Shown: positions 1 through 34,009 of the stretch, piece after piece | Position numbering within the stretch: position 1 is the first letter of the stretch | Layout of the letters: every line of letters starts with the position of its first letter | Origin: a virus | IMG/VR virus record: IMGVR_UViG_3300009073_000010 | Coordinates: 1-34,009 of that record | DNA: 34,009 nucleotides | Strand: one strand, 5' to 3' | The notes under the pieces: generated by a model | Told to the model about the DNA's origin: nothing | The model's database searches: none | What the model saw: the letters and a program-made list of their open reading frames with translations, nothing else | Made by a program: the position numbers and the translations under genes

Positions 1-123
1 GACTATATGGCTGCCAATGTTGAGACGCTGAAAGACAAAGATAATGGGATATTTTTTATTCCGTGCGACTTTGTAGATCCTGATGATGTGGAGTCATATG
101 ATGGTGCCTATAAGATTAATTAC
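1..123. repeat. Terminal direct repeat, copy 1 (identical to 33887-34009)
   Basis: The first 123 bases are identical to the last 123. The primase frame is open through both copies (GAC TAT ATG at the join), so joining the ends restores one gene. This is what a circular or circularly permuted genome looks like after assembly. A true 123-bp terminal redundancy is less likely because it lies inside a gene and starts at no recognisable site. Confidence 0.95.
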
Positions 124-1047
124 GACACTGGCGAGATGACTGCAAAGATGCGCGAGGATGGGCGTATACATGTGCAGAGAGCTTATACCAATATTGCAAC
201 GGTAGCGTTCCTGGTCATCGACTACGATGGTGGTGTGACTATTGAGGATGCGATAGAGCATTGGTTAGGGCTAGAGGTTGAGTTTTTTGTGTACACATCC
301 TTTAATCACATGATAGACAAAGACAATGGTGAGGGCTTGGTAGATCGTTTTAGGATCGTTGTCAGGATTGCAGAGCCGATTAGTATTGATGACTATTACA
401 ATCGTGAAGAGTCGTTGATTGAGCTGGCTGGCGGCAACTGTGATTTGTCTACTTTCACTCGCGGTCGTGGATTCTATTGGCCATGTAAGAACAAGGAAAA
501 CGATTCTGAATTTTTCATGCATTACTTTGATGATTACAGCGGGTCAGTAGACGTAATAGAGCTATCTGAAAACAAAATTGCAAATAAGGCGGTTAGTGGA
601 GACAAAAATACTAAATACAATTCACAGGGTTTTGGTATGAGTGGTTTAGGTGCTAATGGTATGAGTGTTGAGGAGATGCAAGAGATTAAAGATGAGCTTT
701 ATAACTGTAGTTTTCCAAGTTATAACGACTGGTTTCAAATGGTTGAAGCAATGGCTACTGGTGGTTTCTCTGAATTCGATATGAACGAAGTTACTCTTAA
801 TAATATCAACCATGCAACGACTACTAGCGGTACGCCGGATGCGATCAGATGTAGAACGCATTGGGTTAGGTTTGCTGCCCGTGGTTATAGTGATATGGCG
901 ATTGGAAAGCTGGTTACCTGGGTTCGGAAATTTGGAAATCCAGATTTTAGGACCAAAGGTTACAAGAGTAATTTAAAGATCAAAAAGCTGTCTGATGATA
1001 TTGATGCGATAGAGCAATTGATAGCTAAGCGGAAAAAATCGGCGTGA
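1..1047 (+). CDS. Replication primase (archaeo-eukaryotic primase type), C-terminal part; gene begins at 33773
   Basis: This is the larger part of a 386-residue protein whose first 38 codons precede the join (33773-33886). It probably makes primers for phage DNA replication. The segment FLVIDYDGG (about residues 109-116 of the full protein) fits AEP motif I with two metal-binding Asp. YTSFNH (about 136-141) fits the S-x-x-H nucleotide-binding motif, and DRFRIVV follows at about 153. From about residue 270, a region with YNDWFQMVEAMA resembles the helical PriCT-type domain that joins such primases to SF3 helicases. The gene stops at TGA 1045-1047, next to a heptamer array, and is followed by the SF3 helicase, the usual AEP-helicase pairing. 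The family call is by motif reading. The catalytic residues were not tested by alignment. Confidence 0.75.
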   Translation, partial: DYMAANVETLKDKDNGIFFIPCDFVDPDDVESYDGAYKINYDTGEMTAKMREDGRIHVQRAYTNIATVAFLVIDYDGGVTIEDAIEHWLGLEVEFFVYTSFNHMIDKDNGEGLVDRFRIVVRIAEPISIDDYYNREESLIELAGGNCDLSTFTRGRGFYWPCKNKENDSEFFMHYFDDYSGSVDVIELSENKIANKAVSGDKNTKYNSQGFGMSGLGANGMSVEEMQEIKDELYNCSFPSYNDWFQMVEAMATGGFSEFDMNEVTLNNINHATTTSGTPDAIRCRTHWVRFAARGYSDMAIGKLVTWVRKFGNPDFRTKGYKSNLKIKKLSDDIDAIEQLIAKRKKSA

Positions 1048-1053
1048 TGGTTT

Positions 1054-1144
1054 GGTAGTAGGTAGTAGGTAGTAGGTAGTAGGTAGTTGGTAGTTGGTAG
1101 TAGGTAGTAGGTAGTTGGTAGTAGGTAGTTGGTAGTAGGTAGTA
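1054..1144 (+). repeat. Thirteen tandem heptamers GGTAGT(A/T)
   Basis: Thirteen uninterrupted 7-bp units run from 1054 to 1144. Each is GGTAGT followed by A or T, in the order A A A A T T A A T A T A A. They fill the gap between the primase stop and the helicase ribosome binding site (GGGAGG at 1164-1169). Possible roles are replication iterons, a two-tetrad G-quadruplex-prone leader, or a length-variable spacer affecting helicase translation. The mix of two unit types argues against recent slippage alone. Confidence 0.97.
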
Positions 1145-1178
1145 GTCAGAATAACAAATGCCAGGGAGGTAATAGAAG

Positions 1179-2879
1179 ATGACTAAAAACAGAGAGGAAA
1201 TGACGACTGAGGAGTTGCAGGATTTAATAGAAGAGCGTCGGCAAGAGAAAGCTAATGAAGAGGCGTTAGTGGGGTCGGGTGTTATTGAGATATTGGAAAA
1301 GCTTAATGAGCTTGATATTGAGTTTGATGAGATATTGACTGAAACGGGCAATGCTGAGGTTTTTGTAAAATCGTTTGATGATGAGGTGCGATACGTCATT
1401 GAGTTAAAACAATGGGCATATTGGGCTAATCAGAAATGGAACCTCAATACAGACTCTGAGATAGAGAGAAAATATAAATCGGTTATTGATTCGATTAAAA
1501 AATATCGGTACGAATTGGAAGGTATGAACGTATCACTCCCTGCTGTCGCTAAGGGCGATGACTCGCCGTTAGCAGAGCGTACTAGGGTTGCTAAGGCGAT
1601 GCTACAAAAGATGCTCAAGCGTGTCAGAGCATGGATTACAGCATCATCTAATAAAGGGACTAAGGAGCGCTCTATTGATGTGGCGGCGACATTGAGTGGT
1701 ATACCGATTCATTACAATGAGTTTGATCGTAAGGGACAATTTTTTGGTGTGGCAAATGGTGTGATTGATTTGCGAGATGGCAAATTTATTAAAGATAAGC
1801 CGGAATACATGTTGTTAAAATCATCTGAGGTGGAGTATGAGGATGGTGCTGAGTGTCCAATATGGCAACAGACATTGCTTGAGATCATGGAAGGTGATGA
1901 GACGAAAGTTGATCTGTTGCAACAGATTGCAGGCAGTTGCCTGGTCGGTAATTCAAAAGAGAAAATGTTCTTTTTTTGTGGTGATGGTAGCAATGGTAAA
2001 TCGACATTTGCGAAAGTTTTAGAGCCGATTTTAGGTAAAGCTGGCGATGGTGGTTATAAAGCGTCGGTAAGTCCTGAGGTGATCACAGGTGCCTCTACAT
2101 CAGAAAAGCAATATGCTCTAGCAATGTTGAAAGGTGTTCGCATGATCATCATGAACGAGTTGGGTAGTTCTGATGGTCGAAAGTCTAGCAATGCGTTGGA
2201 CGATACAATCGTGAAGCGGATGGTTGATTCGGATGAGGGGATGGCTGCCAGGCCAATTCGTGGTGAGCCGTTTGAATTGACGTGCGTGGCAACGATGATT
2301 CTTAATACTAATTACGTGCCGTCGGTTGCTTGTACTGATGGTGGTATATGGCGGCGTTTGGTATTGCTGAATTTCAATCGAGTTTTCAGTGATGCTGAGA
2401 AAGATCGTGAGTTGATCAGTAAGAAATTAACGTTTGAGCAATCAGGGATTCTAAATTGGTGCATTGCAGGTGCGATTGCATACATGGCTAATGGTCAACA
2501 GTTTGATATTCCTAAAGTTGTGAAGGTAGATACTGCAATGTGGCGAAGTGGTGAGGATAAGTTAGGAACGTTCATTGACTCTGCAATCGTTGAGGATGGT
2601 AGAGCTACAATCAAGTTAACCGACTTTTTGAGTCAATATACTGAGTGGTGTGTAGAGCGACGGTTGTATTCAAGTGGTGACAAGGAATTAAAAAAGCAAT
2701 TGGTGCAGCGTGGTATAGATGTGTCCAATGCGTACAGTGGCAATCTTAATCGTATACGAGGATGGAAGTTTCGTAAGGGCCACATTGGTGAGATCTACAA
2801 TGATATTGATGAGGATGGTGGTAGTCGCCGCCTGGACGGCGGTAATGGTGCAGATGAGGATAATATCCTGCAATTTTGA
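1179..2879 (+). CDS. Phage P4 alpha/D5-type SF3 replicative helicase
   Basis: A 566-residue superfamily 3 DNA helicase expected to unwind the phage origin with the upstream primase. The visible order is an N-terminal helical region (1-160), the D5_N-like part (about 165-260, including NGVIDLRDG), Walker A GDGSNGKST (268-276), Walker B MIIMNE (322-327), the SF3 motif C region ATMILNTNYVP (371-381) and the arginine-finger segment WRRL (391-394). The C-terminal 120 residues could bind DNA, as in P4 alpha. The ATG at 1179 follows GGGAGG at 9-nt spacing. The helicase is not fused to the primase as in P4 alpha but encoded just downstream. A terminator follows at 2911. Confidence 0.93.
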   Translation: MTKNREEMTTEELQDLIEERRQEKANEEALVGSGVIEILEKLNELDIEFDEILTETGNAEVFVKSFDDEVRYVIELKQWAYWANQKWNLNTDSEIERKYKSVIDSIKKYRYELEGMNVSLPAVAKGDDSPLAERTRVAKAMLQKMLKRVRAWITASSNKGTKERSIDVAATLSGIPIHYNEFDRKGQFFGVANGVIDLRDGKFIKDKPEYMLLKSSEVEYEDGAECPIWQQTLLEIMEGDETKVDLLQQIAGSCLVGNSKEKMFFFCGDGSNGKSTFAKVLEPILGKAGDGGYKASVSPEVITGASTSEKQYALAMLKGVRMIIMNELGSSDGRKSSNALDDTIVKRMVDSDEGMAARPIRGEPFELTCVATMILNTNYVPSVACTDGGIWRRLVLLNFNRVFSDAEKDRELISKKLTFEQSGILNWCIAGAIAYMANGQQFDIPKVVKVDTAMWRSGEDKLGTFIDSAIVEDGRATIKLTDFLSQYTEWCVERRLYSSGDKELKKQLVQRGIDVSNAYSGNLNRIRGWKFRKGHIGEIYNDIDEDGGSRRLDGGNGADEDNILQF

Positions 2880-2910
2880 TGGATATTGTGTTAAATTTGA
2901 TGGTAAGACA

Positions 2911-2932
2911 AGAGCCCTTTTTTGGGCTTTTT
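2911..2932 (+). terminator. Intrinsic terminator of the early/replication operon
   Basis: AGAGCCC (2911-2917) and GGGCTTT (2924-2930) form a 7-bp stem with one G-U pair around a T6 loop. A run of five T (2928-2932) overlaps the end of the stem. It lies 31 bp after the helicase stop and points in the direction of early transcription. Confidence 0.85.
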
Positions 2933-2964
2933 GTCGTTATCTGAGATGTTGATTTGAGATAGCT

Positions 2965-3075
2965 CTATTTCGTCTATATAATATATAAAAAAAATAGATA
3001 AAATAGATAAAATAGACGTTATTTAATAGTATATATGTAGAGATATTTTATTTTTTTAATATATATATATTTGTA
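2965..3075. other. AT-rich tract with three 9-bp iterons: candidate replication origin
   Basis: About 110 bp consist almost wholly of A and T. Inside are three head-to-tail copies of AAAATAGAT/C (2991-2999, 3000-3008, 3009-3017), a CGTCTAT/ATAGACG inverted pair (2971-2977 and 3012-3018), and TA runs at 3059-3070. The P4-type helicase family initiates at repeats close to its own gene, so an unwinding region here would make sense. No DnaA box was found. The origin call is inference. Confidence 0.45.
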
Positions 3076-3182
3076 CTGTAGGGTTATATGCCAGAAAACG
3101 GTCTATTTCCTCATTATTAAGATGATTTAGCTGTTGTGCATGTGCAGTGGATTGAACCCACCACCACCGAAAATTTCAACAA

Positions 3183-3242
3183 AAGCCATCCTAAGCTATC
3201 CTAAGCTATCCTAAGCTATCCTAAGCTATCCTGAGCCATCCA
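3183..3242 (+). repeat. Six tandem decamers AAGC(T/C)ATCCT
   Basis: Units start at 3183, 3193, 3203, 3213, 3223 and 3233. Four are identical, and the first and last differ at one to three positions. The 10-bp period keeps every unit on about the same helix face, as expected for cooperative protein binding. No reading frame is maintained across them. Confidence 0.92.
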
Positions 3243-3260
3243 TCACCACAAGAGCGCGCC

Positions 3261-3306
3261 TGGCAGGGACTATGCTCAGAGCATGGCAGGGACTATGCTC
3301 AGAGCA
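3261..3306 (+). repeat. Two 23-bp direct repeats, each with palindrome ATGCTCAGAGCAT
   Basis: Bases 3261-3283 and 3284-3306 are identical. Each carries the palindrome ATGCTC-A-GAGCAT (3272-3284 and 3295-3307). The leading part TGGCAGGGACTAT recurs at 3321-3333, followed by two TATCTTTGAC decamers (3331-3350). The palindrome returns at 4604, 4663 and 4698. These look like operators for a dimeric regulator. Confidence 0.85.
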
Positions 3307-3365
3307 TGGCAGCAGCGCAATGGCAGGGACTATCTTTGACTATCTTTGACTGTGTTATTTTAAAA

Positions 3366-3402
3366 TGTCATCCTAAATGACATAATTGCATCCTAAATGA
3401 CA
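3366..3402. promoter_or_regulatory. Operator-like palindrome TGTCAT-N5-ATGACA and partial copy
   Basis: TGTCAT (3366-3371) and ATGACA (3377-3382) are perfect arms around CCTAA. A second copy (GCATCCTAAATGACAT, 3388-3403) keeps the centre and right arm. The pair sits some 320-350 bp upstream of the first sigma-54 promoter, a distance from which an enhancer-binding activator could act. The binding protein is unknown. Confidence 0.5.
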
Positions 3403-3406
3403 TACT

Positions 3407-3421
3407 TTCCTCTGAGGAAAC
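3407..3421. promoter_or_regulatory. Palindrome TTTCCTC-T-GAGGAAA
   Basis: A perfect 7-bp-arm inverted repeat. The same two half-sites, in reverse order, form the 16-bp palindrome at 33538-33553 upstream of an early gene. One regulator may therefore bind both places. Confidence 0.5.
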
Positions 3422-3635
3422 ATTATTTCACGCCTTGAAACAAAATTTTTCAATATTGTCAATTCAAATCCCGCGTATTTGCGGACCACTTCTCAAAATA
3501 AAATAATACCTTACAGCGCTGCGGTCCTTGTCACAAACCCCCTATAATGCCAACAATCTCACAAAAATAACATTATTTCCAACACTCTTATATCGTTCTG
3601 TGCTACGACTAATTGTCATCGGCAATTTCGGATAC

Positions 3636-3655
3636 TACTGTAAATCCATACAGCA
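3636..3655. promoter_or_regulatory. LexA (SOS) box 1
   Basis: TACTGTAAATCCATACAGCA has the CTGT-N8-ACAG core of the gammaproteobacterial LexA site. Only the outer right flank departs from the ideal palindrome. It lies 26 bp from box 2. Confidence 0.8.
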
Positions 3656-3661
3656 ATCAAC

Positions 3662-3681
3662 TACTGTAAATCCATACAGTA
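3662..3681. promoter_or_regulatory. LexA (SOS) box 2
   Basis: TACTGTAAATCCATACAGTA is a palindrome with 7-bp arms around AATCCA. By my count it matches 17 of 20 positions of the E. coli LexA consensus (TACTG, then TA five times, then CAGTA). It lies just upstream of the sigma-54 promoter array. Confidence 0.85.
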
Positions 3682-3717
3682 TTCTCTTGTAAAAATAACA
3701 TGGGCAATTTTATAATG

Positions 3718-3735
3718 TTGGCACGATTCTTGCAT
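3718..3735 (+). promoter_or_regulatory. Sigma-54 (RpoN) promoter, copy 1
   Basis: TTGGCACGATTCTTGCAT is a full match to the RpoN consensus (TGGCACG-N4-TTGC), with GG at 3720-3721 and GC at 3732-3733 separated by exactly 10 bases. The predicted start is near 3745, transcribing rightward. Confidence 0.8.
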
Positions 3736-3764
3736 GTATTTTTGTCATGGGCAATTTTACAATC

Positions 3765-3782
3765 TTGGCACGATTCTTGCAT
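3765..3782 (+). promoter_or_regulatory. Sigma-54 (RpoN) promoter, copy 2
   Basis: The same 18 bases as copy 1, 47 bp further on, with the same GG-N10-GC geometry. All bases needed for RpoN recognition are intact. Confidence 0.8.
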
Positions 3783-3810
3783 GTATTTTGTCATGGGCAA
3801 TTTTACAATC

Positions 3811-3828
3811 TTGGCACGATTCTTGCAT
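3811..3828 (+). promoter_or_regulatory. Sigma-54 (RpoN) promoter, copy 3
   Basis: Third identical copy, 46 bp after the second. A LexA box lies 29 bp downstream (3857), where bound LexA could block transcripts from all three promoters. Confidence 0.8.
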
Positions 3829-3856
3829 GTATTTTGTCATGGGCAAAATCAGGTCG

Positions 3857-3876
3857 TACTGTAAATCCATACAGTA
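3857..3876. promoter_or_regulatory. LexA (SOS) box 3
   Basis: Identical 20-mer to box 2 (TACTGTAAATCCATACAGTA). It is placed downstream of the three sigma-54 promoters, so the array is bracketed by LexA sites. Confidence 0.85.
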
Positions 3877-3879
3877 CTA

Positions 3880-4572
3880 TTACTGGCTATGTTATTTTTT
3901 TTAATCCAGCCCTCCCACCGCCTATAATTATACAGCATTTTTCAGATTATTCTCTGAACTGTCTCACATAGTCAATCATCCGACCATCCCCACCATTTTA
4001 TGACCATTTTATTTTTACTAGCAAGAATCATACCAACTATCTCCCAACTATGTGACAAGGACCGCAAATATCAGAGAGAGTCTACACACTGTGATCAACC
4101 AATCAAAAATAACATTATCTTAACCATTACAGATCATCCACATTATTTCGATCACCTCACAAACTCGCCAGAAATATTCTGCACCTTTTCGAGATAGACT
4201 ATAGATAGTTTTATAGATACCTACCCTCGCAGCGCTGCTAAACCCTTGATTTATATAGAAAAATCCCGTTCTCTCTAAACATAGAGCAAGAACAGAAACC
4301 TATCCAAAATAACATGATCTCAATAATGTCAAATGATTACGTCACACTTTTAGATAATTGATGGGGATGTGATTTAGATCATGTTATGACTATTTTATTT
4401 TACTATTTTATTTTGATAAGTGGTTTACATTTTGCCAAAGTGTGACAAGGACTACAAGATTGCATAGTGAGACGTGGGACACCCCCCAACCGAGACCCAC
4501 CCCACAGAAAAAATCTTGCACAATGCCGCTGAGACACCTGGCCATATTCAGCCCCCGCAGCGCTGCACAACC
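3880..4572. other. Non-coding stretch of shuffled repeat blocks
   Basis: I see no credible gene here. Short frames on either strand lack ribosome binding sites and protein-like composition. The stretch holds recurring blocks. TATGAC(C/T)ATTTTATTTT occurs at 3999 and 4385. TGTGACAAGGAC occurs at 4051 and 4441, reversed at 3524-3535, and again at 6266. CAAAATAACAT-type elements occur at 4104 and 4304. CAGCGCTG occurs near 4232 and 4557, and also at 3514. A CRP-like half palindrome (TGTGATTTAGATCATG) lies near 4366. Confidence 0.8.
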
Positions 4573-4724
4573 CAAAATAACATAGTACAAGCATGGTCAA
4601 AGCATGCTCTGAGCATAATCAAAATAACATAATACAACCATGGTCAATAACATAATACAACCATGATCTGAGCATAGTCCCCCACCATAATACAAGCGTG
4701 CTCTCAGCATAATCAAAATAACAC
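4573..4724 (+). repeat. Degenerate array of CAAAATAACATARTACAASCATG units with ATGCTCTGAGCAT operators
   Basis: Units begin at 4573, 4620 and 4646, with a terminal CAAAATAACAC at 4714. Between them are the palindrome ATGCTCTGAGCAT (4604-4616) and degraded forms (4663-4675, 4698-4710). The same palindrome occurs twice at 3272-3307, so both edges of the non-coding region carry the operator. A role in regulation, partition or origin control is inference. Confidence 0.75.
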
Positions 4725-4787
4725 GCTCTTTTGCCACGCTCTGCTGCCAGGTATCCTCCTCTCCTCTCCCCTCCTCTCAGTCCCTAA

Positions 4788-4811
4788 ATAATCTCTATAC
4801 ATGGAGATTAT
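4788..4811 (+). promoter_or_regulatory. Hairpin that can hide the ribosome binding site of the 4816 gene
   Basis: ATAATCTC (4788-4795) and GAGATTAT (4804-4811) are perfect 8-bp arms with an 8-base loop. The Shine-Dalgarno GGAG (4803-4806) is part of the right arm. In RNA the hairpin would lower initiation. As DNA it could also be an operator. Confidence 0.5.
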
Positions 4812-4815
4812 ACCG

Positions 4816-5097
4816 ATGCCCAAACGCTCGAAATACAGCAAAAAAGACAGGATTTTTAAATCATTGCCTAAACAGTTCAGAAAACCGCCAGCAGATCAGA
4901 CCTGCCCACGAAGCGGTAAGAGACTGTTCGTGAGTGCTAAAGCGGCCACACGCTTTGCAGAAGCCATTAACCGTGCATATCAGAACCCGTACCTGTGCGT
5001 CCACTGCGAGCATTACCATCTCACCTCGCTACCACAGCAAGCAAAAACAACACCACCAGCCCCACCAGACTCTCAGGACCACCACAAATCACAATAA
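4816..5097 (+). CDS. Small zinc-binding phage protein (C-x-x-S-G-K ... C-x-x-C-x-x-Y-H-L-T-S)
   Basis: A 93-residue protein with a basic, Ser/Lys-rich N-terminus, then CPRSGKRLF (about 34-42), a short helix with an alternating pattern, and PYLCVHCEHYHLTS (about 62-75). The two cysteine pairs with the trailing YHLTS are the signature of small zinc-binding proteins common in phages and plasmids. Their function is unknown to me. The tail is Pro/Gln/His-rich and looks disordered. I chose ATG 4816 because GGAG precedes it by nine bases. The in-frame ATG at 4801 has no such site. It is the first gene after the non-coding region and could be driven by elements there. Confidence 0.65.
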   Translation: MPKRSKYSKKDRIFKSLPKQFRKPPADQTCPRSGKRLFVSAKAATRFAEAINRAYQNPYLCVHCEHYHLTSLPQQAKTTPPAPPDSQDHHKSQ

Positions 5098-5167
5098 ACC
5101 CGCATTGAATCACAGACACCATCAAACATTTTCAGTACCCTGAAATTATGCATTATTTTGCCGTTTT

Positions 5168-5217
5168 TTGCAGAAAACCTGAACTATACCTCATAATCAA
5201 AATGGCATCCTGATTAT
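5168..5217 (+). promoter_or_regulatory. Sigma-70-type promoter overlapped by an inverted repeat
   Basis: TTGCAG (5168-5173) and CATAAT (5192-5197) are 18 bases apart, a fair sigma-70 promoter. ATAATCA (5193-5199) and TGATTAT (5211-5217) form perfect 7-bp arms overlapping the -10 element and the start region, as a repressor site would. It would drive the gene at 5264. Confidence 0.45.
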
Positions 5218-5263
5218 AGTTTGGCCGTTGCCAGATTCGGCACTGCAAATTAAAAATATCAAT

Positions 5264-5749
5264 ATGTCTACTACTTTTATACGTGTAAACATCGCGAACA
5301 CACGTGTGCTCTTATCATCATTTATGTCTGATGAATTGCATGCATCGCAATTCACTATAGACCGATCCGACAATGGCAGAATCCATCGCTATCCAAAAGA
5401 TGAGCCGCCTGGCGATCAGATACATTACATCGAACTGACTGCCACCGCAGATCCGTTCGGCGAGAACGAAATCGAAATTGATTTCATGGTCAAAGTGACA
5501 TCATCAATCGACCCGAATAACCAAGAAATCGAAATTGAATTCGATCATCATAGCGAATTCGAACTCAACTATCCGATGTTGATAGATGACGATAGAACAG
5601 CGATGCCGTACATCGCCAGTGACGTTGCGACTAGCAAATTTTTAGAGTCAACATTATTCGCTGATCAGATCATGCTCGTTCAGATTAAAAAAATAGCTGT
5701 AGTGATCATCGAACAGATCATCGCGACTAACGATCTAGCTACCCTCTAA
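5264..5749 (+). CDS. Unidentified acidic 161-residue protein
   Basis: Start ATG 5264 is chosen because it begins the compact, well-patterned part of the frame. An earlier TTG (5228) would place the coding start only 11 bp after the operator. No clear ribosome binding site precedes either, so it may be translated from a short leader. The protein is rich in beta-type alternation (IHYIELTATAD, EIEIDFMVKVTSS, EIEIEFDHHSEFEL), followed by a helical C-terminal third. Size, layout and a PYIASDV segment loosely recall SecB-type chaperones, but this is only a resemblance. It has its own promoter and inverted repeat, which suggests independent, possibly lysogenic, expression. It is a candidate regulator or accessory protein. 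No DNA-binding motif was seen. Confidence 0.7.
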   Translation: MSTTFIRVNIANTRVLLSSFMSDELHASQFTIDRSDNGRIHRYPKDEPPGDQIHYIELTATADPFGENEIEIDFMVKVTSSIDPNNQEIEIEFDHHSEFELNYPMLIDDDRTAMPYIASDVATSKFLESTLFADQIMLVQIKKIAVVIIEQIIATNDLATL

Positions 5750-5766
5750 TCACCACCAAACCATCA

Positions 5767-5795
5767 CCCCCGCTTGGCCTGGACGGCAGCGGGGG
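5767..5795 (+). other. GC-rich hairpin between two small genes
   Basis: CCCCCGCT (5767-5774) and AGCGGGGG (5788-5795) are perfect arms around a 13-base loop that contains most of CCTGGACGGC, a decamer found four times in the genome. There is no T-run, so it is not a standard terminator. It may stabilise the 3' end of the upstream message. Confidence 0.55.
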
Positions 5796-5830
5796 AAATG
5801 GCACCCACACCCACACACAAGGACACTCAC

Positions 5831-6043
5831 ATGGACTACGACACTACACGCAATCTCTACGAAAGGGTGCCACTGCAACGACTCGTCGCAGAGCTGGAGC
5901 GATTAAACAAGCAGTGGCAAGGCGTACCCACCACCGATCCATCATATCCCGCAGCATGTCGCACACGCGGCATCTTGCACGAGTTGATACATGAGCGAAA
6001 GCAAACTCTACAATCCAACATTGACGATCTAACCACCATCTAA
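5831..6043 (+). CDS. Small helical protein of unknown function (70 residues)
   Basis: Start ATG 5831 follows AAGGA at seven bases. The protein is mostly helix-forming, with LQRLVAELERLNKQW (about 15-29) and a second helix near ILHELIHERKQTL (about 48-60). There is no membrane segment and no cysteine pair. Its 3' end shares the block GATCTA...AACCATCA with the 3' ends of the genes at 5264 and 6674. No family is recognised. Confidence 0.6.
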   Translation: MDYDTTRNLYERVPLQRLVAELERLNKQWQGVPTTDPSYPAACRTRGILHELIHERKQTLQSNIDDLTTI

Positions 6044-6386
6044 CCACCCTCTAACCATCATCCCCGCTAGCGCCGCTCAGGCGCTCTCAGCGCACCCTCC
6101 CGCAGCATCCCGCAGCGCCTGGGCGGCGGCTGCCAAAACCACCACAGCACACCACAGCACACCCCAGCCACACACCCAAAAACACCCAAAAACACCCTCA
6201 AACTATCTACACTCTCCCGTACCTATCCCAAAAACTCTCTACACTCCCCTACCAACCCAAATATATGTGACAAGGACCACAGCCCTAAAATGTGATCACA
6301 GACCCAAATAACATCACCCTTTCTGCACTCCTCTGCACAATCTGCCACAATAGAATCTTTCCTAAACTTAGAGAACGTTTAATAAC
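6044..6386 (+). other. C-rich, G-poor non-coding stretch with a copy of the repeat block
   Basis: There is no supported gene. The sequence is dominated by CCACA, CACCC and CTACACTC runs. It has GCGCT-rich inverted pieces at 6064-6130 and a copy of the composite block seen in the 2.9-4.8-kb region: TGTGACAAGGACC (6266), TGTGATCACA (about 6291) and CAAATAACAT (6305). It is a reasonable place to look for attP, but no core could be identified from one sequence. Confidence 0.6.
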
Positions 6387-6677
6387 ATGTCAAAATCACC
6401 TACACCAACTCATCGAAAGCCATATGTAGCGCGGTCCTCAGCACTATCTACAATTTCCACCACCCCGACCTATCTACGATTTTCTCTACACCTCCCAACA
6501 GACCAACAGCCACAGCAGCCACAGCACAGGCACAATAACGCCACCCACAGCGCGCTGTGCACTATCTATACCATTGCATCCGCTACCACAAATCTATCTA
6601 CACTCCCGCCAAATAATATTACAGTTACGCCACATCTCGCCGCTGTCCACCTGGCAGCAGCGGGAGGTGCATCATGA
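6387..6677 (+). CDS. Doubtful 96-codon frame overlapping the integrase start
   Basis: ATG 6387 to TGA 6677, with the stop overlapping the integrase ATG as ATGA, which usually hints at coupled translation. Against it, there is no good ribosome binding site and the product is a low-complexity Thr/Pro/His/Ser/Gln string, as the C-rich DNA would give by chance. It may be untranslated leader of the integrase. Confidence 0.25.
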   Translation: MSKSPTPTHRKPYVARSSALSTISTTPTYLRFSLHLPTDQQPQQPQHRHNNATHSALCTIYTIASATTNLSTLPPNNITVTPHLAAVHLAAAGGAS

Positions 6678-7828
6678 GCGTCATCAAAAAAGCCAACTCA
6701 AAGAATTGGTACATCAAATTTACCGAAAATGGTGTCCCATACGAGCGTAGCTCAGGCACTCGAATCAAAGCGGAAGCCGAGGCTATAGAGCGGCAGCTCA
6801 GAACAAAACTGAGGGATGAGCGTCACAATCCCACAGCATCGGAAATCACTCTCAAAGACACGATCACAGCGTATCTTGAAGATCACACGCCACCTGTACT
6901 AAGCGCCATCTATCACCAACAGATGAGCGGCGTGTGTGATCGAATTCAAGGCACTCTCTCACCGTCAAATGCTACACGTTATCTACACGATCCAAGCAAC
7001 CCAAACCAACCCACCGCTGTCACTGTGCAGCCGCTGCAAATCACTAATATGAGTGAGATCAATGCCGCAACGCTCACAGCACACTACAGACAACGAGTAC
7101 GAGAGGGATATAAAGCCTCCACGATCCACGACGAATTTCAGATCATCAAGAGACTCATGAATTACGCTGCTGGCGATGGCAAAAATTCACCACACTCTAA
7201 GATGACGGGTTTCCCGACAATAAAAATCGGCCCTGGACGGCAGCGTGTTCTAACCGATGGCGAAATCAGAGATATCCGAGCAGCTATTACAACGACACTC
7301 CATGTCGATCTTTTTGACATGCTGAATTACACAGGCGCAAGATATATGGATATCTGCAAAATGACGTGGGCTAATATCGACGAGGCAGAAGACATCATCA
7401 CGCTCAAGCACTACAAGACAAAGAGAGCAATCGAAATACACATGTTCCCCGAAGTGGCGGCTATCCTCAAACGCCGCAAGGCAGCACCCAATGCACACTC
7501 AAAATGGGTATTTCAAAATCAAAAAAATGACAACCACCTCCACCACTGCTTGTACTGGTGGCGCAGCGCATGCAGTAAGACTGATGTAAATTCCGATGAA
7601 AAATTAGACACTGCATTAAACCCGCAGAACCATGCAGAACCAGCCGTGCCGCATCATCTCAGACATACGTTCGCCAATCGTCTGCACCGTGCGGGATTCA
7701 CACAAGAGGAAATACAGACCATGATGGGCCATAACGACCCAAAGTCGAGTCGCAGATACTCTAAACCATATGATCGAAATATCGTGATCGGTAAAAAAGC
7801 AGAGTCGGTATTTACTGATCTATTCTAG
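6674..7828 (+). CDS. int: Tyrosine-family site-specific integrase
   Basis: A 384-residue tyrosine recombinase that would integrate the phage at an attachment site. The N-terminal arm-binding region is about 1-55, the core-binding SAM-like domain about 60-175, and the catalytic domain about 190-384. The catalytic set is visible: R223 (TGARYMD), K248 or K250 in the beta-hairpin, H327-x-x-R330 (HHLRH), H353 (MMGH) and nucleophile Y362 (SSRRYSK). GGGAGG lies six bases before ATG 6674. It is followed by a terminator shared with the converging late operon. No excisionase gene was recognised nearby. The coding strand is C-rich, unlike the G-rich early genes, which suggests a separate history or the opposite replication strand. 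Confidence 0.95.
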   Translation: MSVIKKANSKNWYIKFTENGVPYERSSGTRIKAEAEAIERQLRTKLRDERHNPTASEITLKDTITAYLEDHTPPVLSAIYHQQMSGVCDRIQGTLSPSNATRYLHDPSNPNQPTAVTVQPLQITNMSEINAATLTAHYRQRVREGYKASTIHDEFQIIKRLMNYAAGDGKNSPHSKMTGFPTIKIGPGRQRVLTDGEIRDIRAAITTTLHVDLFDMLNYTGARYMDICKMTWANIDEAEDIITLKHYKTKRAIEIHMFPEVAAILKRRKAAPNAHSKWVFQNQKNDNHLHHCLYWWRSACSKTDVNSDEKLDTALNPQNHAEPAVPHHLRHTFANRLHRAGFTQEEIQTMMGHNDPKSSRRYSKPYDRNIVIGKKAESVFTDLF

Positions 7829-7856
7829 CTACAATCCAAACCATCATCCAACCATA

Positions 7857-7884
7857 AAAAATGCCCTCAAGAGAGGGCATTTTT
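7857..7884. terminator. Bidirectional intrinsic terminator between integrase and late operon
   Basis: ATGCCCTC (7861-7868) and GAGGGCAT (7873-7880) form a GC-rich stem with loop AAGA. It is extended by AAAA and TTTT on the outside, so a T-run follows in both directions. It separates convergent transcription units. Confidence 0.93.
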
Positions 7885-7909
7885 GTTTTCATCATTGCGG
7901 CTAGGCAAT

Positions 7910-8104
7910 TTAAAGCACCAATAACTCATCCACCTGCCTAAAAAACCGTCTGTCATCAGCATCCATTACATTAACACCGATAAACCTGTCCCCCTCCATC
8001 AGATAAGAGCCGTCTATCAACTCTTTATGGCTCACATGCACTGTCACATATTCACCGTCAGATCGTCTGATAGTGACTCTCTCAATGCTCTCAGTCAATA
8101 ACAA
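7910..8104 (-). CDS. Small protein of unknown function, last gene of the late operon
   Basis: About 64 residues. The frame begins at TTG 8104 (a second TTG lies at 8098) and overlaps the end of the HNH nuclease gene by 14 bases. Translation probably depends on coupling, since there is no strong ribosome binding site. The product alternates short beta strands (VTIRRSDGEYVTVHV) and is acidic. No family is recognised. Confidence 0.45.
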   Translation of the reverse strand: MLLTESIERVTIRRSDGEYVTVHVSHKELIDGSYLMEGDRFIGVNVMDADDRRFFRQVDELLVL

Positions 8105-8645
8105 AAGGATGCACCCAATCCAATTGATTACCTTTTGAGCGATTTAGCGCACGTGGCAACAATTGCAGATTGCTCACACAGTGTTTGCCACCCTCCGACA
8201 AAGGCACAATATGATCCACTTCCATCAGCAGGCCTGGGTAGCATTGATTCAGATACGCCGCTCTCTCATACACCGCCACAATTGCATCCATATCAACATC
8301 AGGCAACGTTGCGGCAATTTTTCGCGCTCTGTAATCAGCACAATAACCATTAACCAATCCTTTATTTTCTCGTCGCCACATCAGGTTATACGCAGCACGA
8401 CTCGCGGCATTTCGTGCGTTCCACCGATTTTTACTCTCACGCACACGACGCGGATTATTTTTGTGCCACTCCGATGATTGCAATTTTGAGCAAATAACAC
8501 ATTTCCAACTGTTCGTATATCGCTCACACACATGTTGCTGCGGACACAATCGTTTTGGATCAAAATAAAATTTCTCGCCCGCTAAATCAGCGGCTATAGC
8601 ATCTTTCGGCATTGCCAATAATTCGTCTATCGTAAATATACTCAT
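8091..8645 (-). CDS. HNH endonuclease with N-terminal zinc ribbon
   Basis: A 184-residue protein. The N-terminal half has Cys at 34, 40, 49 and 52 (the latter two as CVICS), consistent with a zinc ribbon. A basic helical stretch (about 60-110) follows, and then the HNH core MEVDHIVPLSEGG (142-154) with NLQLLPRALNRSKGN (159-173). GAGGA precedes ATG 8645 by eight bases. HNH proteins next to terminase help packaging, but this one is at the far end of the late operon, so a free-standing homing-type nuclease is as likely. Its start lies beside a strong hairpin (8656-8694). Confidence 0.85.
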   Translation of the reverse strand: MSIFTIDELLAMPKDAIAADLAGEKFYFDPKRLCPQQHVCERYTNSWKCVICSKLQSSEWHKNNPRRVRESKNRWNARNAASRAAYNLMWRRENKGLVNGYCADYRARKIAATLPDVDMDAIVAVYERAAYLNQCYPGLLMEVDHIVPLSEGGKHCVSNLQLLPRALNRSKGNQLDWVHPFVID

Positions 8646-8655
8646 AGATAAAATC

Positions 8656-8694
8656 CTCTTTTTAGTTACTAAATATTTAGCAATTTAAAAAGAG
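8656..8694 (-). promoter_or_regulatory. Hairpin overlapping the HNH gene ribosome binding site
   Basis: CTCTTTTT (8656-8663) pairs with AAAAAGAG (8687-8694), and inside lies the palindrome CTAAATATTTAG (8669-8680). On the - strand the Shine-Dalgarno AGAGGA overlaps the outer arm. Such hairpins restrict translation of free-standing nuclease genes in some phages. Just upstream on that strand are tandem GTTT units (about 8697-8716). Confidence 0.45.
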
Positions 8695-8725
8695 CACAAA
8701 CAAACAAACAAACAATCAACAATGA

Positions 8726-9289
8726 TTAATAACGATATTCGAATTCATTACTATAAGATAACTGCGATTTTGAAAAATTAAAAAAATAACTATACGTGGT
8801 GGATAGCGTTGTTGTGTAACACGTTGACGAGACCATCGGTCGTGCATCATTGAGACTATAACTACCATAAGACTCATCACCAGACTCTCTTATTTTATTG
8901 CGCATCAATTGCCCGATCTGATAAATCAACTCACCATCCTCAGTTCGACGAGACACCAAGCTTGGCTCAATCGTGTTCCAATAATCAAACGAGTACATAC
9001 CACCCCCATCGCTAACAATAAAATCAAATCTATCTGATGGACTATCTATATCACGACAATAAAGACTATTCAAAAAAACGATGTCAGGAGGATGATCAGT
9101 ATCAGCATTACGGCCAAACGCGTACATTGTTATTTCAGATGGATATTCAAAAATCAACAACGTACTAACGTCTCCATAGTGAACAAAATAATCCTCAACG
9201 GGCCTCGAATATTCAATGTATACAGCAACACTCACCGCCAACGACACTAATAAAATCAAGCTGATTGTATGACGCCAGATTACTTTCAT
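8726..9289 (-). CDS. Membrane-anchored protein, possible lysis-stage or envelope protein
   Basis: A 187-residue protein with basic N-terminus MKVIWRH and one hydrophobic segment at about 8-27 (ISLILLVSLAVSVAVYI), followed by a soluble domain rich in Tyr, Ser and acidic residues. This fits N-in, C-out insertion with the bulk in the periplasm. There is no lipobox, lysozyme triad or amidase motif. It lies near the end of the late operon, where lysis genes are often found, and none is recognised elsewhere. A role in lysis or superinfection exclusion is therefore possible but unproven. Its ATG overlaps the stop of the upstream gene by four bases. Confidence 0.7.
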   Translation of the reverse strand: MKVIWRHTISLILLVSLAVSVAVYIEYSRPVEDYFVHYGDVSTLLIFEYPSEITMYAFGRNADTDHPPDIVFLNSLYCRDIDSPSDRFDFIVSDGGGMYSFDYWNTIEPSLVSRRTEDGELIYQIGQLMRNKIRESGDESYGSYSLNDARPMVSSTCYTTTLSTTYSYFFNFSKSQLSYSNEFEYRY

Positions 9290-9711
9290 ATCTTTTTTTC
9301 TCGATTTTTTCGCAACTTATCTTGATGCAACTCAACTAGACGTTGACAATCTTTCTCATAAGCAGCAAAGTACTCACGCTCATACTGTAAAAATTCTGGA
9401 GATTTTTTTGGCTGTGTTATTTTTGGTGGAAACTCATACGGCGGTAATTCTCTTGCAATGAATTTTTCATATTCGTCTGCATAGTATGCCAATTTCTGCT
9501 CATTGAAATCATGCACTCCCCGCATTACACAACCGTAGCAGCACAACCTCATGCTTACTATAAACACAGTATGATCACACTTAGTGCAACGCTCATATGA
9601 TGTAAAAAATATATCACCGTTTTTTTTAGCTATCTGCTTGCGCGATAGTCGCTTTACGCACACGCGATTGATACGCTTTAAATCAGTATCCCGCTGCAAT
9701 CTTACACCCAC
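9286..9711 (-). CDS. Zinc-finger protein of unknown function
   Basis: A 141-residue protein. GTG 9711 overlaps the end of the fibre gene (GTGGGTGTAA), so translation is probably coupled. A basic N-terminus precedes RCTKCDH (about 41-47) and LCCYGC (about 54-59), a likely four-cysteine zinc site. The rest is helical, Lys/Glu/Tyr-rich and Pro-interrupted, and ends in basic residues. The position after the fibre suggests a fibre chaperone or lysis-linked factor. The sequence does not decide between these. Confidence 0.65.
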   Translation of the reverse strand: MGVRLQRDTDLKRINRVCVKRLSRKQIAKKNGDIFFTSYERCTKCDHTVFIVSMRLCCYGCVMRGVHDFNEQKLAYYADEYEKFIARELPPYEFPPKITQPKKSPEFLQYEREYFAAYEKDCQRLVELHQDKLRKNREKKI

Positions 9712-12491
9712 TTCATTGTCACCACTGTACCCGTAACATTATCGACGGCTAGAGTATCATTCGGGCCTGGGATATTTGAGGGCATCACGAAACTGTATGC
9801 CGCTGGCGCTTGGACTACATTTGCATTGTCATCCACGTAACTTTTTGTCGTTAAGACCGCACTGCCGTCCCCGACAACCGTATGTATCTCACAAGTAGTT
9901 TTCTGACTCAATGCGATAGAGCTATCATTAAATCGAATTACGCCACCATTCGAACCATCAGCCTTTATACGTCCCATGTCAATACGCGATCCATAATCCA
10001 GAATCCTACCACTCAGAACGCCGTTTCTCATTGTATCCAGCACTGCAACACTGGTTCCATTGTTCACAATTAATTTTGTTGCGGTTAGTGGAGCTGTCAT
10101 TGTTGAACCTGTCTTCTTGACATTTTCATCATCAAGCGTGTTTATATAACCGCGAGTTGGAAAACTATTTGCGTTAGTGCTATCTACACCATGACATGGT
10201 AGTTCGAAAGCGCTGTAGGTATCTCTAATCAAAAGTTGATTTTTAAAAACACCAGCCGCATCGTGTCGTTTCAGCTGTGTAAAGTTGTCAGCAGCTACGA
10301 GCGCCGCACTATTATTGCCGTTACGATCTAATTCTAAAGTCGAATTTCCGTTAGTATCAATAGTCAAATCACCATCTATAAGCATATTACTATCGAAAAC
10401 AAAGTTATTGGCCGACATGCTCATTTGATTTTGTTGCACATTATTACTATCAAAAAACCGCAGAGCGTAAGTGAGATTGCCCAATGAGTTTGTTATTTTT
10501 GAGCCTGTGTGTTGCAGTGTGAGCACTGGACTGGCCTTGTCCAGAATCAGATTTCCACTCAGAGAATTACTGGTTGTGAGACTTGCAAATCCAGTATCAA
10601 CCTCACTTTGCGTATATTTGTCTAGATCGGTAATATCAGCTTCTGTGTGAGTATGATTGCCTTCCGAAACACTACCAGCAACTACACCAAAATCTTTATT
10701 AAATGCAGTGTTTTTGGTGATAATCGGTTCTTTGGCATCAACGTCACTTTGCAGATTACTAACTGCTGTTGTGCGATTCGTAACCTCACTATTGATACTA
10801 CTGTTTAAAGTACTCACCTCACCATCAAGATTACCCTGAAGCACGATTGTATCTGTACTGCCGACCAGGCCCGCCGTCCACACATCAGCAGTTTCATCAA
10901 ATAGCAGTGTGGCCCGCGTATCAGGCCCTCTATGAACCTCGATGCCAGCCGATTGCGTTGGTGTATTTTGCTCATCACTGTTTAACGTAATGATACGATC
11001 TGCGATTTCCGTTTCAGTCGAATTCACAGTGACAGTATTTCCGCTGAAAATAACATTATCATTAAAAACTACAACATCGCTGTACGTTTTCATACCTGTT
11101 ATTGTTTCGTCATGATTACCAGCCTTGCGCATATAGTCACTATTAAATTGTGCTATATCATTTGTTCGTTGTGTTGCAGCAGCTGACTCATTGCTATCAA
11201 CATCAGTCTGCACCGCATCTATATTATTTTGTAGTGTCGTAACCGCTGATTGTCTTGCGCTCTGCTCAGCAACTATCGCAGCGTCTTGAGCACTATCGAC
11301 ACTACTTTGATTACTTAAATCATTTGTTCGTTGTGTTGCAGCAGCTGACTCATTGCTATCAACATCAGTCTGCACCGCATCTATATTATTTTGTAGGGTG
11401 CTGTCAGCTGCTGCTCTACTATTCTGCTCTGCTACCACCGCCGCATCATTACTCGTCACATATGCACTCAGAGTGCTGTTAACCGCTGCTGTTGCACTGG
11501 CCGCTGTGTTCTCGTTACTATCCACATCACTCTGCACCGAATCTATATTGCTCTGCAACGTTGCTTGATCTGCTAAACGATTGCTTTCATCTGTCTGTCG
11601 CTCTGCATAGCGATCTGATTTATAGACATTGTAAAACGCTAATTCCTGCTGTCTATTTGCCTCGTTCGCGGTAATCGTTTGCAACAATATAGCATCCTCA
11701 GCCGCGCGATCTACAACTTCATCATCAACACGATCATCTATACCCGCATTGAAAATATATTGTGCTGTCTCAAAGGCGCTTGTAGACGATGTTAGACTAT
11801 CTATAGATGCCTGCAAACTATTATCCGCAACTATCCTTGCGCTTTTCTCGATTGCATTTATTCCAGCCAGCGAAACTTTATGAACACCATCGGTAGCATT
11901 GTCATGCACGATAAGATAATCGTCAAGAGACGGCGTTAATGTTGGGAGATTTTCAACGTCAAACGATATCAACGGATTGGCAGTCGCGCCATCTCCATTA
12001 AGCACCAATAAACCAGAATTTAAAGGTGTTGATATTGCTCGAACATCGTAGCCATTTTGGGATGTTTTGGCGACCAAGCCCCGCGCTATTGGGTCATCGG
12101 ATATGTTGATCTGATCGGGAGATGGGACAAGGGAATTGTCCCTTGTTATATTACGAAGCAACGTAAATCTACCTTCTACAATCCTATCAACTTCGCCTGA
12201 CACATCGTTGATTATTTCAATATCGAATAATCCTTGCATGACATTTCTGCCCGATGTGAATTGCACATAATCACTAGCGCTGCTTGATATTGTTATCTTA
12301 ACGTCACCGTTAGCTAGTAGCTCAATGCCACCACCCACATCAGTTGTTAAACTAAACAGTGATTTTTCAGCAGCTGATGTTAACCGAAATTTACACCGTG
12401 CTGAATAAGTCGCCGCTGAAAAATCGTATTGTGTTGGAAATGTGGTTGAAAATGTTTCGCCCTGAGGCACACGCAATTTTGTAGTAGACAT
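9702..12491 (-). CDS. Tail fibre / receptor-binding protein
   Basis: 929 residues from ATG 12491. The N-terminal 110 residues (TKLRVPQGETF ... RITLL-type beta repeats) look like a baseplate or J-binding domain. A long coiled-coil region follows (about 230-450) of AEQSAR and TDVDSNES heptads with an internal 54-residue duplication. Then comes a repeat-rich shaft with TVNSTETEIADRIITLNSD and GIEVHRGP, a segment typical of long fibres, and a beta-rich end (about 640-929). It should trimerise and contact the host surface. The last residues PGPNDTLAVDNVTGTV resemble a bound tip domain. No chaperone-type peptidase domain is visible. Confidence 0.85.
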   Translation of the reverse strand: MSTTKLRVPQGETFSTTFPTQYDFSAATYSARCKFRLTSAAEKSLFSLTTDVGGGIELLANGDVKITISSSASDYVQFTSGRNVMQGLFDIEIINDVSGEVDRIVEGRFTLLRNITRDNSLVPSPDQINISDDPIARGLVAKTSQNGYDVRAISTPLNSGLLVLNGDGATANPLISFDVENLPTLTPSLDDYLIVHDNATDGVHKVSLAGINAIEKSARIVADNSLQASIDSLTSSTSAFETAQYIFNAGIDDRVDDEVVDRAAEDAILLQTITANEANRQQELAFYNVYKSDRYAERQTDESNRLADQATLQSNIDSVQSDVDSNENTAASATAAVNSTLSAYVTSNDAAVVAEQNSRAAADSTLQNNIDAVQTDVDSNESAAATQRTNDLSNQSSVDSAQDAAIVAEQSARQSAVTTLQNNIDAVQTDVDSNESAAATQRTNDIAQFNSDYMRKAGNHDETITGMKTYSDVVVFNDNVIFSGNTVTVNSTETEIADRIITLNSDEQNTPTQSAGIEVHRGPDTRATLLFDETADVWTAGLVGSTDTIVLQGNLDGEVSTLNSSINSEVTNRTTAVSNLQSDVDAKEPIITKNTAFNKDFGVVAGSVSEGNHTHTEADITDLDKYTQSEVDTGFASLTTSNSLSGNLILDKASPVLTLQHTGSKITNSLGNLTYALRFFDSNNVQQNQMSMSANNFVFDSNMLIDGDLTIDTNGNSTLELDRNGNNSAALVAADNFTQLKRHDAAGVFKNQLLIRDTYSAFELPCHGVDSTNANSFPTRGYINTLDDENVKKTGSTMTAPLTATKLIVNNGTSVAVLDTMRNGVLSGRILDYGSRIDMGRIKADGSNGGVIRFNDSSIALSQKTTCEIHTVVGDGSAVLTTKSYVDDNANVVQAPAAYSFVMPSNIPGPNDTLAVDNVTGTVVTMKWV
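11157..11234 (-). repeat. 78-bp repeat in the fibre gene, copy 1
   Basis: Identical to 11319-11396. The 162-bp period equals 54 residues. It encodes the coiled-coil motif NIDAVQTDVDSNESAAATQ, so the shaft has grown by in-frame duplication. Confidence 0.95.
11319..11396 (-). repeat. 78-bp repeat in the fibre gene, copy 2
   Basis: Identical to 11157-11234. Such pairs can recombine to lengthen or shorten the fibre by 54 residues without changing frame. Confidence 0.95.
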
Positions 12492-12535
12492 AGCTGGATT
12501 ATCCTAGTTAGAACTAGTATTTATCCAACATGCTG

Positions 12536-15500
12536 TTAGCGTAGTATTGCTGTTGCAGTGAATCGCATCCCTGAAAAATTCAATTGTTTGAAATTGGACT
12601 GCATGACTAAATTTTGCATATCATATGGTGCAGCCTCCATCCTGATTCTAATCAACTCCTCACCTTGTGACTGAATCAGGAATTTTCCGGAAATATAGTT
12701 TGATGAGTAATAATTTTCTCTCGATAAATTAAAATTGAATAATGATTCGGTTAAGCTATCCCACGTAGTATCCTGGCTCGGCACTGTATACGTACCATCG
12801 TTGTTATCAATCGCAAAGCGTCGATTATACTGAAACGACATCGACGGCTTGTATCTGATATTTGCCGCAGATGACGCTCTTTCTGCTTCTACATGCATTT
12901 GCCACTCCATCATCACCGTCACTGGCTCACTATCGCCCGTAGGTGGGATATAAAAGAGAGCGTAGGGGAATTTATTGTAGTGTTGCGCAGCATTAGAGTG
13001 TATTACGTTGCTCGATCCCGCTGAGTATCTCCACGTCAGATTTGAGTATGACGGATGGCCAGACGTATACAAAATCATATCCAGCTTATCAACGTTGCCA
13101 GAATTATTTAATGTGTCACCGTGCCATTTTAAAACCTCCTGCTTACTCACGTCGCCGGATTTTATATTGATTGTATTGATCACAGCCTGGCCGCCGACTT
13201 GGAGGCTATTCTCGATTACGCTTTCATCAGCAACTATATGCTCCGCATAGACCACCCTGGCACCCAAACTATCTCTATGTTGGATCGGCATCCCGATCCG
13301 TTCCCCCGTACTGATCTCGCCGCCTTCGGTCACTGCTACATTGATACGACTGCCATCACTCGCAAACACATCCGTAGCATTAAACGAAACCTGCATGCCC
13401 CCGTTGGAGCCTACATTTTGGTCAAAATAATAGTATCTGCGTGTGAATTCATTATAATTAGCATCTATCCAACGATTGTTTGGAGTAGCTTGTGTGTTGT
13501 CGAATAGAACATCACTGATAGTACCATCGGGTGCTTTATATGTAATGGTCTTACCCGTAACAACGAATTTACCGTTTTCTACAAATACTCTAAAACCCTG
13601 GAAAATATACGAGGAATTCAAAATGTTGTTTATAGTTGTAACATTTTTTACACTACTCCAATTCACCGAATCACTGTAACTATCATATGCACCACATTGA
13701 AAATATAGATCCTCTCCTTGAGAAACTGTAATCGAGCCGCTTGTATTTTTGCCGTCATATACAATCTTACTATTCGACATACTAGAATTATCTGCCTGTC
13801 TTACGCGATTGCCTTCCACATCTGTCTCAGTGCTTGCATTAACTATCCACTCAACACTATTGAGATGTACGCTAGTGACAGAAAAGCCGCTTAATCCAGC
13901 TGGCGCAGGATTGCTAAACGTTCGCGATGTACTAGTACTAGATCGTCCAAGCACATCAATTGCAGTTACATCCACAACGATTACACGTTCGGCAATACCA
14001 TCATTACTAGCTCTATTCTGTTCATATAAAAAACTAGCACGATTCCCAACGGCATTTGTTGAGTGCAAAAGATCACCGTTTTGTTTTTTAAACTCTACTA
14101 GATAGTGCGAAAGATTAGCAGCTTCATTATCAATATTATCAGGATCATCAAAACGAACATGTAAATCCTTAGATGTGAATATTGTATTAGAGCTACTACC
14201 TGTTACTAGTCTCAAGTTAAGCGGATTATTGAGAGCGCTACCCGACGTTGCCACATCCTCTATAAACAATGATGTTGTCTCTTTTGGTCCATTAGCACTA
14301 GTCACACTCACAGGGAACACTGTCACGCTGTGCAATCCCTCATCCTGTGCGTTCAATTGGATGCGCTCTTGCGTCACTGTAAATCGCTCTTGATGGCCTG
14401 TTGGGCTATTGTGTAATACAACGTAGTGCTGTAGAAACTGAGGGTTACTGCTTGGTGCATCCCACTCACATATAAGCACACGCGAATTAACACGATCTAT
14501 AGTTGATTCGGTGATCTGTAAATTTTGGACAGCCGATACATTTGCACCACCTACTTTGATATCACCTGCCACCAGTCCCGAAACCGGATCTATGTTTAGA
14601 ACTTTATACGCCGCAACTTTTTGCTCATCAACCGATAGCCCTTGGAATTTATAATTGACGCCATCACTCGATATATCAACGCCAGTGATCTTAAATTTTA
14701 CGTCATAAACAGTTGCATCAAAACGATTATTCTCATCTCTGATAGTCACGATCTGCCCGACTTTGTATAGCGCTCCAGTGATCGGCATTTGCCACTCAAC
14801 TAACTCAGTATTACGGTTATTGCTCTCCATGATCCACTGTACGTGCCGCTGTGCCTGGCTTAACCGTTGGCACCCGATTAACTCCACAGAATTAGTCAAT
14901 AATCCGCGAGTAGCGATATCTGCATGATTCGCAACGACAGATGATAGCTCGAAATTTTCGGCAGGGTCACGCCACTTACCAACTACCTGTGTATGTCTTG
15001 ATGTGTCGGGTACTGAGCTGTAACTAAAATTTGAATTTAACACATCGTTGTTGTCAATGATTGCAATGCTGTCAGTATTATCATCGTCCCATACAACCGA
15101 TATGACCCCGTTTTGTATTAAAATTTTCCCGTAGAAAGACGACGCTACCGCTGCCATCATTTTATAACTATTAAGAGCAGTGGATAGTTGTCCACTGAAT
15201 TCAAATCGTCTCTCTTGACCAGTACCATCTATATTATCAACCAAATTATCGCACCACCGAGCGGCGTTCATGAACGCGCCGTAGTCGATCTGATAATCCT
15301 CAACTAGTTTGCCATGCGCGTACCGTTGATTACGTATAAGATCAAGCAGTATGAGAGCTGGATTTTTTGACACCCCCTTTTTTGTCATCCCTGTAAAGGC
15401 AGCTGTACTAAATCGACTATCTGCCGAACTATTAATAAAATAATTATTCGGCAACGGGATCTCTAAACCCCAAACTTTGAACCATATATCTCGCAGATTC

Positions 15501-16900
15501 CCACCAACATCGGATGCGGGAATAGTCAAACCATAGTAAGCACAATCGGTATATTTGTTAGCAGTCTTTCCAACGATCAGATTATAAGATGCAAGAGAAA
15601 ATTTATTAGTGTGTTTTTTATTTCTATGAGTACTATCGTCAGCAGGATTCTCTACGAAATTTTGTGCAACTGAAACGTATACGGCACCCGCACCGCCGCC
15701 GCTTGCACCCATGTCCTGCTTTTTAACATTGCGTGTTTCGGTAACTTGTACTAAGCGTTTTATTCGTATACGCCATGATTGATCCGCTGCTGTGGGCCTA
15801 TCAATTCTGTAAGTTTGAGCCATTGGTTTTAACACCATACTCTCTTGCCGCCTTAACCATTTCGGGCTTGTCTGCCATGCTCCGTTATTAACAGATACCT
15901 GCACTTCAAACGCGGTTTGGCTGGTATAGTATTTCTCTCCGACACTATAAAGCCCTTCCCATGCAAGATTGAGTTTTACTGCATTATTAGCAGCAGGAAT
16001 ATTGAGCACTTTCCATGTGCCAGCATCTAGCTCTATATTTGCATTTATAAGCTGCGATGATTCAGTAAATCCAGCTATAGAATTATTATTAGATGCTGTT
16101 GAACCATCTCTAAAATGTACTTCGGTTTGACTATCCTGAAAATTCGACACACTAATATCATTAACGTACACACTGTTTTCTAATAGCTCATCTGTGAGCA
16201 CACCGTTAAGCGTTGGTCCTGCAATAGTACCCTCTCCGATGATATGCACTGAACGCGAAATATGCTCAATCTTAGAGTCTAGAATATCATCACCATTGTC
16301 ATTTTGCAGCACCTCATCACTCGATACCTCAAGATCTACAATAGTTGATTGCGCGCGAGTTGGACCGCCATAAATCAATGGAATTCGAGACCCAGCATTT
16401 GCATTATTGAGACCACTTGAGAATATTGATTGATCGTTTTCATCGGTATTTTGTGGTTGATCAGCAAGCAGAGCGGTTGCTCCCGCTAAAGCCAAATTCG
16501 CACCCGTTGAGAGCAGTGCCGTTTGTACTGTCGCCTGCGACAGACCAAGCATGCCTCCGCCTGGCACATAAAACGATAACGCAATAAGAGCAGTACCAAA
16601 TACTAATTTTCCTACTTTGCTCTTATCTGCTGTCAATGATTCATACAAATGTATCTGTGTTTCGTTATCCGAAAAAGGGATCATCAGATCATCAAGATCT
16701 ACAATATTCTCATCTTTCAAATCACCGACATAAACAAGATATTCACCAGCTGCAATATCATCGAGCAGCGATGGCTCATCTATGGCAATGCCTGTTAACA
16801 ATAGATCTATACGACTAGCGGGAAAAGATTTTTTCGCACCATATTTTGATTTTAATTGACCGTAAAAATGTACGTCTCTTACTATTAAATTATCACTCAC
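12536..16900 (-). CDS. Lambda gpJ-like tail tip / host-specificity protein
   Basis: 1454 residues from ATG 16900, close to the size of lambda J (1132) and its longer relatives. The N-terminal 100 residues form a small domain, followed by a Gly/Ala-rich hydrophobic segment (about 105-140), which is usual in J-type proteins. Then come IPLIYGGPTRAQS (about 172-184) and the central hub region with NPALILLDLIRNQRYAHG. Fibronectin-III-like beta repeats run through about 770-1100. The C-terminal end is beta-rich and could bind the tail fibre or receptor. It overlaps the K-like gene by eight bases. The lambda I homologue that usually separates K and J is absent. Confidence 0.92.
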   Translation of the reverse strand: MSDNLIVRDVHFYGQLKSKYGAKKSFPASRIDLLLTGIAIDEPSLLDDIAAGEYLVYVGDLKDENIVDLDDLMIPFSDNETQIHLYESLTADKSKVGKLVFGTALIALSFYVPGGGMLGLSQATVQTALLSTGANLALAGATALLADQPQNTDENDQSIFSSGLNNANAGSRIPLIYGGPTRAQSTIVDLEVSSDEVLQNDNGDDILDSKIEHISRSVHIIGEGTIAGPTLNGVLTDELLENSVYVNDISVSNFQDSQTEVHFRDGSTASNNNSIAGFTESSQLINANIELDAGTWKVLNIPAANNAVKLNLAWEGLYSVGEKYYTSQTAFEVQVSVNNGAWQTSPKWLRRQESMVLKPMAQTYRIDRPTAADQSWRIRIKRLVQVTETRNVKKQDMGASGGGAGAVYVSVAQNFVENPADDSTHRNKKHTNKFSLASYNLIVGKTANKYTDCAYYGLTIPASDVGGNLRDIWFKVWGLEIPLPNNYFINSSADSRFSTAAFTGMTKKGVSKNPALILLDLIRNQRYAHGKLVEDYQIDYGAFMNAARWCDNLVDNIDGTGQERRFEFSGQLSTALNSYKMMAAVASSFYGKILIQNGVISVVWDDDNTDSIAIIDNNDVLNSNFSYSSVPDTSRHTQVVGKWRDPAENFELSSVVANHADIATRGLLTNSVELIGCQRLSQAQRHVQWIMESNNRNTELVEWQMPITGALYKVGQIVTIRDENNRFDATVYDVKFKITGVDISSDGVNYKFQGLSVDEQKVAAYKVLNIDPVSGLVAGDIKVGGANVSAVQNLQITESTIDRVNSRVLICEWDAPSSNPQFLQHYVVLHNSPTGHQERFTVTQERIQLNAQDEGLHSVTVFPVSVTSANGPKETTSLFIEDVATSGSALNNPLNLRLVTGSSSNTIFTSKDLHVRFDDPDNIDNEAANLSHYLVEFKKQNGDLLHSTNAVGNRASFLYEQNRASNDGIAERVIVVDVTAIDVLGRSSTSTSRTFSNPAPAGLSGFSVTSVHLNSVEWIVNASTETDVEGNRVRQADNSSMSNSKIVYDGKNTSGSITVSQGEDLYFQCGAYDSYSDSVNWSSVKNVTTINNILNSSYIFQGFRVFVENGKFVVTGKTITYKAPDGTISDVLFDNTQATPNNRWIDANYNEFTRRYYYFDQNVGSNGGMQVSFNATDVFASDGSRINVAVTEGGEISTGERIGMPIQHRDSLGARVVYAEHIVADESVIENSLQVGGQAVINTINIKSGDVSKQEVLKWHGDTLNNSGNVDKLDMILYTSGHPSYSNLTWRYSAGSSNVIHSNAAQHYNKFPYALFYIPPTGDSEPVTVMMEWQMHVEAERASSAANIRYKPSMSFQYNRRFAIDNNDGTYTVPSQDTTWDSLTESLFNFNLSRENYYSSNYISGKFLIQSQGEELIRIRMEAAPYDMQNLVMQSNFKQLNFSGMRFTATAILR

Positions 16901-17675
16901 AATCCATGTGCCTCATTATTTTTATTTGATATTCCTGATACTTATCCTTATATTCACGGCACGATAGTTGACCATAGAGATGATGATATATCATGTTGTT
17001 TTGTAGCACGACCGCTGCATGGTTGATCAACGCAGCATCAGTATCTATTGCATACAAGATAATGTCGTGCTCTTGCGCATCTTCTGCCTCAACTTCAAAA
17101 AACCCTAGATCATCCAATAGATGATAATGATTGATCTCTTGTGCATCATCTTCATACCACCAATTAAAATTACGTGGTGGGTTGGGTAGATCCACATCAA
17201 GCGTTTTTTTATAATACAATTTTACTGCTGTCCAACAATCGAAAACTCCATGTATAAAGGGATTTCCGATGAGTTTTTTATCATCATCGGATTCATTTAT
17301 AACTAAAACATCAGAGCAATATTCTGATGTACATGCAACGATTCCAAATGGCACATCATCACCGAGCGATTGAGATAAACGCATATCACTAGCCGATGGT
17401 GTTCTGTAATCTATCTTAAGATAGCGATGATAACGATCTTGTACCGCATTGCCTGAGGTGTCATATGGATGACTATGGATGACCATATATTGTGTGGCAC
17501 CCTTGATCATTTTTTCAAATTGCTGAGGGTCAACTCTAAATGTATTTTTTGGATCATCAGAAATGTTTTTTAATTTTTTATACGTGCGATTTACAACCAC
17601 ACCCACACACTCATTGGGCCACTGAGAAATCGCATGGTCCTTTATACGTTGGATATTTTTAGCATTTACTTTCAT
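16893..17675 (-). CDS. Lambda gpK-like tail assembly protein (JAB/MPN plus NlpC/P60)
   Basis: A 260-residue two-domain tail-tip peptidase. The N-terminal JAB metalloprotease motif is complete: E22 (NECVGVV), H67-S-H69-P and S94-x-x-D97. The C-terminal NlpC/P60 domain has the nucleophile C147 (VFDCWTAV) and a histidine in INHAAVVL (about 218). In lambda-type phages this protein is needed for tail tip assembly and may trim peptidoglycan on entry. It starts at ATG 17675, overlapping the stop of the L-like gene as TAATG. Confidence 0.93.
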   Translation of the reverse strand: MKVNAKNIQRIKDHAISQWPNECVGVVVNRTYKKLKNISDDPKNTFRVDPQQFEKMIKGATQYMVIHSHPYDTSGNAVQDRYHRYLKIDYRTPSASDMRLSQSLGDDVPFGIVACTSEYCSDVLVINESDDDKKLIGNPFIHGVFDCWTAVKLYYKKTLDVDLPNPPRNFNWWYEDDAQEINHYHLLDDLGFFEVEAEDAQEHDIILYAIDTDAALINHAAVVLQNNMIYHHLYGQLSCREYKDKYQEYQIKIMRHMDCE

Positions 17676-18172
17676 TAGATTCTGAATTTTCCGACTGATG
17701 GAAAATTCTCTCTAAGAATTATTCTTCGCGGTATAGCAGCATCTATTGACAACGGATGACCGAGCGCAAATTCTAATGTTGTTTTCGTATGATTCAATTT
17801 CTGAGTGATCACGTATCGCTGCACATTGAATATTTTATCTCCATGTGCAGACGAGCCGATATACTTATCAAGCGTCTGAAAAAATGACACAACCCATCCG
17901 TGCATATTTTTGGAATTGATAACCTCACTCATCAACGTGCGATGCACATTTGAGAGTGATAAAACCGGCGATGGCAGACTTCCATTAGTCGTTATCTGCA
18001 AATTTGATATCTGCATTGGCAGAGGGATATAGGTGTTTCCACCGAATAATATATTCTGACCATCATCATCATGAGGCGTATATCTGAGTGTCGTAGTACC
18101 GTTTGACATCTCAAGCAAAGTGACTCGGCCGCCTGGGAAATTTGTGTTTAGGTCATTAGCAGGTATTGCCAT
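17675..18172 (-). CDS. Lambda gpL-like minor tail protein
   Basis: 165 residues, called by order (tape measure, M, L, K, J) and by a beta-rich pattern with a GGRVTLLEMSNG start. It should form part of the tail tip ring that joins J to the tube. Lambda L is longer and carries a C-terminal cysteine cluster binding an iron-sulphur centre. This protein contains no cysteine and appears to end before that domain. It is coupled to both neighbours through TAATG overlaps. Confidence 0.8.
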   Translation of the reverse strand: MAIPANDLNTNFPGGRVTLLEMSNGTTTLRYTPHDDDGQNILFGGNTYIPLPMQISNLQITTNGSLPSPVLSLSNVHRTLMSEVINSKNMHGWVVSFFQTLDKYIGSSAHGDKIFNVQRYVITQKLNHTKTTLEFALGHPLSIDAAIPRRIILRENFPSVGKFRI

Positions 18173-18522
18173 TAGGTATATTCTCTTTCTATCGTAGTAC
18201 TAACTGTGTAGACATTGCCGCCTTGTGTCGTGTAGCTGTAACCATCCTCAGCCATAACCCATTTTTTAATTTGAGTCTCTCCGAATTGCGCCCACAGAAA
18301 ATGGTCCCATCCAGCCAGCGCATCAAAATCACTTATCAATTGATCACGCTGCAATTGCGTTACATTGCTCCAAATGATATTCCATCGCTCCATCTTTACG
18401 TTAATGCCATCATTTAGGCGATGGACGATACCGCCGCCAAGCTCGGATTTTTTTATACGATACGATGCTGATTTCGATGATTGTTGACTGATGTAATCAG
18501 TGAGGGGGAGAGCAATAGGCAT
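18172..18522 (-). CDS. Lambda gpM-like minor tail protein
   Basis: 116 residues with the family features of phage minor tail M proteins: a short N-terminal strand, WNIIWSNVTQLQRDQLISDFDALAGWDHFLW (residues about 47-77) and a closing beta segment WVMAEDGYSYTTQGGNVYTV. It links the distal tube to the tip complex. ATG 18522, 23 bp after the tape measure stop. Confidence 0.87.
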   Translation of the reverse strand: MPIALPLTDYISQQSSKSASYRIKKSELGGGIVHRLNDGINVKMERWNIIWSNVTQLQRDQLISDFDALAGWDHFLWAQFGETQIKKWVMAEDGYSYTTQGGNVYTVSTTIEREYT

Positions 18523-18545
18523 TGGTATATTTCCTTTATCTATAT

Positions 18546-20591
18546 TTATCGGTTGAGTAAACCGCCAGTCCTAGTCTCTGAAATTATCGTCGATCTAGTT
18601 TCAGCTCTTACAACAGCTTGAACTCCATTTATTACTGCCTGAGAGACCTCACCAGGATTGCTATCACTACCCGCATTGACAGTGATCCCACCAAGATTAA
18701 CAACACGTTGACTAGATGCGTCTGTATTGACGATACTTGACGATGTATTGCCACCCGCACCACCACTACTACCTGCGGTAAATAATGTGCTCAGAGCCGA
18801 TGCAAATCCATTACCGCCAGAATTTAAACTACCATCAGAGGCTGTAAATAATCCCATGATCAATTTTTGTGTCTGTATACGTGCAAGATTCGTGAGCATG
18901 TTGATAGTGAAATTTTTCATTGCTTGGCTGCCCTCCATCGCTGATTGAACAAAGCCACCCATGAAATCATCAAGGCGCTCGCGCTTTTTGTCGTCAATAG
19001 TTTTTCGTTCAGCAGCGATTGCTTTATCTGTCTCCAAAATAACACCCTCCTCCCACGCTTTATATTCTGATGTTAACGCCATCGCCTCACCGATCTCTTC
19101 TCGCTTGATTCTGATTTTTTCCTCAGCAGCTTCTTGCAATCGTGCAATCTCATCATCCATATTTGAGATTTCTAGCTGTGTTGCTTCGTTCAATAAACGC
19201 TTGCGCACATCGGCCTCAGCTTTCGCTATAGCCTCCTTTTGATCTGCTGTTGCCTTGAGCGCTGCTACTTTCTCAGTCTCTCTTAGTTGTGCAGCAGCAA
19301 TCTCTACCTCTGTCTGCACATCAGTATTGTCTAATTGTGTGAGCATACTAGCGCTAAGCGACGAGCCACCTTGAACATTGATATCTGGCGCTGCTGCACT
19401 TGTTGCTGACGATGCGTCAATTGCTGCCTGCTTTAAATTGTTTATTTTCGCCACAGCGGTATCTAATTTTGTAAGCACCCCATCGGGCATTAGTTTATTA
19501 GCGAGTGGCGTACCTTCAACGGCATTTACAAAATTTCGAAACGTCTCAAGCAATGCTCCTAGTGTGCCGATTACTTTTACTCTTGTATCTGTGGCAAATC
19601 CAACAAAGATACCTCGAACCCAATCCATCATTTTACCCAAGCCCTTCATCATCCCTGATAGTGCATCGGCAGGCAGAAATACATCAGCTAGAACTCCACC
19701 AACATCTTTTAACGCTCTCCACCCGTTTTGCAATGCTTGTATCCATATCGGAATAAAATTAGTCATCCCTACAAAAAATCCACCGATGGCCTCAGCTGGC
19801 GGGAGCATATTCAAAAATGCCTGGGACAGAACTTGGAATCCTTCCTTAGCTGTGCGAATTACACCTTCCTTAAGAGCTTCTGATTTTTCGATATTTTCTT
19901 GAGATATGATGCCTGCATTGCGCGCCTGCTGCTCATATGCAAATAATGCATCTGTGCTATCACCCAAACCGCCAGCGAGTTGTCGGAATCCATCAGCACC
20001 TAATTCAGTAAGTAAAAATTGACGCTTTAACGGATCTTCAATTTTTGTTATTTGATGCATCGCCGCATCGAATACTTCACCGACATCTGCAAATTCTCCA
20101 CCCATCAATTTGGCTGATAGACCCAGCGAATCAAGTGCTAAATATGCAGCACCTCCACCCGTTTGCATTGCCTCGCCCACCCGCTCACCAAAGTCAACGA
20201 GTGAGTCTCTTGCAAGCTCAGATTCGACACCCATTTCACCAAATGCTGCTTGTAATGTTTGTATGCGATCTGTTGAAAATCCACTTGCCTCAGATGCATC
20301 TTTGATTTGACTGCCGTACAACGCGACCGCCGTACCTGCACCACCCACAGCAACTGCAAGCGCCGCTAATGCTAGCACCGGCGTTTTACTTAATGCGATT
20401 AATTTTTCTTTGAGCCTATCAACACCCGAGCCGAGCTTTCGCATTGATTTTTTACCCTTATCACCAAGATTATCAAGATCTTTTTGGGCATCATTTGCAG
20501 CGTCGGCAGTTCGTAAAAGCTGTTTGCGAGCGTCGGTTATATCCTTGTCGTCGAGTTTTGCAATGAGATTGCCTACGATTGCAGCAGCCAT
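18546..20591 (-). CDS. Tail tape measure protein
   Basis: 681 residues, Ala-rich and helical. Two hydrophobic stretches fit a pore-forming tape measure (about 67-90, LALAALAVAVGGAGTAVAL; and about 260-290). The C-terminal region has coiled-coil charges (about 430-540) and ends in a Gly/Ser-rich tail with GGITVNAGSDSNPG. At about 0.15 nm per residue the tail should be near 100 nm, shorter than lambda's. It follows the chaperone genes, as is standard. Confidence 0.93.
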   Translation of the reverse strand: MAAAIVGNLIAKLDDKDITDARKQLLRTADAANDAQKDLDNLGDKGKKSMRKLGSGVDRLKEKLIALSKTPVLALAALAVAVGGAGTAVALYGSQIKDASEASGFSTDRIQTLQAAFGEMGVESELARDSLVDFGERVGEAMQTGGGAAYLALDSLGLSAKLMGGEFADVGEVFDAAMHQITKIEDPLKRQFLLTELGADGFRQLAGGLGDSTDALFAYEQQARNAGIISQENIEKSEALKEGVIRTAKEGFQVLSQAFLNMLPPAEAIGGFFVGMTNFIPIWIQALQNGWRALKDVGGVLADVFLPADALSGMMKGLGKMMDWVRGIFVGFATDTRVKVIGTLGALLETFRNFVNAVEGTPLANKLMPDGVLTKLDTAVAKINNLKQAAIDASSATSAAAPDINVQGGSSLSASMLTQLDNTDVQTEVEIAAAQLRETEKVAALKATADQKEAIAKAEADVRKRLLNEATQLEISNMDDEIARLQEAAEEKIRIKREEIGEAMALTSEYKAWEEGVILETDKAIAAERKTIDDKKRERLDDFMGGFVQSAMEGSQAMKNFTINMLTNLARIQTQKLIMGLFTASDGSLNSGGNGFASALSTLFTAGSSGGAGGNTSSSIVNTDASSQRVVNLGGITVNAGSDSNPGEVSQAVINGVQAVVRAETRSTIISETRTGGLLNR

Positions 20592-20618
20592 AAAAATTCC
20601 TTGTTAGAGTGTTTTATT

Positions 20619-21050
20619 TTATTGATTATTGAGAGCGTTTAGTTCTGCACGTCGTGCAATTACACCTTGTGTAAATCCGCTGTCAATACTATTTATTGTT
20701 TTAAGCTGCAATGGCGTGAGCGTGGTATCAGTCAATCTGCACCAAGCATCTATCTCAGAAAATGGTATCAATCTATCAGGCTCCGCACGACGTTTGCTCA
20801 GCTCTGTGAATATCAATATAGTTGGATGGAATTCATCATCTATATCCAACTCTAACAGTCTATGCAATCTCTCATCAATATCCTCACCGCCTGATTGCTT
20901 TAAGATGAATTCTGCAACATCAAACGCTGTTTTTCCATTTTTATCAGGCAGTGATTTTAACTGTGTAGTGAGATTAAAATACTCTTCAATCTCTGATAAT
21001 TTCTTATTCTCAGTCTCTTCTAAAAAACGTGTGCTGCTTTTTAGCAGCAC
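20619..21050 (-). CDS. Tail assembly chaperone extension (gpT-like part), likely made by recoding
   Basis: A 143-codon frame lying +1 relative to the upstream chaperone and overlapping it by 41 bases. Its only early initiator is GTG 21050, which directly abuts AGGAG, too close for normal initiation. No ATG follows soon. It is therefore most likely expressed as a C-terminal extension of the upstream chaperone through +1 or -2 frameshifting, as lambda G/GT is by -1. The protein is helical and acidic, and should recruit tube subunits to the tape measure. The frame is closed by TAG just upstream (about 21056), so recoding must occur between there and 21010. Confidence 0.8.
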   Translation of the reverse strand: MLLKSSTRFLEETENKKLSEIEEYFNLTTQLKSLPDKNGKTAFDVAEFILKQSGGEDIDERLHRLLELDIDDEFHPTILIFTELSKRRAEPDRLIPFSEIDAWCRLTDTTLTPLQLKTINSIDSGFTQGVIARRAELNALNNQ

Positions 21051-21411
21051 CTCCTAGCTGTTCGGGGACATAGTAATAATCGCTATCCATCAAAATATCG
21101 TACATAGCTGTTTCAGAGTATTTTCCAAAAACCTCCTCTTCCCAACCACAGCAGATCGTTATGATTAAATCAGCAGTCATCTTTCTGATTGCCTCAATAT
21201 CTGTCATTGAATCCTCAGCTTCTGCGACTTTTTGAGCTTGCTTCATAAACTCATCACTGCGAGCGCTCTTGATCAATATCCATGTGCAGGGGTCTGATTC
21301 GCCTGGGATGGTTATAGGGCACTTGTACGGTTTCATCCGCATATCAGCAAGCGTTACTTTTTTCTGCTGTTTAGATTCTTGCTTGGTTTTTGGTTTTGTT
21401 TTTGTAGTCAT
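21010..21411 (-). CDS. Tail assembly chaperone (gpG-like)
   Basis: 133 residues between the tail tube and tape measure genes, the fixed position of the G-type chaperone. Lys-rich N-terminus (TKTKPKTKQ), then a beta-type CTWILIKSARSDEFMKQAQKV and helices to the end. It probably binds the tape measure during tail assembly. The gene ends at TGA 21010-21012 inside the overlapping second frame. ATG 21411 lies 18 bp after the terminator that follows the tube gene, so it is expressed from reduced read-through. Confidence 0.82.
   Translation of the reverse strand: MTTKTKPKTKQESKQQKKVTLADMRMKPYKCPITIPGESDPCTWILIKSARSDEFMKQAQKVAEAEDSMTDIEAIRKMTADLIITICCGWEEEVFGKYSETAMYDILMDSDYYYVPEQLGGAAKKQHTFFRRD
21016..21027 (-). 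other. Candidate frameshift site TTT-TTT-AGA-AGA in the chaperone overlap
   Basis: On the - strand the zero frame reads ACG TTT TTT AGA AGA GAC TGA. Six T allow a Phe tRNA to re-pair after a +1 or -2 slip. The two AGA codons are rare in many gammaproteobacteria and could stall the ribosome, and the stop lies two codons further on. A -1 shift is excluded earlier in the overlap because it meets TAA in GCT-AAA. The site is inferred. Confidence 0.5.
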
Positions 21412-21428
21412 CTTTTTTATTCTCCAAT

Positions 21429-21451
21429 AAAAAGGGAGCCGTAGCTCCCTT
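21429..21451 (-). terminator. Intrinsic terminator after the tail tube gene
   Basis: AAGGGAGC (21432-21439) and GCTCCCTT (21444-21451) are perfect arms with loop CGTA. On the - strand the stem is followed by five T. It lies between the tube gene stop and the chaperone start and should cut expression of downstream tail genes. Confidence 0.9.
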
Positions 21452-21478
21452 ATATTTATATCTTTTAAAACTGCTCGA

Positions 21479-22387
21479 TTATGAGCGTGTTAGTTGCAAT
21501 ACAGAGTTGATGCCGCTGTCGTATACAGCTTCAAAATCCATCGTCAGTGTTCGAGTATCAGATCCACTCTGAGCCATGTTAGCTGTCTGCCAATCAATCT
21601 CGGGCATCAGTATAGTGAGAGTGTTCCCTTTGCCATCATCAAGCACTAATTCCATGCTTGTACTAGTCTCATTAGTGAACCAGTTTTTGGCTACTAAATC
21701 CTTGAGATAAAATGTAGCAGTACCTGTCACAGTTACCATATTCGTGCTGATTGCACTGGCGCTATCAAAACCTATGGAATTATTTGCAACGGCATTATTG
21801 GAAATAGTCAATGAGATGTCTTGTACATAATCTACTTTTTGGCCGTCGATTTTTACTGCACAATCAGCCTGGTACATCGGTTGTTTATCAGGCGCTGGCG
21901 TTGGATCTGAATCAACACTAGTAGCACTATCGACTCCACCTTTTCCGATAAATGTAAATCCAGTTTCGACAAGTGAGCCGAGCGATACTGAAAATGTTGC
22001 ACTATCAATTACGCAACCGGTGAAAAGTTCATAAATGTTTTTTGTCTTATCTCCACGCTCGATAGAAAAGCTTGATGCTGTGTTCGATACTTTGATGACA
22101 TCACCTGTCCAACGGTCCATCAGCAAGCCCTCTAACAGCTCATCAAATGTCTCATGCGCCAACTCTATGTCGAGATTTCCCGCCACACTTGTATTACCTC
22201 TGCGAGTAAATCGTCGCATCCTATCTCCACTCACAGCGTCCGAGGAAAGATTATCCTGAGTTAGGGTGATCGTGTTATTTTTTACAGGTATTGTCTGCAT
22301 TGTTGGTGTTGCTGGCGTGACGCCAAACGATGCCTCACGAACAAAAGTCGTCGCTGTTGTACTACCTGAACTATAAATGTTGCTCAT
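21479..22387 (-). CDS. Major tail tube protein
   Basis: 302 residues of the siphophage tube family typified by an N-terminal pattern IYSSGSTTATTFVREASFG(V)TP, followed by NTITLTQDNLSSD and RRGNTSVAGNLDIEL (a strand pair conserved in this family) and a C-terminal SDTRTLTMDFEAVYD. It polymerises around the tape measure to make the tail tube. ATG 22387 follows AGGAG at six bases, a strong signal suiting a highly made protein. A terminator follows the gene. Confidence 0.9.
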   Translation of the reverse strand: MSNIYSSGSTTATTFVREASFGVTPATPTMQTIPVKNNTITLTQDNLSSDAVSGDRMRRFTRRGNTSVAGNLDIELAHETFDELLEGLLMDRWTGDVIKVSNTASSFSIERGDKTKNIYELFTGCVIDSATFSVSLGSLVETGFTFIGKGGVDSATSVDSDPTPAPDKQPMYQADCAVKIDGQKVDYVQDISLTISNNAVANNSIGFDSASAISTNMVTVTGTATFYLKDLVAKNWFTNETSTSMELVLDDGKGNTLTILMPEIDWQTANMAQSGSDTRTLTMDFEAVYDSGINSVLQLTRS

Positions 22388-22429
22388 ATGAGACTCCTAA
22401 TTTAATTAATTAATTATGTTTATATTTAT

Positions 22430-22858
22430 TCAATCGTGCCGTTGCACATGGCATAGATAATCTACGCTTACAGGTAGCATGTAATAATTATCAAACTCTT
22501 GTCCGACGCCACGATCATGACTCTCTATGCGTATTGTTAGATTGCTGGTTTGTATTGTTCCAATTTTAAAAGTGGATATTATTTTATCCGCAAAATAATT
22601 CGCTTCATCAATACCATCACCGAACGGCAGAAATAACGACACTTCATAGAATCCTGTCAGCAAATCAAAACCACCTGCTGTTGTCTCAGATATCGTTGAT
22701 GTTGGATATAATTTTGTACGACAATATCGAGTTGCGCGAGTAGAGTTTGCTTGATCGGATTTTAATGTCAGACGAGTATTTTCTAAATGAATAGTTGGCA
22801 TCTCTGCGATGCTCTGCAATAGCTCATCAAGGTCATTTTGCAATAGTCTATTTGACAT
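22430..22858 (-). CDS. Tail terminator protein (lambda gpU-like)
   Basis: 142 residues at the position of the tail terminator, upstream of the tube gene. Helix LDELLQSIAEM at the N-terminus, then alternating beta strands (IHLENTRLTLKS, ARATRYC-type, EVSLFLPFG) and a closing VSVDYLCHV. This is the usual layout of proteins that cap the tube and join it to the head. ATG 22858 overlaps the previous stop as TAATG. The family is called from order and fold pattern. Confidence 0.7.
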   Translation of the reverse strand: MSNRLLQNDLDELLQSIAEMPTIHLENTRLTLKSDQANSTRATRYCRTKLYPTSTISETTAGGFDLLTGFYEVSLFLPFGDGIDEANYFADKIISTFKIGTIQTSNLTIRIESHDRGVGQEFDNYYMLPVSVDYLCHVQRHD

Positions 22859-23175
22859 TATCTACCTCTCTTTTTACGTTTAACTTGCTTTATTATTTTG
22901 GGTAGTTCTTTCATTGTTCTCCTCACTGCGGCGCTGCCTTGCATGGATTCAGTGCCAAACTCGTTGGCCAATATTTTTGGGACATTTTCATCGCTTGAGT
23001 ACAATCCTTCCTCCTCCCAAAACCATGAGTCACGTAATTCTCCAGTATCGACAAATGATTTTTGTTTAACGCCCTTTACGATACCCTCACCGATATCATC
23101 TCTAAGGCCATCAAGATCGTCATACATTTCCATGAGTGCTTTGTGTAATGATTTAGACATGGATCTTGTCCTCAT
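22858..23175 (-). CDS. HK97 gp10-like head-tail joining protein
   Basis: 105 residues with the HK97 gp10 pattern: an N-terminal helix, FVDTGELRDSWFWE (about 41-54), then ILANEFGTESMQGSAAVRRTMKEL (about 68-91) and a strongly basic tail KRKKRGR. These proteins act in completing the tail-to-head joint. It overlaps the head closure gene by 23 bases. Confidence 0.87.
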   Translation of the reverse strand: MRTRSMSKSLHKALMEMYDDLDGLRDDIGEGIVKGVKQKSFVDTGELRDSWFWEEEGLYSSDENVPKILANEFGTESMQGSAAVRRTMKELPKIIKQVKRKKRGR

Positions 23176-23488
23176 CTATGAGTATTTCCAAATACATTGC
23201 ACGACCATCTACTAGACGATCCATTTGCACGATGTTGAAATATTTGTCTGCACAATGTATACGATGATCTTTGTTTATATTTTCGCGATATCGAATTGTT
23301 AGGCGATGACTACCCGCAAGATTTTCTTGCTCGCCGTTTTGAAATGTTGTGCCTGAGAGTGTTTCTAATTTCCCCCATGTTTTTATATCTTCTGACCAAT
23401 CATAATCATAGCCGTATGAATCATTGGGGATCTTTGTATGCGTTAGAAATGTAACGACATTGCGTAGCTCTGCTATGCGAATACTCAT
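23153..23488 (-). CDS. Head closure / head-tail adaptor protein
   Basis: 111 residues of the SPP1 gp16/HK97 gp9-like head-tail joining family: IAELRNVVTFL, DYDWSEDIKTWGKLETLSGTTFQNGEQ and SHRLTIRYRENINKDHRI, ending in a short strand. It seals the connector after packaging. The start ATG 23488 overlaps the stop of the connector gene as TAATG. Confidence 0.85.
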   Translation of the reverse strand: MSIRIAELRNVVTFLTHTKIPNDSYGYDYDWSEDIKTWGKLETLSGTTFQNGEQENLAGSHRLTIRYRENINKDHRIHCADKYFNIVQMDRLVDGRAMYLEILIDEDKIHV

Positions 23489-24108
23489 TAGATATCTACT
23501 CGATATGTCTGCATGATCTCCATAGCTTCAAAAGGTGTTTGAATATCAGATAACTCTCGATACTCGAAACTATTGGCAACCATCATCAATAAGCAGTGTT
23601 TTAAGTCGGCAGGTATTGCACTCTCATTAGCACCATAACCCGCTGTGTATGTCAGTGTTATCGGGTTGTATTGAGCAAGTTGTGTCGATGGATAACTAAA
23701 ATTTGATTTAAGACGAACCATACCGTATGTATTTGTCTCTGTGAGTTGGTACATCGACGGATCTATTGTTGCTTCTACGTCGTTGCTGTCTCTATAGACA
23801 ATGCTCTCTACAGCGCTTACAGGAGCGTATGGCAATTGTAATGGCACATGGAATCCTTGAAAATCTATAGCGATTTTACGATTGATTAAAGATCTATTTG
23901 TGTATCGCTCGAATCGTGTGGTGGCGGCTTCAATGAGTGTCTGCACCTCACTCTCTGATTGATCGAGATCGACCTTTAGAAAATCAATCACTGTCAAATA
24001 ATTGATTGGATACTCTTGTGCTGCTTCTACAATGCGAGTGCTGTTAGATGGTCGTGGAGCTGCAAATGGTTGGCTGTGTTCTGATTGTTGTTTGACTCTG
24101 AATCTCAT
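23488..24108 (-). CDS. Head-tail connector (phiE125 gp8 / gp6-like adaptor)
   Basis: 206 residues with the adaptor pattern: LTVIDFLKVDLDQSESEVQTLIEAATTRFERYTNRSL (about 38-75), then LQLPYAPVSAVESIVYRD and LTYTAGYG(ANESAIPADLKHCLLMM). It binds the portal and carries the head closure protein. It is preceded by a terminator after the coat gene. Confidence 0.87.
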   Translation of the reverse strand: MRFRVKQQSEHSQPFAAPRPSNSTRIVEAAQEYPINYLTVIDFLKVDLDQSESEVQTLIEAATTRFERYTNRSLINRKIAIDFQGFHVPLQLPYAPVSAVESIVYRDSNDVEATIDPSMYQLTETNTYGMVRLKSNFSYPSTQLAQYNPITLTYTAGYGANESAIPADLKHCLLMMVANSFEYRELSDIQTPFEAMEIMQTYRVDI

Positions 24109-24168
24109 GTGCTCTCTATGCTCCGATTGATGACATTAGTATTTATCTGTATCAGTATTGCGCAAATG

Positions 24169-24194
24169 AAAAAGGCTCCCTTTTGAGGAGCCTT
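24169..24194 (-). terminator. Intrinsic terminator after the coat protein gene
   Basis: AAGGCTCC (24172-24179) and GGAGCCTT (24187-24194) are perfect arms around a 7-base loop. On the - strand the stem runs into five T. It should lower expression of the connector and tail genes relative to coat. Confidence 0.9.
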
Positions 24195-24231
24195 GATCGA
24201 GGCGAAAACTACTTGATAGTAGTTAGAGAGA

Positions 24232-25113
24232 TTAAACGCTTAGCAAAATTATATTTTCTGGAGCTACTATACCAACACCCCAGGCTAGGCTAATTTCGAT
24301 TTTCTGTTGATGATAGCCTTTCCAAAGTTGAACCAAAAAATTCAGACCGGATTTGGCATCTTGGACAACCATGCTATCACTAGCACCGTCGTTCATACCA
24401 CCTGCTGGAGTTCTGGCAACTAATTGAATTGCGCTTGGTACGCAAGCAAACGAGTCTGCGGTAGTTGCTTGCGAATAAAAATCAAGACCACCGAGACGAC
24501 CGATAGTGCCGTCTTGTACAACACCAACAGAGCCAGATTCATTAACCTTAAAGAGGTTTGGCGTTGATTGTAGATTTGCTTGAGCTGCACTATCGAGTAC
24601 AAAGTTGCGCTTCTGACCATCCAAGCCCGCATCCCGCATCGCTTTTCCGACTGCGGCAACATCAGACATTGTATTACCATCGCTGAATACGGGTAAAGCT
24701 GCAACAGTCGCAGAACCTGTACCTTCGGCAATGGCTTTTGCTACGATATCATCAGCAACTTCATTCGAAATCGCTCTGAACGCGGCTGCAAACTGGTCTT
24801 GCAAAATCTTAGCGTATTGACTAGTACCGACCACTTCCTCACCTGTCCAAAGCACTTCGGCTTTTTTGGATTTAGAGATAGTAAAATCTTTGTGAGTGAT
24901 AATCTGACCACCGCTGTCAGTTGGGGCCATTGAAGGAACGATATCTGATGTGGTAGTTGACGGCACGATTGGAGTGCTGATTGTTTGACCGAGCGCTGCG
25001 GCTTCGGCACTAGTGTTGCGATTGACTGCTTGGATTGCACCGACATTTTCGCGGGATACGACTTGAAGGCCTTGGTAAATTGTTGGGACCAATCCTGTGA
25101 GTGTGTTTGACAT
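24232..25113 (-). CDS. Major capsid (coat) protein, P22-type HK97 fold
   Basis: 293 residues. The start SNTLTGLVPTIYQGLQVVSRENVG and the segments RNTSAEAAALGQTI and TISKSKKAEVLWTGEE(VVG) match the pattern of P22-like coat proteins found in many siphophages, as does KILQDQFAAAFRAISNEV. There is no sign of a cleaved delta domain, and a separate scaffold gene lies upstream. ATG 25113 follows AGGA at seven bases. A 9-bp triple repeat lies in the leader. Confidence 0.9.
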   Translation of the reverse strand: MSNTLTGLVPTIYQGLQVVSRENVGAIQAVNRNTSAEAAALGQTISTPIVPSTTTSDIVPSMAPTDSGGQIITHKDFTISKSKKAEVLWTGEEVVGTSQYAKILQDQFAAAFRAISNEVADDIVAKAIAEGTGSATVAALPVFSDGNTMSDVAAVGKAMRDAGLDGQKRNFVLDSAAQANLQSTPNLFKVNESGSVGVVQDGTIGRLGGLDFYSQATTADSFACVPSAIQLVARTPAGGMNDGASDSMVVQDAKSGLNFLVQLWKGYHQQKIEISLAWGVGIVAPENIILLSV

Positions 25114-25124
25114 AATATTTTCCT

Positions 25125-25150
25125 ATGAGTTATATGAGTTATATGAGTTA
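25125..25150 (-). repeat. Three tandem 9-bp units in the coat gene leader
   Basis: ATGAGTTAT at 25125-25133 and 25134-25142, with a last unit ATGAGTTA at 25143-25150 (+ strand reading), immediately upstream of the coat ribosome binding site. Function unknown. It may simply be slippage. Confidence 0.85.
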
Positions 25151-25183
25151 AATTTGTTTACTACTATTTAGTTATTTTTAGCG

Positions 25184-25807
25184 TTAAACGAGTGTCGTAC
25201 CACTGAGCATTTTTTTACTTTTTTCCTCAGGTGATAGCTTGTCGAAATCCGCTCTTGTCATTTCTGTTGATGCCAAATTTTTAGATGTAGGATTTTTAAC
25301 ATCAGTAGGTGCAATCTTTCGCTCGAATAAAAATGAGGATTGTGCTTTAAGCGCTTGGATTGCTCCGAGCACTGACATATCGTCTAGCTTTCCACTTTCA
25401 TCAAATTCGATCATTTCGCGATCTACTAACCTTCGTCCTGCTTCCATCGCATCCGACATGATTCCACTTTTAGATAACTGCTCGGTCAATGCTGCATTGA
25501 TTTGTGTGTCTCTGCTGCTCTTACGAATAGTCTCCAATTCTTTATTGGTTTCCTGCCATAGCAATTTGTATTTGTCATCATTCGTAGTGTCGTCGTTTGA
25601 TTTTGATGATTGCTTGAGGTCGTCACGTTCTTTAGTTACCCGTTGCTTGATCGAACGCTGTTTAGTTGCCTCTGCAATAGCTGCATCTCTTTCACGTATC
25701 AATTGTTCAACATCAACATCATTATTCTCTACTACTTCGGTCTCTACCGATTCAACGTCACTTGTTACAGATTCGTCGGCTGTTACTTCATTTGTGTTTA
25801 CTTCCAT
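25184..25807 (-). CDS. Capsid scaffolding protein
   Basis: 207 residues, acidic and rich in Glu, Asp, Lys, Ser and Thr with almost no aromatic residues. There is a coiled-coil centre (about 35-65, IRERDAAIAEATKQR) and a basic-acidic C-terminal helix (LSPEEKSKKM). Size, composition and place between portal and coat are those of phage scaffolds. GGAG lies ten bases before ATG 25807. Confidence 0.8.
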   Translation of the reverse strand: MEVNTNEVTADESVTSDVESVETEVVENNDVDVEQLIRERDAAIAEATKQRSIKQRVTKERDDLKQSSKSNDDTTNDDKYKLLWQETNKELETIRKSSRDTQINAALTEQLSKSGIMSDAMEAGRRLVDREMIEFDESGKLDDMSVLGAIQALKAQSSFLFERKIAPTDVKNPTSKNLASTEMTRADFDKLSPEEKSKKMLSGTTLV

Positions 25808-25885
25808 TACTCATACTCTCCAGTATTATGCGTTGAGTTTATTTGCAAATAGAATCCACCATCTACAATACTCAGATATGTTTAT

Positions 25886-27427
25886 TTATTCGTTTTCATC
25901 CTTAGCGTTTGCGTTTTCATCATCCGCACTATCATCAGTCTTTTCAACGGTTGATAGACTGACTTGAGGTGATGATGCGAGTGAGTCTATCTCAGTGATT
26001 TTTGCCATCGCTTGTGCTTCTGTCATGTTCTCGACTTGGATGAAATAATCTTTTCTGCTTGCAAGCCCGCTCGATATCTTTTGTTGCCACAACTGTTGCT
26101 GCTCGGTTTTGTTGATCGGCAATGCAGGTTTTGCAAATGTCACCTCTAGCTCGCCTTGAATAAGTTCTGGATATAGCACCTTTAAAATCTTGTGCATGTG
26201 TTTCAATCCAGCGCAAAAAAAGTGTGCTCGTTGCTCACGTAGATTTAGGTTATCCATACTTTCAACAATTAAAGCGAATCCACTTGATGCCTGTGCCGTG
26301 CTTGCATTACGTAGGTTGACACTGAAATCGCTTGCAACGGCTTTTACAATCTCCTCGATGATGCTATTCAATGGTTGGAGTTGTACGTTGGGTGCTTTAA
26401 AATCAATGTAGGGTGCTTTGCCATCGGGATCGGGTTCCATCTGCACAATTGATCCAAGGCCACCGAGTGATTTCTCGCCCTTTGAGTTGGCTTGTGATGT
26501 TTTAAGATAATTTGCATCGCTGTATGCAGTGTCGTCAGGCGTAATATTACTAACTGGTTTGCCGTCCGTTGATTCGATTTTTCTGTCGGTGAAAAGTGTA
26601 GAATTTTTCGCCCACGCTATTGAAAATTCGGTGTCACTTAGCGAGATATTGTACATCGCCTGTAGCTCTGCGAGATCCTCAGGTATGTGGGGGAACATCC
26701 TTTGATATGATTTTGCAGTATCGTAAAATACAGTGACAGGACAAATAGCATCAGGATTCTCAACCGTCGATATAATGGTTTCTTTGTTCTCTTTTGTATG
26801 AGTCTGCTGCACTAAAACATCTGTGATAGTAGATGCTGTCATATGCCGATATGCCCACGCATCTTTATTGTGTGGATCTTTCAACTCATCGGGTACGTCT
26901 ATGAGATATGCAAATTCGATGACGTTATCAAGCGGATCTGTCTCAATGACACAATTACCTGGGTGCATGCATAACAGCCTAAGGCCTTCACCATTGAACG
27001 CGTTATAGCGATACTCTCCACCCACCGTAGTAGTTTCGTTAGGTATGTATCGTTGTGTGAGCACTACAGTTGATTTTAATAGTCGTGTAAAGGCGTCAAC
27101 GGTTTGAAAAAATTCAAGCCATGATGATGACTCTAGCAATTGATTAAGAGTAGGATCGACTTGCACAGTAGTCTCACCAGTGCGCACCATTAACGTCGGA
27201 CGATCATTAAAGAGCAATCCTGATTTGTCTATGATTGATTTAGTAATGTTGCGTGTGCGGGGGACAATGCCCTTCTCTCGCCACTCCTCACGCTTGCCCG
27301 ATTGGTTTTCCCACAGACCGTCCAGCATTTTAACGAGATGAGTTTTCTGACAGCCCAAGTAATAATCTAGAAGGATGTTTGCTTGTGTTGCATCTTTGGT
27401 CTGAAAGTTTTTGCTGTTTAGTGTCAT
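25886..27427 (-). CDS. Portal protein (SPP1 gp6-like)
   Basis: 513 residues, the usual size of siphophage portals. It starts with a YYLGCQKTHL helix. The body has NITKSIIDKSGLLFNDRPTL (about 60-80) and EGLRLLCMHPGNCVIETD, and the C-terminal stem/crown region ends in an acidic tail (DDSADDENANAKDENE). It forms the ring at the packaging vertex. ATG 27427 lies in the left arm of a 25-bp inverted repeat whose other arm copies the start region on the opposite strand. Confidence 0.9.
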   Translation of the reverse strand: MTLNSKNFQTKDATQANILLDYYLGCQKTHLVKMLDGLWENQSGKREEWREKGIVPRTRNITKSIIDKSGLLFNDRPTLMVRTGETTVQVDPTLNQLLESSSWLEFFQTVDAFTRLLKSTVVLTQRYIPNETTTVGGEYRYNAFNGEGLRLLCMHPGNCVIETDPLDNVIEFAYLIDVPDELKDPHNKDAWAYRHMTASTITDVLVQQTHTKENKETIISTVENPDAICPVTVFYDTAKSYQRMFPHIPEDLAELQAMYNISLSDTEFSIAWAKNSTLFTDRKIESTDGKPVSNITPDDTAYSDANYLKTSQANSKGEKSLGGLGSIVQMEPDPDGKAPYIDFKAPNVQLQPLNSIIEEIVKAVASDFSVNLRNASTAQASSGFALIVESMDNLNLREQRAHFFCAGLKHMHKILKVLYPELIQGELEVTFAKPALPINKTEQQQLWQQKISSGLASRKDYFIQVENMTEAQAMAKITEIDSLASSPQVSLSTVEKTDDSADDENANAKDENE

Positions 27428-27496
27428 CTGTATACCCGTCTCAATTGCGTTAACTGATATTTATCAGTAATCGGGTATAAAGATGACACTCAACAG
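27414..27496. repeat. Imperfect 25-bp inverted repeat duplicating the portal start region
   Basis: The left arm 27414-27438 and right arm 27472-27496 match at 23 of 25 positions as reverse complements. The left arm holds the portal GGG...ATG start, and the right arm gives the same GGGTATA-AGATGACACT on the + strand. The 33-bp loop contains a smaller palindrome (ACTGAT/ATCAGT at about 27452-27467), a possible operator. Confidence 0.9.
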
Positions 27497-27617
27497 TAGC
27501 AACGTAGTATCGAGTGCAGTGCAGTGTTTAGGGATCATCGGATACTCGCCGATGATCCCTTTTTTTGTGGCCACTAAATACTCTCTAACAAAGGGAGTAA
27601 AAAATGATGACAGATAA
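27483..27617 (+). CDS. Possible 44-residue frame started by the mirrored portal start
   Basis: ATG 27483 sits in the right arm of the inverted repeat, so its first five residues, MTLNS, equal those of the portal. The frame then runs through the terminator hairpin to TAA 27615-27617. It may be a by-product of the inverted duplication, or a leader peptide whose translation would disrupt the terminator hairpin inside it. Nothing in its composition argues strongly for a stable protein. Confidence 0.25.
   Translation: MTLNSSNVVSSAVQCLGIIGYSPMIPFFVATKYSLTKGVKNDDR
27531..27566 (+). terminator. Strong intrinsic terminator in front of the + strand cassette
   Basis: GGGATCATCGG (27531-27541) and CCGATGATCCC (27549-27559) are perfect 11-bp arms with a 7-base loop, followed by seven T (27560-27566). 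It terminates rightward transcription only. No + strand gene lies upstream except the 44-codon leader frame, so it looks like an attenuator or the end of a small RNA begun near 27470. Confidence 0.93.
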
Positions 27618-27642
27618 TTTTATGGCCTGGGTGTGGAGATAA
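27604..27642 (+). CDS. 12-residue hydrophobic peptide, possible leader
   Basis: ATG 27604 to TAA 27642 encodes MMTDNFMAWVWR. It has a good ribosome binding site (AAGGGAG, about six bases away) and ends four bases before the next ATG, whose own GGAG is inside it. It is either a real micro-protein or a translational coupler. Confidence 0.35.
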   Translation: MMTDNFMAWVWR

Positions 27643-27645
27643 AAC

Positions 27646-27939
27646 ATGAACAACATTATCTATAAATTAAAATGCTGTTATAACCTGGTATTCAACCGCA
27701 ACACTATTTGGGTTGATGGCAACAAAATAAAATTAACACAAGTCCCACACTTGTCTCAAGATCAGCTAAGAGACTGCATACAGCAATATGAGACTGCACT
27801 AATTATTTGTCCCAAATCAATCAGCGGCGGTCATATTGAGTTATCGGATGGTGTTTGGACATACAATGATATGACGTTGATTCGACGATACTCGTTCTAC
27901 CAAATAGAACGTAATGTTAATGAGATGGTAAAGCTATGA
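27646..27939 (+). CDS. Unknown 97-residue protein on the strand opposite to the late operon
   Basis: ATG 27646 follows GGAG at seven bases. The protein has an N-terminal basic and cysteine-containing segment (YKLKCCYNLVFNRN), then a DQLRDCIQQYETALIIC helix-strand pair and a beta-rich end (HIELSDGVWTYNDMTLIRRYSF). No transmembrane segment or known motif was seen. It overlaps the next gene by four bases, forming a two-gene operon between terminase and portal. It is a cargo gene by position. Anti-phage defence, superinfection exclusion and antisense control are all open possibilities. Confidence 0.65.
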   Translation: MNNIIYKLKCCYNLVFNRNTIWVDGNKIKLTQVPHLSQDQLRDCIQQYETALIICPKSISGGHIELSDGVWTYNDMTLIRRYSFYQIERNVNEMVKL

Positions 27940-28268
27940 GCACCCCAATGACGGCGGCTGAAAAGCAAAAGATATTAGATGATTATGAGATATTTGCAAA
28001 TCTTGATCATGATGATGATGAGAAGATTGATGTACGCACTATTCCGGATCTGTTACTAGCAGTGATGTATGATGATCTTGCAGCTAATGTACAAGATAAT
28101 AGTGATGGCGATCCGAGCGAAACCAATGCTCTCATCAAATACAGAACGGAGATAAAACGGCGGCACGTATTAGATGATACTGTGATAACTCGAATATTCG
28201 ATGAGTATAATAGTGATCCCGATGCACACATCAGAGTGCTACAGATGCGCATGGATTTGGGCAAATAA
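27936..28268 (+). CDS. Unknown strongly acidic 110-residue protein
   Basis: ATG 27936 overlaps the previous stop (ATGA). It is very acidic (LDHDDDEKIDVRT, NSDGDPSE, DEYNSDPDAH), with helical stretches at the start and end. It ends at TAA 28266-28268, directly against the last codon of the terminase gene on the other strand, with no gap. A DNA-mimic or nuclease-inhibitor role would suit the charge, but no family is recognised. Confidence 0.65.
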   Translation: MSTPMTAAEKQKILDDYEIFANLDHDDDEKIDVRTIPDLLLAVMYDDLAANVQDNSDGDPSETNALIKYRTEIKRRHVLDDTVITRIFDEYNSDPDAHIRVLQMRMDLGK

Positions 28269-29522
28269 TCAGCGAGGCAGCCGTGGTGGCTGTCGATTGC
28301 TGTTAGTAGTAGTGATAGTGCTATGGTTGGATTTCGTGGGCATGGTGGTCTGTATGGCGTACCTCACGGCATCCCAAGAATTGTTGTGTTTGTCGATAAT
28401 CGCGGGCAGGACTTGGCCGCTGAGTGGATCTAATTTGTGTCGATATAGCTGTGCTTCGCGTATCGTGAATTTGCAGCGAGGATGTATCACGATGCGATTA
28501 AATGATCTTAAGTAAGCTATCCCCTCTTTAATACTATCCGCGCCTTTGGTGCAGCTTACAGCATTAGGCAAACCATTTTTTCTAATGTGACTCGTCGTCT
28601 CAGGCCTGGAATTATCGCAGCGAATTTCATATTGTGCTGCTGATGGTACATCGTTGAGTATATGATCTACTATATCGTCGTTTTCAATACGTACACCTGT
28701 GGATTCTGCTTCTATCCATAGCGTTTTATCATAGATCCAACATCGCACAAATGCCATCGGATCGCCTGAAAATCCATAGTCTAATCCATGCAAAGGTGAG
28801 GCGTTCCAATTGTTTTTTGGAGTGAATTCGTCAACTACACAACGATCCCATAAAACCTGTTGGTCACTCTTCTGCAAGCATGTACCTAGCCATACATGTG
28901 AGTACATCTCAGGATCACTAATGCGCATCTCTTCCGCTTCGTCGATCATAATCTGACTGCACCACGGATTATCGAGATACGTCATGAGCACACTTACACA
29001 GCTTTTTGGTGGGTTTACGACGAATTTTTTATACGTCGGATCATCTGGCTGATTAGGGTTAAAAGCAATGAGTATACGACTGCCTTCCGCTCTCAGCGTC
29101 GGTATTAAGACTCGCCAAGACTCGGAACTGACGGATTCACCCTCCTCTACAAAACATAGTGTTGCGTTTTCTAATGATTTTATTTTTTCAGGATCTCTCT
29201 TAATGCCAATGAAAGTAAAAACCGAGCCGGTTGTCTTACAAAGTATTTCTTTATTTGTAATATGGAAATATGCACTTAAACCCATCGCAGATATTTGATC
29301 ACATATGAGCTTATATACAGAGGCTGATATTGAGTTTTGGAATTGTCGAGCGCATAAAATATTATGCTTTTCAGTAATCGCTTTAATAATAAGGTATCTG
29401 ACTATGGCCCAAGATTTCCCGCTGGCCCGGCCTCCATATAGGCATACGTAACGGCTATCACCGAATAAGCATTTTGCTTTATCAGGGAACTGTAAATTTA
29501 ATTCGTTTAAATCAGGCATCAC
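28269..29522 (-). CDS. terL: Terminase large subunit
   Basis: 417 residues of the Terminase_3/PBSX-like family. Walker A GGRASGKS (30-37), Walker B LCFVEEGE (122-129) with the catalytic Glu, a coupling segment FNPNQPDDP (about 154-162), and the RNase H-like nuclease motif GLDYGFSGDP (246-255) with D248. It pumps and cuts DNA at the portal. It overlaps the small subunit stop by four bases. Confidence 0.95.
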   Translation of the reverse strand: MMPDLNELNLQFPDKAKCLFGDSRYVCLYGGRASGKSWAIVRYLIIKAITEKHNILCARQFQNSISASVYKLICDQISAMGLSAYFHITNKEILCKTTGSVFTFIGIKRDPEKIKSLENATLCFVEEGESVSSESWRVLIPTLRAEGSRILIAFNPNQPDDPTYKKFVVNPPKSCVSVLMTYLDNPWCSQIMIDEAEEMRISDPEMYSHVWLGTCLQKSDQQVLWDRCVVDEFTPKNNWNASPLHGLDYGFSGDPMAFVRCWIYDKTLWIEAESTGVRIENDDIVDHILNDVPSAAQYEIRCDNSRPETTSHIRKNGLPNAVSCTKGADSIKEGIAYLRSFNRIVIHPRCKFTIREAQLYRHKLDPLSGQVLPAIIDKHNNSWDAVRYAIQTTMPTKSNHSTITTTNSNRQPPRLPR

Positions 29523-29974
29523 TGATCACCGTCAATATAATCACTGTCATCATCAGGATCAATAGGTTCATCATCATCACCATCATCATGCTCAATGATG
29601 ATGGTATCGTCGTTATCAGTCCCTTTAAAATTAATATTGACTGCTGGCGGTGGAGGTGTGTTATCAATCTGTAGATCGTTGACATACCGTTTGTCAATAG
29701 AGTTTTGCAAGCCTATAGCTGCGGTCAGAATTTCGCGATTACTGACCTTTATTGGCTCAAGATTTTTATCTACACCGTTTGCCATCTGCAACATGACAAG
29801 ATCCGGCATCTGTAATCCGAGTTGTTTCGCAATGATTTGGATATTGTCGTTCTCGATCTTATCGAGTAGCAGCCCTTCTCTTTTTCCTATGTTTCGCCCT
29901 GCGGGTAGCTGGTCTCCAGCTTGGGGGGGTGTCGTTAGTATCTGTTTTAGCTCGTCTTTCGATTTCTTGTCCAT
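29519..29974 (-). CDS. Probable terminase small subunit
   Basis: 151 residues if started at ATG 29974, which has GGAG eleven bases upstream. A TTG at 29992 is an alternative. The N-terminal half is helical (NIGKREGLLLDKIENDNIQIIAKQLG) and the middle is typical of oligomerising small subunits. The C-terminal tail is extremely acidic (IDPDDDSDYIDGD). Called mainly from its position before the large subunit. Its first 39 codons overlap the preceding gene in another frame. Confidence 0.65.
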   Translation of the reverse strand: MDKKSKDELKQILTTPPQAGDQLPAGRNIGKREGLLLDKIENDNIQIIAKQLGLQMPDLVMLQMANGVDKNLEPIKVSNREILTAAIGLQNSIDKRYVNDLQIDNTPPPPAVNINFKGTDNDDTIIIEHDDGDDDEPIDPDDDSDYIDGDQ

Positions 29975-30515
29975 TTCTAGTTGACTCCACAACCCGCGCG
30001 TTTTCCCTGAGCATATTTAGCAATTGGAACTGTTGTGGAGTGCCAATGTTGTGTTTTAAGTATTCAGTGATGGCATTTAAAGGGGGATAGATGAATCTAT
30101 CCGCAATAGATTTCTTGTAAAGAACTACGTTGTTATATTTTGTAATTTCATTTGGGCCACTGACTGTTTCAACATGAGATTGAAAGTCTAAAACCATTTC
30201 GGGATGTGCAATAAACGGTATATATGTGTGTTGTAAATATCTGCACAATTGAAAAGGATTCATGCCGTTATGTAGGCGTTTTAATGGTTTAGTTTTAGTT
30301 GCGTCGTATTCTAGTTGTGGTGCATCCCAACCCGTTATATAGATTCGTTGCATTTTTGCGTGGTTTTTACGGTTGAATACAACAAATTCGATATCAGGAT
30401 AGCCATTGCGTCGTAATCTATGCTCAACCAACGGTATCAGTGGTTTAAAATATGGTTGTGATAATCGAGTAAAAATATACGGCACATCGGTTAATGTTCT
30501 ATAGGCTATTTTCAT
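29859..30515 (-). CDS. Unknown 218-residue protein with a basic tail
   Basis: ATG 30515, no clear ribosome binding site, 21 bp after the GIY-YIG gene. Aromatic and basic, mixed alpha/beta, with IEFVVFNRKNHAKMQRIYI (about 42-60) and PLNAITEYLKHNIGTPQQFQLLNMLREN (about 145-172). It ends in an Arg/Lys-rich tail (RRAKHRKKRR). The tail is encoded inside the 116-bp overlap with the small terminase gene and may have arisen by overprinting. It could be a DNA-binding packaging accessory. No family is recognised. Confidence 0.7.
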   Translation of the reverse strand: MKIAYRTLTDVPYIFTRLSQPYFKPLIPLVEHRLRRNGYPDIEFVVFNRKNHAKMQRIYITGWDAPQLEYDATKTKPLKRLHNGMNPFQLCRYLQHTYIPFIAHPEMVLDFQSHVETVSGPNEITKYNNVVLYKKSIADRFIYPPLNAITEYLKHNIGTPQQFQLLNMLRENARVVESTRNGQEIERRAKTDTNDTPPSWRPATRRAKHRKKRRAATR

Positions 30516-30536
30516 ATCGGAAAATATTTAGTGCTA

Positions 30537-31481
30537 TTAACAGCCGTGATGTTTTCGTAGCTCATGTGCGCGCATGCCAGCGGTCGGGTCGGATGATTTT
30601 TCTATCGTTAAATCGTCATTGAGAGCATCCATTACAAACTTTTTTAATTGAGTTGCGGTGATGCTATTAGCTGGCAGACAACGGCGTAGCCATAGGTGGT
30701 CGTCTATGTGATCACTAATTGCGATGAGGTCTCGCTGCTTGACTGGATTGGTCTCTAATGATGCAAGTTCAAGGATATGATCTGAGATGATTTCGTTGAG
30801 TTCTGCTCTTTGATTCGGATTTGGTATTTCGTGCCAATGTAATTTTTGATCACGTCGATTTTTTATTTTTCTCTTTTGTTTCCTCTTTTGTGTTCTCTTT
30901 CTTTTCTTTGCTGCTTTTTTCTCTTCAATGATGTTGTCTTTGATCTGACGATACTCTTCTATTGATTCGGCTTTAGCAAGGCGTGGTACTGAGGGTGAAT
31001 CGAGTGTCGTCGACATATTGGTTAGGGGGTGATTGAGATCGGCAAACTGACAGAAAAAATGATGCTCGAAATCATCGACATGGCTGCCCTTCGGAAATGA
31101 TTTGAGGATTTTGTAATCCCATTTTATTTTATGACTGTCGAGACAGCGGATCATTTCGCGACTGCTGTATGCCCAAGATTTATGATTTTTGTTGTGTGGC
31201 TCTGTGCGATGTTCTCGCATGCGCTCAGATTTTCGGTACGTCTCTCCGATGTAGAAAATTATCTGATCAGTGTCGCCTGGCAGCTCAGTGCCGTACTCCC
31301 GAATTTCGTTGATTTGCTGGAATAGCTCGTCTCTGATTTCGCTTGGGACAGTTGTTTGATCGAAATGTAGACAATAGACGTGATGCAGACCGTCGCTGCT
31401 GCTGCTGTCTGACTGTTGGACACTCTTATTAGTGTGTTCTGTGTCTGACTTCGTCTTTGATTGCTCTTTTATTAATCCCAT
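30537..31481 (-). CDS. GIY-YIG-type nuclease
   Basis: About 314 residues from ATG 31481. An in-frame TTG at 31505 is possible but has no better ribosome binding site. The GIY-YIG core is visible: VYCLHF, then FYIGET with SERMREHR, and the catalytic Glu in DDFEHHFFCQF. The position-one GIY is replaced by YCL, as in diverged members. After it come a long Lys/Arg-rich linker (KKRKRTQKRKQKRK) and a helical C-terminal domain, which probably binds DNA. It is the first gene of the - strand late cluster. A packaging or host-DNA-degrading role is possible, as is a homing nuclease. Confidence 0.8.
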   Translation of the reverse strand: MGLIKEQSKTKSDTEHTNKSVQQSDSSSSDGLHHVYCLHFDQTTVPSEIRDELFQQINEIREYGTELPGDTDQIIFYIGETYRKSERMREHRTEPHNKNHKSWAYSSREMIRCLDSHKIKWDYKILKSFPKGSHVDDFEHHFFCQFADLNHPLTNMSTTLDSPSVPRLAKAESIEEYRQIKDNIIEEKKAAKKRKRTQKRKQKRKIKNRRDQKLHWHEIPNPNQRAELNEIISDHILELASLETNPVKQRDLIAISDHIDDHLWLRRCLPANSITATQLKKFVMDALNDDLTIEKSSDPTAGMRAHELRKHHGC

Positions 31482-31489
31482 ACAGATAT

Positions 31490-31517
31490 TTACAAAATCT
31501 GTCAAGTATCTATTAGT
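31490..31517 (+). promoter_or_regulatory. Weak candidate promoter for the early operon
   Basis: TTTACA (31490-31495) and TATTAG (31512-31517) are 16 bases apart in the divergent region between the late and early operons. On the other strand a TTGACA overlaps the same stretch. Neither is strong. Confidence 0.25.
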
Positions 31518-31557
31518 GATAATTATTCATAGGAGATAGTTCTGAGAGCGGGTAATA

Positions 31558-31620
31558 ATGCGAGTACGCGCTGCAAATCTCATCATAAGTATTATTGTCA
31601 ATCAGAGGAGAATCATATGA
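31558..31620 (+). CDS. Possible 20-residue leader peptide
   Basis: ATG 31558 to TGA 31618-31620 encodes a short basic, Ile-rich peptide. Its stop overlaps the next ATG (ATGA) and it contains that gene's ribosome binding site. GGG lies five bases before the ATG. It may couple or attenuate translation of the first early gene. Confidence 0.25.
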   Translation: MRVRAANLIISIIVNQRRII

Positions 31621-31847
31621 CAACGAATAATACAACTCGCAGTGCGCAAGGCAATCTACGTAATAACGTGACTAGCAAGCTGCGGCGGTTAGTACACAAG
31701 GAGATGCTTGAGCATTACAAGCGGGCTGATGAGGCGCAATACAACACTCTCTATGAGTCGATACGTGCTGAGCATGTGCAAGCGTTCGAGGATGAGTATG
31801 AGCGTGAGCTGGGTAGTTTAGATGCTGCTGATGGTGATCGCTCTTGA
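31617..31847 (+). CDS. Small helical protein, first gene of the early operon
   Basis: 76 residues. ATG 31617 follows AGAGGAG at six bases. A Ser/Thr/Asn-rich N-terminus, then charged helices with KLRRLVHKEMLEHYKRA and YNTLYESIRAEHVQAFEDEYE. The layout (basic helix, then L-Y-x-x-I-R helix) recalls the proteins at 33282 and 33588, so it may be a distant paralogue. Basic and acidic halves suggest DNA or protein binding. No family is named. Confidence 0.65.
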   Translation: MTTNNTTRSAQGNLRNNVTSKLRRLVHKEMLEHYKRADEAQYNTLYESIRAEHVQAFEDEYERELGSLDAADGDRS

Positions 31848-32950
31848 GTACTGAGATGCCTGGGCGTGATGGTGGTGATGGTGCTGAGATTTTCGCAAAA
31901 TATGATCTCAGTGCTGATCATGTTGAGTCTGCGATAGAGATACCGACAAGACCACCTGAGGGCGTAGTAATCGTAGTGGGAGCCTCAGGCAGTGGCAAAT
32001 CGACGATTCTGAGATCGTGGGGGATGGTTGAGACGGTTTTGGATCGTGATGTGCCCATATGGACATTGTTTGAGTCGGGGTTGGATGCTGAGCACTGGCT
32101 GACAGTAGCAGGATTGCGCTCTATACCGACATGGCGTCGAACTCTTAATACAGTTTCTAACGGTGAGTGTCATCGTGCCGAGGTTGCTGTTGCTCTGAGT
32201 CGCGGCTCTGAGTTTATAGATGAGTTTACGAGTTTGGTAGATCGTCAAACGGCGCGAGCATTGTGTCACTCTATTAATAGAGCTGGTCTGAGTAATCTAG
32301 TAGTAGCGACATGTCATGTGGATGTGTGCGAGTACCTACGAGCTGATCATATCTATGATGTTGATGCGGGTGAGTGGTTGGATGCTTCGGCAAGGAGGTG
32401 CCTTCGGCGATGGCATGAACCGTTGTCTCTCAAGATCCGACCGTGTGATGCGCAAGCGGTTTGGCCGAGTTTCAGCCGACATCATTATCTAGATAGCGCT
32501 ATTAATAAATCGGCAAATGCCTGGACTGCGCTGATGGATGGTAAAGCGGTTGCTTTTTTAGCAGTGATCGCAATGCCCCATCGCAATATTAAAAATGGTT
32601 GGCGGGGGCATCGTTTGGTTGTATTGCCTGAGTATCAAGGCATGGGCATCGGCAATGCTTTTCATGATGCCGTAGCGGGATTGATCGTAGAGAGTGGTTG
32701 TCGATATTTTTCTAAGGCAGCTAATGTTGCTGTGAGTATGCACCATGAAAATTCGATTTTTTGGAGGCCAACATCTAAGAATCGCAAACTACGAACGGAC
32801 TATAAGAGCGAGCGTGGTGCCGAATCGAAAGAGACTACTGCGCATATGCTCAAGCATGCAGAGAGGGTATGCACATCGCATGAGTTTGTAATACCGAGTG
32901 ATGAGGAGTTTGAGGAGTACATGTTAACCATAGGAGTAGATAAGACATGA
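31844..32950 (+). CDS. ABC-type ATPase fused to a GNAT/Mom-like acyltransferase (COG2401-like)
   Basis: 368 residues. The N-terminal ABC ATPase has Walker A GASGSGKST (46-54), a signature-like SNGECHRAEVA (105-115), Walker B FIDE (124-127) and the H-loop ATCH (155-158). The C-terminal GNAT domain (about 205-320) has the acyl-CoA loop RLVVLPEYQGMGIG (257-270). This fusion is known from archaea and phages (COG2401). Its GNAT part resembles Mu Mom, which acylates adenine in DNA, so a DNA-modifying role against host restriction is the best inference, but is unproven. The start is TTG overlapping the previous stop (TTGA). An ATG at 31856 is the alternative. Confidence 0.85.
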   Translation: MSTEMPGRDGGDGAEIFAKYDLSADHVESAIEIPTRPPEGVVIVVGASGSGKSTILRSWGMVETVLDRDVPIWTLFESGLDAEHWLTVAGLRSIPTWRRTLNTVSNGECHRAEVAVALSRGSEFIDEFTSLVDRQTARALCHSINRAGLSNLVVATCHVDVCEYLRADHIYDVDAGEWLDASARRCLRRWHEPLSLKIRPCDAQAVWPSFSRHHYLDSAINKSANAWTALMDGKAVAFLAVIAMPHRNIKNGWRGHRLVVLPEYQGMGIGNAFHDAVAGLIVESGCRYFSKAANVAVSMHHENSIFWRPTSKNRKLRTDYKSERGAESKETTAHMLKHAERVCTSHEFVIPSDEEFEEYMLTIGVDKT

Positions 32951-33192
32951 AAAAAGTAGTGAAAAAAGTAGTGAATAAAATAGTAGTAGATAGTGAAGAG
33001 CGGAAAGCTGCGGTTAAATCGTTGATTAATTTGCAGGATTATCTTTGCAATAACAGTGATGATATGACGGATGCTGAGATAGAGCGTGAGCTGGCTGTCA
33101 TTGATGCTGAGCTAGCTCGATATGCTGATGAGGATGCTGCGGCTGCGAGATCGCTCGCTGATGGTGTTGATGAGTTGGCGGGGATGAGATGA
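32947..33192 (+). CDS. Small Lys-rich then acidic helical protein
   Basis: 81 residues. ATG overlaps the stop of the ABC-GNAT gene (ATGA), so the two are coupled. A repeated basic start (KKVVKKVVNKIVV, from tandem AAAAAAGTAGTG units) is followed by an acidic, Ala-rich helical region (DAEIERELAVIDAELARY). It may be a partner of the upstream enzyme. No family is recognised. Confidence 0.6.
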   Translation: MKKVVKKVVNKIVVDSEERKAAVKSLINLQDYLCNNSDDMTDAEIERELAVIDAELARYADEDAAAARSLADGVDELAGMR

Positions 33193-33210
33193 GGTGATGT
33201 TGCCATCGTC

Positions 33211-33225
33211 GCCGTCCAGGACGGC
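33211..33225. other. Palindrome GCCGTCC-A-GGACGGC in the gap between early genes
   Basis: A 15-bp near-perfect hairpin in a GGCGGTGGC-rich spacer. It contains one of four genomic copies of CCTGGACGGC (here as GCCGTCCAGG). There is no T-run, so it is not a standard terminator. It could be an mRNA processing or stabilising element. Confidence 0.5.
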
Positions 33226-33281
33226 GGCGGTGGCGGTGGTTGGTGGTAGGGAGCATTTACAAAATAATAGGAGATAATTAA

Positions 33282-33485
33282 ATGCCAAAAATTATTCAGT
33301 ATATACAGAGCGATAAGACAACGAAATACAAACGCAATTATGCACAACGCAAGCAGCGGGCGAGTGGATATCTGTGGCGGGTGATGAAGGAGCAGCATCC
33401 CGATTTATTCAAAAGTATTATAGATGATTTTAATGCTGAGATCGGTGTTGATGATGAGAAAGTGTCAAAGGATGGGTTGTTATAA
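33282..33485 (+). CDS. Small basic helical protein, paralogue of the 33588 product
   Basis: 67 residues. ATG 33282 follows AGGAG at eight bases. It shares with the 33588 product the pattern Y-A-x-R-x-Q-R, a middle helix, and then (K/R)E(Q/E)H-x-x-L-(F/Y)-K-x-I. The leaders are also alike (ATAGGAGATAATTAA here, ATAGGAGTTAATTAA there), so the two genes look like a duplication. Function unknown. A small DNA-binding regulator would fit. Confidence 0.7.
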   Translation: MPKIIQYIQSDKTTKYKRNYAQRKQRASGYLWRVMKEQHPDLFKSIIDDFNAEIGVDDEKVSKDGLL

Positions 33486-33537
33486 CGATTTAATTCATAT
33501 CTAAACGTGGTTGATTTTCTCTTATAAATAAGTTTAC

Positions 33538-33553
33538 TGAGGAAATTTCCTCA
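33538..33553. promoter_or_regulatory. Perfect 16-bp palindrome TGAGGAAATTTCCTCA, likely operator
   Basis: It lies 35 bp before ATG 33588, just after a weak promoter-like TTGATT (33511). The half-sites GAGGAAA/TTTCCTC recur at 3407-3421. A dimeric repressor or activator controlling the primase-helicase genes could act here. Confidence 0.55.
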
Positions 33554-33587
33554 CAGCTTATTACACAACTATAGGAGTTAATTAAAA

Positions 33588-33776
33588 ATGAGCAATTACA
33601 AATATCAAGATCAAACTAAGATGCCGAGTTATGCAAAGCGTCTGCAACGCTCAAAGATTGAGATGAGAGTACTCAAGCAGTTGCGCGAAGAGCATAGCGG
33701 TCTATACAAGCGGATTCGTGCAGGTGTGATCAAGGAGTTTGATGTGGAGAGACAGCAGGAGGGAGAGGTTTCATGA
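33588..33776 (+). CDS. Small basic helical protein, paralogue of the 33282 product
   Basis: 62 residues. AGGAG lies ten bases before ATG 33588. YAKRLQRSKIEMRVLKQL is followed by REEHSGLYKRIRAGVIKEFD. Its stop overlaps the primase ATG (ATGA at 33773-33776), so it is translationally tied to replication. It may help load or regulate the primase, or act on the palindrome in front of it. No family is recognised. Confidence 0.7.
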   Translation: MSNYKYQDQTKMPSYAKRLQRSKIEMRVLKQLREEHSGLYKRIRAGVIKEFDVERQQEGEVS

Positions 33777-34009
33777 ATTTTACAATATTGCATAGAGAGG
33801 TGCCGAATTGGGATACTCATGTACTACGAAATCAAAATGTTGTACATGATGAGTACAGAGTTGAGATGGGCTTTCGGGAGTTGTACGACTATATGGCTGC
33901 CAATGTTGAGACGCTGAAAGACAAAGATAATGGGATATTTTTTATTCCGTGCGACTTTGTAGATCCTGATGATGTGGAGTCATATGATGGTGCCTATAAG
34001 ATTAATTAC
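33773..34009 (+). CDS. Replication primase, N-terminal part; continues at position 1
   Basis: ATG 33773 follows GGGAGAGG at four bases and overlaps the stop of the previous gene. The first 38 codons are unique to this end. From 33887 the sequence is the terminal repeat and continues as the gene at 1-1047, giving 386 residues. The N-terminus is a short mixed region before the AEP core. A frame starting at ATG 7 alone would miss 40 residues. Confidence 0.85.
   Translation, partial: MNFTILHREVPNWDTHVLRNQNVVHDEYRVEMGFRELYDYMAANVETLKDKDNGIFFIPCDFVDPDDVESYDGAYKINY
33887..34009. repeat. Terminal direct repeat, copy 2 (identical to 1-123)
   Basis: Identical to the first 123 bases, inside the primase frame. 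It shows that the sequence closes into a circle of 33,886 unique bases. Confidence 0.95.

Follow-up and report, generated by a model that had tools for sequence, protein, structure and literature searches.

The locus at 3636-3876 raises the question of why a phage should hold LexA boxes and sigma-54 promoter elements side by side in noncoding DNA. We analysed it within a window of 34,009 nucleotides, by which we mean the whole stretch of viral DNA examined. The phage genome is circular, with a 123-bp terminal repeat at the window ends and therefore a unique length of 33,886 bp. Its rightward early block comprises two small proteins also found in the relative L033, a junction-spanning protein and a D5-type primase-helicase; a 1.9-kb noncoding region, small genes and a tyrosine integrase come next, and the structural genes run leftward. 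The features that bear on the question are:

1179-2879, plus strand: D5_N/DUF5906 primase-helicase upstream of the noncoding region (profile match; 61% identical relative in L033)
2880-4800: noncoding region holding the cluster (61 11-mers present at least three times, Markov mean 0.005)
3272-3307 and 4604: two copies of the palindrome ATGCTC-N-GAGCAT, with an imperfect one at 4663
3613-3625, plus strand: TTGTCATSGGCAA element, first of four (others at 3742, 3788 and 3834)
3636-3655: LexA box 1, TACTGTAAATCCATACAGCA (CTGT-N8-ACAG match; 18-bp core shared with sites upstream of SRAP genes)
3662-3681: LexA box 2, TACTGTAAATCCATACAGTA (CTGT-N8-ACAG match; perfect 7-bp arms)
3687-3716, plus strand: predicted sigma-70-like promoter, TTGTAA-18-TATAAT (10/12 consensus match)
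3699-3846, plus strand: 46-bp tandem repeat in 3.2 copies, bearing the sigma-54 sites (repeat analysis)
3718-3734, plus strand: sigma-54 -24/-12 element 1, TTGGCACGATTCTTGCA (perfect match)
3765-3781, plus strand: sigma-54 -24/-12 element 2, TTGGCACGATTCTTGCA (perfect match)
3811-3827, plus strand: sigma-54 -24/-12 element 3, TTGGCACGATTCTTGCA (perfect match)
3857-3876: LexA box 3, TACTGTAAATCCATACAGTA (CTGT-N8-ACAG match)
4020-4036, minus strand: degenerate fourth sigma-54-like element, TTGGTATGATTCTTGCT (weaker match)
4801-5097, plus strand: 98-aa protein, function not assigned, first gene downstream of the noncoding region
6674-7828, plus strand: tyrosine integrase (PF00589)

The first-pass annotation had placed CTGT-N8-ACAG boxes at 3636, 3662 and 3857, bracketing the promoters, and had called two of them identical. 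Both points were confirmed: the boxes at 3662-3681 and 3857-3876 have the same sequence, and two boxes lie upstream of the sigma-54 array with one 29 bp downstream of its last site. The window contains four CTGT-N8-ACAG matches, a number never reached in dinucleotide shuffles (mean 0.5), and three of the four fall within 241 bp; the fourth, at 16528, lies inside a 1454-aa gene and lacks the internal letters of LexA sites. Two of the boxes match the palindrome TACTGT-N8-ACAGTA, the gamma/beta-proteobacterial type, perfectly and one has a single mismatch. Boxes 1 and 3 also resemble each other in the DNA upstream (83% over 41 bp), so that the copies are only partly independent. The 18-bp core, TACTGTAAATCCATACAG, is present in 28 other viral stretches, in nine of which it lies directly upstream of the same type of gene, encoding SRAP (SOS response-associated peptidase; assignment confirmed by Pfam for L012). 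This placement in nine viral contigs strongly suggests that the sequence of the window boxes is used as an SOS box, and on sequence grounds it is very probable that the boxes are genuine LexA operators.

The three perfect sigma-54 elements fit YTGGCACG-N4-TTGCW, with GG at -24 and GC at -12. Because they lie in the 46-bp tandem repeat they amount, within this genome taken by itself, to little more than one independent event, and the identity of two of the three repeat units indicates that the copies are recent duplicates. If the third site is a promoter, box 3 would occupy +19 to +38, counted by the -24/-12 convention. The sigma-70-like promoter, a prediction by consensus match of a kind whose total count is not above that in shuffles, lies in the gap separating LexA box 2 from the first sigma-54 site, with box 2 ending 5 bp before the predicted -35 (TTGTAA); by the same consensus-based prediction no LexA box in the window overlaps a -35 or -10. 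About 900-970 bp of noncoding DNA separate the sigma-54 array from the next gene, with no plus-strand terminator predicted between 3880 and 4801. In the Rfam search no family reached its gathering score.

The integrase, from which lysogeny had originally been deduced, is present (PF00589), and the accompanying statement that no CI-like or Cro-like gene had been recognised also stood: none was found in the window, with no HTH_3 match and no NCBIfam repressor among the small genes, several of which have no assignment. The two small early proteins were considered as helix-turn-helix (HTH) repressors and rejected, their models, built from shallow alignments, being two-helix hairpins. No sigma-54 activator gene scored over the cut-off in 19 records, namely the window and other array-bearing records; an activator may be supplied by the host. 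Tyrosine integrases were absent from all 18 whole array-bearing records, several of them with both motifs, in a test confined to the tyrosine type and to records that may be incomplete. The window phage is temperate (integrase-bearing), unlike the other records tested, and the combination of LexA and sigma-54 sites is, by this count, not mainly a lysogeny switch. L033, the sole relative of the primase found in IMG/VR and the closest relative of the phage, retains the primase and an AT-rich, repeat-bearing stretch and has neither the LexA nor the sigma-54 motif. The integrase search in IMG/VR found no relatives, and the window DNA had no match among isolated phages or E. coli genomes.

The combination of LexA and sigma-54 sites at one locus had been thought novel; it proved instead to recur in about ten other unrelated phage families. 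We scanned a viral collection for pairs, fixing 21 bases and allowing 31 gap lengths; expected counts for scans of this collection are analytic, and for the pairs about one chance match per scan is expected if it holds about 60 Gb (our own estimate). The order with the sigma-54 site first occurred in nine contigs, representing three noncoding families and one coding chance match, and the reverse order in eleven contigs from seven families, one of them weak; the pairs in L040 and L171 were set aside as chance or weak. Five tandem LexA boxes precede the sigma-54 site in L174, L176 and L179. Three related 90-kb phages (L169, L175 and L178) combine DnaA boxes with one LexA box and one sigma-54 site; among the three the N4 spacer of the sigma-54 site and several linkers vary, but the contact letters of sigma-54 are conserved, as are the DnaA boxes and the LexA box. 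In the isolated Pseudoalteromonas phage J2-1, whose host is known, a sigma-54-like site accompanies twin LexA boxes (MF988720.1, about 466-612). The geometry of the pairs varies, from 6-32 bp upstream to 12-45 bp downstream.

These pairs belong to a wider class of site arrays. Two perfect sigma-54 elements on one strand, 20-50 bp apart, were found in at least 120 viral stretches. The arrays (L043-L122 in IMG/VR) lie in noncoding DNA of unrelated phages, contain up to ten or more sites and have little common sequence between families. At the unfixed positions of 175 distinct sites among the matches listed, C or T precedes TGG in 82% and A or T follows TTGC in 83%, as sigma-54 is known to prefer. 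The sigma-54 triple pattern is present in ten of the retrieved viral loci; bacterial and archaeal genomes totalling 257 Gb gave five matches, all simple tandem repeats. Among the matches listed, sites occur on both strands in 28 of the 66 array families, and 34 head-to-head pairs are no more than 12 bp apart, often abutting. An RNA hairpin as the reason for such inverted pairs was rejected, since one N4 spacer of a pair is not the complement of the other. LexA triplets were found in 52 viral contigs, and letters outside those fixed in the search mark about 20 families as genuinely of LexA type, with three to five boxes in a row; in these related arrays the unfixed letters (TA before CTGT, A/T after) are those of the LexA consensus. 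Many of the 52 were excluded as other repeats, often coding (CTGTCAG...). Rows of three to five LexA-consensus boxes in phage noncoding DNA were seen in L174, L181, L205, L220, L228, L190 and others, and L220 combines five LexA boxes with several Fur-like sites.

We tested the association blind and in both directions, with around 60 sigma-54 array families and around 20 LexA array families. Near the sigma-54 arrays of the 60 families, among the matches listed, DnaA boxes occurred 8 times (0.65 expected), CTCACTAAC 10 times (0.30 expected), Fur half-sites 9 times (1.83 expected) and LexA boxes 4 times (0.53 expected), the LexA enrichment being modest and the weakest of these associations. Near the LexA arrays of the 20 families, sigma-54 sites occurred 4 times against 0.19 expected. 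TetR-like sites are also enriched in these clusters, and no enrichment was seen near sigma-54 arrays for CRP sites, FNR sites or LexA sites of the alpha or Firmicute type. Control patterns, reversed or rearranged, mostly fell near expectation, though the same-letter palindrome TGTC-N8-GACA was high (3 versus 0.41). By crude gene calling, and among the matches listed, sigma-54 sites point with rather than against the next gene in a ratio of 142:88, and one-strand arrays in a ratio of 17:14; the arrays lie in divergent rather than convergent intergenic regions at 18:4, again among the matches listed. The weak orientation, the head-to-head overlap, the failure to find a phage activator and the variable distance and side of LexA relative to sigma-54 argue against the arrays being plain promoters.

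We therefore favour, as an evenly balanced judgement, a reading in which 3636-3876 is the core of a cluster of host-regulator sites that acts at least partly as a decoy. The cluster would present high-affinity sites for host LexA (three boxes) and for sigma-54 RNA polymerase (three perfect, one weak), and would be one member of a class, spread across many unrelated phages, that also includes DnaA, Fur and TetR-like sites. Its most probable main role would be competition: once many genome copies are present, their sites would bind host LexA and sigma-54 polymerase, the latter forming stable, silent closed complexes in the absence of an activator, and this binding could shift the host SOS and sigma-54 programmes to the benefit of the phage. 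In a single-copy prophage the LexA boxes could additionally shut off local transcription, and a decoy can coexist with control gated by LexA. E. coli has about a thousand LexA molecules, against which three boxes per genome are few, so titration of LexA would be partial. Head-to-head overlap would bar polymerase from filling all sigma-54 sites, a poor design for a pure sink, and the preference for divergent intergenic regions, as promoters show, also speaks against a pure decoy. Against any decoy stand the temperate nature of the window phage and the lack of both motifs in its closest relative. The general form of the proposal, that noncoding, virus-specific arrays of consensus sites for several master regulators of the host (sigma-54 polymerase, LexA, Fur, DnaA and others) serve many phages as decoys that reprogramme the infected host, we advance tentatively, at somewhat short of even confidence.

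LexA on the flanking boxes could instead block the sigma-54 promoters and the sigma-70-like promoter at 3687-3716, by a roadblock at box 3 and at the enhancer region through boxes 1 and 2, so that a rightward transcript or RNA would stay silent until the DNA is damaged, with host LexA replacing a phage repressor. Such LexA-gated transcription would fit the bracketing of the promoters, the position of box 3 at +19 to +38 of promoter 3, the 5 bp between box 2 and TTGTAA-18-TATAAT, the lack of a plus-strand terminator prediction from 3880 to 4801 and the failure to find a repressor gene in the window; in L099 a LexA box appears to overlap a sigma-70-like -35 before a gene, and GIL01 and CTX phage offer precedents (PMC4551915). 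Against it stand some 900 bp of noncoding DNA between array and next gene, the failure to find a phage-encoded sigma-54 activator, similar clusters in 18 records without a tyrosine integrase and the widely variable LexA/sigma-54 geometry; we consider it the main rival, less probable than the decoy. LexA possibly serves as prophage repressor in the window phage; this does not explain the class.

We judge it improbable that the noncoding region is mainly a replication origin, with the LexA and sigma-54 sites helping to control replication, for instance through transcriptional activation or local DNA structure. Located after the primase-helicase gene, the region has many repeats and includes an AT-rich stretch (2960-3065), and GC skew changes sign at about 3 kb; DnaA boxes moreover accompany the clusters of the three 90-kb phages. 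However, the window region has no DnaA box, L033 combines a primase and an AT-rich, repeat-bearing stretch with neither motif, and sites for several factors call for another reason. Still less probable, and in our view very unlikely, is that the boxes are operators of another dimeric regulator, a phage repressor or a sigma-54 enhancer-binding protein, that resemble LexA sites. Boxes 1 and 2 are placed where sigma-54 enhancers usually lie, but the identical sequence precedes SRAP genes, related arrays have LexA-type letters at unforced positions, and the searches for an activator and an HTH repressor found none.

A natural parallel to the preferred decoy reading is datA, a DnaA titration locus whose DNA sites lower the free regulator. 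Synthetic transcription-factor decoys alter expression in E. coli (PMC7826281). The proposed likeness is that the phage clusters would similarly lower free regulator; they differ in being phage-borne and in bringing sites for several host regulators together in a single noncoding cluster. The lysogenic promoter P1 of GIL01 is repressed by host LexA, which acts through boxes within that promoter and requires phage gp7 (PMC4551915). GIL01 and the CTX phage of Vibrio cholerae resemble the window in having host LexA boxes inside a phage regulatory region, but no sigma-54 sites are reported there, whereas the window boxes flank such sites; both phages are temperate, whereas clusters related to that of the window occur in records without a tyrosine integrase. 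Ordinary sigma-54 promoters share perfect YTGGCACG-N4-TTGCW elements with the phage arrays, which differ in reaching ten or more sites, frequently abutting and spread over both strands, in their weak orientation to genes and in having no phage activator gene that we could find. The open-access literature (subscription journals and preprints being outside its scope) describes synthetic decoys and the control of GIL01 and other prophages by LexA, but no such arrays were found in it, and within that literature the multi-regulator array recurrent across phages appears to be a new kind of phage element, unless it turns out to be a LexA-gated promoter and no more. If the arrays are decoys, phages would be able to disturb the host's control of stress, nitrogen, motility, iron and replication without using a protein, by a means readable straight from sequence; if they are control regions, phages would be wired to several host signals at one locus. 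On either reading the open-access literature appears not to have described a DNA element that is virus-specific and recurrent.

Several further observations concern the arrays and the window itself. The operator-like motif CTCACTAAC/GTTAGTGAG lies near sigma-54 arrays in L049, L056, L057, L075, L102 and L116, and in L196 LexA boxes alternate with ACTAAGACTTAGTGAGTA repeats. In the window, cumulative GC skew peaks at about 3 kb, though plus-strand genes continue to 7.8 kb, which suggests an origin or terminus near the noncoding region. The noncoding region contains AAATAACAT seven times on either strand (3565, 3693, 3889, 4107, 4307, 4575 and 4622), its core AAAATAACA in nine copies, and copies of GCAGCGCTGC and TGTGACAAGGAC; these repeats are possibly operators or origin repeats. 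The two small early proteins (33282-33485 and 33588-33776), modelled from shallow alignments as two-helix hairpins, are related to each other and conserved in L033 (39% and 57%). The protein encoded at 31844-32950 combines a P-loop ATPase-like N-terminus with a GNAT acetyltransferase-like domain (PF00583, phrog_11143) and may be the product of a DNA-modification or similar gene.

Follow-up and report, generated by a model that had tools for sequence, protein, structure and literature searches.

A divergent phage ABC ATPase-GNAT fusion protein predicted to acylate DNA bases

What a phage gains from a single protein that joins an ABC ATPase to a GNAT domain is the question raised by the window analysed here, a stretch of 34,009 nucleotides of viral DNA (IMG/VR record IMGVR_UViG_3300009073_000010). 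A sequence-only reading of it had proposed a DNA-modification or anti-restriction role and had likened the protein to Mom of phage Mu. The window carries an exact 123-bp direct repeat at its two ends (1-123 and 33887-34009) and therefore represents a complete genome, either circularly closed or terminally redundant; in addition, a tyrosine integrase gene at 6674-7828 (PF00589, E 3.6e-20) indicates that the phage is probably temperate. The fusion gene starts with TTG, has an in-frame ATG at 31856 as an alternative start and is not a chance ORF, since residues 31-354 of its product match phrog_11143, a family of unknown function (E 6.7e-64), and tblastn found relatives in 51 of 50,697 phage records (best E 6e-46). 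It overlaps both adjoining ORFs in an operon-like arrangement:

31617..31847, + strand: 76-aa ORF just ahead of the fusion gene and overlapping it; good ribosome-binding site
31844..32950, + strand: ABC ATPase-GNAT fusion, 368 aa (phrog_11143 match, relatives, model of pLDDT 90)
32947..33192, + strand: downstream, mildly acidic 81-aa ORF, overlapping the fusion gene by 4 nt

The upstream ORF probably belongs to one operon with the fusion gene. Beyond these ORFs, on the same strand, follow two small ORFs, a 346-aa gene and a D5-type helicase gene (1179-2879; Pfam PF08706). The 346-aa gene, found from 33773 onward with its copy repeated at 7-1047, has no Pfam match and is called primase-like from its place. 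The fusion gene thus lies near the start of an operon running into primase-like and helicase genes, as the sequence-only reading had noticed when it placed it next to replication genes, and this position suggests co-expression with them. That reading had also assigned the fusion a small acidic partner at 32947: such an ORF is indeed there, with a mild excess of acidic residues (18 D/E against 12 K/R), but the partnership does not hold, as the small ORFs at 31617, 32947, 33282 and 33588 had no homologue among the 32,134 ORFs of 188 loci, nor any paralogy between them, and the 81-aa ORF is not a conserved partner of the ABC-GNAT protein.

Other features of the genome were also recorded. The minus strand at 30537-31505 encodes, divergently and next to the ABC-GNAT operon, a 322-aa protein whose GIY-YIG match is weak (14.6 bits, below the cutoff). 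The heptamer GGTAGTA occurs 13 times at 1054-1145, in the gap that separates the 346-aa ORF from the D5 helicase gene, where it could possibly form origin or regulatory iterons, and further tandem arrays (AAGCTATCCT six times, a 23-nt repeat 2.3 times and a 46-nt repeat 3.2 times) lie at 3183-3312 and 3699-3846, in a region with few clear genes.

The description of one protein comprising a full ABC ATPase and a GNAT domain was borne out for both halves by motifs, Pfam matches and predicted fold. In the list below, invariance refers to an alignment of 121 sequences, the window protein among them, built from 160 loci by excluding proteins that contained X, fell outside 330-400 aa or were near-copies (138 passed the first filters, and 120 were kept once near-copies had been removed). 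The coordinates are as follows:

31844..32407, + strand: ABC ATPase half, residues about 1-188 (VIA-align Z 13.8 to MJ0796, rmsd 3.0 over 165 residues; model residues 1-184)
31979..32005, + strand: Walker A, residues 46-54, GASGSGKST (G46, S48, G51 and K52 invariant)
32156..32176, + strand: ABC signature region, residues 105-111, SNGECHR (S105, G107 and R111 invariant)
32207..32245, + strand: Walker B and D-loop, residues 122-134, SEFIDEFTSLVDR (D126, E127, T129, S130 and R134 invariant)
32315..32323, + strand: H-loop, residues 158-160, HVD (H158 and D160 invariant)
32417..32899, + strand: GNAT half, residues about 192-352 (Pfam Acetyltransf_1; Z 14.1 to 1y9k, rmsd 3.7 over 142 residues; model residues 192-351)
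32480..32491, + strand: HHYL motif, residues 213-216 (H214 and Y215 invariant)
32612..32653, + strand: GNAT CoA-binding loop, residues 257-270, RLVVLPEYQGMGIG (R257, P262 and G266 invariant)

Walker A, signature, Walker B and H-loop of ABC ATPases are thus all present, in a compact domain in which Walker A and signature are just ~50 residues apart, and ABC_tran (PF00005) scored 22.8 bits, just under its cutoff of 25. The GNAT half passed the Acetyltransf_1 (PF00583) cutoff (29.5 bits against 20.7), and has the GNAT fold and the CoA loop (Q/R)xxGx(G/A), which reads QGMGIG at residues 265-270; F210 is invariant there in addition to the residues listed. The window protein deviates from its relatives at the near-invariant W164, P167 and W169, which follow the H-loop, and at P295. 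The AlphaFold model made from the 121-sequence alignment reached a pLDDT of 90 and a pTM of 0.85, and its top Foldseek match among viral models was a family member from Leptospira phage LE4 (TM 0.76).

The domain make-up and fold bear on several other functions. Annotations in several phage records, such as 'ABC iron siderophore transporter', would make the protein a component of an ABC transporter, which we regard as hardly conceivable given that the C-terminal half is a GNAT domain and that none of the 19 window proteins scanned matched a permease. Among the strongest PDB hits of the GNAT half are enzymes that acetylate proteins or small molecules (RimI, Naa50, glyphosate NAT), and this closeness to protein N-acetyltransferases, among others, together with the gene's place near replication genes, would suit a protein acetyltransferase for host takeover whose ABC half is a DNA- or protein-remodelling module; phiKMV Rac provides a precedent, described in a passage of PMC7824862. 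With the whole chain, the top Foldseek PDB match was TmcA (2zpa; E 5.4e-7), which has the same ATPase-then-GNAT order and brings in an acetyltransferase for tRNA or another RNA: the ATPase half would remodel the RNA and the GNAT half would acetylate a base, so that translation is protected or retuned in the infected cell. In Gordonia phage Axumite a gene annotated as tRNA-methyltransferase even lies just downstream. However, the TM-score to TmcA is low (0.29, rmsd 14.8), and the motor of the fusion has ABC motifs, while the TmcA ATPase is helicase-type, not ABC. A superinfection-exclusion or defence factor, in which the ABC half would sense and the GNAT domain would be a toxin-like effector, is suggested by a PADLOC match to mad3 of the MADS system (E 1.4e-10); GNAT toxins and ABC-ATPase defence systems both exist. 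An identity with mad3 itself was rejected, as the best stretch of that match is confined to the P-loop.

The distribution of the family was then considered. Pattern scans followed by alignment confirmed at least 265 relatives from 600 candidate stretches of viral contigs and at least 485 from 543 candidate stretches of genome contigs, both being lower bounds owing to the pattern-based scans; the best 80 of each set were retained and analysed. The ABC-GNAT family is widespread and mostly a phage family, occurring in many phages and prophages, and its retention across very distant hosts is unfavourable for a host-specific protein target. Iyer 2021 (PMC7824862) contains a passage on a GNAT joined to an ABC ATPase, naming pT24 among the phages that have it; an uncharacterised acyl modification of a DNA base is predicted there, with credit to Iyer 2013 for the prediction. 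Tenacibaculum phage pT24 matches the window protein by tblastn (E 1e-31, 80% coverage, 28.7% identity), with its ABC and GNAT halves annotated as two CDSs in the record; this kind of family was thus already known as a prediction, being in print with pT24. We found no experimental study of it in the open-access literature searched, and the window protein adds a new, divergent member to a family known by prediction and, as far as found, still uncharacterised.

Is the protein then a Mom? As such it was rejected: it did not match the Mom profile PF25680 at E<=1, a profile that Mu Mom itself matches at E 2.1e-75, and a whole-profile comparison with Mom gave no match either. Foldseek against viral models did place a protein named Mom, from Salmonella phage FSL SP-031, at rank 42 (E 3.4e-4). 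The sequence-only reading had called the LVVLPEYQGMGIG loop Mom-type, but it is rather the CoA loop of ordinary GNATs, because ten aligned Mom proteins read differently at that place (roughly ELNRLWLxD..GHNAE, not LVVLPDYQGLGIG). When the GNAT half alone was set against Mom profiles, P values were 0.063 and 0.0047 with 10 Mom sequences and 0.079 and 0.0092 with 50, in neither case significant. The profile alignment sets the invariant HY of Mom opposite the invariant H214-Y215 of the window family, and this correspondence is a lead only, since that comparison lacks statistical significance; among the invariant Mom residues HYS, ELxR and SxxD, the HY pair alone has a clear counterpart in the family. 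In Mom, the HY pair would serve metal binding or catalysis.

Genomic position, in turn, links the two families. In related phages Mom stands in place of ABC-GNAT in two clear two-sided cases and three looser ones, chosen from 390 locus pairs with a common flanking homologue (275 with it on the same side). Arthrobacter phages EastWest and Sonny share gene content in matching order (14 of 25 EastWest genes have homologues among 25 Sonny genes), and the EastWest ABC-GNAT and the Sonny Mom (PF25680, E 4e-61) occupy the same slot, preceded by an orthologous ParB-like gene (55% over 132 aa) and followed by genes for a DNA-binding protein (80%) and a sliding clamp (45%). The other clear case opposes locus L128, with ABC-GNAT, to L258, with Mom; both have a common 560-aa gene 5 nt upstream (70% identity) and a common downstream gene. 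The looser cases comprise Porphyromonas phages 008a and 015a, where the last tail gene (85% identical) is followed by ABC-GNAT or Mom near the record end; an ABC-GNAT/Mom swap between Enterococcus phages 9184 and Q69; and L059 compared with L257, L248 and L242, at about 100 versus 800-900 nt from the shared gene. By best match, L128, L059, L064 and L049 fall in the same half of the family tree as the window protein, the one lacking ParB (see below), and no close relatives are available for comparing the slot of the window itself.

Some of these loci have further peculiarities. In Enterococcus phage 9184 (L009, 3908-7424) the ABC and GNAT genes appear inserted in the 3' part of the DNA polymerase gene, and the GNAT ORF includes an 80-aa polymerase piece sharing 62.5% identity with the phage Q69 polymerase. 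Mom is present in the fetched stretch of 3 of 175 ABC-GNAT loci, 36 nt after ABC-GNAT in L064 and nearby in L049 and L056, and Aeromonas phage PX29 has both genes. At 6197-8993 of L049, Mom, a weak Eco57I-type methyltransferase-like gene (below the cutoff) and ABC-GNAT stand together, the last two overlapping; this cluster is perhaps a small DNA-modification island.

Furthermore, we took a census of the slot behind the L128-type upstream gene in 82 loci (the best 80 of 276 relatives, L128 and L258). Too little sequence followed the gene in 12, among them L271, whose ABC-GNAT begins at the contig edge; no gene of 120 aa started there in 46, and one did in 24. The 24 occupants, with exemplars confirmed by Pfam, were 8 C5-cytosine and 7 N6/N4 DNA methyltransferases, 1 Mom, 1 HNH, 2 ABC-GNAT and 5 unclassified genes, so that 16 of the 22 occupants other than ABC-GNAT are DNA methyltransferases or Mom. 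As a control from these loci, genes resembling those methyltransferases or Mom numbered 7 among 282 upstream of the L128-type gene and 19 among 155 farther downstream. The number of independent slot events is smaller than these counts, because L128 and L270 are near-copies and some of the methyltransferase loci are identical, and a shared slot is suggestive only, as phages swap many accessory genes. The open-licence literature searched contained no such evidence from swaps or slots.

Slot-mates that act on DNA also weigh on the alternatives. DNA methyltransferases and Mom as occupants of the same slots argue against an RNA substrate, and we consider the RNA acetyltransferase unlikely. The swaps with Mom count against a protein substrate as well, in addition to the breadth of hosts, leaving the host-takeover acetyltransferase equally unlikely. 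The defence factor appears very unlikely, as its slot-mates modify DNA and no antitoxin-like neighbour is conserved. Altogether, the genomic context points to ABC-GNAT probably doing Mom-like work.

A ParB-like gene divides the family. The tree of the 121 proteins separates a clade of 65, in which 59 have a ParB-like gene within 1.7 kb upstream, from a clade of 55 in which none has (SH-aLRT support 95 and 97; 7 of the 121 rows had too little upstream sequence for this scoring), and the ParB label changes 7 times on the tree against a mean of 40.8 after shuffling. In the ParB-linked clade, where ParB-like and ABC-GNAT genes frequently overlap or almost abut, no ParB-like gene was seen in 6 of the 65 rows. 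Exceptions to the split are L041, a ParB-less clade member with a ParB-like gene directly downstream, and L088, with one 2.4 kb upstream, past the 1.7 kb limit; L139, which has the ParB-like gene, is placed in neither clade and has a very long branch. The window protein belongs to the ParB-less clade of 55 on a long branch (1.14), with L019, L023 and L025 as its nearest tree members, and is 51% identical to L017 and L018. In agreement with its place, the window was not among the loci matched by a ParB HMM at E 1e-3, and no ParB-like gene was found in it. ParB-like genes also precede Mom, in Antuna, Sonny and L261, and a ParB-acetyltransferase fusion binds GTP according to part of PMC12704722. 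A single 611-aa ORF at 7137-8969 of L147 (Gemmataceae genome) matches both the ParB and the ABC-GNAT profiles and is likely a three-domain ParB-ABC-GNAT fusion. Among the nearest genes of the 80 viral members (109 same-strand neighbours of at least 75 aa, scanned with Pfam; L082 and L084 yielded none) there was no dominant partner (ParB_N 4, AAA_25 4, Mom 1, DNA_methylase 1), which counts against a universal co-gene.

All these data lead us to favour, as the rather probable explanation, a fusion that is predicted to couple ATP to the acylation of a base in phage DNA and so to block restriction. It is likewise fairly probable that the protein is a phage DNA-base acyltransferase doing the job of Mom by another route. 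The ABC half would bind DNA in an ATP-dependent manner, dimerising as ABC ATPases do, and would present the base; the GNAT half could then move an acyl group from acyl-CoA to the exocyclic amine of that base, and the modified phage DNA would resist host restriction enzymes. A ParB-like protein accompanies the predicted enzyme in half of the family, probably as a nucleotide-dependent DNA-binding partner, and the clade of the window does without it. Whether the full scheme applies is evenly balanced in our judgement: acylation of exocyclic amines of bases in double-stranded DNA, coupled to ATP hydrolysis, would be a second, Mom-independent way of hypermodifying phage DNA, with ParB-gated and stand-alone subtypes, the window protein being of the latter. 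The predicted DNA-modification or anti-restriction role proposed earlier thus gains support from the published family prediction, from the Mom and methyltransferase slot-mates and from the intact GNAT fold with its CoA loop. TmcA, in which an ATPase and a GNAT together acetylate a tRNA base, also counts in favour of this reading, though at the low TM-score given above. As far as found, ABC-GNAT has since 2013 existed as a prediction with no enzyme behind it; its exchange for Mom or methyltransferases is tangible ground for anticipating a new DNA modification, and cultivable phages with an intact copy are among the carriers (Arthrobacter phage EastWest, Gordonia phage Jace and Nonlabens phage P12024S). 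If true, ATP-driven chemistry would join the anti-restriction repertoire, possibly with a new modified base.

Four known systems resemble the window fusion in different respects. Partners of the ParB/Srx fold (DpdB, DndB, ParB-acetyltransferase fusions) have a counterpart in the ParB-like gene beside 59 of the 65 sister-clade members, but such a gene was found neither here nor within 1.7 kb upstream in the window's clade. The tRNA(Met) cytidine acetyltransferase TmcA likewise has an ATPase and a GNAT in one chain and a nucleobase as target, and differs in its RNA substrate and in the low overall TM-score. Mom of phage Mu (PF25680, phrog_1384) is, according to a passage in PMC7824862, a phage enzyme of the GNAT superfamily, as is the GNAT half of the fusion; it occupies the same slots in related phages, has a ParB-like neighbour in some and an HY motif that aligns, but it lacks an ABC ATPase and the QxxGxG CoA loop and is by sequence no detectable homologue of the window protein. 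The fourth is the predicted ABC-GNAT DNA-modification family itself, with which the window protein has in common both domains and their order, homology along the full length and the predicted role, while standing out as a divergent member (44% best identity in the tree) of its ParB-less, mostly viral clade.
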